From positions 434,001 through 498,000 of the forward strand of contig NZ_AP019773.1 of NCBI RefSeq assembly GCF_009936175.1: 64,000 nt of DNA, read 5' to 3'. Origin of the DNA: Bartonella quintana (lineage in GTDB: Bacteria > Pseudomonadota > Alphaproteobacteria > Rhizobiales > Rhizobiaceae). Shown piece after piece: positions 1-64,000 of this stretch (its first letter is position 1; every line of letters begins with the position of its first letter). The notes under the pieces are model-generated. The model was not told the DNA's origin. It ran no database searches and worked only from the letters and a program-made list of their open reading frames with translations. Made by a program: the position numbers and the translations under genes.

Positions 1-2
1 TA

Positions 3-668
3 TATGGAGATTCAGGAACTCAATATTGTTGTGATGCGCTCATTATTGCAACGGGGGCGCAGGTTCGCTGGCTTGGTTTGGAGAGCGAGCAGACATTTAT
101 GGGGGGCGGTGTTTCTGCTTGCGCTACATGTGATGGCTTCTTTTATCGTGATAAGGACGTTATTGTTGTGGGAGGGGGAAATACAGCCGTTGAAGAAGCT
201 CTTTATTTATCGCATTTGGCGAAGACGGTAAGCATAGTTCATCGGCGGAATCATTTTCGGGCGGAAAAAATTTTGCAAGATAGGTTGTTTGCTTGCGATA
301 ATGTACGCGTTATTTGGGATCATGTGGTAGAAGAAATTGTTGGTTTGCCAGCTCATGCTTCAATGGGAGCTGTTGTGACAGGTGTACGTCTCAAAAATAT
401 TAAAACCGGTCAAAAAATTAAGGTAGATACGGATGGAATATTTATTGCTATCGGACATGATCCTGCCGTCTCTTTGTTTGAAGGACAACTAAAACAAAAA
501 CCAGGCGGCTACTTGTGGACAGCGCCGGATTCAACAGCAACAAGCATTGCTGGTGTTTTTGCTGCGGGGGATGTTGTGGACAACATATTCCGCCAGGCTA
601 TAACAGCAGCAGGGAGGGGATGTATGGCAGCGCTGGAAGCAGAACGGTTTTTGGATCTGCAGATATAG
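3..668 (+). CDS. trxB: Thioredoxin reductase, C-terminal part (5' end outside window)
   Basis: Flavoenzyme that reduces thioredoxin with NADPH in the cytoplasm. The frame is open from the window edge, so the N-terminal FAD-binding part is missing. Visible from the left edge are the strand ALIIATGA, the redox-active CATC in [11 protein letters not shown], the NADPH-binding Rossmann motif [12 protein letters not shown], the HRRNHFRA loop that contacts the NADP phosphate, and the C-terminal FAD motif [11 protein letters not shown] followed by [21 protein letters not shown]. All are diagnostic of bacterial TrxB. An ATG at 78 lies inside the protein and is not the start. It lies 56 bases upstream of the LysR gene, the same trxB-lsrB pairing known in other Rhizobiales. 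Identification is secure. Confidence 0.95.
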
Positions 669-724
669 ATGTTTAAAATAGATACGCATCGGAAAAGTGA
701 AAGAAATAAGAGGTAAAATTAATT

Positions 725-1630
725 GTGGCGTTATCATTGGATTGGGATAAGTTAAGGGTTTTTCATGCTGCGGCAGAAGCGGGTTCTTTTACGCATGCCG
801 CTCAAAGGCTTCATTTATCCCAATCAGCAATTTCGCGACAGGTTTCAGCTTTAGAGCAGGAGGTTGGTGTGTTTCTGTTTCAGCGTCATGCACGTGGTTT
901 GATCCTTACAGAGCAGGGTGAGATTCTTTATCGTACAACGCATGATGTTTTGATGAAGCTTGAAAGCGCGCATTCGCAATTAAGTGAAAGCTGTGAAAAA
1001 CCAGCAGGGAATTTGCGTGTTACATCGACCTGCGGAATGGGGTCAGGGTGGCTTGTGGAACACATGCCTGAATTCCTGAGTCTTTATCCGGATATACGGA
1101 TTCAACTCCTGTTTGATGATAAGGAACTTGATCTGACGATGCGTCATGCAGACTGTGCTGTTCGTTTACAAAAGCCTCAACAGCCTGATCTTATACAAAA
1201 AAAATTATTTACAATTCACATGCATGTTTATGCTTCAAAAAAATATATTGCAAATTATGGCAAACCAGAAAAATTATCTGAGCTCGATGAACACCGGATT
1301 ATTTCATTCGGTGAACCTGTTCCACCTTATTTGTCTGGTTTAAATTGGTTGGAAAAGGCTGGTAAAGGTGATGGATCTTTGCGCCCTTCAGTACTGCGAA
1401 TCAATAATATTATTTCGATCAAGAATGCGCTTATGTGTGATCTTGGTATTGCTGTGCTTCCTGATTATATCGTAGATAATGATGAGCACCTTGTGCGTCT
1501 TTTTCCTGATATGGTTGATATCCCTTCCTTTGATACTTTTTTTTGTTATCCTTATGCTTTAAAGAATTTGGCAAAGCTAAAAGCTTTTCGAGATTATATT
1601 TTTTCAAAAGCACGTCAGTGGTCTTTTTAA
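725..1630 (+). CDS. lsrB: LysR-type regulator LsrB/VtlR
   Basis: A 301-residue LysR-family transcription factor with an N-terminal winged helix-turn-helix (about residues 7-66, including LSQSAISRQVSALE) and a periplasmic-binding-like effector domain (about 95-295). It starts with GTG, preceded by AAGAGGT at a suitable distance. The position right after trxB matches Sinorhizobium LsrB and Brucella VtlR, regulators linked to redox response, envelope functions and control of AbcR sRNAs. Cysteines are seen at 90, 103, 144, 238 and 274. From memory, Cys238 is a redox-sensing residue in Sinorhizobium LsrB, so redox sensing here is an inference. The sRNA-like element immediately downstream fits this assignment. 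LysR membership is certain; the orthologue name rests on synteny. Confidence 0.85.
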   Translation: MALSLDWDKLRVFHAAAEAGSFTHAAQRLHLSQSAISRQVSALEQEVGVFLFQRHARGLILTEQGEILYRTTHDVLMKLESAHSQLSESCEKPAGNLRVTSTCGMGSGWLVEHMPEFLSLYPDIRIQLLFDDKELDLTMRHADCAVRLQKPQQPDLIQKKLFTIHMHVYASKKYIANYGKPEKLSELDEHRIISFGEPVPPYLSGLNWLEKAGKGDGSLRPSVLRINNIISIKNALMCDLGIAVLPDYIVDNDEHLVRLFPDMVDIPSFDTFFCYPYALKNLAKLKAFRDYIFSKARQWSF

Positions 1631-1728
1631 TAATGTAGTATTTTAAGCTATGTGTTTAATGCATAGCAGATACGCGTAAGTCTTTATTGTGCTTTTTCTT
1701 ATAAAATGACATAGAGTACTATCTCTTG

Positions 1729-1850
1729 ATTATGTTGCCTCCCATTGCATTTTCTTGAGTGTTCCCTTACGAAGATCTGTCAGATTGATTTTATCTCTGA
1801 AGGTTTTCCAAACTTGCCGGATGTACGTGTCCGGTTTTTTTTTATTTTTT
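1729..1850 (+). ncRNA. Candidate AbcR (alpha-r15) family trans-acting sRNA
   Basis: About 120 bases downstream of lsrB carry an anti-Shine-Dalgarno motif CCTCCC (1738-1743), a second pyrimidine-rich GTTCCC motif (1761-1766) and a strong intrinsic terminator. A possible -10 box TACTAT lies at 1717-1722 without a clear -35, as expected of an activator-dependent promoter. In Agrobacterium, Sinorhizobium and Brucella the AbcR sRNAs lie beside or are controlled by the LsrB/VtlR regulator and block ribosome binding on transporter mRNAs through CU-rich loops. No protein frame here looks real. The element, its ends and its family are inferred from context and motifs, not from alignment. Confidence 0.6.
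1816..1850 (+). terminator. Rho-independent terminator of the AbcR-like sRNA
   Basis: Stem CCGGA (1817-1821) pairs with TCCGG (1830-1834) around an 8-base loop and is followed by nine T, an A and six more T. It is one of the clearest intrinsic terminators in the window and is not next to a coding stop, which suggests an independent short transcript. Confidence 0.75.
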
Positions 1851-2444
1851 GAAAAGGTATCTAAAAATAGAGATATCTTTGAGGATGATAAGGAACAAAT
1901 TTCAAAAGGTTTATGGGTGTTCAACAATTTTTATGCATATCAAGACTCAATGAAGAGCTTTGGAAAATATTGAGATTACAATGGCTTTTGTGAAATAGAA
2001 AAAGTTTGGCTGGAGGACATAGTATTTGTAAATGCCAGATTTTTTCTATCAATCACAAATTTAATCGGGAAGTATAAGCTTTACGGGTACGTAACAGCGT
2101 TTTCGGTGCACTATAATTTAATGTGACTGTAAAATTCGAAAAAGAGTTATTTTAAAATCATAGAGTTAAAACAGACAATGGTGCATGTTTCAATATGAGA
2201 AAGAAGGCAGAGATCGGCTATCTGTGAGTGTCATCTCTAAAATGGCTTGTATCTTACCCATTTAAATAGAATACCTAATTTTTTGATTCTGTCCGTAGCC
2301 ATATGTTCCCATATCGTTTCGCTGGCACAAATTTTCTACCGAACCCATGTATTTATGCCGTAATCCAATGCCTGAAAATCTTTCAGATGTGCTGACATTT
2401 GGCAACAGAGCGATAGCAAGAAGCAAGAAACGATACTCAGAATT
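1851..2444. other. Intergenic region, nothing recognised
   Basis: Between the sRNA terminator and the 3' end of aatA. Only short unconvincing frames are present, with no ribosome-binding site or family motif. I see no repeat or RNA structure that I can support. Confidence 0.6.
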
Positions 2445-3761
<1,317 letters not shown>

Positions 3762-3924
3762 TTAAAATAGAAAATTCTGTACCGCTGCTTTTTTTGAGGC
3801 TCAAGAGAGTGGTTCTCATTGATTATGCGAGTTTTGTGGGAAGGGGGCAGGAGCATCTGAATAATTGTGTGAAAAAGAGAGGCAGAGCTTTGTTTTATAA
3901 AGGTAAGTTATGCTTTTTGAATAC

Positions 3925-3957
3925 AAAAAACCTTCGTCTGTAAAGACGAAGGTTTTT
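3925..3957 (-). terminator. Terminator of cspA (possibly bidirectional)
   Basis: An 8-bp stem CCTTCGTC/GACGAAGG with loop TGTAAA (3931-3952) is flanked by A and T runs, so it can work as an intrinsic terminator for cspA on the minus strand. The plus strand also ends in a T run. Confidence 0.75.
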
Positions 3958-3983
3958 AAATAGAATATTGCAGAATTTAAAGA

Positions 3984-4193
3984 TTAAAGGGCTATAAGGT
4001 TACCAGCAGCAGGTTTTCCGGAACGACGATCGTGAAGAACGTCATAAGAAATTTTTTGCCCTTCATTAAGAGTGCTTAAGCCAGAACGCTCAACAGCAGA
4101 AATGTGTACAAATACATCCACACTTCCATCACTAGGCTGAATGAATCCAAAACCTTTTGTTGCATTAAACCACTTAACTGTTCCTGTAGACAT
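3984..4193 (-). CDS. cspA: Cold shock protein, CspA family
   Basis: A 69-residue single cold-shock domain, full length for the family. It carries the nucleic-acid-binding RNP1 motif KGFGFIQ (about residues 13-19) and RNP2 motif VDVFVHI (about 26-32), preceded by the conserved TGTVKWFN strand. Such proteins bind single-stranded RNA or DNA and act as RNA chaperones in the cytoplasm. It lies downstream of carB on the same strand, with about 250 bases between them, long enough for an own promoter and a 5' leader. Cold regulation through the leader is known for the family but is not shown here. A strong terminator follows. Confidence 0.95.
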   Translation of the reverse strand: MSTGTVKWFNATKGFGFIQPSDGSVDVFVHISAVERSGLSTLNEGQKISYDVLHDRRSGKPAAGNLIAL

Positions 4194-4446
4194 AAGAAAC
4201 TCCTTAGAATATATAAATTATTGTATACTGAAGCTAAAAATCTTCAATACGATTCTGGATCGAAATTAGGTGGGAGAAGTTTCATCAAAAGTGCAGGTCG
4301 CACAGGAAAAAAGTCACTAACCGAAAGTTCGATGAAACTCATGTAAAGGGCTTTGGGATAAAAAACAAGTCTTAATCGATATTTTACACAAAGAAAAGAT
4401 TGAGAGAGCGTATAAAAAGCATGCATTTTGCAGCACAACAAAAGCT

Positions 4447-7400
4447 TTAAGTGAAATAGCTTTGGAGTGAGCGCACTTTAAGGCACTTTTTTTTGAGTGC
4501 TTCGATAGCTTCTACTACAGATTTAGCTCCAGCCATTGTTGTATAATAGGGAACTTTTTGCATGAGCGCTGCATGTCGTAATGATTTGGAGTCTGAGATA
4601 GCACTGGCAGTGCTGGTTGTATTAAAAATCAATTGAATTTGTCGATTACGAATGGCATCTTCAATATGGGGATGACCCTCCAGCACTTTGTTAATTTTTT
4701 GTGCCTTAACGTTATGTTCGGAAAGAAATTTTTGTGTTCCACTTGTGGCTAAAACAGAAAAGCCAAGCTTAGCTAAACGTTTTACGGGATTTAAGACATG
4801 TTTTTTATCTTCATCTCTCACAGACACGAACAAAGTTCCCTCTTTTGGAAGCTCAACCCCAGCTCCAAGTTGGGCTTTTGCAAAAGCAAGAGCAAATTCA
4901 TAATCAAGTCCCATGACCTCCCCGGTTGAGCGCATTTCTGGACCAAGAAGCGTATCAACACCTGGAAACCGGGCAAAAGGAAAAACAGCTTCTTTGACAG
5001 CGATACGTTGTTTGTGCTGTGAAGAGGGTAATCCACCATAAGTTTGAATTGCATTGTGGAGAGTCTCTCCTGTCATAATACGGGTGGCCATTTTGGCAAT
5101 AGGGCGGCCAATCGCTTTTGCGACAAATGGAACAGTACGCGAAGCACGAGGGTTAACTTCTAAGACATAGATTGTATCATCTTTAACAGCATATTGCACA
5201 TTCATTAAACCACGAACATGAAGTGCTTGTGCTAACGCTTTGGTTTGACGTTCTAACTCTATTATCAATTTATGTGAAAGTGTACGTACTGGTAAAGAAC
5301 ATGCTGAATCACCGGAGTGAATTCCCGCTTCTTCAATATGTTCCATAATGCCTACGACTAACGTTTCTTTTCCATCACACAAGCAGTCAACATCAACTTC
5401 AATTGCTTCTGTCAGGTAGGTATCGAATAAAAGTGGATTTTTATCAAGCAATGTGTTGAGCTGGCTCATTTTGTCGTTTGGGTAACGGGCTTTGATATCT
5501 TCTGGTACCAATTCAGGTATATTCTCAAGCAAATAATTCTGCAAACTACGTTCATCGCGGATAATTTGCATAGCACGTCCTCCTAAAACATAAGAAGGGC
5601 GTACAACCAATGGGAAGCCCAGTTCATGGGCGATGAGGTGCGTTTGTTCAACCGAATGGGCGATACCGTTTTTAGGTTGTGTTAAATTAAGCTTGAACAA
5701 CAATTTTTGAAAGCGATCTCTGTCTTCTGCTAAATCGATGGCGTCAGGTGAAGTGCCTAAGATGGGGATATTATGTTTTTCTAGTGTTTTTGCCAATTTC
5801 AGAGGTGTTTGTCCGCCAAATTGGACGATGACTCCGACCAATTCACCTTTTTGCTGTTCTGTTTCTAAAATGGCAATAACATCTTCTGCTGTTAAAGATT
5901 CAAAATAAAGACGGTCAGAGGTATCGTAGTCGGTTGAGACTGTTTCAGGATTGCAGTTAATCATGATGGCTTCAAACCCTGCATCACGCAGTGCAAAAGC
6001 AGCGTGGCAGCAACAGTAGTCAAATTCAATGCCTTGTCCGATACGATTTGGCCCCCCGCCTAAAATGGCAATTTTTTTGCGTTTAGAAACTTGTGCTTCC
6101 GAGTGTTCCACGCTTGCAAAGGGGACTTCATACGTTGAATACATGTACGCTGTAGGCGAAGAAAATTCAGCTGCACAGGTATCAATACGTTTAAAAACAG
6201 GTTTGACATTAAGCGATTTATACAAAGCAGCAATATCATCTGGTTCTTGTCCAGTAAGGTTGGCTAATCGGGTATTCGAAAAGCCCATAGCTTTTAGCAT
6301 GCGCAGATTGCCTGCGTCTTGGGGTAACCCATGAGTGCGGATTCGCTGTTCCATTGCAATGATAGAGGCTATTTGTTCTAAAAACCATGGATCAATTTTG
6401 CTGATTTGATGGATTTCATTTAAAGGCAAGCCTATGCGTATTGCTTGGGCTATGTAGCGCAGACGATCAGGGCTTGGTTTTGCAATAGCAGAGCGCATAG
6501 AATTCTTCTCATCCCCTTCAGCATGTTCAGGAATGACAATTTCGTCAAGACCGGTAAGACCTGTTTCAAGTCCACGGAGCGCTTTTTGCAGCGATTCTTG
6601 AAAAGTACGACCAATTGCCATGACTTCGCCCACAGATTTCATAGCAGTCGTTAATACAGGGGATGAACCAGGAAATTTTTCGAAGGCAAAACGAGGAATC
6701 TTGGTAACAATATAGTCAATAGAGGGTTCAAATGATGCTGGTGTTGTACCACCCGTAATATCATTTTTTAATTCATCAAGTGTGTAGCCAACTGCGAGTT
6801 TAGCAGCTACCTTTGCAATTGGAAAACCGGTTGCTTTTGAGGCAAGCGCTGAAGAGCGGGAAACACGCGGGTTCATTTCAATAACAATGAGGCGGCCATT
6901 TTCAGGATTGATAGCAAATTGTACATTGGATCCTCCAGTTTCAACGCCAATTTCACGCAGTACGGCTATAGAGGCGTTACGCATACATTGATATTCTTTG
7001 TCAGTTAAGGTGAGGGCAGGTGCTATGGTGATGGAATCACCGGTATGGACACCCATAGGGTCAATATTTTCAATAGAACAAACAATGATACAGTTGTCAT
7101 TCTTGTCGCGGACAACTTCCATTTCATATTCTTTCCATCCCAAAACACTTTCTTCAATTAAAACTTCTGTTGTTGGTGAAGCTTCAAGCCCGCGTTCTAT
7201 GATTTCATAAAATTCAGAACGGTTGTAAGCAATTCCACCGCCTGTCCCACCAAGCGTGAATGAAGGACGGATAATGGCTGGAAGACCAACAATATCAAGA
7301 GCTTGAACAGCTTTCGCAGTAGCATGCGCTATATAATGTTGTTTACGGTTGGCTTCTGTGTGACGCCAATCACGCTCAAGCTTTTCCAGTGCTTGGTCAA

Positions 7401-7932
7401 GTGCATCACCAGAAAGTGTAGCCTGAAGTTCATGGCGTTTTTTTGCGTGGAGTTGGCGATTTTCTTCTTTAAGTTCAGTTGCATTGGCTAACATAGAACG
7501 CGGTGTTTCCAAACCGATTTTTGCCATCGCCTGACGAAACAAGGCACGATCTTCAGCTTTATCAATAGCATCGGCATTTGCACCTATCATTTCAACATGA
7601 TAGCGGTCTAAAATTCCCATACGTTTTAATGATAAAGCGGTATTGAGTGCTGTTTGTCCTCCCATAGTTGGTAAGAGGGCGTCGGGGCGTTCATGGGCAA
7701 TAATTTGGGCAACAATTTCAGGAGTGATGGGTTCAATATAAGTTGCATCAGCTAGATCTGGGTCTGTCATAATGGTGGCAGGATTGGAATTAACCAGAAT
7801 AATTCGGTAGCCTTCTTCTTTTAACGCCTTACAGGCTTGTGTGCCAGAATAGTCGAATTCACATGCCTGGCCAATAACAATAGGTCCTGCTCCAATGATA
7901 AGAATAGATCTTATATCTGTACGTTTTGGCAT
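4447..7932 (-). CDS. carB: Carbamoyl-phosphate synthase large subunit
   Basis: A 1161-residue synthetase that makes carbamoyl phosphate from bicarbonate, ammonia (from CarA) and two ATP, feeding pyrimidine and arginine synthesis. Two homologous ATP-grasp halves are seen: the first opens with [21 protein letters not shown] and contains [15 protein letters not shown], the second opens with [21 protein letters not shown] and contains [13 protein letters not shown]-terminal MGS-like allosteric domain (about 1020-1161) ends the protein. It is longer than the enterobacterial enzyme because of a charged insertion around residues 150-215, which I also recall in other Rhizobiales CarB proteins. Unlike many bacteria, it is separated from carA by about 2.7 kb and an opposite-strand MFS gene. 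Confidence 0.97.
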
Positions 7933-9258
7933 AGCTTTTTCCTATGATAAACATCCACGTGCAAGTGCAGTAGGCAAAGTATTTCATTTGATGCTAAAAC
8001 AATTTTATAGATTAATAGAGAAAGAAAGTAAGCACTAAAATGCCTTTTCCATGTTTTTTTTCATAGAAGAAGATCAACGTGGTTAGGAGAACAAGTAGTT
8101 ATTTACGATAAATGAAAATTTTTCGAACAGGAATAGGCTTTTTATGTGTGATGGTAAAGAGGATGAGCCTGTTGTTGTGATGTTTGTCGTTTTAAGTTTT
8201 TAGCTTACTAACTCTTCATACTTTTTTTAATGATGGTGCTGCGAAATGGTGTGTTCTTTACAAGAGCAATTGAATAATTCAAAATCAGAAGTCAAGGATG
8301 GGTACGATCAGTTTATTGTAACAATGTTGACCGTATTTCTGCACACATGATACGTAGCATTAAGAGCCTATGTGGTGGTGTATATTTTCACCTTGTGTTT
8401 GTTTTATGCTCTGCGTTTACAGCTTTTACTGCAGGTTTGTTTCATTGGTTATGAATTTTAATGAAGCGTTCTTTGGTTATGGAGTGTGTTTGAGTAATAG
8501 CTGGAGGAACTCTCTTAAGACTTTATGTTCGCAAAACTCTCCGTCATTCCTGCATTATACCTAAAGTTTAACCAGACTTTTTGAAAGTGGTAAATTTTAT
8601 AAGAAGTGCTAAGTGTTGTTAATAAAATGGATCATGCTGCTTTGTAAAAGTTCCAGAAGGACTTCATATTTCTTCATAATTTATTCGAACAACAAATTGG
8701 TTTTTAACCATAAATCATTATTGTACATATTGAATAAAATTTTTTTATATTGTAGTATTTTGTTGTTTCAAACACTCTTATTATGAACGAGTAAAAGCCA
8801 TTCTATAATAGGTCAATGGAGCGATTGGTGCGTGTATTAAGCAGTTTTAGAAGGAATAAAACATGCAATTAATAAACCGTTTAAATGCCAGAGCAGTAAT
8901 GAAAATGAAGGGTGGATAAGTGGAATGATGGTGTTGGTTCTATTTTCGTAAACTAAAGATGGTAGTGCTGAATGATTTTTTTATATCTTCTATAGGGGTG
9001 CTAGGAGATGCAATTGGGACCAAGCAAAGGTTGTATTTTAAGACAAGTCAATGAATTAGCAGTAAAATCCATAGGTATTATTTGCACAACGTGAAAAATG
9101 GTTTCGATGTAGTGATACGTCTGATAAAATAGGATTTTGTGGTCCTTTGCCTGATCCTTTCTAAAATTTCCACTTTGTTATCGTTTTGTATTAAAATAAT
9201 TTATGTATGGTATGGAATAGCTCCCAAAAATCCGGGGAATTCAGAAGAGAGTAGGGGA
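7933..9258. other. Long intergenic region, no gene recognised
   Basis: About 1.3 kb between divergent carB and the MFS gene. All frames are short and their translations resemble no family known to me. It presumably holds the carB promoter near 7940-8050 and the MFS promoter near its right end, but no clear -35/-10 pair can be defended. The base composition is AT-rich and it looks like decayed sequence typical of Bartonella. Confidence 0.6.
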
Positions 9259-10512
9259 ATGAGTGTGTATACGGAAAGCAGTGTGTATACTATGAAAAAT
9301 CATGAGCTCAATCCGAAATTTGTTCAGCGAGGGCTCATATTAGTTTTCATTACTTTGTTATTGGATGTTATTGGTGTCGCAATCATTAGTCCTATTTTGC
9401 CTGAATATTTTTCTCAGTTAACGGGAAAGGGTGTGAGTGCGTCTTTTGCGGACAGAGGAAGATTACTGGTGGCTTATTCTGTGATGCAGTTTTTATTTGC
9501 TCCTGTTATTGGCAATTTTTCTGACCGTTATGGTCGCCGTCCTATTTTGCTTATCTGTATTATCAGTTTTGCTCTTGATAATTTCATATGTGCTATAGCG
9601 TGGAGCTATGCTATGTTGTTTATCGGGTGCCTTTTGTCAGGAATAAGTGGCGCTAGTTTTGCAACTCGTATGGCTTATATTGCCGATATATCTGATGATA
9701 AGACCCGTACGCGCAATTTTGGTTTGTTAGGAATTGCATCCGGATTGGGATTTATTTTAGGTTCCTTTATCGGGGGTTTTTTAGGTCAATTTGGCTCACG
9801 TGTTCCATTTTATTTTGCAACAGGGTTTTCACTCATTAATTTTATTTTTGCGTGGGCTATGCTTCCAGAAACTCTTCCTATGTGGAATAGGCGCTATCTT
9901 GATATTAAGCGTGCAAATCCTTTAGGTGCTCTTTTGCAACTGAGGCAATATCCAACAGTTCTATGGGTGTTGTTGGTCTTGTTTTTTTATTGGCTTGCAG
10001 AATATATATGGCCAAGTCTTTGGGCATTTATTGCTAAAGAACGCTATGATTGGAGTCCGTTCTCTATTGGATTGTCTTATAGTGTTTTCGGAATAGGTCA
10101 GATTATTGTGGTAGCTTTTATTTTGCCTTATTTTTCTAAGCGATGGAGCAATTGGTGTATTGTCATGGTGGGACTCCTGTTTGCATTGGTGGCTATGCTT
10201 GGCTATACATTTGCGACGCAGGGGTGGATGGTTTATGTGGTTTTTGTGTGTACAATGTTTGAATATATTGTTCACGCACCTCTGCGCGCTATTGCTTCAG
10301 CACAGGTGCCAGCGAATGCACAAGGAGAATTGCAAGGGGCAATGGCGTCCGTTGTTTCATTGAGCTCAATATTGGGCCCCATTTTTTATATGCTTCTCTT
10401 CGAGCGATTTACGTATCAAGATGCGGTGTTTTATTTTCCTGGCGCTCCTTTTGTGGGCAGCTTTTGTGTGCTTGTGGTCACAGTAATAGTTTTTGCTTTA
10501 CGGGTACGCTAA
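9259..10512 (+). CDS. MFS transporter, TetA/tetracycline-type drug exporter family
   Basis: A major facilitator superfamily membrane protein of about 417 residues with 12 predicted hydrophobic segments. It has the motif-A loop GNFSDRYGRRPILL between helices 2 and 3, an N-terminal LDVIGVAIISPILPEY helix typical of TetA-like members, and a motif-C-like GLGFILGSFIGGFLG in helix 5. Members export tetracyclines or other small molecules using the proton gradient; the substrate here is unknown. The frame is open upstream to 9139, but the ATG at 9259 is preceded by AGAAGAGAG at good spacing, and the ATG at 9292 is a second possibility. It is convergent with carA and inserted between carA and carB. 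Confidence 0.85.
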   Translation: MSVYTESSVYTMKNHELNPKFVQRGLILVFITLLLDVIGVAIISPILPEYFSQLTGKGVSASFADRGRLLVAYSVMQFLFAPVIGNFSDRYGRRPILLICIISFALDNFICAIAWSYAMLFIGCLLSGISGASFATRMAYIADISDDKTRTRNFGLLGIASGLGFILGSFIGGFLGQFGSRVPFYFATGFSLINFIFAWAMLPETLPMWNRRYLDIKRANPLGALLQLRQYPTVLWVLLVLFFYWLAEYIWPSLWAFIAKERYDWSPFSIGLSYSVFGIGQIIVVAFILPYFSKRWSNWCIVMVGLLFALVAMLGYTFATQGWMVYVVFVCTMFEYIVHAPLRAIASAQVPANAQGELQGAMASVVSLSSILGPIFYMLLFERFTYQDAVFYFPGAPFVGSFCVLVVTVIVFALRVR

Positions 10513-10678
10513 TCTCTTAAAGTTTTTGCTGAAAAAATATTTTGTAAAACAATTTAAAGATAAATAAAGCTTATAATTTTATAGGGGAGGTAGCTATTTC
10601 TGTTACTAAAAGCAATGTATTTTTGCACAAAAAAAGATACAGTTTTGGGAAGCGAAAGTCCAAAATAAAGTATTTCGA

Positions 10679-11875
10679 TTAAGCTGTTCTTTTATAATCC
10701 ATAATAAGATTGAAAAAACGTTGAAATAGATAGTGACTGTCCTGTGGTCCGGGAGAAGCTTCGGGGTGATGTTGAACAGAAAAAACTGGTTTTCCGATGA
10801 TGCGAAGACCGCAATTTGAGTTATCAAAGAGGGAAATATGTGTTTCTTCAACATGCTCCGGCAAAGATGTTGTTTCCACAGCAAAACCATGATTCATTGA
10901 TGCAATTTCAACTTTTCCGGTGATAAAGTCTTTAACAGGGTGGTTGGCACCATGGTGTCCTTGGTGCATTTTTATGGTTTTTGCTCCAACAGCAAGAGCT
11001 AGAAGTTGGTGCCCGAGACATATGCCAAAAAGCGGTATATTACTGTCAATGAGGGCTTGAATGGTTGGAACAGCATAATTAGCTGTGGCGGTTGGATCAC
11101 CTGGTCCATTGGAAAGAAAAACACCATCAGGATTCATTGCCAGAATTTTTTCTACGTTTGTGTTTGCTGGCACAATAGTTATGCGTGCACCGTGTGCAGC
11201 CATAAGGCGCAGAATATTGCGCTTAATGCCATAGTCAATCGCAACAATGTGAAAATTGCATGCATCATTCGTAGTATAGCCTTTATTCCATATCCATGGT
11301 TTTTCATTCCATTCCACAAATTGCTTTGATGTCACTTCTTTTGCAAGATCAAGATTGATAAGGCCAGTCCATTTTTGTGCATGTTTTTTCAGAGCGTGAA
11401 TATCAAAATTTCCATTTGGATCATGGATGATGATGCCATTTAGTGAACCTTTTTCACGAATAAGAACAGTTAATGCCCGTGTATCAACGCCACAAAGCGC
11501 AATGATTTTACGCGTTTTGAGCCATTGATTAAGATTTTCATTTGCCCGATAGTTGGAGGGATAGGTAATGTCTGCTTTGAAAATAGCACCGACTGCTCCA
11601 TGATAATTGAGGGGTACGAGATCCTCAATATCTTCACTATTGGTCCCTACATTGCCAATATGAGGGAAAGTAAAGTTAATGATTTGTTTTTTATATGACG
11701 GATCCGTGAGGATTTCTTCATAGCCTGTCATGGCTGTGTTAAAACATATTTCACCTTCAGCAACACCTGTAGCACCTGCTCCTTTGCCCTCAATAACTGT
11801 TCCATCGGCTAATATTAAGAGGGCTGTAGGCCTGCTTATACTCCAAGGGTTGGGAGATGGAATAGTTTGTGTCAT
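10679..11875 (-). CDS. carA: Carbamoyl-phosphate synthase small (glutaminase) subunit
   Basis: A 398-residue subunit that hydrolyses glutamine and channels ammonia to CarB. The N-terminal CPSase small-chain domain contains FNTAMTGYEEILTDPSY, and the C-terminal class I glutamine amidotransferase domain has the nucleophile cysteine in GICLGHQ and the catalytic His-Glu pair in VQHHPEASPGP. The oxyanion region FLSNGPGDP is also present. The length fits the family. It is alone on its strand, ending convergently with the MFS gene. The decayed yqeY just beyond its 5' side shows the ancestral Rhizobiales neighbourhood carA-yqeY-dnaG-rpoD. Confidence 0.96.
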   Translation of the reverse strand: MTQTIPSPNPWSISRPTALLILADGTVIEGKGAGATGVAEGEICFNTAMTGYEEILTDPSYKKQIINFTFPHIGNVGTNSEDIEDLVPLNYHGAVGAIFKADITYPSNYRANENLNQWLKTRKIIALCGVDTRALTVLIREKGSLNGIIIHDPNGNFDIHALKKHAQKWTGLINLDLAKEVTSKQFVEWNEKPWIWNKGYTTNDACNFHIVAIDYGIKRNILRLMAAHGARITIVPANTNVEKILAMNPDGVFLSNGPGDPTATANYAVPTIQALIDSNIPLFGICLGHQLLALAVGAKTIKMHQGHHGANHPVKDFITGKVEIASMNHGFAVETTSLPEHVEETHISLFDNSNCGLRIIGKPVFSVQHHPEASPGPQDSHYLFQRFFNLIMDYKRTA

Positions 11876-12371
11876 AATGTCTGCCTACAATTTTTTATCT
11901 GAAAGGTATAATGACCAACGTTACACAAAAAACACTACCATAATGTATGGTGTGTGTATGTGTATTATTATCGCAATGTTTTGCTTAGGTTCAGAAGTAT
12001 AGGTATATTCCATGAAGAGGTAAAGTCCTGTTTTTGGATTTTCTAAGACCTCGATGTTAATTATTTTTTATCATGCATTGTAAAAGGTATCAGGATTGGT
12101 GAGAAACTCTTTTAAAGTCCCCTTCTCTTATCAAATGTTTCTTCAATAAAATCAAACATTTTAGAATGTCTCTTCTGACGGTTTAATAAAAAGCTTCTTC
12201 TTTTATGGAACTTCCATTTTATGTTTCAATTGTCCTTTGTTTAGAGAGTGAGGTGCAAAGAATCTAAGCTGCTGGGAGAATATATGCTAAATTAATAAAT
12301 TTTTAGAAAATTAACTTTGTGGACAAAAGCGCCGTAGATAATCTGCTTGAATAGAATCGGGCAAGCTTATA
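11876..12371. other. Intergenic region upstream of carA
   Basis: About 500 bases between the carA start and the yqeY relic. It should hold the carA promoter on the minus strand. A short stretch at about 12256-12285 resembles the left edge of the diverged repeat found at 13668 and 23780. Otherwise nothing is recognised. Confidence 0.5.
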
Positions 12372-12650
12372 TTGCATGATCGGATTGATAGAGCACTTAA
12401 AACTGCTTTGAAGGGAGAGGAAAAATGCATCTTGCTATGCTTTGTTTCATTGATGGTGCCTTTAATTGGCGCTGCGGTTAGGGAGAGTGATATTTTTCAT
12501 TTTAGTCAAGGAAAATTAGAAATGGATTATTATCAGATATACAGTCTATTGAGCTAAAGTCATGCGATAGAGTGAAGAGTTAGCGCGTTTTTATAGAAGA
12601 ATCTTGCTCCTTGTAATTGGCGGGGAAAGAACAAAGGAAAATGGCGATCA
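12372..12650 (+). pseudogene. yqeY: Broken GatB/YqeY-domain gene
   Basis: The translation HDRIDRALKTALKGEEKC, followed after local damage by AAVRESDIF and SQGKLEMDYYQIYSLLS, follows the YqeY pattern (DRI..ALK.ALK..DK...STLRLI.AAIKDRDI...GK..VSDEEI..IL). The frame then meets a stop, and a further piece resembling the next helix appears in another frame. YqeY-domain proteins resemble the tRNA-binding tail of GatB and are often encoded next to dnaG and rpoD. Only the N-terminal half is recognisable, so this is a pseudogene left at the expected place between carA and dnaG. Confidence 0.6.
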
Positions 12651-13044
12651 TAGGTAAATTTCTTTCCTATTAGCTTGATGCGGTGAAAAGTTAAACAAGT
12701 TCTTTGTAAAACTTTGGCGTAAACAAAAGCTGTGAGGGATTAGGTGATTCACTTAGGTTATGGTGTGGCTCAAGGAATGCTTCGCGGGACAAATAAATTT
12801 TTCTAAGCTTGACAATAATCTTGGTGCAACATTCTAGTAAACCTTAAAAGGGTATCTAAAGTATTTTTAGTATGAGCAACTTCACAAGCGTACAGATAAT
12901 GTGGAATCATTAAATGTTGATAAGCAAATTCATCTGAAAAATTCACTGCAGGAGAATGCTTTGAAATAAATGAGGAGCTCTTTCTGCGAGAAAGTAAACA
13001 AGACATTTGCCCGCTGTTTAATATTGTGTTGCTCTTCAAGATAT
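12651..13044. other. Gap with an unexplained minus-strand open frame
   Basis: A minus-strand frame is open from within ubiC down to 12803 (113 codons). Its first third is only the alternative frame of ubiC. The remainder includes FSDEFAYQHLMIPHYLYACE, which looks protein-like but matches no family I know. It may be the tail of a decayed gene. No start site of its own is visible. Confidence 0.35.
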
Positions 13045-13563
13045 TTATATGGAATTTGTTGTGTACAGCGGTGAAGCTGCTAAAAACAGTTCGGTTAATA
13101 ACAATGGTTTGCCTGCTAGTCGCAAACGGGAGCGGCGTGCCCAAAGCGCACCTTGTCGGCCAATATAAATGTAATCGCGAGTTAGGTTGTCACTGCTAAA
13201 TAAATACCGTCCCAGTGGTACAGTCCCTAAGTTTATCAGTGCTTCATTATGTTCAAATAGGGTTTCTTGCGGTATCACTGTGCGCCCAAGAAGCCAAGGT
13301 TGGTTGTCTCCCATCAGTATGACTTCGCGGAGCCAGTAACATGTGCTATTGGGCAAATGCGCAGCTTCTTCTTTCAGGTTATCACGTGTAATGAAACATT
13401 CACGTTGTGGTTCAATACGTATGCAAGTGCAGTGATTTTCAAATCGACGTGTCATGGATCCCAACTCCATTAGCCAATCGCTAACGCCAGCTGGTACTGG
13501 AGGATCTTGATCGGATAGCCATTTCAAAGGTGGCAAGATAGAACTCCTAAGATCAGATATCAT
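13045..13563 (-). CDS. ubiC: Chorismate lyase (chorismate to 4-hydroxybenzoate plus pyruvate)
   Basis: A 172-residue cytoplasmic enzyme that catalyses the first committed step of ubiquinone synthesis. The whole sequence follows the enterobacterial UbiC pattern: W...[17 protein letters not shown] with the active-site arginine, [56 protein letters not shown] with the catalytic glutamate, and ASPLY near the end. Length is as expected (about 165 in E. coli). The gene is intact although both flanks are decayed. Its sequence looks richer in G and C than its surroundings, and it seems unusually close to gammaproteobacterial UbiC, which would fit horizontal acquisition (inference). The start is the ATG at 13563. 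Confidence 0.93.
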
Positions 13564-14816
13564 TTCACTTTCTACCTAAAACCGCATTTCATGTGCTGTA
13601 TGTTAAACGATATAAATAAACATTCTTATTGTAATTTAGAAATGCAGAAGCAGCAAGATTCTAATTCAAGAAGCTAAGCTGCTTGGATAAGTGCGTTCCA
13701 GTCTGTCGTTAAGAAGAAAACATAAAGCTTAGCCACAGGTATCTACCACAGCATAATTTGCATCCACCTTACCACGACTTTTCAGGGTCCAATATTGGTT
13801 TTTTCAACGTTTTTCTCTCATAATGATCTTTTTTATAGTCTGCAGCACAATCTATAGCTTCCAGCACAAGAATGAGCACAAACAAAACTAACATCGATCC
13901 TCACAGCTTCACCATCATAACCTATAGTCCTTAACAAGCGCTTCCAAAACCTGAAATCCCTTTCTGACACCAGAATTCACAATATTGATGGATGCTGTTC
14001 TCCTTTGTTTGAAGGTAAGGAGAAATTCTCGCCAGAGTCTCTTATTAAAATAAAATGAATGTCTTAAAAAAGTGACAGGTAAGATTTTCAATCTTCATGC
14101 GCGTCTCAGAAAATAATTTTCAATAACCAGTAATCCTTTGCTAATTCTTGACTCTTGGTATCATACTTCTCCCTGGTAAAATACCTTTGTTCTTTACAAA
14201 TAGAATGTTATCATCATTCCATTTTTTCTCAAATTTTATTAAGGCACAGAACCTAGGACAATCCTGTTTTCATCCACAGATTTAAAAAGGCTATTTGAAT
14301 GTTCCGGTAAAATGGTTTCGTTAGTGAGATATATGTTGGTTAAGCATTGCACGACAGAAGTTTTGACATTCGCGATAGGGTTTTACTAAGAGTACTCATT
14401 GACTGGGTCATTGCTCTAGGTTAGATGAGCCCAATTTAATAATCTGTGATAAGCATAGTCTATTTTTATGAGAATATTGATCATCATCAATATGGCAATA
14501 GAGCATCTCTTTGAAGCAGTGATATTGGAGCATGAATTATAAATATAAAAAAGAAAAAACGGTACGGCAATAAAACAGCCCTAAATATTTCTGCGGTTAC
14601 AATACGCCATAGCATGGCTAATATTGGCATATGAGGTGATGTGTTGCTAAAAGCTTTTATATGCTACTTGTTTAACAATACGATGATGGTGATACAAAAA
14701 GACTGCATAAGCATATCACCACCCTTCTTCTTTCGCAAAAATTTTTAAAGCTATGGCGGAAATTTTTAACACTTGCATTCAGCACCAAGAGGTGCCTTAA
14801 AAAATGAACAAATGCT
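13564..14816. other. Non-coding region containing repeat copy A
   Basis: No open frame of note. The left half (13668-14262) is the first copy of a diverged long repeat described separately. The right half (14263-14816) shows nothing recognisable apart from short AT-rich inverted repeats. Confidence 0.55.
13668..14262 (+). repeat. Diverged long repeat, copy A
   Basis: Shares many blocks in the same order with copy B at 23780-24402: AAGAAGCT..G.TGCTTGGA at the left edge, then GCAGCACAATCTATAGCTTC, TTTTCAGGGTC, TAGTCCTTA/TGTCCTTA.CAAGC, TTTGCT.ATTCTT, and ACAGAACCTAGGA at the right edge. Overall similarity is clearly above chance but interrupted by many indels. Neither copy has a lasting open frame on either strand, so the repeat is either a decayed gene or mobile element or a non-coding element. 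Only eye alignment supports it. Confidence 0.65.
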
Positions 14817-15068
14817 CTATGATCGAATTTTTCGTCCTACCCATATAAGAATGCAGGCTCCAATAAAACCTGAAATAAGATAGCCAAGCCAACCAGCAAA
14901 ATTCACCCCTAAAAGTCCAAAAAGAAAGCTGGCTAATATGGCTCCAATAATTCCTAAGATAATGTTTAGGAATACCCCTGTCTGGCTTTTCATAAGATAT
15001 TGCGCAGCCCAACCCGCAAGTCCACCGATGATAATAGCTGCAATCCAACCGATATTTGCGTCTTCCAT
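14817..15068 (-). CDS. GlsB/YeaQ/YmgE family stress-response membrane protein
   Basis: An 83-residue protein made of three glycine-rich membrane helices, with the family pattern IGWIAAIIIGGLAGWAA, GVFLNIILGIIGAILASFLF and GWLGYLISGFIGACILIW. The length is exactly that of the family (82-84). Members are small inner-membrane proteins induced by stress; the molecular role is unknown, and the old name transglycosylase-associated protein is not informative. The ATG start is preceded by AGAGGAGAATGTA (minus strand), a strong ribosome-binding site. It appears monocistronic. Confidence 0.9.
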   Translation of the reverse strand: MEDANIGWIAAIIIGGLAGWAAQYLMKSQTGVFLNIILGIIGAILASFLFGLLGVNFAGWLGYLISGFIGACILIWVGRKIRS

Positions 15069-15713
15069 TACATTCTCCTCTACCTATATCTAAACTGTTA
15101 AGTCTAACTAGGGTAGGCTTTGTCAAGGTCAAGGCTTATTTCTTTTCTTGCTCGAGGGGGGATATCGCTACTGGAAATGCTGTTACAATCTTTATTTTTT
15201 TTACTTTGCTGATTTTCAATTCATATAAATATCTTCTGCGTGAAGTACTCACTGCAAAAATCAAAAGCATATATAATCTCTCTTAATACCAAAAAGCGCT
15301 TAGTGGAGCAATAATTCTTCGTAAAAAGAGGAAATGTCTGTGAAAGTACTTTGAGAGTATAATAAAGTATATTTATCAATAGATTTTTTGCCAATTATTA
15401 TAACAAACTTTGAAAAAACTAAGATGACATGATAAAAGCAATAAGCAACATTGATACTCAAAAAGTTCGAAAAGAAGTTCGCAAAAATGATATCAATGAT
15501 GTTTAAAAATATCTCTATTTAACTCTTTGCAAAATGTTGTGTAGGTCGAATCTGTAAAAACATTGATATAAGAGTTGTAATCTGATTCATGGCTGCATTT
15601 TTCATGATACAGTTCATTTCCTCTAAATAACAGCTGTTAATTTTCTCGTTCAAGTATTCTCAAAGTCAAAATTTGGCTGTTTGTCGTTCAGCAGGATTAC
15701 GCAGGCGGGAACT
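15069..15713. other. Intergenic region, nothing recognised
   Basis: AT-rich sequence between the GlsB gene and the end of the Na/Pi cotransporter relic. No frame or structure that I can support. Confidence 0.55.
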
Positions 15714-17360
15714 TTAGAGTAACCTCTTTGCTTCTAAAATTTGGTAGACCATTGAGGTTAAAAGGAAATTAATCTGTTTTAGATCGCGGACAGTGCCAAG
15801 TGAAAGATAGATGACTCTACGTTTTTGAGGTCAACTTCACGCAAGCGTTTAAAATATTTTAGACTCATTTCTTTTTCTAAATTTCGGAGCTGATCTTTTT
15901 TTGTGCCAATAACTGCGCAGTGTGTGTTCGCGAGACAAGAACATTAAATGCGATATGCGCATTGGCTAGAACAATAGCGTGAAAACGAAGGAGGTCATTC
16001 CATCCTTCACTGCTGAATTGTAAGCCTTTATTGTTTCTTTTTAACCAGCATAAGCATATTATGAATAATGATGTCTCCTGCTTGATCTAATTTTATACAA
16101 GTGCCTAAAAGTTCTCGTATTTGAAGTGCTTCTTCATTAGATAATTTTTGTGCAGCTAATCGTGCAAGATAAAGTTTGATTGCGATATGCTTTTTGTCCA
16201 ATATGGTGTTCGGCTGGTTAAGTTCACGGATAATGTCGGGATCAGGTTTCTGTCATAAAGTTCCATAATTTTTTCTAGCATGATATCCAAAAGATCACAA
16301 ATATGGATGACTTCACGCATGACATTAGAGAGTGCCAGAGTGGGGCGGTCAAGAACGATATCATCAAGAGCTGTTTGATTGGATAAATTAAGAGTTTTAT
16401 CGGTTTGCATTTTTTTTGTACTTAAATGGACAATTTCAGTAATCAGTTTTGAAATCCATTTCAAGAGTGGTATTCCAGTAAGGAGAATGAAAACATTAAA
16501 AATGCTATGAGCGTTAATAACTTGAGTAAAAGCGTCATTGCCAAACCATATGATTGGTGGTTGAAAGGAGAGAAATAAGAGAAGGACAAGGATTGAACCA
16601 GCTCCGCGCATGAGCAAATTCTCCAATGGAACGAGGCGGGTATTAGGGGCGGCATTGCGTGTTAAAAGTGGTGCGATAAGAGAGGAACCAAAATTGACCC
16701 CGAGGACCATGATAACACATAGTTCAGCATGGATGAGATTATAGTTAGCAAAATTAACCAGCAAAATGATTCCTGCAACCGATGAATGCAAGAGGTAGGT
16801 TAGTGTTTCTGCCAATAAAAAATGGAAACAGGATCGGTTGAAAAATAGCTAATAATGCTAGGTGAACTTGCGCTATCACGTAAAGCCTTTGTGGCTGTGC
16901 TTATCATTTGTAAAGACAAAATAAAAATGCTGATACTGATAATAATACATCCGATTTGATGCTAATCACGTTTTTCAGTTGCCATGAAAATACAAGTGCT
17001 GATTAAAAAACACAGTAGCACAAGGATAGTAGTAAGATCGTAGAAGAGAATTTTGACAACCAATGCCGATCCTAATTCTCCTCCACACACAGCTATAGGT
17101 CCTACTAGCCCAGAGACAAAACCAGATTCCACAAAAGAACCAACAAGCATTGTTATTGGTGTAGAGCTTTGTAAAATCATTGCTGTAAAAAGTTCAAAGC
17201 TTACAACAAAAAATGGTTTGGAAATAACATGGCGCATTTTGTATTTCAGCTCGTCACCATAGGGCGCGTTCAACTCCCTCCCGTACGCACCATACGGGTG
17301 GCCCAAAGAAGTTAAAGAAATAGCGTCTGCAAGATGAAGGAGTACAAATGAACTATTCAT
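15714..17360 (-). pseudogene. Broken Na/Pi cotransporter with PhoU-like tail
   Basis: Minus-strand remnants of a sodium-phosphate symporter lie in order. From 17360 an open piece of 132 codons begins MNSSFVLLHLADAI and contains FTAMILQSSTPITMLVGSF (the QSS motif of the family). From about 16815 a second piece of 219 codons carries VNFGSSLIAPLL, a second half-repeat and the start of the PhoU-like domain. Further frames down to 15714 give LSNEEALQIRELLG, DQAGDIIIHNMLMLVKKK, WNDLLRFHAIVLANAHIAFN and the natural end QILEAKRLL-stop. At least four frameshifts or stops separate these pieces, and a compensated shift is seen near 17265-17300. The gene cannot make the transporter. Confidence 0.85.
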
Positions 17361-17430
17361 GATACTTTTTCTTCTCTGTTGTTATGAATATAGTTGATCT
17401 AAGCAAATTGACGAATTGAGGTTTATCGTT

Positions 17431-18648
17431 TTACTTCGCTTTTGCTTCTAATACATGACTAAAATCAGAGCCACTTGGATTTTGAAAAATCTTTAGACCA
17501 AAACTAGGAAGAATGGAGTAAAGGTGATCAAAAATATCACTTTGAATTTGTTCATATTCTAGCCAAACGGTTGTGTTAGTAAAGCAATAGATTTCCAAGG
17601 GTAAACCATTTGGTGTAGGAGGTAATTGTCGCGCCATCATGGTCATGTTTTGTTCGATGTTTAGGTGATTTTTTAGATAAGCAAAAACATAAGCACGGAA
17701 AGTTCCAATGTTGGTTAAACGGCGGTTATTGGCTAATATATCGTGATTTTTATCTAATTGAGCATTCCATTCATTGATTTCTGGTATTTTTTGTGTGAAA
17801 TAATTTTCTAACAAATTAAATCGGGAAAGATATTCTTGTTCTTCTTTCGTGTGAAAACGGATACTTGATTGGTCAATGAAGAGAGAGCGTTTGATACGTC
17901 GTCCACCTGCTTCTTCCATTCCACGCCAATTCTTAAAAGGATCGGTCACCAGTTTACGGATAGGCACTGTGGTGATTGTTTTATCAAAATTTTGAACTTT
18001 TACAGTATGAAGTGCAATTTCAGTGACATTGCCATCTGCACCGAGATTGGGGATTTCAATCCAATCGCCGACACGTACCATATCGGTGGATGAAATTTGG
18101 ATGCCTGCAATAAGGGAAAGCAGTGTGTCTTGAAAAATTAACATAAGGACAGCTGCCATTGCACCAAGACCGGAAAAGACAATAAGAGGTGAGCGGTCAA
18201 TTAATGCGGCTACCATGAGAATTGCAGCGACAGTAAAAAGCGTAATTTTAGCGATTTGAATATAACCTTTTATTGGCTTCAACCGCGCTGTTGACCTTTG
18301 TTCGTAAAGGGTATTAATGACATTGAGAAGAGAAGAAATTGTCAGGACAACAAAAAAAATAATGAAGGCATTAGAAACATTACGGATAATAGTGCTCAGT
18401 GCATTAGGCAATGTTGAGATAAAGTTAACACCGGTTGAGAGAGTAAAAGCTGCAATAATATTAGCTATGTACTGAATGGCGTGTTCAATATCGATTGTTG
18501 TATTTGGGGGAAGAAACGAAGAAAGTCGTTTTGCTCCATGAATGAGTAAATTTCGTGCTAAAAAATTGATTAAAAGTGCAACAATAATAAGAGCAATGAG
18601 CCAGGCAATAGATTCCAGCAGCGGATATTGAACAAGAAATTTGATCAC
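17431..18648 (-). CDS. MscS-family mechanosensitive channel, YbdG (MscM) type
   Basis: A 405-residue inner-membrane protein with about five N-terminal membrane helices (to residue about 165) followed by the MscS pore helix and beta domain: IVFSGLGAMAAVLMLIFQDT, LSLIAGIQI, VRVGDWIEIPNLGADGNVTEIALHTVKVQNFDKTI and TVPIRKLVTDPFKNW. The long C-terminal cytoplasmic part and residues such as RIKRSLFID match the YbdG subgroup, which opens under osmotic downshock and protects the cell. It starts with GTG at 18648 after GGAGAGT. It is transcribed divergently from dnaG. The ion preference is not known. Confidence 0.88.
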   Translation of the reverse strand: MIKFLVQYPLLESIAWLIALIIVALLINFLARNLLIHGAKRLSSFLPPNTTIDIEHAIQYIANIIAAFTLSTGVNFISTLPNALSTIIRNVSNAFIIFFVVLTISSLLNVINTLYEQRSTARLKPIKGYIQIAKITLFTVAAILMVAALIDRSPLIVFSGLGAMAAVLMLIFQDTLLSLIAGIQISSTDMVRVGDWIEIPNLGADGNVTEIALHTVKVQNFDKTITTVPIRKLVTDPFKNWRGMEEAGGRRIKRSLFIDQSSIRFHTKEEQEYLSRFNLLENYFTQKIPEINEWNAQLDKNHDILANNRRLTNIGTFRAYVFAYLKNHLNIEQNMTMMARQLPPTPNGLPLEIYCFTNTTVWLEYEQIQSDIFDHLYSILPSFGLKIFQNPSGSDFSHVLEAKAK

Positions 18649-18783
18649 TTTTTTTACTCTCCGTTTCTAAATTATATACGGTTGAGTTCTTAAAATCTTT
18701 CAACCGCTTAAGATGAAGTATTGGAATTATGCTCCAAAGTCGTTAAACATGCAAAAAAGAATTTGAAAACTCTGTGAGAGATA

Positions 18784-20712
18784 ATGCGTTTTCCTTCTGA
18801 TTTCCTTGATGAGATCCGCACCAGATTACCAATTTCAACGGTTATTGGCCAAAGGGTGGTATTTGATCCTCAAAAAAGTAAACCTTCTCGGGGAGATTTT
18901 TGGTGTTGTTGCCCATTTCATGGTGAGAAAACACCCAGTTTTCATTGTGATGATCATAAAGGCCGTTATTACTGTTTTGGTTGTGGTGTGAGTGGTGATA
19001 TTTTTACTTTTCTTTGTGAGCTTGATGGATTGCGTTTTTCAGAAAGTGTAGAGCGTTTGGCTGATTTTGCGGGGATGAAATTACCTGTCTCTGATCCACA
19101 AAGTCATAAACGCCAAATGGAAAAGGCTGACCTTTATGATGTTATGAAAATAGCTATGGATTTTTTTCAATATAGCTTACATGATAAAGGAGGTGCTCAG
19201 GCGCGTCGTTATCTTGATGAGCGTGGTGTAACACCAAAACTTGCAGAGCGTTTTCGAATTGGTTTTGCTCCGATAAGACGTACAGCTTTGAAAGAAGCTT
19301 TGAGTGCGCGGGGTATTTCAATAAAACAAATGGAAGATTGTGGACTTCTCAAAGTGAATGAGGATGGTACGACTTCCTATGACCGATTTAGAAATCGTAT
19401 TATGTTTCCTATTGAAGACTTACGTGGGCGTGTCGTGGCTTTTGGAGGGCGTGCGTTAGAGAAAGATACACAGGCAAAATACCTCAATAGCTCTGAAACA
19501 GTTTTGTTTCATAAAGGAAATATGCTTTACAATGCAGCAGCTGCTCGCAAAAATAGCCGCTTGGTTGGTGATAAAAAAAACCGCTCACTTCTGGTTGTTG
19601 AAGGCTATATGGATGTGATCACATTGACTAAAGCTGGTTTTGAAAGGGTGGTAGCACCTTTGGGGACAGCATTAACGGAAGCACAAATTGCGCTTTTATG
19701 GCAGATCGGGAGTGATCCAATTTTTTGTTTTGATGGAGATGAAGCTGGTTTAAAAGCTGCTTTTCGTGTTGCTGAGCGTGTGTTACCTCTTTTAAAGGTG
19801 GGAGTGTCTGTGCGCTTTGTTTTATTGCCACAAGGTAAAGATCCAGACGAAATTATTTGCGCTGGTGGTGCACAGCTTTTTGCTTCTTTTTTGCAAAAAT
19901 CAATTTCGTTAATTGAGCTTTTGTGGTGGCGTGCCACCTATGGAAAAGATTTTGAAACTCCAGAAGCAAGAGCAGCACTAGAAAAACAACTGAAACAGCA
20001 AATTTTTACGATTAACGATGCAGATATACGCCGTTATTATTTTCAAGATATAAAGAAACGACTTTTTGATTTTTTTCGTCCATTTTTTTTGAAGAAAAAA
20101 GACGCAGGGCAATATGATCAGAACCCCAAAAATAGGATTTTTAAAGATCAATCTTTTTCGATGTTGGCAAATTCCAACATCATACGCGATTCATCGCATT
20201 CTGTTCCTCTACGTGAGGCAGTTATTTTGCTAATTTTGGCGTACTATCCTGAGCTATGGTATGAAAATTTTGAAGTTCTCGCTGCGTTGGAGTTAGAAAA
20301 TACGCAATTAATAAGTCTTCATCAATCTATGTTAGAAGTTCTTGGGAGCCAGCAACTTCATAATAAAGAGACAATGATTGCGTTTTTAGAAGAAAGGGGG
20401 CAAAAAACTCTTTTAGAGCGTATGAAAAATCTTGTGCAAAATGTTGGTATGCGTACTGTCTTTGCCGGGGCCCCTATAGAAGATGCTCGTGCTGTATTAA
20501 AACAAGCCATCTACTTGCATCTTCAAGAATACCACCTACATAAGAGATTACAAGATATTGAAGAGCAACTCGTGGAAAATCCTAATAATGAGATTTTTAA
20601 TCTGCTTCGTGAAATAAAAATCGAGCTGGAGCAGACGCAAGCAACAGAGGCTTTAATTGAAGGATTTGGAAGTGGGTTTGGTGAAGAAATAGACGGGAAT
20701 AGGCAAGATTAA
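18784..20712 (+). CDS. dnaG: DNA primase
   Basis: A 642-residue primase that makes RNA primers for replication. The N-terminal zinc-binding domain uses C43, H46, C64 and C67 (CPFHGEKTPSFH...YYCFGCG), followed by the RNA polymerase core (about 115-260) with YLNSSET, and the TOPRIM domain with the acidic EGYMD (273-277) and DGDEAG (317-322). The C-terminal part (about 430-642) is the DnaB helicase-binding region and is poorly conserved, as usual. The ATG at 18784 follows GAGAGATA. It is followed by rpoD, the classic macromolecular synthesis order, but with about 350 bases between, so rpoD likely has an additional promoter. Confidence 0.97.
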   Translation: MRFPSDFLDEIRTRLPISTVIGQRVVFDPQKSKPSRGDFWCCCPFHGEKTPSFHCDDHKGRYYCFGCGVSGDIFTFLCELDGLRFSESVERLADFAGMKLPVSDPQSHKRQMEKADLYDVMKIAMDFFQYSLHDKGGAQARRYLDERGVTPKLAERFRIGFAPIRRTALKEALSARGISIKQMEDCGLLKVNEDGTTSYDRFRNRIMFPIEDLRGRVVAFGGRALEKDTQAKYLNSSETVLFHKGNMLYNAAAARKNSRLVGDKKNRSLLVVEGYMDVITLTKAGFERVVAPLGTALTEAQIALLWQIGSDPIFCFDGDEAGLKAAFRVAERVLPLLKVGVSVRFVLLPQGKDPDEIICAGGAQLFASFLQKSISLIELLWWRATYGKDFETPEARAALEKQLKQQIFTINDADIRRYYFQDIKKRLFDFFRPFFLKKKDAGQYDQNPKNRIFKDQSFSMLANSNIIRDSSHSVPLREAVILLILAYYPELWYENFEVLAALELENTQLISLHQSMLEVLGSQQLHNKETMIAFLEERGQKTLLERMKNLVQNVGMRTVFAGAPIEDARAVLKQAIYLHLQEYHLHKRLQDIEEQLVENPNNEIFNLLREIKIELEQTQATEALIEGFGSGFGEEIDGNRQD

Positions 20713-21064
20713 GATAAAATGATTCGCTTTTTTGGAGCGAATCAGTCACCTAAAGCCTAATATGAAGAACTTTTATGTAGAGCGACATTTTTATTTTTAT
20801 AAAGAATGACGATTGAATTTTAGGAATAGCGGGAAATTGGTTCTTACTATAGGATACAGGGATGATCTCAGAAAGGCTGAGAGGTGTCGGGGAATCTTCT
20901 GTGGTTTTCCCGCGTTTTTGTGTGAATGAAGAGCGTGTAAAAGTATCTTTTCTCATAGAGATCTCTTCTAAGAGGAAGTATATGAGAAATTATTAATACG
21001 CTAAGTGGGAACGCAAAAAATTGGTCATGCGGAAGCCGCAGAGTGATCAAGTGGAGTTAACGGT
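20713..21064. other. dnaG-rpoD intergenic region
   Basis: Contains a hairpin with stem GATTCGCT/AGCGAATC (20721-20743) right after dnaG; without a T run it may be a weak terminator or attenuator. A 68-codon minus-strand frame (20750-20956, MRKDTFTRSSFTQKRG...) has a plausible GAAGAGA ribosome-binding site but no recognisable family and is unsupported. The rpoD promoter should lie here. Confidence 0.45.
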
Positions 21065-23077
21065 ATGGCAACAAAGGTTAAACAGAAAGACAACACAGAA
21101 GTAAAGGGCCAAGCGAGTGTAGATAGTCCTCTTCTCGATTTTTCTGATGATGCCATCAAAAAAATGGTTAAACTCGCCAAAAAAAATGGTTACGTGACGA
21201 TGGATGAATTGAATGCAGTTCTTCCCCCTGATGAAGTCACATCTGAACAAATTGAGGATACCTTGGCAATGTTCTCAGAGATGGGCATTAATGTCGTGGA
21301 CGATGAGGATGAAGGTGAGTCTGAACATTATGAAGAAGAGGTTACGGTAGAAGGGGGCGATTTAGTAGAGGTTGCTCGCAATGCGATTGCAACGACAACT
21401 AAGCGTGAGGTGACAGATCGTACCGATGATCCAGTGCGCATGTATTTGCGTGAGATGGGGGCTGTTGAGCTCCTTTCGCGGGAAGGCGAAATTGCTATTG
21501 CTAAGCGTATTGAAGCTGGGCGTGAAACAATGATTGCCGGCCTTTGTGAGAGCCCTTTGACTTTTCAGGCTCTCATTATTTGGCGTGAAGAATTAAAAGA
21601 GCAGCGTATTCTTCTTCGTGAAATTATTGATCTTGAAATGACTTATGCGGGTCCAGAAGCTAAGCAGGCCCCTGTTATTGAACGAAGTGAAATCGGCAAG
21701 ATAAAAGAAGAAAAGTCCTTTTCTGGCACGCGTGACATGGAGGAGAATATTACACGAGATATAGGTGTTGAGGATGATGAAGAAGAGGATGATGACGTTA
21801 ATTTGTCGCTTGCTGCAATGGAAAATGAACTCTGTCCTCAGGTCATGGAAACATTGGATTTCATTGCTGAAGCCTATATAAAATTGCGAAAATTACAAGA
21901 TCAGCATGTGGAAAGCAGTTTGGCAGAGCGTAAAGAGGGAACACTTTCGCCTTCTCAGAAGAAGAAATATATTCAATTGAAGAACGAATTAATTCAAGCG
22001 GTAAAATCTCTTTCTTTGAACCAAAATCGTATTGAAGCCTTGGTTGAGCAGCTTTATGACATCAATAAAAGATTAATTCATAATGAGGGTAAGCTGAAGC
22101 GGATTGCCAATAATTATGGTGTTGGTCATGAAGAGTTTTTAAAAGAATACCAAGGTCGTGAATTGGATGTAGATTGGATTAATTATATTGCAACTTTGTC
22201 AGGGCGCGGTTGGAAAGAATTTTCAATGCGTGAAGTGAAAGAAATTCAAAGTTTGCGCAGTGAAATACAAAATCTTGCACAAGAAACTGCTATTTCGATT
22301 GGCGAATTCCGTCGGATTGTGACGCAGGTACAGAAAGGTGAGCGCGAATCAACAATTGCTAAAAAAGAAATGGTGGAAGCTAATTTGCGTCTTGTAATCT
22401 CAATTGCAAAAAAATATACCAATCGTGGTTTGCAATTTCTTGATCTTATCCAAGAAGGCAATATCGGTTTGATGAAGGCAGTGGATAAGTTTGAATATCG
22501 GCGAGGATATAAGTTTTCAACTTATGCAACATGGTGGATTCGTCAGGCAATTACGCGCTCAATTGCTGATCAGGCACGCACTATTCGTATCCCTGTTCAT
22601 ATGATTGAAACAATTAACAAGATTGTTCGCACATCGCGCCAGATTTTACATGAAATTGGGCGTGAACCCACACCAGAAGAATTGTCTAGTAAACTTTCTA
22701 TGCCGCTAGAAAAAGTGCGAAAAGTGCTTAAAATTGCCAAGGAACCAATTTCACTTGAAACGCCCGTTGGTGATGAAGATGATTCTCATTTGGGTGATTT
22801 TATTGAGGATAGGAATGCATTATTGCCGATTGATGCGGCTATTCAAGCTAATCTGCGTGATACAACGACTCGTGTGCTTGCTTCCTTAACACCACGTGAA
22901 GAACGTGTTTTGCGAATGCGTTTTGGTATAGGGATGAATACTGATCACACGTTAGAAGAAGTTGGTCAACAATTTTCAGTAACGCGTGAGCGCATTCGCC
23001 AGATTGAAGCAAAGGCGCTCCGTAAATTAAAGCATCCTAGCCGTTCACGGAAATTGCGTAGTTTTCTCGATTCTTAA
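21065..23077 (+). CDS. rpoD: Primary sigma factor sigma-70
   Basis: A 670-residue housekeeping sigma factor that directs RNA polymerase to promoters. Region 1.1 is at the N terminus (about 25-95), region 1.2 starts at [20 protein letters not shown], and an acidic insert (about 225-245, many D and E) precedes the non-essential region. The core regions follow: 2.1-2.4 with [33 protein letters not shown] and [17 protein letters not shown], region 3 with GREPTPEEL, and region 4.2 with [17 protein letters not shown]. All parts needed for -10 and -35 recognition are present. The start ATG follows GTGGAG. Length fits alphaproteobacterial RpoD. Confidence 0.98.
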
Positions 23078-23125
23078 ATATAACCGCGCATTTTTAAAGA
23101 TGCATTTTATGGGTGAATAAGGATG

Positions 23126-23161
23126 AAAGGCATGTCGTTTGGTTCTTGAGATGCCTTTTTG
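23126..23161 (+). terminator. Terminator after rpoD
   Basis: Stem AAAGGCAT (23126-23133) pairs with ATGCCTTT (23151-23158) and runs directly into T residues, forming an intrinsic terminator about 50 bases past the rpoD stop. Confidence 0.7.
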
Positions 23162-24682
23162 CCAAGGATTAACAGGCTTGTTATTGAATAATTTGTGCAG
23201 AATGTGCACTGTCGAAAGCTCCTCTTATTTTTGATGCTCGTGTGGTGCAGTTTATAAAGAAGCTTCGAATTAGTATGGTTGTTTCCAAAAGAAATGCACA
23301 ATTTAAAGCATTATTGCATTTACCGGTAAGTTTATGAACAGAAATGATAGAGTAAGAATGCTTAATCAAAAATCAAAGCGCCTTAATTTTTCGATGAGAA
23401 AGCAAAGATTTTTTATGTGGAGGCTTTCATAAAAAACGGCTTATGTTTGTATGTGAATGTATGAAAAATTTCATTTGAACTGGATTATTGTTTTGTTAGA
23501 TTCTGTGTATCTAATTCTTTAAGCCAGAGAATGGTTAAAGCATAAACCATGAATTCTATAAAAGAAGAAGCTTTTTATAAAACCGCTAGGAGATGCGTTT
23601 CAAGTGTTTAAATTTATTAAAGAAGCCTTCTATAAGGTAGACGTTCTTTGAAAGATTGTTCATCATCGTTATACAGTGTTTTTCTTTTTGAGCGGGAAAA
23701 AGGACCAGGATACTATTTTGCTTCCTCATTCGTTCTCTTCATATGCCTCTGAATAGAACCTTTATCAGAAATAACTTGTCAAGAAGCTCAGATGCTTGGA
23801 GAAGTACATTTCAGATTTCTGGAGTGAGAAGAAAACACAAAGTTTAACTCAAGGTATCCACCACAGATGATTCACATTCACCATATCTTTTCAGGGTCAA
23901 ATCTTGGCTTGCTTTGTTTCAATATTTTCCTCTCATGCTTATCTTCTCCATAGTTTGCAGCACAATCTATAGCTTCCAGTACAAGGATGATTCCGGATAA
24001 AGTGGATCACATCCTCACAAATCACTATCATCTGTCCTTAGCAAGCTTTTCAAAAAACCAAAAGCCAGCTTTTTCTGATATCATGATTGATAATGTTTAT
24101 CGATGTTGTATCATTTGCCATCGATGTATGAATGATGCACTACTTGCTGCAGATAAGGGGAAGCTCTCGCCTATGGAAATCCATGTTTTAAAAACAACAA
24201 GAACTTCTTAAAAAACGACGGATAAGGTTTTAGTCATCACGCTAATTCAAAAAATTATCCTAATAAATGATAAATTCTTTGCTGATTCTTACAGCTTAGT
24301 ATCATGCTTCTTTCTGTAACGCGTCTATTCTATAAATGGAATATTCCATCTTCCTATCTTGTCTCTCAAATTTTAACTTAAAATACAGAACCTAGGATGC
24401 TCAATGTTTATCATTGTGTGTGCTAGCTTATGTTAGTTAACAACAGATGTTTGCTTAAGACGTATTCTATTCTGATTAACCTGGACTTTAAGAAAATTGT
24501 TTTGAGGCAATCTACTGAATGGGATATTTTTTAATAGATAAAAATGTATAAAATTAATAGAGGTTAAATTATTGATTTCACTTTTTCGTAAATTTTCTTT
24601 TTTGAAAGAGCTCTGGCCGATTTTATGGATAAAAAGGCTTCCTTTTGGAAAGGAAAAAAAATTATAATACATTGCTATTTTT
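23162..24682. other. Long non-coding region containing repeat copy B
   Basis: About 1.5 kb without a credible gene. Its centre (23780-24402) is repeat copy B. The flanks (23162-23779 and 24403-24682) show only short frames with no motif. A 74-codon frame at 23987-24211 lies within the repeat and has no counterpart in copy A, so it is unlikely to be coding. Confidence 0.55.
23780..24402 (+). repeat. Diverged long repeat, copy B
   Basis: Partner of copy A at 13668-14262, in the same orientation relative to the window. Conserved blocks include GCAGCACAATCTATAGCTTC, ATCCTCACA, TTTTCAGGGTC, TTTGCTGATTCTTA, AGTATCATGCTTCT and CAGAACCTAGGA, in the same order and with similar spacing. The 9.5 kb between the copies includes dnaG and rpoD. 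Confidence 0.65.
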
Positions 24683-25086
24683 GAGTGAGAAAGTTTTTGT
24701 GGTAGCTACGGGCGTTGTTATCTATACAAAGTGAAAGACGATGACACGGGTGGTATCTATGCGGTCAGTGTTGCTTGTTATCTTTTAGATGCGGAGACTG
24801 GCCAGTGTCTGGCTATGTTCATCGTAAATTAATAACTTCAGACTGTCTATCGTTGGATATTGCAACGGTTAAAATGGATCGTTGGTTTCCGGAAAGCTGT
24901 GATTATCGACTGATTGATGAGGGAAAAGATCTTTATTGGTGGCATCCACTGGTGTCAGGAAACTCTTAGACGGCACATCAAACATAATTTTCTGCACGTG
25001 GACAGAGAGAGATTTACAAAGACGAGTTACGTTCTGAAGCAGATTATCTCGAACATATCACCGGTATTCTCTGTGAAGACCGGTGA
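24683..25086 (+). pseudogene. Broken UPF0260 (YcgN-like) CxxxCxxC protein gene
   Basis: Three collinear pieces match the YcgN family: ESFCGSYGRCYLYKVKDDDT...VACYLLDAETGQC, then after a frameshift DCLSLDIATVKMDRWFPESC and DYRLIDEGKDLYWWHPLVSG, then past two in-frame stops FSARGQREIYKDELRSEAD and YLEHITGILCEDR-stop. The family has a cysteine cluster (like CDGCGRCCLYK) that probably binds a metal; here two of those cysteines have become serine and tyrosine. The gene is clearly dead. It is convergent with the SIMPL gene. Confidence 0.8.
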
Positions 25087-25132
25087 TGAGATAGATCATT
25101 TAACACAACGATTAATGGTATGATGTGGTGGT

Positions 25133-25870
25133 TTAGTCGATAGCAAATACCACGGTGACACTAACGTTATAATTCAACTCACCACTTGAAAAAGTTGTAT
25201 CTGCATAGCTTGCATGTGCTGCTCTGCTCATTAAATGTGGCCTTGAATAAGAGTTGTCATCGTTTTCATTGATTGTAATGATTTTTCCTAATTTTAAATT
25301 GGCTGCTTGTGCTATAGTTTCTGCTTTTTCAATCGCTGCAGTAACGGCTTTTTTACGCGCTTCTTGATAAAAGGGCTTTGTATTTGCATTGGTAAAGGTA
25401 ATACCATTAACTGAATTAACGCCGAGCGCCATCGCTTGATCAAATATTTTACCGGCATTAGAAAGATCACGAATGCGTACTGTTAAGGAATTTGAAACCT
25501 GATAGAGAGTTTCTGTGTTCTTTTTTTCACGATGTTTCTCTGGGCTAGATTGATAAATGGATAGGCCTGATGTTTGCAGATCGTTTGCTTGAATGCCATT
25601 GTTTTTAAAAGCGTTTACAATATCGTTCATCGATTTATTATTGGCCGCTAATGCTTTTTGGGCAGTTTTGTCGTGCGTAACAATGGCGAGATTGATAATT
25701 GCCATATCCGGTGTTGCTTGACTCTCACCAGTTGCGGTAACCGTAATAGTTGCGTTTTTTATTTTGCTTTCTTCAGCGTGTGTGGGAAGCGAAGCAGCTA
25801 GCAGTGTGAGGGTTATCATAGCCATTTTAATCGAATAACTTTTCAACGGTTGGGAAATTATTTTTTTCAT
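25133..25870 (-). CDS. Periplasmic SIMPL-domain (DUF541) protein, BP26/Omp28-like
   Basis: A 245-residue exported protein with a signal peptide (about residues 1-32, hydrophobic core MAMITLTLLAASLP, cleavage after THA). The mature part follows the SIMPL pattern: ITVTATGESQATPDMAIINL near the start, NDIVNAFKNNGIQANDLQT, YQVSNSLTVRIRDLSNAGKI, GVNSVNGITF, ARKKAVTAAIEKAETIA and the final YNVSVTVVFAID. It closely parallels the Brucella immunodominant periplasmic protein BP26. Family members form ring-shaped assemblies and have been tied to oxidative stress; the precise role is unknown. It appears monocistronic and is intact, next to a dead UPF0260 gene. Confidence 0.9.
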   Translation of the reverse strand: MKKIISQPLKSYSIKMAMITLTLLAASLPTHAEESKIKNATITVTATGESQATPDMAIINLAIVTHDKTAQKALAANNKSMNDIVNAFKNNGIQANDLQTSGLSIYQSSPEKHREKKNTETLYQVSNSLTVRIRDLSNAGKIFDQAMALGVNSVNGITFTNANTKPFYQEARKKAVTAAIEKAETIAQAANLKLGKIITINENDDNSYSRPHLMSRAAHASYADTTFSSGELNYNVSVTVVFAID

Positions 25871-26055
25871 GTCTATTCCTTTTATTTGTTGATTTACTAC
25901 TTTCTCATTTTCTGGAGTTCTTGTAAAGAAATGGGGTATTAGGAAAAAAACTGATAAAAAAGAAAAAGCTGCATTCTAATTTAAGCAAGCCCTTGTATCT
26001 TAGGAAATTTTAGTTTAGAGAGAAGCGAATTTAGTTTAAAGAGAAACGACTTGTG

Positions 26056-26132
26056 GGGCCTGTAGCTCAATTGGTTAGAGCCAGCGGCTCATAACCGCTT
26101 GGTTGGGGGTTCGAGTCCCTCCGGGCCCACCA
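26056..26132 (+). tRNA. tRNA with CAU anticodon (tRNA-Ile2 or elongator tRNA-Met)
   Basis: A 77-base tRNA with encoded CCA. The acceptor stem GGGCCTG/CGGGCCC pairs over seven positions, the D arm is AGCTCAATTGGTTAGAGC, the anticodon stem-loop is CAGCGGCTCATAACCGCTTG with CAT at the anticodon, and the T arm is GGGGGTTCGAGTCCCTC. It is not the initiator, because the first acceptor pair is fully matched. CAU tRNAs of this shape are often annotated Met, but the body resembles the tRNA-Ile2 whose C34 is modified to lysidine. The island relics that begin downstream make it a plausible old integration site. Confidence 0.92.
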
Positions 26133-27639
26133 ATCTCCAGTAAAATTAAGAACTTATTTTAAAAAGTTAGCAGACTTTGTGAGTGCTCATTCCTTTATAG
26201 ATTCTCACCAAATTTCTTATAAATTTATTTTTTAAATTCCTTTGCAAGTTTTCTCGCCTTTTGGCTAGCAATTTGATTTTTGTAATTTTGCACTCTTTTT
26301 TAATTTTTTCTGTCAAAACTGTACTGAGCAAAGAACGCATTTAATGATAGAAAATTTATACAAAACAATAGATTATCACATATTCCTCTTTTGTTCTATC
26401 TTTTCCACTTAGTCTACAATCTCTCTCAAATTAACATCCATTCCGTTTTGAGAATCATTGTTCCGGACTCTTTTTTGGGGCTTTTTTATCGATTCGAGAG
26501 GAAGTTTTTTTGCGATCAGTCTTTATTGTATAAAAGGATAGCATAGTATTGGTCTATCCAGCCCAAAAGTGCCTCGAATTGTGCTACCGTTGCATTTGAA
26601 TTAGAAGTAAGCCTTTGTAAAATATGAATCTAAAGCTTTTTTAGTGCCTGTTTTGCCGCTTTTGTCACAAATGAATGTTTTATCTCCACGAGAATCAGTT
26701 TTAAGTGTTTGCGGCTAGTTTAGTTCAAATGAGGAGATAGAGATTCGTTTAGAATTTACTTTTCTGTGTCTTTAAATAAATGATTATCTTAATGTTTCTA
26801 GCCAGTACGAATCACATTACCACAATGCAAGTTCGTAGAGAGAAGAATGTCAATCCAGACATATTCAGGCGTTTCATGATACCATTTTTTATACTATTTC
26901 TCTCTTTCTGTCCAAGTCTGCAATCCTTTCTTGTTTTGAGCGAATTAAGGTTGGGTTCTCTCCTAAAAGGTCATTGAGTGCTTTCAAAAAATTTTGGGCA
27001 GTTATTGGCGTTTTGCATCGTTCAACGCCTGCCTATATATGCGTTTTATTGCTCTGTAAGGAAAGTTTTTTATAGCGTTGGAAAATGTTGAATAGAATCC
27101 GTTCTCTTTGGCTTTGTCAGTTATACCAATTGATGTCGTTAAAATGCCGTTTGAATAGCTATGCAAATGAACCTTCAATAGGTTTTTTGGTTTAGAGGTA
27201 TAAGTCCTTGTAATTCCGTACGCGTATCTCTGTCGTTGTCAATAACTCTTATGTTCCGTAGGTTTCACGTACTCTACGCCGTGATCATGCATGTGCACAT
27301 GCCATAAATTTTATCTGGGTAACGTGTTTTAAAAGATAAGGGCGATGTTGGTTTGGAATGATAACTTACAACTTAAGAGAGCAAAGATTCATAATATTTA
27401 TTCTTTAACACATCTAATAATTTGTCTGGATAGCTTGCTGAACTTGCTCTTCGAATTCCGTTTTAAGATAGATGAGAAAATTCAACAGGGGAGGTGATTT
27501 CTATTATTTGCAACTTTGTTTTGAACTTCTTTTAAAACATGTGCAATAGCTAATGACATTATGATCAGTGGGTGATGAGTCCTGTATGTAATTCTTTTGC
27601 GCGTGTGTTATTTCTGATGTGAAGCATGCATGTGTTTTG
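26133..27639. other. Decayed island or prophage sequence after the tRNA
   Basis: No intact gene. On the minus strand short protein-like pieces appear, for example VAQFEALLGWIDQYYAILLY (about 26520-26600) and TDKAKENGFYSTFSNAIKNF (about 27030-27110), which look like remnants of unknown phage genes. I cannot name their families. Confidence 0.4.
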
Positions 27640-27737
27640 AAAATGGTTATTTTTGTTGTTAAGGGCCGGTTTCTTGGCTGTATATCTTATCGGTGAATTT
27701 GTATTTCTTTAAGATCTGTCTTTTTTCCAGTTGACAT
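27640..27737 (-). pseudogene. 5' relic of a phage-type beta-helix repeat protein (copy 2)
   Basis: From an ATG at 27737 the translation gives MSTGKKTD, and in the next frame LKKYKFTDKIYSQETGP-stop. The KKYKFTD opening is that of the beta-helix family (KYKFTDE...) seen in the other copies. Only the N terminus is left. Confidence 0.5.
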
Positions 27738-27749
27738 GGTGTTATTGCT

Positions 27750-28074
27750 ATAACCTTGTGTATTGCTTCAATATAGTCATTTCGTTGTAGATCGATGCGT
27801 TGTCAAAGATACACATATTATTATCACCATTGGCATTCCCATAAGCAGTTATGTTACTCTAGAGCTGAGCATCGTTATGGATACGTACATTGTTTAAAAT
27901 TTTCGCAATGTCGAAAATTCAACAGTCTTCATGAATTAAGCTTTTTCTCTTTTGTTATTGAGTTTTCTAAAACACCTTTCTTGACTTTTGCGAAGGTTTT
28001 CAGTGCACGGATACAATGTGATCACCATCACAAATATTGATTATTTTATCAGTGAATTTGTATCTTTGTTCCAT
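27750..28074 (-). pseudogene. Relic of a phage-type beta-helix repeat protein (copy 1)
   Basis: An ATG at 28074 begins MEQRYKFTDKIINICDGDHI and the sequence continues over several frameshifts with LKTFAKVKKGVLENSITKEK, HEDC-stop-IFDIAKILNN, VRIHNDAQL and NITAYGNANGDNN. Intact relatives in prophages read KYKFTDE...RIKALKDFG.VKKGDLGGFIE.E.NLSHEGDCWVYDNA.VYGNA, with six-residue repeats that fold as a left-handed beta helix. The function of the family is unknown to me. Several stops make this copy non-functional. Confidence 0.65.
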
Positions 28075-28517
28075 TATGAAACTTTTTTAATGTATGCTTT
28101 ATCTTTGAAGCCCTTCAGAAAGTATGTTGATACTTTTGGTTGTGATTTTTGCTGGAAGAACGATTTTTTCTGTTTCATTTGCGGTTTGAGTTGTCATAGA
28201 AAGGCAATCTATAAGATCTTTTTTGATTGTATCCTGATAAGGTAATAAGTGCTTCTTTGGCGTGTGTGGGTAAACTCAACTCTTTTGTGAAGAGATCCTT
28301 ATCTTTGTCATCAGCTTCCTCATTCATAAAAAGGTCTGGACCGTGTGATGTTTTTTGTCTCACCATGGTACATAACCAATAGAATTCCATCTAATTTTAT
28401 AAAAACAAGTTTGTTTACACAACTGATTCCAGACTGCCTATTGCAATTAATTTTTTCTAAGGTATGGGATATCTAAAACGCTTCAACGTTATTAGTTTAA
28501 CTATACGGAGTATAATT

Positions 28518-28700
28518 ATGAAGAATGAAGAAAACTTTGAAGCAGTTTTACCGGATATTATTGTGAAATGGGAGGCGTTGTCTACAATTCAGAAAAGGAA
28601 GATATTGGAAAGATTAGAAAACTTTACAAATTCTCTGCAGTCAACAGAACATTTAAAGCTTCAATCTTCTTTTTATCTCCAGACGAAATCAAAGCTATGA
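28518..28700 (+). CDS. Small hypothetical protein beside the XRE gene
   Basis: A 60-codon frame beginning MKNEENFEAVLPDIIVKWEA, with a GGAG ribosome-binding site about 11 bases ahead of the ATG. The N-terminal half is predicted to be helical and charged. Its 3' end overlaps the 3' end of the XRE gene on the other strand, so the last 25 codons could be only the antisense of that gene. I recognise no family. Confidence 0.3.
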   Translation: MKNEENFEAVLPDIIVKWEALSTIQKRKILERLENFTNSLQSTEHLKLQSSFYLQTKSKL

Positions 28701-28938
28701 GTTTTAAATCTTCATCGGAGATGTTAAAACCCGTTATTACATAGATGGCGCTAGCATTTCCGAGTGTATTAAGAATAGCCATAAGTTTATCCACAGAGGG
28801 TCTCTTCCCTCCTTTTATCATTTGTTGTACGTAGTTTTGTCCACAGCCTGCAGCTTTGCTTATTTCAATCATCGTTCGTCCATCACTTCTTATCAAGTCA
28901 ATTAAACGTTGGAACCAATCTTTTTCAGTCTTTGTCAT
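28624..28938 (-). CDS. XRE-family helix-turn-helix regulator (phage repressor-like)
   Basis: A 104-residue protein with a Cro/C1-type helix-turn-helix at about residues 15-60 (MIEISKAAGCGQNYVQQMIK, GGKRPSVDKLMAILNTLG). The C-terminal half (NISDEDLKLIALISSGDKKK) is short and may mediate dimerisation. It would bind DNA as a dimer and repress transcription. A perfect 12-bp palindrome lies about 20 bases upstream of the ATG, suggesting self-regulation. Small Bartonella XRE proteins of about 100 residues have been reported in tandem with Brt sRNAs controlling virulence genes, but I see no Brt-like structure here. It is intact among decayed neighbours, so it may still be selected. Confidence 0.8.
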   Translation of the reverse strand: MTKTEKDWFQRLIDLIRSDGRTMIEISKAAGCGQNYVQQMIKGGKRPSVDKLMAILNTLGNASAIYVITGFNISDEDLKLIALISSGDKKKIEALNVLLTAENL

Positions 28939-28958
28939 TTTTAGACCTTTACATATTG

Positions 28959-28970
28959 ACGCTATAGCGT
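28959..28970. promoter_or_regulatory. Perfect palindrome upstream of the XRE gene, likely operator
   Basis: ACGCTATAGCGT is a 12-bp perfect palindrome located 21 bases ahead of the XRE start codon. Its size, symmetry and position match operators of Cro/C1-like repressors that shut off their own promoter. The central TATAGC could itself be part of a -10 element. Binding is inferred. Confidence 0.55.
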
Positions 28971-29318
28971 TACTATTGTGTTACAAACTCGGAATACATG
29001 ATAAAGAAGCGTGAAAATATCCATGCGTAGTTCTTCGCTTATAAGTATACAGAGTTGTTTTTAACTAGTAACAAAATGCCCCTATACACTTTCAGATTCG
29101 AATCAATAAAAATGGTTGCTTAGTTCTACGATTGTAACAGGGTGGATACGTATAACCAGAAATGGAGATACGCATTCGTGCGTTTCAAAAGCACTTAATA
29201 GTATATGCAGTAGCACTATAAATCAAGATATACTCCAATACTGGTATTTGTAAAAGTTCGTGCGTTAAAGTTGTGTGCGGGCAGAGCGAAGTTTTACAGC
29301 CTTTAAAAAAGGAGGAGC
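28971..29318. other. Spacer between XRE gene and beta-helix relic
   Basis: About 350 bases with no recognisable gene. It is the region from which the XRE promoter would start and where a regulatory RNA would be expected if this were a Brt-type locus; no strong hairpin followed by a T run is visible. Confidence 0.45.
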
Positions 29319-29943
29319 ATGGCTGTCGAAAAAACACAAATTCACAGGTGAAGAATGTTGGCTTTCCTTTTGTTGTAATAAATTCGCTCATCATCAAATG
29401 GTATATCGCATGCGTGTGTTGAGAAATTTTGAAAGCTTCGAAAAAAGTGATTTTGATGATTTTATAAAGCATGAAAATGATCATAATCATAAAGGTGATT
29501 GTTGAGTAGAATGTGATATACAAGGGGTAGTTACCTTACCGAAGATGGATATATTGTCGGCATCATTCGTGCTTATGGTAACCCACAAGTGAGCGTATAG
29601 AGATTCAAAGTAGTGCACATGTTTATGACGATGCAGAGGTTTATAACTATGCTTTTGGCAATGATTATTATGGAAATTCACGGTAAGGTTCGTATTTACA
29701 GCAACGCTCAAGTTTAGGACTATGCTAAGGTTTTCGAAGATTCTAATTTTATGATAAAGCTTTAGTTTGCGATCATCTAAGGATTTGTGAAAAAGCAAAA
29801 TTTACTGTGATGCCGAGGTTTGTAATTATAAAGATTTTCGCAATGACAAAGAGATTTACATATGTCATTGCATTCTCCATGGTGCAAAAGATGCAAGAAA
29901 GAATGATGCGGGTAAAGTGCATGTTGAGGCACTTCCATTGTGA
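29319..29943 (+). pseudogene. Relic of a phage-type beta-helix repeat protein (copy 3)
   Basis: A strong AAAGGAGG site precedes the ATG at 29319. The first frame ends after ten codons (MAVEKTQIHR), while the shifted frame reads LSKKHKFTGEECW, then MVYRMRVLRNFESFEKSDFD, DFIKHENDHNHKGDC-stop-VECDIQG. Later pieces include AHVYDDAEVYNYAFGNDYYG, IYCDAEVCNYKDFRNDKEIY and a natural-looking end, VHVEALPL-stop. This follows the full family order, but at least four stops or shifts are present. It is the longest copy in the window. Confidence 0.7.
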
Positions 29944-30194
29944 GCGTTTTTTGAAATCAGTTATATTCTTGCATTTGGTGTAAAGAAATACAGTGAAATA
30001 ATAATTGACGTGGAGGATATAGATTGGAGCTACTTTACGTAATTTATTAGCGTATTTTTATGGAAAGAATAAGGATCCCAAGAGTAATTTATCACACTTG
30101 GCATATGCAGCTTGTTGCATTCTTTTTTGGTGAAGGGCGAAACAAAGCAAATTGGTCAAAATAACTGATTTAAGAGTAATTAAAGGAGATCAAA

Positions 30195-30509
30195 ATGAGT
30201 GTAAACGAAATTTTATTGGGAACAGTGCTTGTTGTTTTGCTTTTCAGCGGGGTCATGTTTCGGTTTGCTTTGTATTATCGCGATCAGGTTAAAGCTTTTC
30301 AAGAAGAAGCAAGAAAGATAAAGCATGAGTTCTTAAGAGATTCTATGAAGATGACTGAAGAACGAAATAGGGCTATTAGAGAACAAAGTGTGGTGATTAA
30401 AAGACGCGATCAAACAATTGAAAAGCTGAAAAAACAAATTAAGCAGTACGAGGAAGTCATGAAGCAAAATCAGGACGCAATTAAATCTGAAGATGAAGTG
30501 AAAAAGTAA
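30195..30509 (+). CDS. Small membrane-anchored coiled-coil protein, phage-associated
   Basis: A 104-residue protein with one N-terminal membrane helix (about residues 6-25, ILLGTVLVVLLFSGVMF) followed by a long charged helix (about 30-104) with heptad-like spacing, as in RRDQTIEKLKKQIKQYEEV. AAAGGAGA lies seven bases ahead of the ATG. The layout resembles small spanin-like or inner-membrane proteins of prophages, but no family is recognised, and function is unknown. It sits between two relics of the beta-helix gene, and a decayed similar sequence is seen at about 30960-31190. Confidence 0.65.
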   Translation: MSVNEILLGTVLVVLLFSGVMFRFALYYRDQVKAFQEEARKIKHEFLRDSMKMTEERNRAIREQSVVIKRRDQTIEKLKKQIKQYEEVMKQNQDAIKSEDEVKK

Positions 30510-30511
30510 TT

Positions 30512-30775
30512 CTGTCTATATTTTGCATCGGATTTGTGCATTAAAAGACTTTGGAAATGTTTAAGATAAGGTGGTTTAGAAGGTTGGATAACGGAGAGGT
30601 AAACCTTATTCATAAAGGCGACTGCTGGGTTAGGGGTGAGGCTATGGTTTTTGATATGTTCAATCTTATCGAAAGGTAGTTCTTGGCAACGATGTAAAAG
30701 TTTATGACAATGCCAATATTTGTGGTGATGCATATGGTGCTCAAAAAGGTTTTGGGGCGATAGGTTGATTGTTGA
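30512..30775 (+). pseudogene. Relic of a phage-type beta-helix repeat protein (copy 4)
   Basis: Pieces in three frames give LHRICALKDFGNV, NLIHKGDCWVRGEAMVFD and VLGNDVKVYDNANICGDAYG, the family order of N-terminal domain, GDCWV junction and hexapeptide repeats. The initial KYKFTDE part is missing because it would fall in the preceding gene, so this copy may have been truncated when that gene was placed here. Confidence 0.65.
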
Positions 30776-30959
30776 TTTGGAGAACGAGGGGTCTGGTAAT
30801 AAAAGAGTTTCAATGAACCGATATAAATAGGCATGGCAGTCGCTAAAAGAATGACACTTGTTCTTTATAACGTGAAGGAAACAAACCGGTCATGATGACT
30901 GGACAAAGAAATAGGGAGAGAAAGATAAATGCGGAAGACAATGGCTATCGGGGAGAACA

Positions 30960-31190
30960 ATCATATTCATAAATTGTAATTTATGTGCACTCTATTAGGT
31001 TTATTACTTTCATGGGAAGACACCAGATTTGAAAGATGAGAAAGAAAAAATAATATTGAATTTAAAAAACTTCATGACGAATTTGTTAAGGAACGTGAGA
31101 AGGCGATGAGGTATGAGAGAATAGGAGGAAACTTTCTATGAAGACAGTTTACAGGGATAAGAGAAAGAACAGGAATGTAAACTGTAATAC
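30960..31190 (+). pseudogene. Decayed paralogue of the membrane coiled-coil protein
   Basis: Frames here give a hydrophobic MCTLLGLLLSW followed by NIEFKKLHDEFVKEREKAMR and YERI, a similar helix-then-charged-coil design to the protein at 30195-30509 (KIKHEFLRDSMKM). Stops interrupt it. The relation is by layout and short similarity only. Confidence 0.3.
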
Positions 31191-32469
31191 TTTCTTCATT
31201 GGAGGCTTTGGTGAGTTGTGTTGTGTGGTCAAGTGTGGAGTACTAAATTATATGGCTTTAAGGTTCAAATGTAGAGGTACAACTCTAACACTTCATCAAA
31301 ACCAAACAAACGATCTTTTTGGGGTTTTATTGCACAGAGGATAAAGTTAAAGCGTTGTTTTTTTGTCTTGTTGATGATGATTGCTCGTTTTTTCTTCATT
31401 TTCCTTAAGACGCTTTGCTTGGTAAAAGTCAAACGGGTTATCTTGGAGAGGATTTTAGTGCTGTATATTTGAATTGCTTTTGAGGTAGGGTTTTGATGGA
31501 TCATAATATCTCAATTGTTGGAAGGTTAAATTGAGCAGTGGATATGGCTGCATTTATATTTAGATAATAACTTCCAGTTTTTGTTCTAAATTCCATTCTT
31601 GTTTTTTGCAAAGATAGGAATGTGTTTTACTGCTTCTTTAGTCTGTTTTTCTCATGTTTCATTCTGATTTTTGAGGTTGTCTCATTGTTTTTCTAAATTT
31701 TTTAGACCTTCTTCTTGGATTTTTTTTAGCTTTGCTTAGATTTTGTTTCTTCAAACAAAGTGCCACTTTCAATGGAACTGCTTTACGCTCGAAGAGCTTA
31801 AGCTTGTTTTTGATGATACCAAATATTGTTGGCATATTTCACATGTCTTGCTCCACTCCTGTTTTTGAAAAAAATGACGGTTAAAGAACATAAAATATTT
31901 TCAATGAGATGGCAGATGACTCATATGATTCACTATTTGATCTAGGAAAATGGATTGAGCGATTTGTAGTGCGGATGGTTTTATAATAAAATAGAATGGT
32001 CAATATATTCAAACATGCTGCTTTGAAGATGGTATGATGTATTATGTGCTTTTTTAATAGTAATTTACAGAGATGATGATGACAGCAGATTGAATAGATG
32101 CAGTCTGTTTTGATGCGAGGCATTGTCACGTTGGTACAAATACTGTTCATGTTTATGGCAGCTTATTAGCGAGCTTAACGGCTTAGTGTACACATTATCA
32201 GATGCCTCAGAAGGTATCCTTGTTGGTATGAATAAAAGGACATGAAAGGGGAGGAGAAATGCATTAAAAGAGGAAGATCATTAAGATAATAATATATTGT
32301 TAAAGAACATAGACGCCAAAATGACAATGAAGCAGATGCTGGCGATTTTATATTAAATTAAAGCGAAGGAGATCAGGCATGTCAACTCAGTGAGCTGGAC
32401 TATACTTTTAGGAGAAAGTGGTTTCTTGATCTCATTTATTTACCGTTCATTTAAAATTATGTAAATTTT
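31191..32469. other. Decayed island sequence, nothing identified
   Basis: No credible gene in about 1.3 kb. A piece reading GTNTVHVYGSLLASLT (about 32131-32180) could be one more hexapeptide-repeat fragment. Otherwise only short frames. Confidence 0.45.
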
Positions 32470-33005
32470 ATCCTTTTATTTCTCTCTTCTTTAAGATTTG
32501 CTTCACCAAACTTAATAAGAGTTTAGCCAGAGCCTTATTTTTTTCAGGTTGAGATGGCGGAATTCACCGCTGATTGTTTTAAAGTGAGCACAGCATTTTA
32601 TTATATTCATAATGCGTGCAAGCCTATGATAACATATCCCCCCACGGAAATGAAGTGCAATGGTTCAGCTTTACATCCATATTGATGAAAGATTTTTACT
32701 GCTGGCATATAATGATCAGGAATAATAAACTGCCAACCATAGAGTGCAGCGTTATATTCTCATTACCGTTGAAGTTCAAAAAACTTTGATTTTTAAAAAC
32801 ACGCGATAAATGCCGATTTTTCAACATCCCTTTGCGATGAAGATTTTCAAGATAAACTGGCTTAGAGCGCTGAACCAATTGTGTTGTAAGTTTATGCAAG
32901 AAATCTTCTTTGATATTATTTATCTGTTTATGCAGCTTTGCATATCTACACTTTTCTTTTTTGGGGGTTATTGCAATCTTTTTGCTTATAACTGAAATGC
33001 TACAA
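32470..33005 (-). pseudogene. Relic of an IS200/IS605-type OrfB (TnpB) gene
   Basis: The minus strand reads KEKCRYAKLHKQINNIKEDF, LHKLTTQLVQ, VYLENLHRKGMLKNRHLSRV, then in other frames VKIFHQYGCKAEPL and LKQSAVNSAIST. This is the C-terminal half of TnpB: the RKDFLHKLST helix, the (I/V)ENL.VKGM.KNR.L block holding the second RuvC residue, and the SS..C..CG zinc-ribbon area, here damaged. The N-terminal half with the first RuvC aspartate is not found, and no TnpA or terminal hairpins are visible. The element is dead. Confidence 0.7.
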
Positions 33006-33366
33006 TACATGCTGTAAATGTTTTATCAGAAACTTTAAAGGCATCGATTCTTGTATAACCTTGTGGTATAGTTTTATAGACTTTTTAGCTGTTCAGACTG
33101 CTTTAGATAGAACATTGCTGAAGTTTAGATAGAGCATTGCTGCTGATTGATCGATTCAATAGCAGTTCGATTTGCCGGTTCGGAGACAGATACAGCATCT
33201 GCCAAAAGTTTTATTTAGCAGTTGCTTGTGGTATATTAGAAACCATACAAAAAACACTTCATGTTTTCCGTTACCAGAAAGTCAGCCTTTTTCACTTCAT
33301 TATTAAAGTGTGATACAAAGTTCAAAATATACAGATTAAAAATTTTTATCTTAATGGTAAGGAACG
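33006..33366. other. Spacer with unassigned fragments
   Basis: Between the OrfB relic and the DUF1508 gene. Short minus-strand pieces such as ADFLVTENMKCFLYGF look protein-like but belong to no family I can name. Confidence 0.4.
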
Positions 33367-33546
33367 CTAAGGCTGTAGCTCTCTAATAGGAGCTTTATGC
33401 GTAATTTCTTTTATCTGCTCAATATTTATTAGGATATCTTGCTTCGTTGGATACCCCTTACTAGAAAAAGCAATTTTTTGTTCATCTCCTGAGATTAGAC
33501 GCCAGTACCATTGCTTGTGAACTCCTTGAAACACTTCAAAATACAT
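33367..33546 (-). CDS. Small DUF1508 (YegP-like) protein
   Basis: A 59-residue protein, MYFEVFQGVHKQWYWRLISG..., with the DUF1508 pattern YFEV......W.WRL....G..IA.S..GY..K.....I..IK. It has a strong GGTAGGAAG site just ahead of the ATG. One DUF1508 unit is about 50 residues, so the gene is complete as a single-domain member. Such proteins are small, cytoplasmic and often found on plasmids and islands; function is unknown. Its intact frame and good ribosome site in a decayed region suggest it is a real, recently kept gene. Confidence 0.75.
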   Translation of the reverse strand: MYFEVFQGVHKQWYWRLISGDEQKIAFSSKGYPTKQDILINIEQIKEITHKAPIRELQP

Positions 33547-33967
33547 GCTTCCTACCTCATAAAATAGCCGATAATTGCAGGTAAATATTCAACCCATCTG
33601 ACTATGAGAATTTACATATGTCTCTACAGTAAGTAGTCAATATATTTTCCTTAAATTTTTTGATCTCAAACAATAATTTCTATGAGGACTATATTTTGTA
33701 ACAAGAAAATATTTGTTGTCAATAAGGTATAAATAGATATTTTATACTATAAAATATATTTATTTAAATTTAATGGCATTGTATTCATAATTTATAATAG
33801 TAAAAAAATATTTTTATTATTAATAGATAAGTATATTCAATTATTTTACTATAAAAAACAAATTCCACATGGCGCATCAAACTTTATCAGCAAGGAAAGA
33901 AGTGTTACTAATTTTTCTATGCTGATAAAGTTTGTGTTTGTTTCATCGCTCTTTTTGATATGGACGT
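33547..33967. other. Very AT-rich spacer
   Basis: About 420 bases, mostly A and T between 33660 and 33850, with several short TATA-like runs. The right part contains the inverted repeat described separately. No gene. Confidence 0.6.
33879..33933. repeat. 14-bp perfect inverted repeat
   Basis: AAACTTTATCAGCA (33879-33892) and its exact reverse complement (33920-33933) are separated by 27 bases. It lies just beyond the 3' end of the XRE gene on the minus strand. Without a T run it is not a classic terminator; it might be a transcription stop hairpin of another kind, or the remains of a small mobile element. Confidence 0.55.
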
Positions 33968-34507
33968 TTATTGATTAGCAATAGCCTCTTTTTGCGATCT
34001 GCTTCGAATGAGTAAATCAATGAACAAACTAAGGGCATAGGAATTAGCCATTTTTGCTTTCATATCGATCAGAGAGGTTGCGGCTTTTAGGGTGAAGATA
34101 TTAGATGAACCCTGTCGCGACAAATATTGCTGCAGCTTCTCATAAGAGCTTTTGATTTTTTCTTGGTTTATTTTTCTATTACGATCGCTATTGGCAAGAA
34201 TCTCTTCAAGCCCCTCAATTTTTTTTATAAAATAGTTCCAGTCAAAGTCACCTTTAGTATATTCGGTATCAAACATTTTCCCTTGTCCAGTTAAAAGCCA
34301 ATTAATGTTGACACCGTACAACGTGTGATATGTTTGTAACACACTAAGATTGGGTTCTCTTTCTCCGCGCTCATAAAAAGCAATGGAGTTTTTTGTCATG
34401 CTAAAACTTTTGGCTAATGCTTCACGTGATGGATCCCCTAAAGCAAGGCGTACATAACGCAAACGTTTTCCAAATATAGTCTTTGATTCAGTTTCAGGAC
34501 GTGCCAC
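33968..34507 (-). CDS. XRE-family regulator with C-terminal coiled region
   Basis: A 179-residue protein with an N-terminal Cro/C1 helix-turn-helix (about residues 11-70: IFGKRLRYVRLALGDPSREA, LAKSFSMTKNSIAFYERGER, EPNLSVL, INWLLTGQG). The C-terminal 100 residues are charged and helical and probably serve for oligomerisation. It resembles phage and island repressors of the type that end their DNA-binding domain with WLLTG.G. It starts with GTG after GAGGGAGA. It is divergent from the TerC gene, and its promoter lies in the 350-base spacer. Confidence 0.8.
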   Translation of the reverse strand: MARPETESKTIFGKRLRYVRLALGDPSREALAKSFSMTKNSIAFYERGEREPNLSVLQTYHTLYGVNINWLLTGQGKMFDTEYTKGDFDWNYFIKKIEGLEEILANSDRNRKINQEKIKSSYEKLQQYLSRQGSSNIFTLKAATSLIDMKAKMANSYALSLFIDLLIRSRSQKEAIANQ

Positions 34508-34853
34508 GAATTATCTCCCTCAGTAAATCATCATGGTATAAGTTTTGACCGATAAAGGCACACTATGTATTAATGTCTCATGATGTAATGTCAATATTTA
34601 TAGATTTTATTTTTCTCTATTTTTAAATTTTAGTGAATAGAAAATGACTTCTGACTTATTGTATTGTATATTATTTAAGATTTCTATTCATTTCAAATGA
34701 AAGATGTACTTACTGATTCTTATCTTGTTTTTTGGGAGGAAAATTCCATATGAGTTTGCCGTATGTGTGTTTTATCTCTTTTTGCATTAATAGCTGCAAT
34801 TTTTCGATTTGCGCAGCAGATGAATTAAAGAAATAAATTTCGAGGAATAGATC
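34508..34853. other. Divergent promoter region of the XRE and TerC genes
   Basis: AT-rich spacer. It must hold both promoters, but no clean -35/-10 pair or operator can be defended by eye. A short frame is present with no support. Confidence 0.45.
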
Positions 34854-35906
34854 ATGGCCCTATTAGGTTATTTTGGATGGGCTTTTTTTTTCACAATTAT
34901 TGGCGTCTTTTTAGGAGGGGCTATTGGTTGGTTTGAAACGGGAAGTGTTATTGGTTTTCTTAAATATTTTTTCATCTGCTGTGTTTTAGGAGTTTTGGAA
35001 ATTTCTTTATCTTTTGATAATTCTATTATCAATGCACGTGTTCTTGGAAAGATGGACCCGCTATGGCGTCGTCGTTTTCTGGTATGGGGCATTTTAATAG
35101 CAGTGTTTGGGATGCGGATTGTTTTTCCATTGCTGGTGGTTGCTGTTGCTGTTGGGATTAGTCCAGTTGCCGCAGTAAAATTAGCTATATGGGAACCACA
35201 TCAGTATGCCACAATCTTAATGGATAGTCATGTGGCGATTGCGGCTTTTGGAGGAACTTTCCTCATGATGGTTGGTTTAAAATACTTTTTTGATTCTGAA
35301 AAAGAAGTGCATTGGCTCGCTTTTATAGAAAGACCAGCTCAAAAACTTGGGGCAGTTAGTGGGATTGATATTGCAATTATCTTGACTTTGATATTATTCT
35401 TCTCAGGGCAGGTCGTAACAGAAGATAAAATAGCTTTTTTACTCGCTGCCCTTTATGGACTTTTAACATTTATAGGTATCGAAGCCATCAGTTCGCTGTT
35501 GGATTCTCCAAAAACGACTTTAAGTGCAGTTTTTAAGGGGGGGGTAGGCGCATTTCTTTATCTAGAAATTTTAGATGCTAGTTTTTCTTTTGATGGTGTT
35601 GTTGGTGCTTTTGCCTTTTCACACAACCTTTTTATTATCGCAATTGGTCTTAGTATAGGTGCGTTTTACGTTCGTTCCATGACAATTATGTTGGTTGAGT
35701 CAGGGATATTGTTGCATTATCGTTATTTGGAGCATGGTGCTTTTTATGCAATTTTAATCCTCGCAGTGATTATGTATCTGCAAACTCTTGTATCGGTTCC
35801 TGAAGTCTTAACAGGACTGGTGGGGGTCGGTATTATTGGAATGGCATTTTGTTCTTCTCTTCGCTTTAAGTGTCATCACCTGAATAAAGATGTTGTGTCT
35901 AAGTAA
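34854..35906 (+). CDS. TerC-like integral membrane protein (DUF475)
   Basis: A 350-residue inner-membrane protein with about nine hydrophobic helices. Two inverted halves each carry the acidic family signature: EISLSFDNSIINARVLGKMD near residue 50, and LEILDASFSFDGVVGAFAFS near residue 240. These conserved aspartates sit in the membrane and are thought to coordinate metal ions. DUF475/TerC relatives include tellurite-resistance TerC and manganese exporters; here the substrate is unknown. The ATG start follows GAGGAATAG. The gene appears monocistronic and lies between the island relics and pncA. Confidence 0.88.
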   Translation: MALLGYFGWAFFFTIIGVFLGGAIGWFETGSVIGFLKYFFICCVLGVLEISLSFDNSIINARVLGKMDPLWRRRFLVWGILIAVFGMRIVFPLLVVAVAVGISPVAAVKLAIWEPHQYATILMDSHVAIAAFGGTFLMMVGLKYFFDSEKEVHWLAFIERPAQKLGAVSGIDIAIILTLILFFSGQVVTEDKIAFLLAALYGLLTFIGIEAISSLLDSPKTTLSAVFKGGVGAFLYLEILDASFSFDGVVGAFAFSHNLFIIAIGLSIGAFYVRSMTIMLVESGILLHYRYLEHGAFYAILILAVIMYLQTLVSVPEVLTGLVGVGIIGMAFCSSLRFKCHHLNKDVVSK

Positions 35907-35953
35907 GTTGAAAGCTTTTTATGCGTTGCAATAGCACGACGAAAGAAAGTTTT

Positions 35954-36562
35954 TTAGGAGGTTATTAAGAGTTCTATACCGGCTTCATTCATAGTTTTAA
36001 GCATCGTATTAAGCGATCCATTTAAATCAATACCAGCACAGGCATTTAATGAAACGCTAACTTTAAAGCCGCATTGTATGGCATGAAGTGCAGAAAATCC
36101 AACACAAAAATCCGTTGCTAAGCCACACATAATGAGTTTTGTAAAACCATGTTCTTTAAGGTAAACTTGTAAGCCTGTTGGTGTTTTTTGATCATTTTCA
36201 AAAAAAGCAGAATAGCTATCAATTTTTTGATTATAGCCTTTTCTGAGGATAAGCTGTGCTTTCTCAACTTTGAGAGATGTGTGAAATTCTGCTCCTTGTG
36301 TTCCTTGTATACAATGATCAGGCCAGAGTATTTGAGGACCATAGTCAAGTTTGACAGTATCATAAGGCGTTTTTTCAGGGTAGGAAGAAGCAAAGCTGCA
36401 ATGGTTTTTGGGATGCCAGTCTTGGGTTAAAATGATATGATCAAAATAGTCTATGAAATTATTAACAACAGGTAAAATCGTATCACCTTGTGGTACTGCA
36501 AGTGCTCCACCTGGTAAGAAGTCATTTTGGACGTCAATAACGATTAAGGCTTTTTTTTCCAT
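35954..36562 (-). CDS. pncA: Nicotinamidase (pyrazinamidase)
   Basis: A 202-residue isochorismatase-fold amidase that converts nicotinamide to nicotinic acid for NAD salvage. The catalytic triad is visible as D10 in VIDVQNDF, the lysine in LILRKGY, and the cysteine in GLATDFCVG. Metal ligands lie in TQDWHPKNH (D48, H50, H54). Length is typical. The frame is open from an ATG at 36568, but the ATG at 36562 has better spacing to AGGA and gives the usual MxKKALIVIDVQ start. It lies 41 bases downstream of an unknown gene on the same strand, possibly one operon. Confidence 0.93.
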   Translation of the reverse strand: MEKKALIVIDVQNDFLPGGALAVPQGDTILPVVNNFIDYFDHIILTQDWHPKNHCSFASSYPEKTPYDTVKLDYGPQILWPDHCIQGTQGAEFHTSLKVEKAQLILRKGYNQKIDSYSAFFENDQKTPTGLQVYLKEHGFTKLIMCGLATDFCVGFSALHAIQCGFKVSVSLNACAGIDLNGSLNTMLKTMNEAGIELLITS

Positions 36563-36602
36563 GAGCATATTCCTGTAGGAGATTTACTTTTGTGGTACCT
36601 TT

Positions 36603-37145
36603 TCAAAGACTATATTTTGTTTTGAAGTCTTGAGATAATTTGGTGGATATTGGTGTTATTTTTATATTATCGAGCCAAAAAAGGGGAGGGGATAAGTTTT
36701 TACAATTCGTTTTATAGTTTTTTACGAATTGCAACCACGTACCAATGGGAAGTGCACTGTAGTCACTTATCGCTACATGTTGATGCAAAGCTTTCATGAT
36801 CATTGGACTGGGGACGTCGGATCCCATAAGGTAACGGTCATTTTGTAAACGCAATTTGAGCCACATCAGGGCAAGGGATGAAGTCCATTGTCTTCCATGA
36901 CATAAAATTGATGAAAAAAGGGAGGGATTTTTTGCCACGAAATGTAAAGCCCATAAAGCAAAAAAAGAGGGTGCATAGAGAATGGGTTTTCTCTGTGATA
37001 CCACATTACATTGATAAGTTGGCTTAATACGATAAAAACATAATGTTATATCTGGTAGAGAAAAGAGAGGTGATGTTTGATAACATGTTTCAGGTACAGC
37101 TAAAAAGATTTGCTTTTTGCTCTTGGAAGGGGCATTTTTTTGCAT
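36603..37145 (-). CDS. Hypothetical protein upstream of pncA
   Basis: A 180-codon frame, MQKNAPSKSKKQIFLAVPET..., just upstream of pncA on the same strand and divergent from ettA. No signal peptide or clear membrane helix is present, although a moderately hydrophobic stretch (PSFFALWALHFVAK) lies near residue 77. Stretches such as LIGTWLQF-like PIGTWLQFVKNY look protein-like, and codon use seems similar to that of neighbours. I recognise no family. Length, placement and the short gap to pncA support a real gene, perhaps specific to Bartonella. Confidence 0.55.
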   Translation of the reverse strand: MQKNAPSKSKKQIFLAVPETCYQTSPLFSLPDITLCFYRIKPTYQCNVVSQRKPILYAPSFFALWALHFVAKNPSLFSSILCHGRQWTSSLALMWLKLRLQNDRYLMGSDVPSPMIMKALHQHVAISDYSALPIGTWLQFVKNYKTNCKNLSPPLFWLDNIKITPISTKLSQDFKTKYSL

Positions 37146-37307
37146 TTAGAACCGTAGCGAGGGCTTGTGAGATTAGAAAAAATGTATCAATATAAAGCAA
37201 AAAGCTTTTTATGCAACGCAAGCACTGTTTGTTGCACATTTAAGAAAAGTGAAAGCAATTTTTAAAAGTCTCAACCTCTTATACTGACCAATAATAAAGA
37301 GAAATTT

Positions 37308-38957
37308 ATGGCACGTCAATTTATCTATCACATGACTGGGCTCAACAAGACTTACGGCAATAAGAAAATTTTGGAAAATATTCATCTGTCTTTTTATCCA
37401 GATGCAAAAATTGGCATTTTGGGACCAAATGGTGCAGGTAAATCAACCATTTTACGTATTATGGCTGGGTTAGACAAGGAATATACCGGAGAAGCATGGC
37501 TTTCTGAGGGGGCAAGTTGTGGCTATCTGCCGCAGGAGCCTCTTCTTGATACAAGTAAAGATGTGCGTGGCAATGTGATGGAAGGTGTGGCCGATAAGCA
37601 AGCAATTTTGGAGCGTTATAATGAATTGATGATGAATTATAGTGAAGAAACGGCTGATGAGAGCGCGCGCCTTCAGGATATCATCGACAGTCAGAATCTT
37701 TGGGATTTAGAAAATCAAGTGGAAATGGCTATGGCTGCCCTTGGTTGTCCACCAGCTAACGAGGATGTGACAAAACTTTCAGGAGGTGAAAAGCGGCGTG
37801 TTGCGCTTTGTAAATTGCTTTTATCAAAACCTGATTTATTGCTTTTGGATGAACCAACAAACCATTTGGATACTGAAGCCACAGCTTGGCTTGAAAGGCA
37901 TCTACGGGAATATCTCGGCGCGGTGCTTTTGGTGACACATGACCGTTATTTTCTCGACAATGTAACGGGTTGGATTTTAGAATTAGATCGCGGTAAAGGT
38001 ATACCCTATGAGGGAAACTACTCTGCTTATTTGGGGGCTAAAGCCAAACGTTTAGCTCAGGAAGGGCGTGAAGAGGCTGCTCGCCAACGTACGTTGTCAC
38101 GTGAACGGGAATGGATAGCTTCTAGTCCGAGAGGGCGACAAGCAAAGTCAAAAGCGCGGATTAAAGCGTATGATGAGTTGGTTCAAGCTGCGCGTGAGCG
38201 CCGTCCTGGAGAGGCACAAATCATTATTCCTATTGGCAAAAGATTGGGGCAGGTTGTCATTGAAGTTGATAATCTCTCTAAGTCATATGGAGAGCGTGTG
38301 TTGATTGATGGTCTCTCTTTCAAACTTCCTGTTGGTGGAATTGTTGGAGTCATTGGTGCCAATGGTATGGGAAAATCTACTTTGTTTAAAATGTTGACAG
38401 GGCAGGAACATCCAGATTCAGGTCAAATCCGCATCGGGGAAACAGTTCACATGAGTTATGTCGATCAGAGTCGCGATTCGTTGGCAGGTGATAAAACCGT
38501 TTGGGAGGAAATTTCTGGCGGTAATGATGTCATTAAGTTAGGTGAATATGAGATGAATAGTCGCGCTTATTGCAGTGCATTTAATTTCAAAGGTGCAGAT
38601 CAACAGCAGAAGGTGGCAAATTTGTCAGGAGGGCAGCGCAATCGCGTGCATTTGGCTAAGCTTTTAAAAGAGGGAGGCAATGTTCTTCTTCTTGATGAAC
38701 CGACAAATGATCTTGATACCGAAACTCTAGGTGCATTGGAAGATGCATTGGAAAATTTTGCTGGTTGCGCGGTTATCATATCGCATGATCGTATGTTTCT
38801 TGATCGGTTAGCAACCCATATTTTAGCCTTTAAAGGGAATGGTCATGTGGAATGGTTTGAAGGTAATTTTGCTGAATATGAAGCTAATAAGGGCCGTCAT
38901 TTCGGTGCAGATTCTCTTAATCTTAAGCGTGTGCATTATAAGCCGCTGACACGCTAA
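37308..38957 (+). CDS. ettA: ABC-F translation factor EttA
   Basis: A 549-residue ABC-F ATPase without membrane segments; it binds the ribosomal E site and gates entry into elongation according to the ATP/ADP ratio. Two nucleotide-binding domains are seen. The first has Walker A GPNGAGKST (about 44), signature LSGGEKRRVALCKLL and Walker B LLLLDEPTNHLD; the second has Walker A GANGMGKST, signature LSGGQRNRVHLAKLL and LLLDEPTNDLD. Between them lies the linker with RQRTLSREREWI and ARIKAYDEL. The short arm near residues 90-150 and overall length near 555 fit EttA, not Uup or ABCF3-type members. The start MARQFIYHMTGL is standard. Confidence 0.95.
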   Translation: MARQFIYHMTGLNKTYGNKKILENIHLSFYPDAKIGILGPNGAGKSTILRIMAGLDKEYTGEAWLSEGASCGYLPQEPLLDTSKDVRGNVMEGVADKQAILERYNELMMNYSEETADESARLQDIIDSQNLWDLENQVEMAMAALGCPPANEDVTKLSGGEKRRVALCKLLLSKPDLLLLDEPTNHLDTEATAWLERHLREYLGAVLLVTHDRYFLDNVTGWILELDRGKGIPYEGNYSAYLGAKAKRLAQEGREEAARQRTLSREREWIASSPRGRQAKSKARIKAYDELVQAARERRPGEAQIIIPIGKRLGQVVIEVDNLSKSYGERVLIDGLSFKLPVGGIVGVIGANGMGKSTLFKMLTGQEHPDSGQIRIGETVHMSYVDQSRDSLAGDKTVWEEISGGNDVIKLGEYEMNSRAYCSAFNFKGADQQQKVANLSGGQRNRVHLAKLLKEGGNVLLLDEPTNDLDTETLGALEDALENFAGCAVIISHDRMFLDRLATHILAFKGNGHVEWFEGNFAEYEANKGRHFGADSLNLKRVHYKPLTR

Positions 38958-39398
38958 CTTGTTTATTTGATTGAAAAAATGTAAATGACATTCCTGTTCT
39001 TCGTTTTTCAGAAGACGTAGTGTACACTATGCTGTAAAGTTATCGTTTTCATTGCATCGCAGGCAAAAAGGAGAACGGAATTTCAATCATGCCTTGCTAA
39101 AGTATAATTAAATTCTATGCCATTATGCTGGTGGATATATGGGCAATTGTTTCTAATCAAATTGCAATGAAGGGTGGTAAAGTTCATTATAAAGTTGTAG
39201 TGAGCTGCCATATAAATACTCTGGCACTCACAATAGCATAGAGAAGTGAGTGCTGTTTATTTTTTAGCAATTGTCCATTCTTTGTTCATATATCATAAAA
39301 TAGGCAGTAACAAAATAGATGCAAGTATGCGTCTTCTGCTTGACTTTCTATTCCTATAAATAAATTTTTACAGGATTATTTATAAAAAAAGTGCAAGT
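38958..39398. other. Intergenic region after ettA
   Basis: About 440 bases without a gene. It ends with a terminator-like hairpin at 39224-39266. A short transcript upstream of that hairpin is possible but cannot be shown. Confidence 0.45.
39224..39266 (+). terminator. Intrinsic terminator-like hairpin
   Basis: GCACTCAC (39224-39231) pairs with GTGAGTGC (39246-39253) and is followed by a T-rich run to 39266. It lies about 270 bases after ettA, so it could end ettA read-through or an unseen short RNA. Confidence 0.6.
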
Positions 39399-40304
39399 TT
39401 GGATACGATGATTATGTTGCTAAAAGCGATGGCAGAATTAAGTCGTTTGCGTATTCCTGCACTTTTTGTACCACGGAGATTTAAACATATCAAACTTTAC
39501 ATTTATTTTTTGCCAGTCGCAACTGCATGTATTACGGTATTTACGTTTTATTATACTAAAGCACAATTGATTGAGTGTTATCAGAAGGGTGGAGGCATTT
39601 ATTTTGCGTTGTCATGATTGTTTTGGTAAAGATATTTGGTGGCTATTCTTTACAGTTTTTCTAGAGCGTGATTTGATTCTAATACACGATTTTTGCACGT
39701 TTTATGGATGTAAAAACAGCGCCTAAAAAGAGGAAAGAAGCATTTTTTACAAAATGTGGCGCAGTGGGATGCGTTGTGGTTTTCCTATGATCATGCTGTG
39801 GAAAAGCGCTTTACGGGAAATCATTGGCAATAAAAACCTTTAATACGCTGGATATTGGTACTGATACAGGCTCTGTATTAAAATTGTTTTCAGGTCTTTA
39901 TACGCATGCAGCTGAAGTTGTCTTTGATAGTGATGTTTTTGCATTTATTTGTTGGAAATACAACTTTTGATTTGGTCATTCTTCATTGAGTTTTACATTT
40001 TCTTGAGAGTCCCGAGGTGACTTTTCATGAGGTTGCAGGTATTTCGCGTCCTCATGGGTGTTTGTTGATTGTGGATTTTGTTCGCTATGAAGTTGAGTCT
40101 TCACATTTCTACCACGTTCATATACCTTTTCGGATTTCTAGATTCACAAATAGAACAATAACTCAAAAGTGCAAGACTTAATTCTAGAACAAATGATTTG
40201 TCTTCCTGCTCTACAAAATGAAAACAATGAGGGGGCTCATGGTTAAACTTTGGCTTGCTCGTGGTCCGCGTTTACTGGTTGACGATATAAAAGATAAAAA
40301 GTAG
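39399..40304 (+). pseudogene. Broken ArsR-type regulator fused to SAM-dependent methyltransferase
   Basis: The first frame gives LLKAMAELSRLRI, the opening of the ArsR winged helix (LLKALADPSRLRIL). After a deletion the sequence reads NVAQWDALWFSYD and HAVEKRF, then the methyltransferase core as NTLDIGTDTGSVLKLFS in one frame, FDLVILH...VLHFLESPEVTFHEVA, SRPHGCLLIVDFVRYE and the C-terminal VKLWLARGPRLLVDDIKD before a stop at 40302. This order matches the ArsR-methyltransferase proteins that in other Rhizobiales precede metF and metH. Multiple shifts and missing pieces show it is dead, fitting loss of methionine synthesis (inference). Confidence 0.7.
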
Positions 40305-40701
40305 AAGTTTGCATAATTATGTTTGCTAACATGCTTTATTTTTTGTCCTTATAAAAGTGTAAAGATAGGATTTTTAAGTATTTGAAATATTACCTTTTTT
40401 TGCACTTGCATTGTATTTTTGTGCATGAGAATGCTGGTGCTTCAATATGTAGGGGTAGGGCATGTCGGCTGTATAACGAAAGGTATTCTTGAAGAAAAAC
40501 TACTAGGATAGCTGTTTAACGCCTGTTGATCCAGCGTGTATTAAATTAAATAAGACATTTATTTATAATGATAATTGTTTTTTACAACTTGAGTGAGAAC
40601 ACCGAAGGCAGGAAGTTTTTCTCATTTCAACCCCTTTGATTTAGAACCAAAAGAATCATTTATTTGTACGTCACAAGAGGAATGAGCGTATAGGTAAAAA
40701 C
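40305..40701. other. Intergenic region, nothing recognised
   Basis: About 400 bases between the methyltransferase and integrase relics with no recognisable sequence. Confidence 0.5.
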
Positions 40702-40965
40702 CATTTGAAAAGAAACAATGTGTTGTTTCTTAATGCAAGAGTAGGTGCAATCTTGGGAGTTGGGAAATATAATGATGGTATAAGCTTATACCTTTATAAG
40801 CGTGAAGATAGTGGGATCCAATGGATCTTGCGTTATATCCTAAAGGTGGCATCAGAAGAGGAGATTAGGGCCAGATGAGATCTCTCTTTAGATACAACCT
40901 TAAATGAACAGCACAATAGGGAGCTTCGTGTGGAGTGTGATTCAATGAAAGAACGCGAAAAGTAA
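40702..40965 (+). pseudogene. N-terminal relic of a P4-type tyrosine integrase
   Basis: The translation includes LNARVGAILGVGKYNDGISL, YLYKREDSGIQWILRYIL, then after an in-frame stop LSLDTTLNEQHNRELRVECD and SMKEREK. This follows the DUF4102 arm-binding domain of P4-like integrases (L....VR.L..GKY.DG.GLYL.....G...W..RY........LG......L.EAR). The catalytic domain with its Arg-His-Arg-Tyr residues is not found downstream. It shows that an integrative element once sat here. Confidence 0.7.
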
Positions 40966-41769
40966 AAAAGAAGGTACTGCATAATTTCCACTAAAGATAA
41001 CATAGTCTAGCTATTTTCAGATGCAGAAATTTGCCATTTTACCATTCTGCAGGGTAGTTTAAGCAATAAGAGATAGCCAGAAAATTTTTGTACTGACGTT
41101 GTTTGTGATGATAATGTATTGGAATTGATTGTTGGTTATAAAATAGTTTCAAGTCACCTTGAATGGTGATAATAGGTGATTCGAAATAAATGCATTCAGA
41201 GTTCTGATTTTCTTTTTCGTGAAAATTAATTTTTTCAAATTTACAATTGGTATTGTAACTGCAGAGGCAATTTTACAATATCTTTTTTTTATGATGATTC
41301 TCAAAAATTGTTATGAAGACAGAGAAGATTTGGTATTTCTATTTTTATCATATCAAGACTACGCTAGTTCATCGTTTTGAGTAGAATGATTTATTCCCCC
41401 ATTAGCGTCTAGGTTCTAATTTTTTGTACAATCTTAAAGTGTTAAAAAGATTCACACTTTGATTTTTATGGTGATAGTTGTTGAACAAGTGATATCTGCT
41501 TTTATATGTTTTGTACTTCATAGGGAGAAGTTCAGACAATTTAGAACTTTTACAGTCAAAGGATTTTGGAGAGAAAATATTATTAAAATGACGATGATCA
41601 TAGATTCTTATTGATGCTCCTTGAAATAAATTTGCCTCAAATTGGATCATTTTGAATGTTTTTTTGCCTAAATTTTTCCATTTTTAGATAAGTTTGTAAT
41701 TTTTTTTATTTTTTGTGTGAAAGATGATTAAGAATTTCTTGTTGTTTAGAACATTTTATTTCATAGCAA
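40966..41769. other. Decayed region, nothing recognised
   Basis: About 800 AT-rich bases after the integrase relic. A minus-strand frame at 41402-41650 has no support. No repeat or RNA identified. Confidence 0.5.
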
Positions 41770-41890
41770 GAATATCGCATCGACATTATGGTCAGTGCGA
41801 GAGGGCAATCAGGGAACCTCCTCCCCCCCCCCCGCGTGGATCCCTTAGATTGTCGGGCCTGGCTGCGGATTTCCTCAGTCAGGCTTTTTA
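41770..41890 (+). ncRNA. Candidate structured small RNA with CCTCC and an 11-base C tract
   Basis: This stretch is clearly richer in G and C than its surroundings and contains GGGAACCTCCT running into a homopolymer of eleven C (41823-41833), an anti-Shine-Dalgarno-like sequence, and ends in a strong terminator. No coding frame fits. CU-rich unpaired loops are typical of alphaproteobacterial trans-acting sRNAs, but I cannot assign a family, and the 5' end is a guess. The C tract could vary in length by slippage. Confidence 0.4.
41857..41890 (+). terminator. Strong intrinsic terminator
   Basis: GCCTGGCTG (41857-41865) pairs with CAGTCAGGC (41876-41884) over nine positions, one of them G-T, and is followed by five T. 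It lies about 100 bases upstream of the hypothetical gene at 41995, so it separates that gene from upstream transcription. Confidence 0.7.
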
Positions 41891-41994
41891 GAATTCAGTA
41901 TTAGTTTATAGGTTGAAAATTGTTTTTTATCAAAAAGTCTGATGAAAAATGCGTTGTGGGAATATGCTTTGTATATCTTAGTTAGGGAGAGATA

Positions 41995-42375
41995 ATGGTC
42001 TTTTGCGGGCGTCGTATTGTTCTCTGTGTGTTTGTTTTTTTGGTTTTCGCAGCCAGTTTTTTTGCTTCTCGAAATGTTGCCATTTATCAGTTTTTATTTG
42101 GTCGGTTTTTTTCTTCTCACCAGGTTGATGTAACAGAGGCAGAGGCTATGCTCCTAGAGAGATTGGCAATATCTTTTCCAGATATTATAATGGAACTCTC
42201 TAAGCTGAATCCTCAGCAACAAAAGCAAGTGATTGAGCAAATACGCCAATATACAATTGCTGCTGCTTTTGCGAGCGGGCAAAGCGATGAGGATGCACAG
42301 AAATTGGGTAGAGCTGTTGTTGTGGCTATATTTAAAGCGATTTCTCATCCTTCCATTGGTGATGCTTACTTTTAG
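41995..42375 (+). CDS. Small exported or membrane-anchored hypothetical protein
   Basis: A 126-residue protein with an N-terminal hydrophobic segment (about residues 7-25, RIVLCVFVFLVFAASFFA) that could be a signal peptide or anchor. The rest is helical, with EAEAMLLERLAISFPDIIME and LNPQQQKQVIEQIRQY. AGGGAGAG precedes the ATG at good spacing. I recognise no family. It stands alone in a decayed neighbourhood, yet the frame, start and composition look coding. Confidence 0.6.
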   Translation: MVFCGRRIVLCVFVFLVFAASFFASRNVAIYQFLFGRFFSSHQVDVTEAEAMLLERLAISFPDIIMELSKLNPQQQKQVIEQIRQYTIAAAFASGQSDEDAQKLGRAVVVAIFKAISHPSIGDAYF

Positions 42376-43308
42376 TCATTTCTTAAGCAATTATGCGTTT
42401 ACGGTTTCTCCTAAGGGTATTTTTTGTGCTTTTCATGGAATTTTGGAAAGCATGCAGAAAGGGTATGGCGCCCTTTTTTTATTTGGTATGATAGGGGGAA
42501 AGATGGAACAACTACGAAAGCCCTTTTTTCTGCAGATTTTAGGATATTTATTTGTTGTATAATTCTTGAAAATGGAGAAGGGACGTGCAAGGGTGGATTG
42601 AACCATAGTCATGATATGCGGACAATTTAAAATGGGGATGAAGCAATATAAAGTTTTATTCAGACGTTATTGAGATTGTTTGCCTGTCCCTTTATAGAAT
42701 TTTCTAAAAACAGATAGAAGTAATTATTTAAGCTATACTATACGATTAAAAAATAATGTGTTGAGACACAGTCATAAGTTTCTTATGGTTAATTATGGTA
42801 AATGGGTTTGTCTGGCATGGATTTTTTTGCAGTGAGTATTTATCAACCAATCATTGGGGAGAGTTGGTAAAGGTTTCTATTGCTAGTAGGTCTGCTGCAA
42901 TATTGAGGGCGTTCTGGGAAATTATTCCAGTCTCTGATGCTTTTTACGGTTGTGGAATTGACCTCAATGAGGTTTTTGATAATTGTATGTAGAAAATGCC
43001 AGCGATATTTTCAATACTGTTTTTGTCTTCTAAAGTTGGGTGCGCGGTAGATTTATAAACAAGTGATAGAGTATATCATTTGTTTAGGACGTTAAAAACT
43101 TCTTTATAGTTTCTTTATTTTTTTGATATCTTATGAAATACAGAAATATATAATTCGTAAGTTTAAGAGATTTTCTTATAGTGGGAAAAATTACCTTTAA
43201 ATTGTCTTAATATTTCCATTTTCAAGCCGCTCTTTTGTTTTCTTTTTATGTAAAATGCGTCCGCTCAGCCGTTGCGGCTGGGATTTGATATATAATGAAG
43301 AGAAAAAA
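42376..43308. other. Region with unassigned fragments upstream of the transglycosylase
   Basis: No confident gene. Protein-like pieces such as SIASRSAAILRAFWEIIPVS (about 42865-42925) suggest a decayed gene of unknown family. A tight hairpin CAGCCG-TTG-CGGCTG (43266-43280) lies about 30 bases ahead of the transglycosylase start and may be regulatory. Confidence 0.4.
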
Positions 43309-43818
43309 ATGCAATTTTTGAAAATCTTTTTAAGCGCAGCATTTGTTGTATTTTTTGTGTTTAATATAAGTTGGGCGCATACCGTGTTAAATGTTGCAAG
43401 ATCAAGTGAAGGCACAGAGATTATTACTTCTAAAATTCCTGTTCGTCCTTATGAGTTTCTTATTCAAAAGATTGCGAATAAGTACAATGTTCCTATTAAT
43501 TTGGCACACGCTGTTGTAAGGGTTGAAAGTGATTATAAGGCACGTACAAAAGGGGCTGCTGGCGAGATAGGTTTGATGCAAATTAAACCATCTACTGCAC
43601 GAAGTTTGGGTTTTAAGGGTTCTGTGCACGATCTTTATGATCCTGCAACAAATCTTGAATATGGTATGCGTTATTTGGCGCGGGCATATAAACTAAGTTC
43701 TGGCGATACGTGTGGCACAATCCTTAAATATAATGCAGGTCATGCTGCAAAAAAAATGAATTCCATTTCGGAAAAATATTGCTCAAAAGTGAAAACTTAT
43801 CTGGCTTCATTGAAATAA
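43309..43818 (+). CDS. Lytic transglycosylase, SLT/VirB1-like
   Basis: A 169-residue exported muramidase. The frame is open from 43255, but the ATG at 43309 follows GAAGAGA and begins a proper signal peptide (MQFLKIFLSAAFVVFFVFNI, cleavage near SWA-H). The SLT domain (about 50-169) has the catalytic glutamate in AVVRVESDYKA, the GEIGLMQIKPSTARSLG block, DLYDPATNLEYGMRYLA and the LKYNAGH loop. It cleaves the glycan strands of peptidoglycan in the periplasm, making 1,6-anhydro ends. It is short and single-domain, like VirB1-type or MltE-like enzymes. It lies just upstream of rnpB and the dcw cluster; no secretion-system genes are near. Confidence 0.88.
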   Translation: MQFLKIFLSAAFVVFFVFNISWAHTVLNVARSSEGTEIITSKIPVRPYEFLIQKIANKYNVPINLAHAVVRVESDYKARTKGAAGEIGLMQIKPSTARSLGFKGSVHDLYDPATNLEYGMRYLARAYKLSSGDTCGTILKYNAGHAAKKMNSISEKYCSKVKTYLASLK

Positions 43819-43911
43819 AATACACCTTGAAAGCAAAGTGTTTTTTGATCAGGTTTTAAAATATCTTAAGGGGACTCTTTTCACTTGACGAAAAATGTTT
43901 TATAAATGATG

Positions 43912-44305
43912 TGTCAGTCGGCTGGGCAACCGCGCTTGTTCAATGCCTAAAAGTGGCAGGTGAGGAAAGTCCGGGCTCCATGGAAAAACGGTGCCGGGTA
44001 ACACCCGGCGGGGGCGACCCTAGGGAAAGTGCCACAGAAAGCAAACCGCCTATTTTTATAGGTAAGGGTGAAAGGGTGGAGTAAGAGCCCACCGCGCATT
44101 CAGTAATGAATGTGGCAAGGTAAACCCCACCGGGAGCAAGACCAAATAGTAATGACGCGCAAGGCTTAGACTTGCAGCCGGTTTCCGGGCGAGTCATTCG
44201 GGTAGGTTGCACGAGGCGGATGGTAACATCCGTCCCAGATGAATGGTTGCCATGTAAAGTGTAAACTTTACCATACAGAACCCGGCTTACAGGCCGACTG
44301 ATATT
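43912..44305 (+). ncRNA. rnpB: RNase P RNA, bacterial class A
   Basis: Catalytic RNA that removes tRNA 5' leaders. The closing helix P1 is TCAGTCGG (43914-43921) with CCGACTGA (44294-44301). Conserved pieces are present in order: the CRI-type GAGGAAAGTCCGGGCTCC, the GTGCCACAGAAA block, AAGGGTGAAAGGGTGG, AGAGCCCACCGCG, GGCAAGGTAAACCCCACCGG, and the 3' block CAGAACCCGGCTTACAG. The tRNA-CCA binding GGT loop lies in the GTAGGTTGCACGAGG area. A TTGACG box at 43885-43890 may be the -35 element, but the TATAAA nearby is too close, so the promoter is uncertain. It precedes the dcw cluster, as in other Rhizobiales. Confidence 0.97.
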
Positions 44306-44598
44306 TCATGATTGACCAGATATTTTACATAATTGATATTGTACATTGAGTGTTGCACACAGGCTTTTTTCTATGGACTGCATGTTTTTGAAGGGGACAC
44401 TCAAATTAAAGAATTTTTTTAAAATTATAACATTTCTTTAAGTATAAGGCATTAGAATATGCATTGGGTTAACTTTAGCGTCATTTTCTTTCATTGTGGT
44501 AGAAAGGAAAGTTGAAGTTTCCTATCCTGGCATCAGTTGCCATTGATAGCTATTGATTTGAAAAAGCATAAATAAAGCATAAATCAAGACGGATTATT

Positions 44599-45597
44599 TT
44601 GACAAAACCAGGGAACAGAGCTGAGCGCCATATTCCAGTGTTATTACAGCCAGTTTTAGCTGGGCTTATGCCATTGATTGGGGCAAAAGTGATTGATGGT
44701 ACCTTTGGTGCTGGTGGTTATACGCGTGCTTTGTTAAATGCGGGTGCACAGGTTATTGCTCTTGATCGTGATCCTCATGCTGTTCGTGAGGGACAATCGC
44801 TTGTTGATGAATTTTTTCCACGACTTCGTTTGATGCAAATGGAGTTTTCACAGTTGGATCGCGTCGTTGAAGAGAAGGTGGATGCTGTTATTTTGGATAT
44901 TGGTGTTTCTTCAATGCAGTTTGATGAAGCTGAAAGGGGATTTTCTTTTCAAAAAGATGGTCCATTAGATATGCGAATGGCTCAGACTGGTTTTACGGCT
45001 GGCGATGTGGTGAATCGTTTAAAAAAGGATGATTTAGCTCGGATCTTTAAAATATTAGGGGAAGAACGCTATGCGGGCCGAATTGCTCGGATGATTGAAA
45101 AGCGCCGCTGTGTTCAACCTTTTTTGCGTACAGGTGATCTTGCTCATGCCATTGAGGCACTGGTGGGACGTAAACCGGGAGATCGCATTCATCCTGCAAC
45201 GCGTGTATTTCAGGCTCTTCGCATTTATGTTAACGATGAAATTGGTGAACTTGCACGTGGCTTATTCGCTGCTGAAAGCGTTTTGAAACCAGGAGGCCGT
45301 TTGGGTGTTGTGAGTTTTCATTCTCTTGAAGATCGTATGGTCAAAAGATTTTTTTCTGCTCGTTCAGGAAGGTGTAGGAGATCACGTTATCTTCCTGAAA
45401 TAGAGGCGGCTCCAGCAACATTTGTTTCTTTGTTTAAAGGTGCAATAACGGCAAGTAAAGAAGAGCTCCAGCAAAATCCTCGTTCACGTTCTGCTAGGTT
45501 GCGTATTGGTATACGTACTGAAGCGGAGTGTCTTGCTAAAGATATAAAATTATTTGATTTTGCAGGGATTGCCAGTTTTGAAGGCAGCAAGAAATGA
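44599..45597 (+). CDS. rsmH: 16S rRNA m4C1402 methyltransferase
   Basis: A 332-residue SAM-dependent enzyme (formerly MraW) that methylates N4 of C1402 in 16S rRNA. It shows [13 protein letters not shown], the SAM motif [19 protein letters not shown], the [20 protein letters not shown] motif with [14 protein letters not shown], the [20 protein letters not shown] block and [14 protein letters not shown]. It begins with TTG, the only in-frame start that fits, with AAGACGG ahead of it. It is the first gene of the dcw cluster here and overlaps ftsL by four bases. Rhizobiales usually have mraZ upstream; the space here is too short. Confidence 0.95.
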
Positions 45598-45998
45598 CAG
45601 TTTTTCGTACATTTGATATGATTTTAGTAATGATTATGATTTGTATGGCAGGCCTTACTTATAAGGTCAAATATGATGTCCAAAAACGGATGAGCGAAGT
45701 CCGTCGTCTTGAACATCAAATTGCTGCAGAAAAAAATACAGTGAGTTTGCTTTATGCTGAATGGGCTGTGATGATAGAGCCTTCACGCATGCAAAAACTT
45801 GCGAAGCATTATCAAAAAGAACTAGGTTTAGAGATTATTCAGCCTCGCCAAGTTGTAGAGTTTGAGGACATTCCAGTACGTGTACATGATCAAATTGGAG
45901 AAGTGATTAAACAAAATATCTTGAAGGAAGGGAAAGATATTTTAGCGAATAATCGTGCTTCTCAGGTGAATGAGATTGTTCAAAAAGGCGTGCGATGA
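45594..45998 (+). CDS. ftsL: Cell division protein FtsL
   Basis: A 134-residue bitopic inner-membrane protein: one membrane helix (about residues 8-24, [16 protein letters not shown]) followed by a periplasmic coiled coil (about 28-80, [20 protein letters not shown]) and [20 protein letters not shown], the best conserved part of the family. FtsL joins FtsQ and FtsB and passes the septation signal to FtsW and FtsI. It overlaps rsmH and ftsI by four bases each (ATGA junctions), so translation is coupled. The tail after residue 95 is longer than in enterobacteria, as in other Rhizobiales. Confidence 0.9.
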
Positions 45999-47740
45999 TG
46001 AAATCATTTTTTCTCTTTTCCCAGAAGAAAAAGCGCTTAAATAACCAGTTGGATTTTCGTAATTTCTCCATTCGTCGTTCGTATTCTGCTCGTCCACGCT
46101 TACTTTTTTCTTTGCTCTGTTTCCTTATTTTATATGGCGTTATAGGGGCTTGCCTTATTTCTTATGGGCTTGAAGGTGGGCAGATTGAAGAAGCAAAAGG
46201 TCCAGGGGTTCTTCAATTAACTGCACGGCCTGATATTATTGATCGTAATGGTCGTTTATTAGCGACAGATATTAAAACTTACTCGCTTTTTGCTGAACCA
46301 CGACGTGTTATTGATGTAGATGAAACAATTGAATTGCTCTCAACAGTTTTGTCTGATCTTAATTGGCATGAAACTTATAAACGCCTAAAAAGAAAGTCTG
46401 GTTTTTCTTGGATTCAGCGTGGGTTAACGCCAACACAAAAGGCCCAAATTATGGCTCTTGGTATCCCAGGGATTGGTTTTCGTCCTGAAATTCGCCGGTT
46501 TTATCCAGGTGGTTCTGTGGCTTCGCATATTCTCGGCATGGTGAATGTTGATAATCAGGGTATAGCGGGTATGGAAAAATATATTGATGATGCTGGTTTA
46601 AGTGCGTTGCGTTCTGCTGGTCTCGCAACTGAGGAAGCATTAAAGCCAATTCAACTTTCGATAGATGTACGTATTCAGGCAATTGTGCATGATGAACTTA
46701 TAAAGGCAATGAAGCGCTATAAAGCGATTGCTGCAGGGGCTGTTATTTTAAATATCCACACTAATGAAGTTCTTGCTATGGTATCTGTCCCAGATTTTGA
46801 TCCTGGAAATCCTGTTGATGCTTTGAAAAGTGATCGCTTAAATCGTATAACTGCGGGAGCTTTTGAAATGGGATCTATCATGAAAAGTTTTACGACTGCG
46901 ATGGCACTTGATTCAGATATGTTTCATTTAAACAGTCTTATTGACGCTTCAAAACCAATACAAGCAAGTAGTGGATACATCATTCATGATTTTCACGGCA
47001 AAAATCGTCCTTTAACGTTATGGGAGGTTTTTATTTATTCTTCGAATATTGGTTCTGCTAAAGAAGCATTGGCAATTGGGATTGAAAAACATCGCGCTTT
47101 TTTGAAAAAACTTGGTTTGCTTGATCGATTAACTACAGAATTACCTGAGGTTACTCATCCTATTGTGCCACGTCATTGGAAGGATATCCATTCGATGACA
47201 ATCTCTTTTGGGCATGGTATGGCAACAACCCCCTTGCAAACAGCAGTAGGTGCTGCTGCTTTAATGAATGGTGGTTGGTTGATTGCACCTACATTTTTAA
47301 AACGCACAAAAGAGCAAGCTTTGAAACAGGCAAAAAAAGTCTTGCAAGCTAAAACAAGTCAAAATATGCGTTATCTTTATAAGTTAAATAGCGATATTGG
47401 TTCTGGGCGTAATGCAAAAGTAGAAGGTTATCGTGTTGGTGGTAAGACAGGAACAGCGGAAAAAGTTGAAAATGGAAAATATTCTAAAACAAAAAATTTC
47501 AATAGTTTTCTTGCTGCTTTTCCTATTGAAGATCCTGCTTATGTTGTTTTAACAATTATCGATGAACCTAAACCTGAAGATGGAAAATATGCCGCAACAG
47601 CAGGATTGAATGCTGGGCCAATGCTTTCTAATATTGTGCGTCGCTCAGCTAGTTTTCTTGGAATAAAACCAGACTTTAAGAAAGAATATGATTCTATTTT
47701 AAGCACAAAGAACAGTTCAAGATTAGTGAAACAACGGTAA
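45995..47740 (+). CDS. ftsI: Septal peptidoglycan transpeptidase FtsI (PBP3)
   Basis: A 581-residue class B penicillin-binding protein that cross-links septal peptidoglycan. A membrane helix spans about residues 36-57 (LLFSLLCFLILYGVIGACLI). The pedestal domain has RPDIIDRNGRLLATDI, and the transpeptidase domain has all three active-site motifs: SIMK (S294-K297), SSN (349-351) and KTG (484-486 in GGKTGTAEK). It forms a pair with FtsW, encoded five genes downstream. The start ATG overlaps the end of ftsL. The gap of 23 bases to murE keeps it in the operon. Beta-lactams would target it. Confidence 0.96.
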   Translation: MMKSFFLFSQKKKRLNNQLDFRNFSIRRSYSARPRLLFSLLCFLILYGVIGACLISYGLEGGQIEEAKGPGVLQLTARPDIIDRNGRLLATDIKTYSLFAEPRRVIDVDETIELLSTVLSDLNWHETYKRLKRKSGFSWIQRGLTPTQKAQIMALGIPGIGFRPEIRRFYPGGSVASHILGMVNVDNQGIAGMEKYIDDAGLSALRSAGLATEEALKPIQLSIDVRIQAIVHDELIKAMKRYKAIAAGAVILNIHTNEVLAMVSVPDFDPGNPVDALKSDRLNRITAGAFEMGSIMKSFTTAMALDSDMFHLNSLIDASKPIQASSGYIIHDFHGKNRPLTLWEVFIYSSNIGSAKEALAIGIEKHRAFLKKLGLLDRLTTELPEVTHPIVPRHWKDIHSMTISFGHGMATTPLQTAVGAAALMNGGWLIAPTFLKRTKEQALKQAKKVLQAKTSQNMRYLYKLNSDIGSGRNAKVEGYRVGGKTGTAEKVENGKYSKTKNFNSFLAAFPIEDPAYVVLTIIDEPKPEDGKYAATAGLNAGPMLSNIVRRSASFLGIKPDFKKEYDSILSTKNSSRLVKQR

Positions 47741-47763
47741 AATTAATATAAAGGTGCGTTGGC

Positions 47764-49215
47764 ATGTTGTTTGGAACAGTTTTTACAGAATGTATTGAAA
47801 ATAGTCGTCTTTTTTCAATGGAAATAACAGGAATAACCGCAGATTCTCGGCAAGTCTTACCGGGCTATGTCTTTGTAGCTCTTCAAGGCAATCAAGATGA
47901 TGGTAGACACTATATCAATGATGCTATAAAGCGTGGTGCACAAGCAATCGTTACAGATTGTAATGCTGTTCTTGAGAATTTCTCTGTTCCTGTTCTGCAT
48001 GTTTTGGATGTTCGCCATAGTTTAGCGATAGCAGCTGCACGTTTTTACGGTTCTCAACCTGAAATAGTAGTAGCTGTGACAGGTACAAGTGGTAAAACAT
48101 CAGTTGTCTCTTTTCTTCGACAAATTTGGACACATGTTGGATTATGTGCTGCCAGTATAGGAACAGTAGGTATTGTTTCTCCTCACCGGAATGATTCTTG
48201 TTCTTTCACAACACCCGATCCAGTCGTTTTACAACGCCTCCTTTATGAAATGTCCAATGAAGGTGTTACACATGCCGCCCTTGAGGCATCTTCGCATGGG
48301 CTTGATCAAAGTCGACTGGATGGGGTACGTTTAACTGCTGCTGCCTTTACCAATCTAGGGCGTGATCATATGGATTATCACAAAGACGTAGAGGATTATT
48401 TGCAGGCTAAAATGAGGCTATTTGATACACTTTTGCCTCAAGATGCTCCTGCTTTGGTTTTTGCAGATGATATTTATTCGCAAAAGGTGATTGATATTGT
48501 TACGAAAGCGCGCCGTCGGATTTTAACAATTGGGCGTAAAGGAAAATTTATCACTATTAATCGTATTGAACATCAACGTTTGAAACAGTGTGTTGAATGT
48601 CGTGTGGAAAACAATATTTATACATTTGATTTGCCTTTAGCGGGAAATTTTCAGGTGACCAATGCACTTATGGCAGCAGGACTAGCAATTGCAACAGGTA
48701 TCTCTCCTAAGAAGGTTTTTCATTCGCTTGAAGTTTTGCAGGGAGCACCTGGACGGTTAGAATTAGTTGGAAAGACAGAAAATAATGCTCCTGTTTATAT
48801 AGATTATGCGCATAAACCAGAAGCTTTAGAGCAGGTGTTGCTTTCTGTTCGCCCCTTTACACAAGGACGTTTAATCCTTGTTTTTGGTTGCGGAGGTGAT
48901 CGCGATCAAGGAAAAAGACCTTTGATGGGGAAAATTGCAGAAAATAAGGCTGATATTGTTATTGTAACGGATGATAATCCTCGCACGGAAATGCCAGAAA
49001 AAATCCGCAAGGATATTTTACAAGCAGCACCAAGAGCAATAGAAATCGCAGATCGTGGTGAAGCTATTTCTTATGCAGTTGGGCTTCTAAAAGCAGAAGA
49101 TACATTAATCATTGCGGGAAAAGGTCATGAGAATGGTCAAGTTATAGGGAAAAAAACATATCCTTTTTCAGATCGTTTGAAAGCGATTGATTCTTTGCAG
49201 GAACGGATGAGATGA
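47764..49215 (+). CDS. murE: UDP-MurNAc-tripeptide synthetase (meso-DAP adding)
   Basis: A 483-residue Mur ligase that adds the third residue to UDP-MurNAc-L-Ala-D-Glu in the cytoplasm. It shows [18 protein letters not shown] (UDP site), [16 protein letters not shown] (ATP P-loop), [12 protein letters not shown] with YLQAKMRLF (carbamylated lysine), [12 protein letters not shown] and the DNPR motif in VTDDNPRTE, which marks specificity for meso-diaminopimelate instead of lysine. The ATG follows AAGGTG. Its last four bases overlap the murF start (ATGA). Length fits the family. Confidence 0.96.
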
Positions 49216-50633
49216 CAGCTTTATGGGATAAACAGGCGCTTATTGCAGCAATTGATGGCTTTGTAATTGGCTGTATGCCGGAAACTTTTTCTGGGATTTC
49301 TATTGATAGTCGTACTCTGACAGAAGGCGATATTTTTTTCTGTATTAAAGGGCATCATCTTGATGGTCATGATTTTGCTGCGCAAGCTTATGCTCGAGGT
49401 GCAGGCGTTCTTATTGTTGCAGAAAATCGTTTGACTGACATGGAAAAAATATCCGCTCCACTGATTGTTGTTCCTGATGTTTTGCAAGCCTTAGAAAAAC
49501 TTGCGCAAGCTGCACGTAAGCGTTCAAGAGCTAAAATTATAGCGATAACAGGTTCTGTGGGAAAAACGACAACAAAAGAAGCTTTGAAACAAGTGCTTGC
49601 AACTGTTGGAAAGGTTCATGCGAATCTTGCTTCTTTAAACAATTGCTGGGGGGTGCCGCTCACCCTGGCACGGATGCCTGTGGAGAGTGATTACGGTATT
49701 TTTGAAATTGGTATGAATCATGCAGATGAAATTCGTTCTCTGGTCAAGTTGGTTTGTCCGCATGTTGTTTTAGTTACGCATATTGCTGCGGGACATATGG
49801 GTTTTTTCAAAAATCTTAAAGGAATAGCGGATGCAAAAGCTGAAATTTTTGAAGGACTAGATGAAGAAGGAGTGGCTCTTTTAAATGCGGATAATGGTTT
49901 TTTTTCTTATTTAGTCCGAAAAGCAAAACAATGTGGTGTGAAAAAAATCTTAAGTTTTGGTGAGGCTGAAAAGTCTGATTATCAAGCGAGAAACATACGT
50001 CTTCGAACAGATTTTTCTTCTATGATTGTTCATATTGGGGGGCAGGAGAAGGTGATTAAAATTGGTGCCCCCGGACGACATATTGTACAAAATAGTTTAG
50101 CTGTTATTGCGGCTTGTGATGTCATTGGTATTGATTTTGCGTGTGTTTCGCTTTCTTTGAGCCGTTTTTCTCTTCAAAAGGGACGTGGTGTTCGTTATCA
50201 ACTGTTTTTACCAAATGGAGGCGAATTTCATTTAATTGATGAAAGCTATAATGCTAATCCCGCGTCTATGCGTGCTGCTCTTGATCTGCTTGCGACAGGA
50301 CCAGTAGGTGTGGGGGGAAGGCGAATTGCTCTTTTGGGTGATATGCTCGAATTAGGAGCTTATAGTGAAAAACTCCATCGTGATTTAGTAAAGCCAATAT
50401 GTCGTTCTAGTGCTAATCCAGTTTTTTTATTTGGTGAGGCAATGAAGTTTTTAGCTATTGATTTGTCCGCTTATGTTAAGGTTCATTATGCTGAAAATAT
50501 TGAAAAAATTTTACCGCTTATTTTTGCAGAAATTTCCAATGGGGATCTGCTTATGATTAAATCATCCCGTAGTCTTTATTCATCAGATATTGTGACTGCA
50601 CTGCTTGATCACTATAAAGTGGCTTCTCTATAA
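49212..50633 (+). CDS. murF: UDP-MurNAc-pentapeptide synthetase (D-Ala-D-Ala adding)
   Basis: A 473-residue Mur ligase that joins D-Ala-D-Ala (made by Ddl, encoded downstream) to the UDP-MurNAc tripeptide. The motifs are [18 protein letters not shown], the P-loop [14 protein letters not shown], the [20 protein letters not shown] substrate loop typical of Mur[15 protein letters not shown] and [12 protein letters not shown]. It overlaps murE by four bases. The gap to the mraY start is 22 bases. The full length and all key motifs are present. Confidence 0.96.
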
Positions 50634-50655
50634 CTTTGATAGGTTTTTTTATGTT

Positions 50656-51726
50656 ATGATGTTGTTTTTTTCTTCACTTAGCGATTGGTTTCCAGGTGTG
50701 AGTGTTTTTCGTTATATTACTTTTCGTACTGTGGCGGCTATGCTTACATCGGGTCTCATTGTATTTCTGTTTGGGCCTAGCATTATTGCCTCTCTTAAAT
50801 TGCGACAGGGAAAAGGGCAACCAATTCGCGCTGATGGTCCTCAAACACATTTTAAAAAGGCTGGCACACCTACTATGGGCGGTTTGATGATTTTAACCGG
50901 CATTGTGGTATCAGCGTTTTTGTGGTGTAATTTATCGAATATTTACTTTTGGGTATCGTTATTCGTTATGCTTTCTTTTGGGATGATTGGTTTTTATGAT
51001 GATTATCTTAAGGTAACGAAACAAACGGAGAAAGGATTTTCTGGTAAGGCACGGTTAAGTTTGGAATTTTTGATTGCGATTATTGCTGCTTTTGTTCTCT
51101 TACAAGTTGGCTCGTCCGGATTAGCTTTGCCCTTTGTGAAAGATTATTTTATCAATTTGAGCTGGTTTTTCCTTCCTTTTTCTGCTTTTGTTATTGTAGG
51201 GACTGGGAACGCAGTTAATTTGACCGATGGTCTTGATGGGTTGGCTATTGTGCCTGTGATGGTTGCTGCTTTGTCTTTTGCTTTGATTGCTTACCTTTCT
51301 GGTAATATAAATTTTGCTGATTATCTACAAATACATTATGTATCGGGGACGGGTGAGTTGGCTGTTTTACTGGGAGCTGTTGTTGGTGCAGGGCTTGGTT
51401 TTTTATGGTTTAATGCGCCGCCAGCGGCTATTTTTATGGGGGATACTGGATCGTTGGCGCTTGGAGGGCTCTTAGGCATTGTTGCTGTAGCAACCAAGCA
51501 TGAAATTGTTTTAGCTCTTATTGGTGGGCTTTTTGTTTTGGAGGGATTCTCGGTTGTTATTCAAGTTGGTTATTTCAAATTAAAAAAAAAGCGTGTGTTC
51601 CTTATGGCACCGATACACCATCATTTTGAGAAAAAAGGCTGGACTGAAAGTCAAGTTGTAATACGTTTTTGGATTATTTCGATAGTCCTTGCTTTGGTTG
51701 GCCTTTCAACACTTAAATTGCGGTGA
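50656..51726 (+). CDS. mraY: Phospho-MurNAc-pentapeptide transferase (lipid I synthase)
   Basis: A 356-residue inner-membrane enzyme with ten helices that transfers phospho-MurNAc-pentapeptide to undecaprenyl phosphate. It has [19 protein letters not shown], the [11 protein letters not shown] cap, the catalytic acidic [36 protein letters not shown] and the HHHFEKKGW loop. The frame is open from 50605 inside murF, but the ATGs at 50656 and 50659 give [12 protein letters not shown], which matches Rhizobiales MraY starts; I chose the first. It ends four bases before murD. Confidence 0.95.
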
Positions 51727-51730
51727 AATT

Positions 51731-53131
51731 TTGATTTCTTGTACGTGTTATAAGGGGCAAAAAGTTGCTCTTTTTGGATTGGGAAAATCTGGATTAGCTG
51801 CTGCACAAGCGTTGATGAGTGGTGGTGCAAAAGTGGTTGCCTGGGATGATAATCCTTCAGGTGTGCATACGGCCAAGAGGGAAAATATTCCAACGAGAGA
51901 TCTTCAATATGAGAACTGGTCAGAGTTTGTTGCATTGATTCTTGCACCTGGAGTTCCTTTAACTTATCCTCAACCGCATTGGGTTGTTGATAAAGCACGT
52001 CAAGCAGATATAGAAATTATTGGTGATATTGAATTATTTGTTCGTGCGCGTAACCATTTTTTACAACACTCTGGTTTTCGTGATCAAGATGTTCCGTTTA
52101 TCGCTATTACGGGCACAAATGGGAAATCAACAACGACAGCTTTGCTTGCTCATTTGTTGGAACAAATGGGCTATGATGTGCAGATGGGGGGAAATATTGG
52201 AACTGCAATATTAACGCTTAAGCCATTTGTGAAAAAACGTATTTATGTGATTGAATGTTCATCGTTTCAAATTGAACTTACACCATCACTTCAGCCAACT
52301 ATTGGTCTTTTGTTAAATTTGACATCGGATCATATTGATCGTCATGGAAGTTTTGCTGCTTATGTGCAAGCCAAAAGGCGTTTAGTTACAGGGGCTTCTT
52401 ATGCCTTTATTTCAGTTGATAATGCAGTTTGTCAGGCTTTGTATCAACAATTGCTTGATGAAGGGCATCAAGTTGGGGCAGTTTCCAAGGGACATTTTGT
52501 TGAAAATGGTTTTTATGCGGATCGGACTAAGCTCTTTTCTGTTTGCCAAGGGCAACGTCATATGCTTGCAGATCTCGCTGATATGACTGCATTGCGCGGG
52601 AGCCATAACGCCCAAAACGCTCTTATGGTGTTAGCAACATTACAGGCTTTAAAAATTTCTGATCCGCATATAGAAAAGTATTTAGCAAGTTATAAAGGGT
52701 TGGCACATCGTATGCAGCAGGTGCGTAAAATGGGACCAGTTTTGTTTATCAATGATAGCAAGGCTACCAATGCAGAGGCATCAGCGCCTGCCCTTTCTAC
52801 TTTTGATGATATTTTTTGGATTGTTGGAGGGCAGGCGAAAGAAGGGGGGATTGAAGCTCTTAGAGGGTTTTTTCATAAAATTCGCAAAGCTTATTTGATT
52901 GGGGAGGCAGCGCAAGAATTTGCTGGCGTTATTGGATCTGCTTTTCCTTTTTCGATGAGTTTAACTTTGGAAAATGCGGTGCATGAAGCCACTGTTGACG
53001 CAATGTTTTGCAAGGCGAAAGAGGCTGTGGTTCTCTTTTCACCTGCTTGTGCAAGTTATGATCAATTTAAAAATTATGAAGTGCGCGGGGAAGCGTTTGT
53101 TTCTTTTGTTATGCAGTTAAAAGAATCATAA
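51731..53131 (+). CDS. murD: UDP-MurNAc-L-Ala:D-Glu ligase
   Basis: A 466-residue Mur ligase that adds D-glutamate. The N-terminal Rossmann motif [18 protein letters not shown] starts near residue 10, followed by [15 protein letters not shown], the P-loop [14 protein letters not shown], the [13 protein letters not shown] block, [11 protein letters not shown] and [23 protein letters not shown]. The frame is open back to 51689 inside mraY. The next ATG would remove the Rossmann loop, so the TTG at 51731 (four bases after the mraY stop) is the best start and gives a Brucella-like length. About 130 bases separate it from ftsW. Confidence 0.92.
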
Positions 53132-53258
53132 ATTTTTTAAAAATGTTTTTTGTTAATACTTCAGAATCTTTTCTCATGTACTTCAGTTTTTGGAATGTTT
53201 TCTAAAAAATGGGGAACCATATCACTTTAGGTAGAATTGTGAAAAGGATAAGGTGAAT

Positions 53259-54419
53259 ATGATGGTTACGCGTGCAGATAGAGACCCAGTTTCTAATTGG
53301 TGGTGGACGATTGATCGCTCTATCTTTGCAGCGTGTTTGATTTTAATGGGGATCGGCATTATGCTGTCTTTTGCTGCCAGTCCCATGATTGCAAAAAAAA
53401 TCGGAATTGCGGATAATTTTTATTTTGTGCGCTGGCATATCATTTTTAGTATTCCAGCGTTTTTTACGATGGTTACTCTTTCTTTTTTCTCACTGCGTAA
53501 TATTCGCCGTTTATGTGCTCTTTTGTTAATTGCAACGTTTGTTTTGATGGTCGCAACCTTATTCTTTGGTTCAGAATTAAAAGGAGCGCGGCGGTGGATT
53601 CGTGTGTTTGGTTTTTCTGTACAAGCTTCAGAGTTTATGAAGCCAGCTTTTGTGGTTATGTCAGCTTGGCTTTTTTCGGAACAGATACAGCGTAGGAGTA
53701 TTTCCGGTTACACGTTAGCTACTGCACTTTATGCTTTTTGCTGTGTGCTTCTTGTTCTACAGCCTGATATTGGTCAAACATTTTTAATAAGTGCAACATG
53801 GGGTGGTTTGTTTTTTGTTGCTGGTGTATCCCTTACCTTTATTTTCTTATTTCTCATTTTAGGTATTGTAGGAATTTTTTTAGCATATCTTTTCCTTCAT
53901 CATGTACGCGAACGTATCAATGGTTTTTTGACAGGTGAAGGTGACACCTTTCAAGTGGATGTAGGGCGTGAAGCTATTTTGAACGGTGGTTGGTTTGGAC
54001 AGGGACCAGGTGAGGGAACGGTGAAACGTCTCATTCCTGATAGCCATACAGATTTTGTGTTTTCTGTTGCTGCTGAAGAATATGGTATTATTCTTTGTTT
54101 ATTGATTATGGTGCTTTATGGCTTTATCGTCATGCGCTCATTATATATAGCATTGAATACCCGTGATTCATTTATACAGCTTGGTATTACTGGTATCGCG
54201 ATGATGATTGGTTTCCAAGCAGCAATTAATATGGCGGTTAATCTTCATTTAATCCCTCCAAAAGGTATGACATTGCCTTTTATTTCTTATGGTGGTTCAT
54301 CTATGGTGGCGATTGCACTTTCAATGGGCATTTTGCTTAGTTTAACACGTCGCTGGCCAGAAGCACGCCTTTCAGCTTTTCCCTCTTGTGTTGTCTTGGA
54401 TACCCTTTATGGCTCATAA
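53259..54419 (+). CDS. ftsW: Septal peptidoglycan polymerase FtsW (SEDS family)
   Basis: A 386-residue polytopic glycosyltransferase with ten membrane helices that polymerises lipid II at the septum with FtsI. It contains LMLSFAASP-like LSFAASPMI in the first helix, KGARRWIRVFGFSVQASEFMKP, LLVLQPDIGQ (the aspartate of the catalytic site), GPGEGTVKRLIPDSHTDFVFSV, AAEEYG and LPFISYGGSSM. AAGGATAAGG precedes three closely spaced candidate starts: GTG 53253, ATG 53259 and ATG 53262. I chose the middle one, but the last matches the Rhizobiales MVSRADR start equally well. The 3' end overlaps murG by 11 bases. Confidence 0.94.
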   Translation: MMVTRADRDPVSNWWWTIDRSIFAACLILMGIGIMLSFAASPMIAKKIGIADNFYFVRWHIIFSIPAFFTMVTLSFFSLRNIRRLCALLLIATFVLMVATLFFGSELKGARRWIRVFGFSVQASEFMKPAFVVMSAWLFSEQIQRRSISGYTLATALYAFCCVLLVLQPDIGQTFLISATWGGLFFVAGVSLTFIFLFLILGIVGIFLAYLFLHHVRERINGFLTGEGDTFQVDVGREAILNGGWFGQGPGEGTVKRLIPDSHTDFVFSVAAEEYGIILCLLIMVLYGFIVMRSLYIALNTRDSFIQLGITGIAMMIGFQAAINMAVNLHLIPPKGMTLPFISYGGSSMVAIALSMGILLSLTRRWPEARLSAFPSCVVLDTLYGS

Positions 54420-55545
54420 AAAAGTTATTGTGTTGGTGGCTGGTGGTACAGGTGGACATCTTTTTCCTGCAGAGGCAGTTGCTGTTGAGTTAAGGCAGCG
54501 TGGATATGATGTTCATTTGGTAACGGATAGAAGAGCTAAATGTTTTGTAAGCTGCGTTGATGAAGAACATACGCATATAGTTTCATCAGCAACATTTACA
54601 CGACGCCATCCTTTTGCACTTATAAAAACATGTTGGATTTTATTAAAGGGAATGGGCCAATCATTGGCGCTTTTTTATAAATTGCGTCCTGTTCTTGTTG
54701 GTGGATTTGGTGGTTATCCTACCTTCCCTCCTCTTTTGGTTGCGGTTTTAATGCGGTGCGTAACATTTATTCATGAGCAAAATGCCATTATGGGGCGTGC
54801 TAATCGGGTGTTGGCAGTTTTTGTGCATGCGATAGCAGGTGGTTTGTTATCACAAACTGGGCCTCATGCTCATAAAACGCTTTTGATTGGTAATCCTATG
54901 CGTGATGTTGTGCTCAAAGCGGCAAAGATTCCGTATCGTCCTTCATTGGGTGAGAAGCCATTTCATTTCTTGGTTTTTGGTGGTAGCCAAGGGGCTTCTT
55001 TTTTTTCACGAATTGTTCCTGAAGCAATTGCTTTGCTCAATAATAAGATACGTCGACGTTTACGGATTATTCAGCAAGTTCGCGGTGAGATTGTAGAATT
55101 GATGAAAACTTATCGCGGTATGGGCGTGCAAGCAGAGGTCGCGCCTTTTTTTAATGATATGGCTGAACGTATGGCGCACGCTCATTTTATTTTATCACGT
55201 GCTGGTGCCTCATCCGTTTGTGAGATAGCTGTGATTGGACGTCCTGCTTTGCTTATTCCATATCCCTATGCTTTGGATCATGATCAGGCAGCGAATGCAG
55301 CACTGCTTGCTCGTGTGGGAGGTGCTCAAATTGTATCAGAAAAAGATTTAACTGCGCAAAGACTTGCTTCTCTCTTAACACAAGCTTGTTGTGCACCGCA
55401 CTTATTGGAAAAACAAGCGCTTGCTGCAAAAAAAGTTGGGCAACCTTATGCAACTCGTCGCCTTGCTGATATGGCTGAAGCGTTGATTGCGGGGCGGTCG
55501 CTGTCAGATGTAAGAGAGGAGTTTTTTGATGAAAATGCCGTTTAA
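54409..55545 (+). CDS. murG: UDP-GlcNAc transferase (lipid II synthase)
   Basis: A 378-residue peripheral membrane GT28 glycosyltransferase that adds GlcNAc to lipid I on the cytoplasmic face. It has the N-terminal glycine loop [45 protein letters not shown], the second loop [12 protein letters not shown], and the donor-binding [20 protein letters not shown] with [14 protein letters not shown]. The ATG at 54409 lies within ftsW and starts [13 protein letters not shown]; an upstream ATG at 54388 would add seven residues without family support. It ends 17 bases before the murC TTG/ATG cluster begins, or overlaps it by 17 if counted from 55529. Confidence 0.95.
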
Positions 55546-56956
55546 TATAGGCCTTATCCATTTTGTTGGAGTTGGCGGGATTGGCATGAGTGGAATTGCG
55601 GAGGTTTTGCATAATCTTGGCTATAAAGTTCAAGGATCTGATCACGTTGATAGTGCAAATGTTGAACGTTTACGGGGAAAAGGAATTAACATTCAGATAG
55701 GTCATCATGCTGAAAATTTAGGGGATGCAGAGGTTGTTGTTCTTTCTACTGCTATTAAAAAAACAAATCCTGAATATATTGCTGCGAAAGAAAAGCATTT
55801 GCCGATTGTGAGACGTGCTGAAATGCTTGCTGAGCTGATGCGTTTTCGTCGGGCAATTGCAGTCGGTGGTACACATGGCAAAACAACAACTACATCAATG
55901 ATAGCAGCGCTTCTTGATGCTGGTCGTTTTGATCCGATGGTGATTAATGGTGGTATTATCAATGCTTACGGTACGAACGCTCGTATGGGGAGTGGCGATT
56001 GGATGGTGGTTGAGGCCGATGAAAGTGATGGTACTTTTTTAAAGTTGCCTGCGGATATTGCTGTTGTTACCAATATCGACCGTGAGCATTTAGACCATTA
56101 TGGGAGTTTTTGTGCTGTGCGTGAGGCTTTTCGGCAATTTGTAGAGAATGTTCCTTTTTATGGTTTTGCTGTTTTGTGCCTTGATCACCCAGAGGTTCAG
56201 TCTTTGGCTAGTCGTATTGATGATCGTTGGGTGATCACCTATGGCACAAATCCACAAGCTGATATTCGTTTTCTTAATCTTTCTATGGATGGTCAAAAAA
56301 CGCATTTTGACGTTTTCATTCGTTCGCGGAAAACAGGTAAAGAGACTGAATTGAAAAATTTGGTTTTGCCAATGTCTGGTCAGCACAATGTTTCGAACGC
56401 AACTGCGGCGATTGCTATTGCTCATGAACTTGGCATTTCAAATGAATCTATAAAAAAGGGCTTAGCAGAATTTGGTGGAGTAAAACGGCGTTTTACGCAA
56501 ACAGGAAGTTGGCGTGGCATTGAAATATTTGATGATTATGGACATCATCCTGTTGAAATAAAGGCTGTTTTATATGCAGCGCGTGAGAGTGCAAAAGGGC
56601 GCGTGATTGCGATTGTGCAACCCCATCGTTATTCACGTTTGTACCATTTGTTTGATGATTTTGCTGCTTGTTTTAATGATGCAGATACAGTGTTGATTGC
56701 ACCGATTTATGGAGCTGGTGAAGCACCAATCGCTGGTTTTGGTGCTAGAGAATTGGTAGAGCATATTAAAATGGCTGGTCATCGTGATGTACGCTTGATT
56801 CATTGTTTGGAAGATGTTGTTTTAATTGTTTCTACATTTGCTAAGTCTGATGATTATGTTGTTTTTCTCGGTGCTGGCAATATCACACAATGGGCTGCTG
56901 CTTTGCCTCACCAGTTGGCGGTACTTGATAACAATGATGAATTTTCAGTTGATTGA
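55529..56956 (+). CDS. murC: UDP-MurNAc:L-Ala ligase
   Basis: A 475-residue Mur ligase that adds the first residue of the stem peptide. It contains [20 protein letters not shown] (UDP site), the P-loop [66 protein letters not shown] and [18 protein letters not shown] precedes the ATG at 55529, which lies inside murG (overlap of 17 bases); the TTG at 55526 is less likely. Its 3' end overlaps murB by about 23 bases. All motifs are intact. Confidence 0.95.
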
Positions 56957-57902
56957 TGGTGAAGCGCTGTTGGCGCAATTGCAACCGGCGTTAGGCGATA
57001 TAAAGGGCAAGCTTACGCCTAATGTTGATATGCGGAAGGTAACGTGGTTTCGCACTGGTGGTTTGGCTGAGCTTTTTTATCAGCCTGCTGATGAGGCAGA
57101 TTTAGCTCTCTTTCTTAAAACTTTGCCTGAATTTATTTCTGTAACAATTGTGGGAATTGGTTCTAATCTTCTGGTACGTGATGGTGGGATTCCTGGAGTT
57201 GTTATTCGTCTTTCAGCAAAAGGTTTTGGGCAAGTGCAGCAGGTTTCTCCAAAGCGCTTTCTGGTTGGTGCTGCTACGGCGGGTAAACATTTAGCAGCGG
57301 CAGCTTTGGAGGCCGAGATTACAGGTTTTCATTTTTATCATGGTATTCCTGGTGGTCTTGGAGGAGCATTAAAAATGAATGCAGGGGCTAATGGTATTGA
57401 AACAGCTGCGCGTGTTGTTGAGGTCTACGCCCTTGATCGTAAAGGGCGGCATCATATCTTGAGTTTGGCAGATATGCATTATTCTTATCGTCATTGTGCT
57501 ATCCCTAAAGATTTCATTTTTACTGCTGCTTTGTTAGAAGGCGAGCCAGGAAATAGAGACGATATTCGTGCGGCTATGGATGAAGTTGCTCTTCATCGGG
57601 AAACAGTACAACCTGTTCGTGAAAAGACCGGTGGGTCAACATTCCGAAATCCTGAAAATATCTCTGCGTGGCGCGTTATTGATGAGGCAGGATGCCGTGG
57701 TTTGCAGATTGGTGGAGCTCAAATGAGTGAAATGCACTGTAATTTTATGATTAATACAGGGCAAGCAACAGGTTATGATCTTGAAGCATTGGGAGAAACA
57801 GTGCGTGCTCGTGTTTTTGCTCATTCGGCTCACCTATTACAGTGGGAAATACAGCGTATCGGTCAATTTGAACAAAGCCGTATTGTTCCTTCTTTTGGCT
57901 AG
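56934..57902 (+). CDS. murB: UDP-N-acetylenolpyruvoylglucosamine reductase
   Basis: A 322-residue FAD enzyme that reduces enolpyruvyl-UDP-GlcNAc to UDP-MurNAc with NADPH. The FAD-binding pattern [20 protein letters not shown] and [20 protein letters not shown] is clear, and the C-terminal MurB domain shows [12 protein letters not shown] (catalytic serine) and [20 protein letters not shown] with a C-terminal glutamate region. The frame is open from 56826 within murC; the ATG pair at 56934/56937 begins [13 protein letters not shown], which fits the family. It starts inside the murC end, so translation is coupled. Confidence 0.95.
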
Positions 57903-58152
57903 TTTAATTGATTTGTTCAGTGCAATAAAAAAATTACAATAAAAAATTGAGTCATTTCAAAGAGATAATAAAAAAAATCCATTAAAAATCAATAAATTAA
58001 CAAAGAATCTCTTGCGTCAGACGTCTGAGTCTGATTCATTATGCAAAATGCTAGGTTATTGATTCGCAAGGATAAATCTTAATCTTTCCTGTATATGGTA
58101 TTAATGGTTTCTCTGTTGTCTATATATAGTATACAAAGTAGGATAAGTTGTT

Positions 58153-59073
58153 ATGAAAGGTGAGCATGTAGCTGTGCTGATGGGGGGGAGCTCCTCTGAG
58201 CGGTCTGTAAGTTTGTCTTCAGGGACTGCTTGTGCTGATATTCTTGAAGAACGGGGGTATCGTGTAAGTCGCGTGGATGTGGATAGTCATATTGCTTCGG
58301 TTCTTGAGCGGTTGCAACCTGATGTTGCTTTCAATGCACTACATGGGCCATTTGGTGAAGACGGTTGTATTCAGGGTGTTCTCGAATATTTGAAAATTCC
58401 CTATACGCATTCTGGAGTGATGGCATCAGCACTGGCAATGGATAAAGGGCGCGCAAAAATTGTTGTGGCGAGTGTTGGTGTTTCTGTTGCTCCTTCTTGT
58501 ATTATGAGCCGCTTTGCTGTTGGGAGAGAGCATCCCATGGAACCTCCTTATGTGATTAAGCCTCTGTGTGAAGGGTCAAGTTTTGGTGTGGTTATTGTAA
58601 AAGAAAATGAATCTGCTCCACCGCGGAATGTTGTGGGGGCTGAATGGGTTTATGCAGATGAGATAATTGTTGAAAAATATATTCCTGGTCGTGAATTTAC
58701 TTGTGCTGTTTTGGGAAATGAGGCGCTGGATGTCTGTGAAATTTTTCCTGACAAGCATTTTCAATTCTACAATTATGACTCAAAATATAAATCTGGTGGC
58801 TCTCTTCACATTTGTCCTGCACAGCTTTCACCAAATATTTACCAAAATGTGCAAAGAATGTCTTTAGCAGCACATCAGGCGATAGGTTGTCGAGGTGTTA
58901 GCCGTTCTGATTTTCGTTTTAATGAGGAAACCGGAGAGTTGGTTTGGCTTGAAATTAATACGCAACCCGGTATGACACCAACGTCTCTTTTTCCTGATAT
59001 TGCAAAAGCGAGTGGTCGTACTTATGGCGATATTGTTCAGTGGATGGTGGAGGACGCGTCGTGTATGCGTTGA
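58153..59073 (+). CDS. ddl: D-alanine:D-alanine ligase
   Basis: A 306-residue ATP-grasp ligase that makes D-Ala-D-Ala for MurF. It has [19 protein letters not shown] at the start, [50 protein letters not shown], the omega loop [25 protein letters not shown] and the metal-binding [15 protein letters not shown]. Length and motifs are those of DdlB-type enzymes of dcw clusters. A gap of 250 AT-rich bases after murB may hold an internal promoter; a GACGTCTGAGTC motif is seen there, but no promoter can be defined. Confidence 0.95.
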
Positions 59074-59969
59074 ATGTTGATAAAACAAATGTTCTTCAGG
59101 TGCTTTCAGTGCCGGTTTTCCCACGTCTTTATCGTCGCTTTCTCCGGTTTATGTTTGAGTTTGTATTTACCAGTGTTTATGTGCCTCGCCATTTCGGTTC
59201 TTTTGCGGTTTTATTTTTTTTCTTGATTACGGTGCTTTACGGGTTTTCATCAAATGGTCGTATGGGAATGATTGCGAAAACTGCAGTATCGGATATTGGT
59301 TTTGTGGTTACCGATATCGATATGAGTGGCAATAAGCGCGTGGTGCAACAGGAAATTTTGAGAATTTTAGGGCTTGATACTGCCCCATCTATATTCACTT
59401 TTGATGTTGATAGAGCGCGGTCTCTTTTGGAGCAGCAGGCTTGGATTCAATTGGCGAATGTTCAGAAGATTTATCCCAACCTTGTGCGTATTTCAGTTGT
59501 GGAGCGTGAGCCGTATGCAATTTGGCAGCATGATGGCATGATGGATATTGTCGACAGTACAGGCCGCGTCATTGTGCCCTTTCAAAGGGGGGTAGTTCAG
59601 GGTTTGCCTCTCGTGGTTGGTCAGGGTGCACAAAATGCTGCCAAAGACTTTATTCAGGCCCTTTCTAAATATCCGCAGTTATTTGATCATGTGCGCGCTT
59701 ATGTTCGTGTAGGTGATCGGCGTTGGGATCTGATCTTAGATAATGGGATGCGCGTTATGTTGCCTGAAAAGGGTGTCTTTGAAAGGCTTAATTCTTTTAT
59801 TGAGTCAGGTATAGTGCAAGATCTTTTTTCTCGTGATGTTTTACGTGTTGATTTACGTCTTTCTGATCGTATTACAGTTTCTTTGTCTGATGAAGCATTA
59901 GAACGTCATCGTGCTGCTGTGGTGGCAGAAAAACGTGTTTTAAACACGCGAAAGGCAGGAAATTTATGA
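59061..59969 (+). CDS. ftsQ: Cell division protein FtsQ
   Basis: A 302-residue bitopic membrane protein that links the Z ring to FtsL and FtsB. One membrane helix lies at about residues 48-65 ([15 protein letters not shown]), then the periplasmic POTRA domain ([28 protein letters not shown]) and the FtsQ domain with [28 protein letters not shown] and DSTGRVI. The GTG at 59061 follows GGAGG by nine bases and lies within the end of ddl (13-base overlap); the ATG at 59040 is an alternative. It overlaps ftsA by four bases. Confidence 0.92.
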
Positions 59970-61267
59970 TGTTGTTCAGATCACATCATGGTGGGGGGCG
60001 CAAAACCCGTTTTTTAACGGTTCTTGATGTAGGATCTAGTAAAATTGTATGTCTTATTGCTTGTTTGCGTCCTTTGAAGCATATACACTATTTACATGGT
60101 CGTACTCACTCTATGGAAATTCTAGGCTTTGGAGTACAGCGTTCACGCGGTATCAAATCCGGTGTTGTGATGGATATGTTTGCAGCAGAGCAATCAATAA
60201 GGTTGGCTGTTGATGCTGCAGAAAAAATGGCTGGTTTGGTGGTGGATTCGGTGATTGTGAACTTTTCCTCAAGCCGATTACGAAGTGCCTTTATCAATGG
60301 CATGGTACGTTTAAATGGTCGTGAAGTAACTAAGCGTGATGTGCGTATGGCATTGGCAGATGTTTCGCACAAAGCTTTTGATGCTGAGCGCCATGTCTTG
60401 CATTCAGTTCCAGTCTCTTATGTATTAGATGGAGATAAAGGAATTTCTGATCCTATCGGCATGACAGGGGAATTATTTGGTGTAGATGTGCATGTTGTAA
60501 CAGCGGAAACAGCGTCTTTACGTAATTTAGAAGCTTGCATTAATCGTGCGCATTTGAGCGTTGAAGCAATGGTTGTAACTCCCTTTGCAAGTGGTCTTGC
60601 TGTTTTGATGAATGATGAGGCGCATTTAGGAGCAGCTTGTATTGATTTTGGTGGTGGAACAACAACATTTTCAGTATTTTCTGAAGGAAAATTTGTCCAT
60701 GCCGATGCGCTTGCCGTTGGGGGATATCATGTGACTCTCGATGTTGCGCGTGGATTCTCTATGTCTATTACCGAAGCAGAACGTTTAAAGGTTGTCTACG
60801 GTTCAGCACTTCTGACAAGTGCTGATGAGCGGCATATGATTAATGTGACAGAGATTGGCAACAAGCCTGGTGAAATCCAATATCCACGTGCTGTTCTAGG
60901 ACGTATCATTCGTGCACGTGTTGAAGAAATATTGGAGATGGTGCGTGATTGTTTGAATCGTTCTGGTTTTGGTCACATCATTGGTAAGCGTGTTATTTTG
61001 ACCGGAGGAGCAAGCCAGTTAACAGGGTTGCCAGAAATGGCCCGTACTATATTGGGAAGAAATGTTCGTATAGGGCGGCCTTTAGGCATTTCTAGGCTTC
61101 CTTCTCTTGCAAAGGGAGCGGCGTTTACATCTGCTGTTGGATTGTTAATTTATCCGCAATTGATGGGTTTTGAAGAAAAAACAGTACAGGCTGCAGTGAA
61201 TCATTTATCGACGGGCACACGTGGGTATTTTCAGTGTGTTGGTCAGTGGTTGCGTGAGAGTTTTTAA
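59966..61267 (+). CDS. ftsA: Cell division protein FtsA
   Basis: A 433-residue actin-like ATPase that anchors FtsZ to the membrane. It has the phosphate loop TVLDVGSSKIVCLIA, the SHS2 1C subdomain with GVVMDMFAAEQSIRLAVDAA, HSVPVSYVLDGDKGISDPIG, the second phosphate loop CIDFGGGTTTFSVF, and the adenosine motif VILTGGASQLTGLPEMA. A short amphipathic C-terminal end (QCVGQWLRESF) fits the membrane-targeting helix. The ATGA overlap with ftsQ couples translation. It is followed by ftsZ after 71 bases. Confidence 0.96.
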   Translation: MMLFRSHHGGGRKTRFLTVLDVGSSKIVCLIACLRPLKHIHYLHGRTHSMEILGFGVQRSRGIKSGVVMDMFAAEQSIRLAVDAAEKMAGLVVDSVIVNFSSSRLRSAFINGMVRLNGREVTKRDVRMALADVSHKAFDAERHVLHSVPVSYVLDGDKGISDPIGMTGELFGVDVHVVTAETASLRNLEACINRAHLSVEAMVVTPFASGLAVLMNDEAHLGAACIDFGGGTTTFSVFSEGKFVHADALAVGGYHVTLDVARGFSMSITEAERLKVVYGSALLTSADERHMINVTEIGNKPGEIQYPRAVLGRIIRARVEEILEMVRDCLNRSGFGHIIGKRVILTGGASQLTGLPEMARTILGRNVRIGRPLGISRLPSLAKGAAFTSAVGLLIYPQLMGFEEKTVQAAVNHLSTGTRGYFQCVGQWLRESF

Positions 61268-61338
61268 GTAAGTGTCTATTGAAGTAAAGTTAATTTTCAT
61301 CGCTTTGGCTTGCGATGTCTTATGAGAAGGAAAAGAAA

Positions 61339-63108
61339 ATGACGATTAATCTGCATCGGCCAGATATCGCGGAATTGAAGCCACGCATTACCGTTTTCGG
61401 GGTTGGCGGTGGTGGCGGGAATGCCGTGAATAATATGATTAATGCTGGTCTTCAAGGAGTTGATTTTGTTGTTGCTAATACGGATGCACAGGCTTTGGCT
61501 ATGTCAAAGGCTGAACGCGTTATCCAGCTTGGCGCAGCAGTGACAGAAGGTCTAGGTGCTGGGGCTTTGCCAGAAGTTGGACAAGCGGCTGCTGATGAAT
61601 GTATTGATGAAATTATCGACCATCTCGCAGATTCCCATATGGTTTTCATTACTGCTGGGATGGGCGGGGGTACCGGAACAGGGGCAGCTCCTGTTGTTGC
61701 ACGCGCCGCTCGTGAAAAAGGTATTTTGACTGTTGGTGTTGTGACAAAGCCATTTCAATTTGAAGGTGCTCGCCGTATGAAAACAGCAGAGGCTGGTATT
61801 GAAGAATTACAAAAATCTGTTGATACATTGATTGTTATACCCAATCAGAATCTTTTCCGTATTGCAGATGAAAAAACAACATTTGCTGATGCTTTTGCTA
61901 TGGCTGACCAAGTGCTTTACTCTGGTGTTGCTTCCATTACGGACTTAATGATTAAAGAGGGGCTCATTAACCTTGATTTTGCTGATGTCCGTTCTGTTAT
62001 GCACGAAATGGGCCGTGCGATGATGGGAACTGGTGAGGCATCTGGTGAAGGGCGTTCTTTGGCTGCTGCTGAAGCTGCTATTGCCAATCCGTTGTTGGAT
62101 GATACTTCTATGCGTGGTGCTCGTGGTCTTTTGATTTCCATTACTGGTGGTCGTGATATGACTTTGTTTGAAGTCGATGAAGCAGCTAATCGTATTCGCG
62201 AAGAAGTTGATGCTGATGCCAATGTTATCTTTGGTGCTATTGATGATGAATCACTTGAAGGTGTTATTCGTGTTTCTGTGGTTGCAACAGGAATCGATCG
62301 TGAGGTTAATGATGTGGTTCAGCCTTCTCATCCTCAACTTCAAAGACAGGCGACTTCAGTTCGTAAAAATGATCCTGGAATGCCTCAAACTTCTTTTCAT
62401 CTTCAATCACCACCCTTGCGTTCTGAGTCAATGGTAGAAGTAATAGAAGCACTTGAAATAGAAAAGGGCAAATCAATTGGAGAACAGTTCCGCCCTAAAA
62501 GTCAAATTTTTTCACAGCCTGTGGATACAGTTGCTGCACGAAATGCAAATTCTGTGTCTTATGGATCAAATGTCGTCCATGGGCAGATTTCAAATGCGAC
62601 ACGTCCGCAGTTTAGCCGTTGTTCTCAGCAGTCTATGGCCGCATCAGTAAGTATGGAGGCGACAGCACATATTCTTGATGAGATGATAGGGGTTAAGCAG
62701 AAAGAAAATCAAGTACAGCAAAAGGAAATGCAACAGATGCGGGCTCGTTCAGCACCGATGCGTATGCCTGAGTTAAAGGATTTTCCCTCTGTTGCCCATG
62801 GTCAAAGTGAGAGGTCATCTACTGCTGACCAAGGACCTCGCAATCTTTGGCAGCGTTTAAAACAGAGCTTGACACATCGTGAGGAAGCTGAGCCACAAGC
62901 TCACTTGGAGCCTGCTGTGAGATCTTCTCAGCAGCAAAACGTGCATGTTTATAATAAAAATTCTCAGGCATTTCCCCAAGATGCTTCTGTTTATGTTCCA
63001 CGTCGTTCTGGTGAGTTGCATCCCCATGTAGCACAAGATCAACGTACTTTTATAAGTGAAGAAGATCAGTTGGAAATACCAGCATTTTTGCGTCGTCAGG
63101 TAAATTAA
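61339..63108 (+). CDS. ftsZ: Cell division GTPase FtsZ
   Basis: A 589-residue tubulin-like GTPase that forms the Z ring. It has the N-terminal [17 protein letters not shown], the tubulin signature GGGTGTG (109-115), [30 protein letters not shown] and the T7 region [13 protein letters not shown]. The conserved GTPase core ends near residue 320. Then comes a long glutamine-rich linker (about 330-575), as in Rhizobiales, and the conserved C-terminal peptide [12 protein letters not shown] that binds FtsA and other partners. The frame is open from 61315, but the ATG at 61339 follows GAGAAGGA and gives the family start [11 protein letters not shown] terminator-like hairpin follows. Confidence 0.97.
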
Positions 63109-63219
63109 TTGGTAAAAAATTCGAACGAAAGGCAATACGTTTCTTCTTTCATATGATCAATAAAAGTTTTGTACGATAAAATATGCTATGCTTTGGGGAT
63201 GAAATGCTCTGTTTTTTAT

Positions 63220-63246
63220 AAACCCGCTTATTACTAAGCGGGTTTA
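63220..63246 (+). terminator. Hairpin after ftsZ
   Basis: AAACCCGCTTA and TAAGCGGGTTT form an 11-bp perfect stem with loop TTAC. Only a short T run is contained in the stem end, so it may be a partial terminator that lets some transcripts reach lpxC. Confidence 0.6.
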
Positions 63247-63324
63247 CTATTTGCTATTGATATGGTTTTTATGGTTTTATAAAGATTTTAAAAAGATGTA
63301 AAAACTACTCAATGAAGTAACAGG

Positions 63325-64000
63325 ATGAAACTAGCGCAGAAATATCAATCCACTCTTAAAAAAGCAGTGACATTTAAGGGCTATGGTGTTCACAGTGGAT
63401 GTTTATCTGTGGTGAAGGTTTGTCCAGCCGACGTTGGATGTGGTATTGTTTTTAAGCGTTTTGGAATGGATGGAACAGAGCAAATATTTCAAGCGCATGC
63501 ATCACAAACTGGAGCAACTGAATTATCAACAGGGCTTGGATATGGAGATGTAAGAATTGAAACGATTGAGCACTTGATGGCTGCAATCGTCGCTTATAAT
63601 TTGGATAATCTTGTTATTGAAGTCTCGAGTCATGAGATCCCGATTTTGGACGGTTCTTCATGGCAGTATTGTCAAGGTTTTGAAGAAGTTGGCATTGTAC
63701 AGCAAAATGCGTTACGTTCCTATTTTATTATAAAAAAGCCCCTGCGGGTTGAAGGTACCGGTGGCGTGGCAGAGTTTTTACCATTGGAAGGGCGTTGTTT
63801 TGATATAACGATCTCTTTTCCTTCTTCTGCTATTGGTAAACAACATTTAAATTTTGACCTTACCACACAAGGCTTTCGAGATGATTTGTCACGTGCCCGT
63901 ACTTTTGGTTTTGTCAAAGACGTGGAAAAATTATGGGTTTCTGGAAAGGGGATAGGCGCTTCTTTGGAAAATTGTCTTATTATCGGACTTAATGACAAAA
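63325..64000 (+). CDS. lpxC: UDP-3-O-acyl-GlcNAc deacetylase, N-terminal part (cut by window end)
   Basis: The zinc deacetylase of the committed step in lipid A synthesis. The frame runs from the ATG at 63325 to the window edge without a stop (225 codons). It shows TLKKAVTFKGYGVHSG, the zinc-binding histidine in RIETIEHLMAAIVAYNLDN, VSSHEIPILDGSSWQY, SRARTFGFVKDVE and ASLENCLIIG. The second zinc site (H...D...D motif) lies outside the window. It follows ftsZ, as in the envA position of classical dcw clusters. About 215 bases with a hairpin separate the two genes, so it probably has its own promoter as well. Confidence 0.95.
   Translation, partial: MKLAQKYQSTLKKAVTFKGYGVHSGCLSVVKVCPADVGCGIVFKRFGMDGTEQIFQAHASQTGATELSTGLGYGDVRIETIEHLMAAIVAYNLDNLVIEVSSHEIPILDGSSWQYCQGFEEVGIVQQNALRSYFIIKKPLRVEGTGGVAEFLPLEGRCFDITISFPSSAIGKQHLNFDLTTQGFRDDLSRARTFGFVKDVEKLWVSGKGIGASLENCLIIGLNDK

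Follow-up and report, generated by a model that had tools for sequence, protein, structure and literature searches.

The interval 1721-1843 of the window (the whole 64,000-nucleotide stretch of the Bartonella quintana genome analysed here; the genome has 1,588,683 bases) probably encodes a small RNA of the AbcR/ar15 family, most likely activated by LsrB/VtlR; we put the probability of this explanation as a whole at about 0.9. In Brucella and in rhizobia, AbcR RNAs and VtlR influence how the bacteria associate with their hosts. What appears to be new is the decay or absence of AbcR in at least three Bartonella lineages in which VtlR is kept. No account of AbcR in Bartonella was found in the open-licence literature searched, and a prior mention is possible; the relevant passage of one paper mentions a Mesorhizobium sRNA with Bartonella homologues and does not name it (PMC5596092). 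The features of the locus are as follows.

725..1630, + strand: lsrB/vtlR orthologue, a LysR-type regulator of 301 aa with a GTG start (Pfam, PDB match, orthologue survey)
1647..1667, no strand: palindrome GCTATG-N9-CATAGC, candidate VtlR/LsrB operator, centred at about -64 (conservation, fixed spacing)
1687..1692, + strand: putative -35 element TTGTGC (TTG conserved in the genus alignment; 17-bp spacer)
1710..1715, + strand: putative -10 element CATAGA (aligned with CATAT in relatives)
1721..1843, + strand: predicted AbcR/ar15-family sRNA of about 123 nt with three stem-loops, ends approximate (R2, ar15, fold)
1739..1744, + strand: M1 motif CTCCCA in the loop of stem-loop 1, anti-Shine-Dalgarno (exact Brucella M1; fold)
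1761..1766, + strand: M2 motif GTTCCC in the linker between stem-loops 1 and 2 (exact Brucella M2; single-stranded in the fold)
1816..1843, + strand: intrinsic terminator, stem-loop 3 and U tract (terminator scan; double changes in helix 4)

The lsrB/vtlR locus and the family of the sRNA

The protein encoded at 725-1630 contains the Pfam domains HTH_1 and LysR_substrate and matches PDB entry 9hh1, the structure of A. tumefaciens LsrB (PMC11975290), over its full length with 444 bits, compared to 109 bits for the next PDB match. On this sequence evidence the protein is identified as LsrB, as the original prediction had it. None of the best 25 NCBIfam models scored above its own cut-off. The cysteines C144 and C273, conserved among the LsrB proteins compared in a paper on LsrB, have C144 and C274 as their counterparts here. 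The protein is 94% identical to the LysR protein of Bartonella koehlerae; at E <= 1e-40, an orthologue with no inner stops was found in all 61 Bartonella genomes searched, which sample a larger group, and, at E <= 1e-60, an orthologue was found in 139 of 150 genomes of the order, the window genome included. The gene is preceded by trxB (ending at 668), as in A. tumefaciens, where trxB-vtlR is followed by abcR1 and abcR2 (PMC7486931). In the window, lysR is followed by a stretch without convincing genes and then by an aminotransferase gene on the opposite strand (2445-3647). The stretch after the LysR gene had been described as gene-free, and indeed the sRNA is overlapped only by unconvincing ORFs of 65 and 72 aa; the approximately 580 bp after the sRNA (1861-2444), up to the aminotransferase gene, also hold no convincing gene.

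The sRNA starts 90 bp past the lsrB/vtlR stop codon, on the same strand. Among 4,227 Rfam families, ar15 (RF02345) was the best in the intergenic region, matching 1721-1839 over its full model length with 19.6 bits (E = 0.19), that is, below the gathering score of 40. The latter is a curation threshold, and membership is argued here from an independent profile, from structure and motifs, and from the locus. When the window was scanned at the gathering score, nothing was found at the sRNA site, and the sole matches at that level were RNase P RNA (43914-44305, 323 bits) and a tRNA (26056-26129). Other weak matches at the site in a permissive run (mir-2229, Esr41, snoRNAs and others) were unsupported and were rejected. 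At the homologous syntenic place, ar15 scored above gathering in 8 of 37 Bartonella genomes and was below the cut-off or absent in the other 29, including the window genome. Among 61 relatives, the cut-off was exceeded in 8, every one of them Bartonella, and in 14 control genomes there were three weak signals and none above the cut-off.

The independent model, R2, comprised 19 gathering-level members, namely 8 Bartonella copies and 11 named relatives (Brucella, Pseudochrobactrum, Phyllobacterium, Paramesorhizobium, Mesorhizobium and others), with the window lineage left out. R2 matched 1720-1843 at 44.2 bits (E = 8.9e-12, the E-values of this model being rough); the next match in the window had 9.5 bits (E = 0.57), and across the whole genome the sRNA site was the sole match at E <= 0.1. 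The structure predicted for R2 differs from the three-stem form, so that the model acts mostly as a sequence profile. The proposed covariance-model check was thus negative with Rfam's own model at its gathering score and positive with the lineage-left-out one. The assignment to the AbcR/ar15 family, which upholds the original prediction, follows from the R2 match, the gathering-level ar15 matches at the syntenic place in other Bartonella, and the exact M1 and M2 motifs. A plasmid search with the intergenic region returned no match.

Structure, pairing motifs and putative promoter region

When folded, 1721-1843 forms three stem-loops (-29.1 kcal/mol, z = -3.06, 1 of 200 shuffles as stable), with the same minimum free energy and centroid structures; the longer interval 1700-1855 gave z = -1.65, with 12 of 200 shuffles as stable. 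This is the layout expected of an AbcR RNA: three stem-loops, of which the first has M1 in its loop and the third is the terminator, with M2 between the first two. Target regulation by Brucella abortus AbcR requires the motifs M1 (CUCCCA), located in the first hairpin, and M2 (GUUCCC), located between the first and second hairpins (PMC5461406). Both pyrimidine motifs that had been pointed out are present, the anti-Shine-Dalgarno CCTCCC at 1738-1743 and GTTCCC at 1761-1766, and the combination CTCCCA-N{10,30}-GTTCCC occurs once in the 64-kb window (shuffle mean 0.08; a match in 8 of 100 shuffles). The terminator hairpin at 1816-1835 (8 pairs, a 4-nt loop, then a T run) had been described as very strong; it is there, but shuffled sequences contained on average 0.7 terminators in the same scan, so that the terminator alone is unremarkable.

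Across 46 distinct Bartonella copies, the consensus structure has 23 pairs, with 99.3% of the cells paired, whereas slid versions of it pair 37-55% (at most 54.5%), a control that leans towards the derived structure given that RNAalifold obtained the latter from the same 46-row alignment. Changes on both sides were observed in 8 pairs, a number reached in none of 500 shuffles; further pair types, a measure of covariation, were not above shuffles (106 of 500 reached the observed count). The double changes are located in helices 2, 3 and 4; helix 1 hardly varies and so carries little information. The 46 rows were drawn from 52 copies detected with the palindrome-anchored script, leaving out two more diverged copies (G016, G030) and four close to retained rows (G063, G064, G070, G071).

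The palindrome, with the variants that the script allows, accompanies the sRNA in 52 of the 61 Bartonella genomes, 5 to 1968 bp from the lsrB stop codon, and lies 90 or 91 bp before CCTCCC wherever CCTCCC is intact. In part of the genus (L130/G063, L131/G064, L132/G074, L133/G078 and others), approximately 0.3-2 kb of extra DNA separates lsrB from an intact palindrome-sRNA block. The short distance of 90 bp and the common strand in the window might suggest that the element is merely the 3' UTR of lsrB with its terminator, rather than an independent sRNA. We regard this as highly improbable: the block is found as far away as the upper end of the above range with its internal spacing unchanged, promoter-like elements precede the window sRNA itself, and in relatives the AbcR RNAs are transcribed from promoters of their own (PMC7143759, PMC8844928). 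A promoter consensus scan did not flag the putative -35 and -10 elements; the hexamers are non-consensus, and their assignment is based on conservation.

In S. meliloti, the abcR1 promoter contains an LsrB/VtlR box, GCAT-N3-TG-N3-T, at -61 to -49, and its activity fell more than 22-fold once the motif region was removed (PMC8844928). The Bartonella palindrome overlaps the place of this box in relatives. At 16 of 17 named loci, all but that of Hoeflea, an exact box lies before the first sRNA copy, -61 to -63 relative to the start of the model; before second copies, it is absent in Shinella, Sinorhizobium, Agrobacterium and Hoeflea and present in Rhizobium multihospitium. Within Bartonella, 13 of the 61 genomes have an exact box at the sRNA locus, and in the window, 5 of the 7 fixed letters are found (2 differ), at -60 and overlapping the palindrome. 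The published box is a weak pattern, with 12 exact matches elsewhere in the 64 kb. Given the inexact box of the window lineage, the sRNA could be an AbcR independent of VtlR, for instance of the kind of the RpoH-driven AbcR2 of Sinorhizobium. This appears unlikely in view of the association of the box with first copies and its absence from second copies in Shinella, Sinorhizobium and Agrobacterium, and given that the Bartonella palindrome lies at the same distance, with the exact box there in 13 genomes. Activation by LsrB/VtlR is the favoured interpretation. Elsewhere in the genome, such palindromes, with one mismatch allowed, occur at the control level (32 vs. 32); the sole other exact CTATG-N9-CATAG palindrome is at G000:C1:1193092-1193110 (L226), near a decarboxylase-like ORF.

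Copy number and decay of AbcR

Copies at lsrB were counted at the ar15 cut-off in a sample of 20 of 72 non-Bartonella lsrB loci. In 17 of these 20 named relatives, ar15 was above the cut-off, with one copy in 12 and a tandem pair in 5 (Agrobacterium, Rhizobium multihospitium, Sinorhizobium, Shinella and Hoeflea); no gathering-level match at lsrB was found in Ochrobactrum RH2CCR150, Mesorhizobium Root554 or Aureimonas Leaf427. The single-copy group includes every Brucella-, Phyllobacterium- or Mesorhizobium-like relative with an ar15 match at lsrB. Among 17 further order-level lsrB loci, which were excluded from these counts, only 2 had gathering-level matches, a tandem pair in one and a single copy in the other, and another 3 had weaker matches. 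Because 12 of the 17 relatives with ar15 at lsrB likewise have one copy, a single copy there is not peculiar to Bartonella. In the window genome, R1 and R2 each have one match. Weaker extra matches of R1 or R2 occur in other genomes; among the 14 of them that were read (2 by eye, 12 by script), none qualifies as a second AbcR: all lack M1 and M2 and match chiefly through a terminator. The observation of a single copy therefore holds genome-wide, whereas its interpretation as a simplified tandem circuit was mostly wrong. In nine Bartonella genomes outside the window clade, weak R2 matches mark a different conserved RNA-like element of about 90 nt that ends in a terminator and lacks M1 and M2 (loci L339-L346 and L337, in G079, G007, G018, G065, G082, G014, G076, G021 and G003).

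Compared to AbcR1 of Agrobacterium tumefaciens and Sinorhizobium meliloti (ar15, RF02345), the window element occupies the same place after trxB-lsrB and shares three stem-loops and M1- and M2-type motifs, with a candidate operator where the LsrB box of those genomes lies (about -61) and a putative sigma-70-type promoter. However, the Agrobacterium and Sinorhizobium genomes have a tandem second copy, none being found in the window genome, and ar15 scores 121.7 and 68.5 bits at the Agrobacterium locus and 111.6 and 100.6 bits at the Sinorhizobium locus, compared to 19.6 in the window. The window copy is also visibly richer in AT, and its stem-loop 2 is longer; in Bartonella this stem-loop carries an insertion relative to the named relatives. 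Brucella AbcR2 is activated by VtlR, lies near vtlR and has M1 and M2 identical to those of the window (PMC5461406, PMC12595884); Brucella endophytica (L154) is arranged in the same way, with a single gathering-level copy at lsrB. Unlike the window genome, that of B. abortus carries a further AbcR on a different chromosome (PMC5461406). Two sets of intergenic RNAs described earlier in Bartonella differ from the window element: Brt1-9 are 194-203 nt long and precede trp genes (PMC5387305), and the conserved sRNAs named in the relevant part of the report on the B. bacilliformis set include ar45 and the speF leader and no AbcR (PMC7717549).

Among the 61 Bartonella genomes, 46 have the palindrome together with M1 and M2, 4 have the palindrome and M2 without M1 (G004, G024, G030, G031), 2 have the palindrome alone (G015, G016), and 9 were not recognised by the palindrome script. 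Six of these 9 have degraded remnants detected with R1 (G005, G022, G025, G069, G083, G084), whereas R1 has no match in G009, G033 and G075 (58 of 61 genomes matched; the 3000 bp after lsrB were read). In G022, an exact palindrome precedes the degraded RNA, and the script's M1 flag for this genome is a stray match. On the LysR tree, which is a single-gene tree, the 8 genomes lacking all three of palindrome, M1 and M2 require at least 3 changes. On this tree, AbcR has decayed or is missing in at least three Bartonella lineages, with VtlR uninterrupted in all 61 genomes.

Such decay raises the possibility that the window element is itself a decaying or non-functional relic, and its R1 and R2 scores are the lowest among the members of its 34-row clade with both motifs. 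Nevertheless, the palindrome, M1, M2, the three helices and the terminator are all intact in the window, and on the LysR tree the palindrome and both motifs are retained in 33 of the 34 rows of its clade, which makes a relic quite improbable.

The dN/dS values (NG86) of LysR ranged from 0.04 to 0.16 in 8 pairs with lost or decayed AbcR versus 0 to 0.08 in 14 other pairs (one of the comparison pairs includes G024, which is without M1). LysR remains under purifying selection in the lineages with lost or decayed AbcR; the higher dN/dS values may reflect some relaxation. Bartonella offers a natural comparison among close relatives that have the complete RNA, that have lost M1 but retain M2, or that no longer have the RNA, the regulator gene being uninterrupted in each case. 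The role of VtlR in the absence of AbcR, and the question of separate evolution of the two pairing motifs, can thereby be addressed.

Predicted regulation and the DUF1127 gene

As the single AbcR of its genome, the window sRNA would be the counterpart, by its location and kind of promoter, of the copy that LsrB/VtlR activates in relatives, that is, abcR1 of Agrobacterium and Sinorhizobium and abcR2 of Brucella. The most likely course is that LsrB/VtlR, the product of the adjacent upstream gene, binds the palindrome at 1647-1667 and switches on a sigma-70 promoter, and the resulting RNA of about 123 nt would end at its own terminator. With Hfq, the gene for which is present in 4 of 4 genomes tested, M1 in the loop and M2 in the linker would be exposed for pairing with mRNAs, and such pairing would block the translation or cause the decay of transport-related messages.

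Repression of transporter mRNAs by AbcR in Bartonella may be expected by analogy with the family. Binding-protein genes, like hfq, are present in the window genome; when pairing was predicted for five of them against 32 ORF starts of the window, the best rank was 3 of 32 and nothing was convincing. Across 31 loci, in one of which no start was located, complements of the M1 and M2 hexamers at the starts of binding-protein genes showed no conservation.

The main targets that VtlR activates in Brucella melitensis are AbcR2 and three DUF1127 genes (PMC12595884). A DUF1127 gene above the Pfam cut-off is present in 58 of the 61 Bartonella genomes; in the window genome and in G023 the match is below the cut-off, and G081 has none. 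The gene of the window genome (G000:C1:1503140-1503208, L280) is a 39-aa frame with 21 bits, and no box is recognisable there. Among the 62 upstream regions read from 60 genomes, 25 contain the box exactly, reversed and 89-113 bp ahead of the DUF1127 domain match (0 of 200 shuffled draws); the box has a single mismatch in 12 others and two or three mismatches, which is the chance level, in the remaining 25. The exact-box cases include all three genomes without an AbcR match; that of G084 is out of register. The three genomes without a good DUF1127 gene all keep the palindrome, M1 and M2. Because this also holds for 46 of the 61 genomes overall, the association of a weak or missing DUF1127 gene with an intact AbcR is suggestive only. 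We also considered that the operators of the two promoters, abcR and DUF1127, had changed in parallel, and dropped this idea because the lineages do not agree.

Tentatively, and with odds somewhat against it, the Bartonella VtlR regulon might have been reduced to some two direct targets, namely abcR and a single DUF1127 gene, with lineages losing either of them; the window genome, in which the DUF1127 gene and its box seem damaged, would have kept AbcR, possibly as its sole recognisable target. Under such a shrunken regulon, several lineages would have dropped AbcR, some of them M1 before M2, and kept VtlR and a DUF1127 gene, often with a VtlR box.
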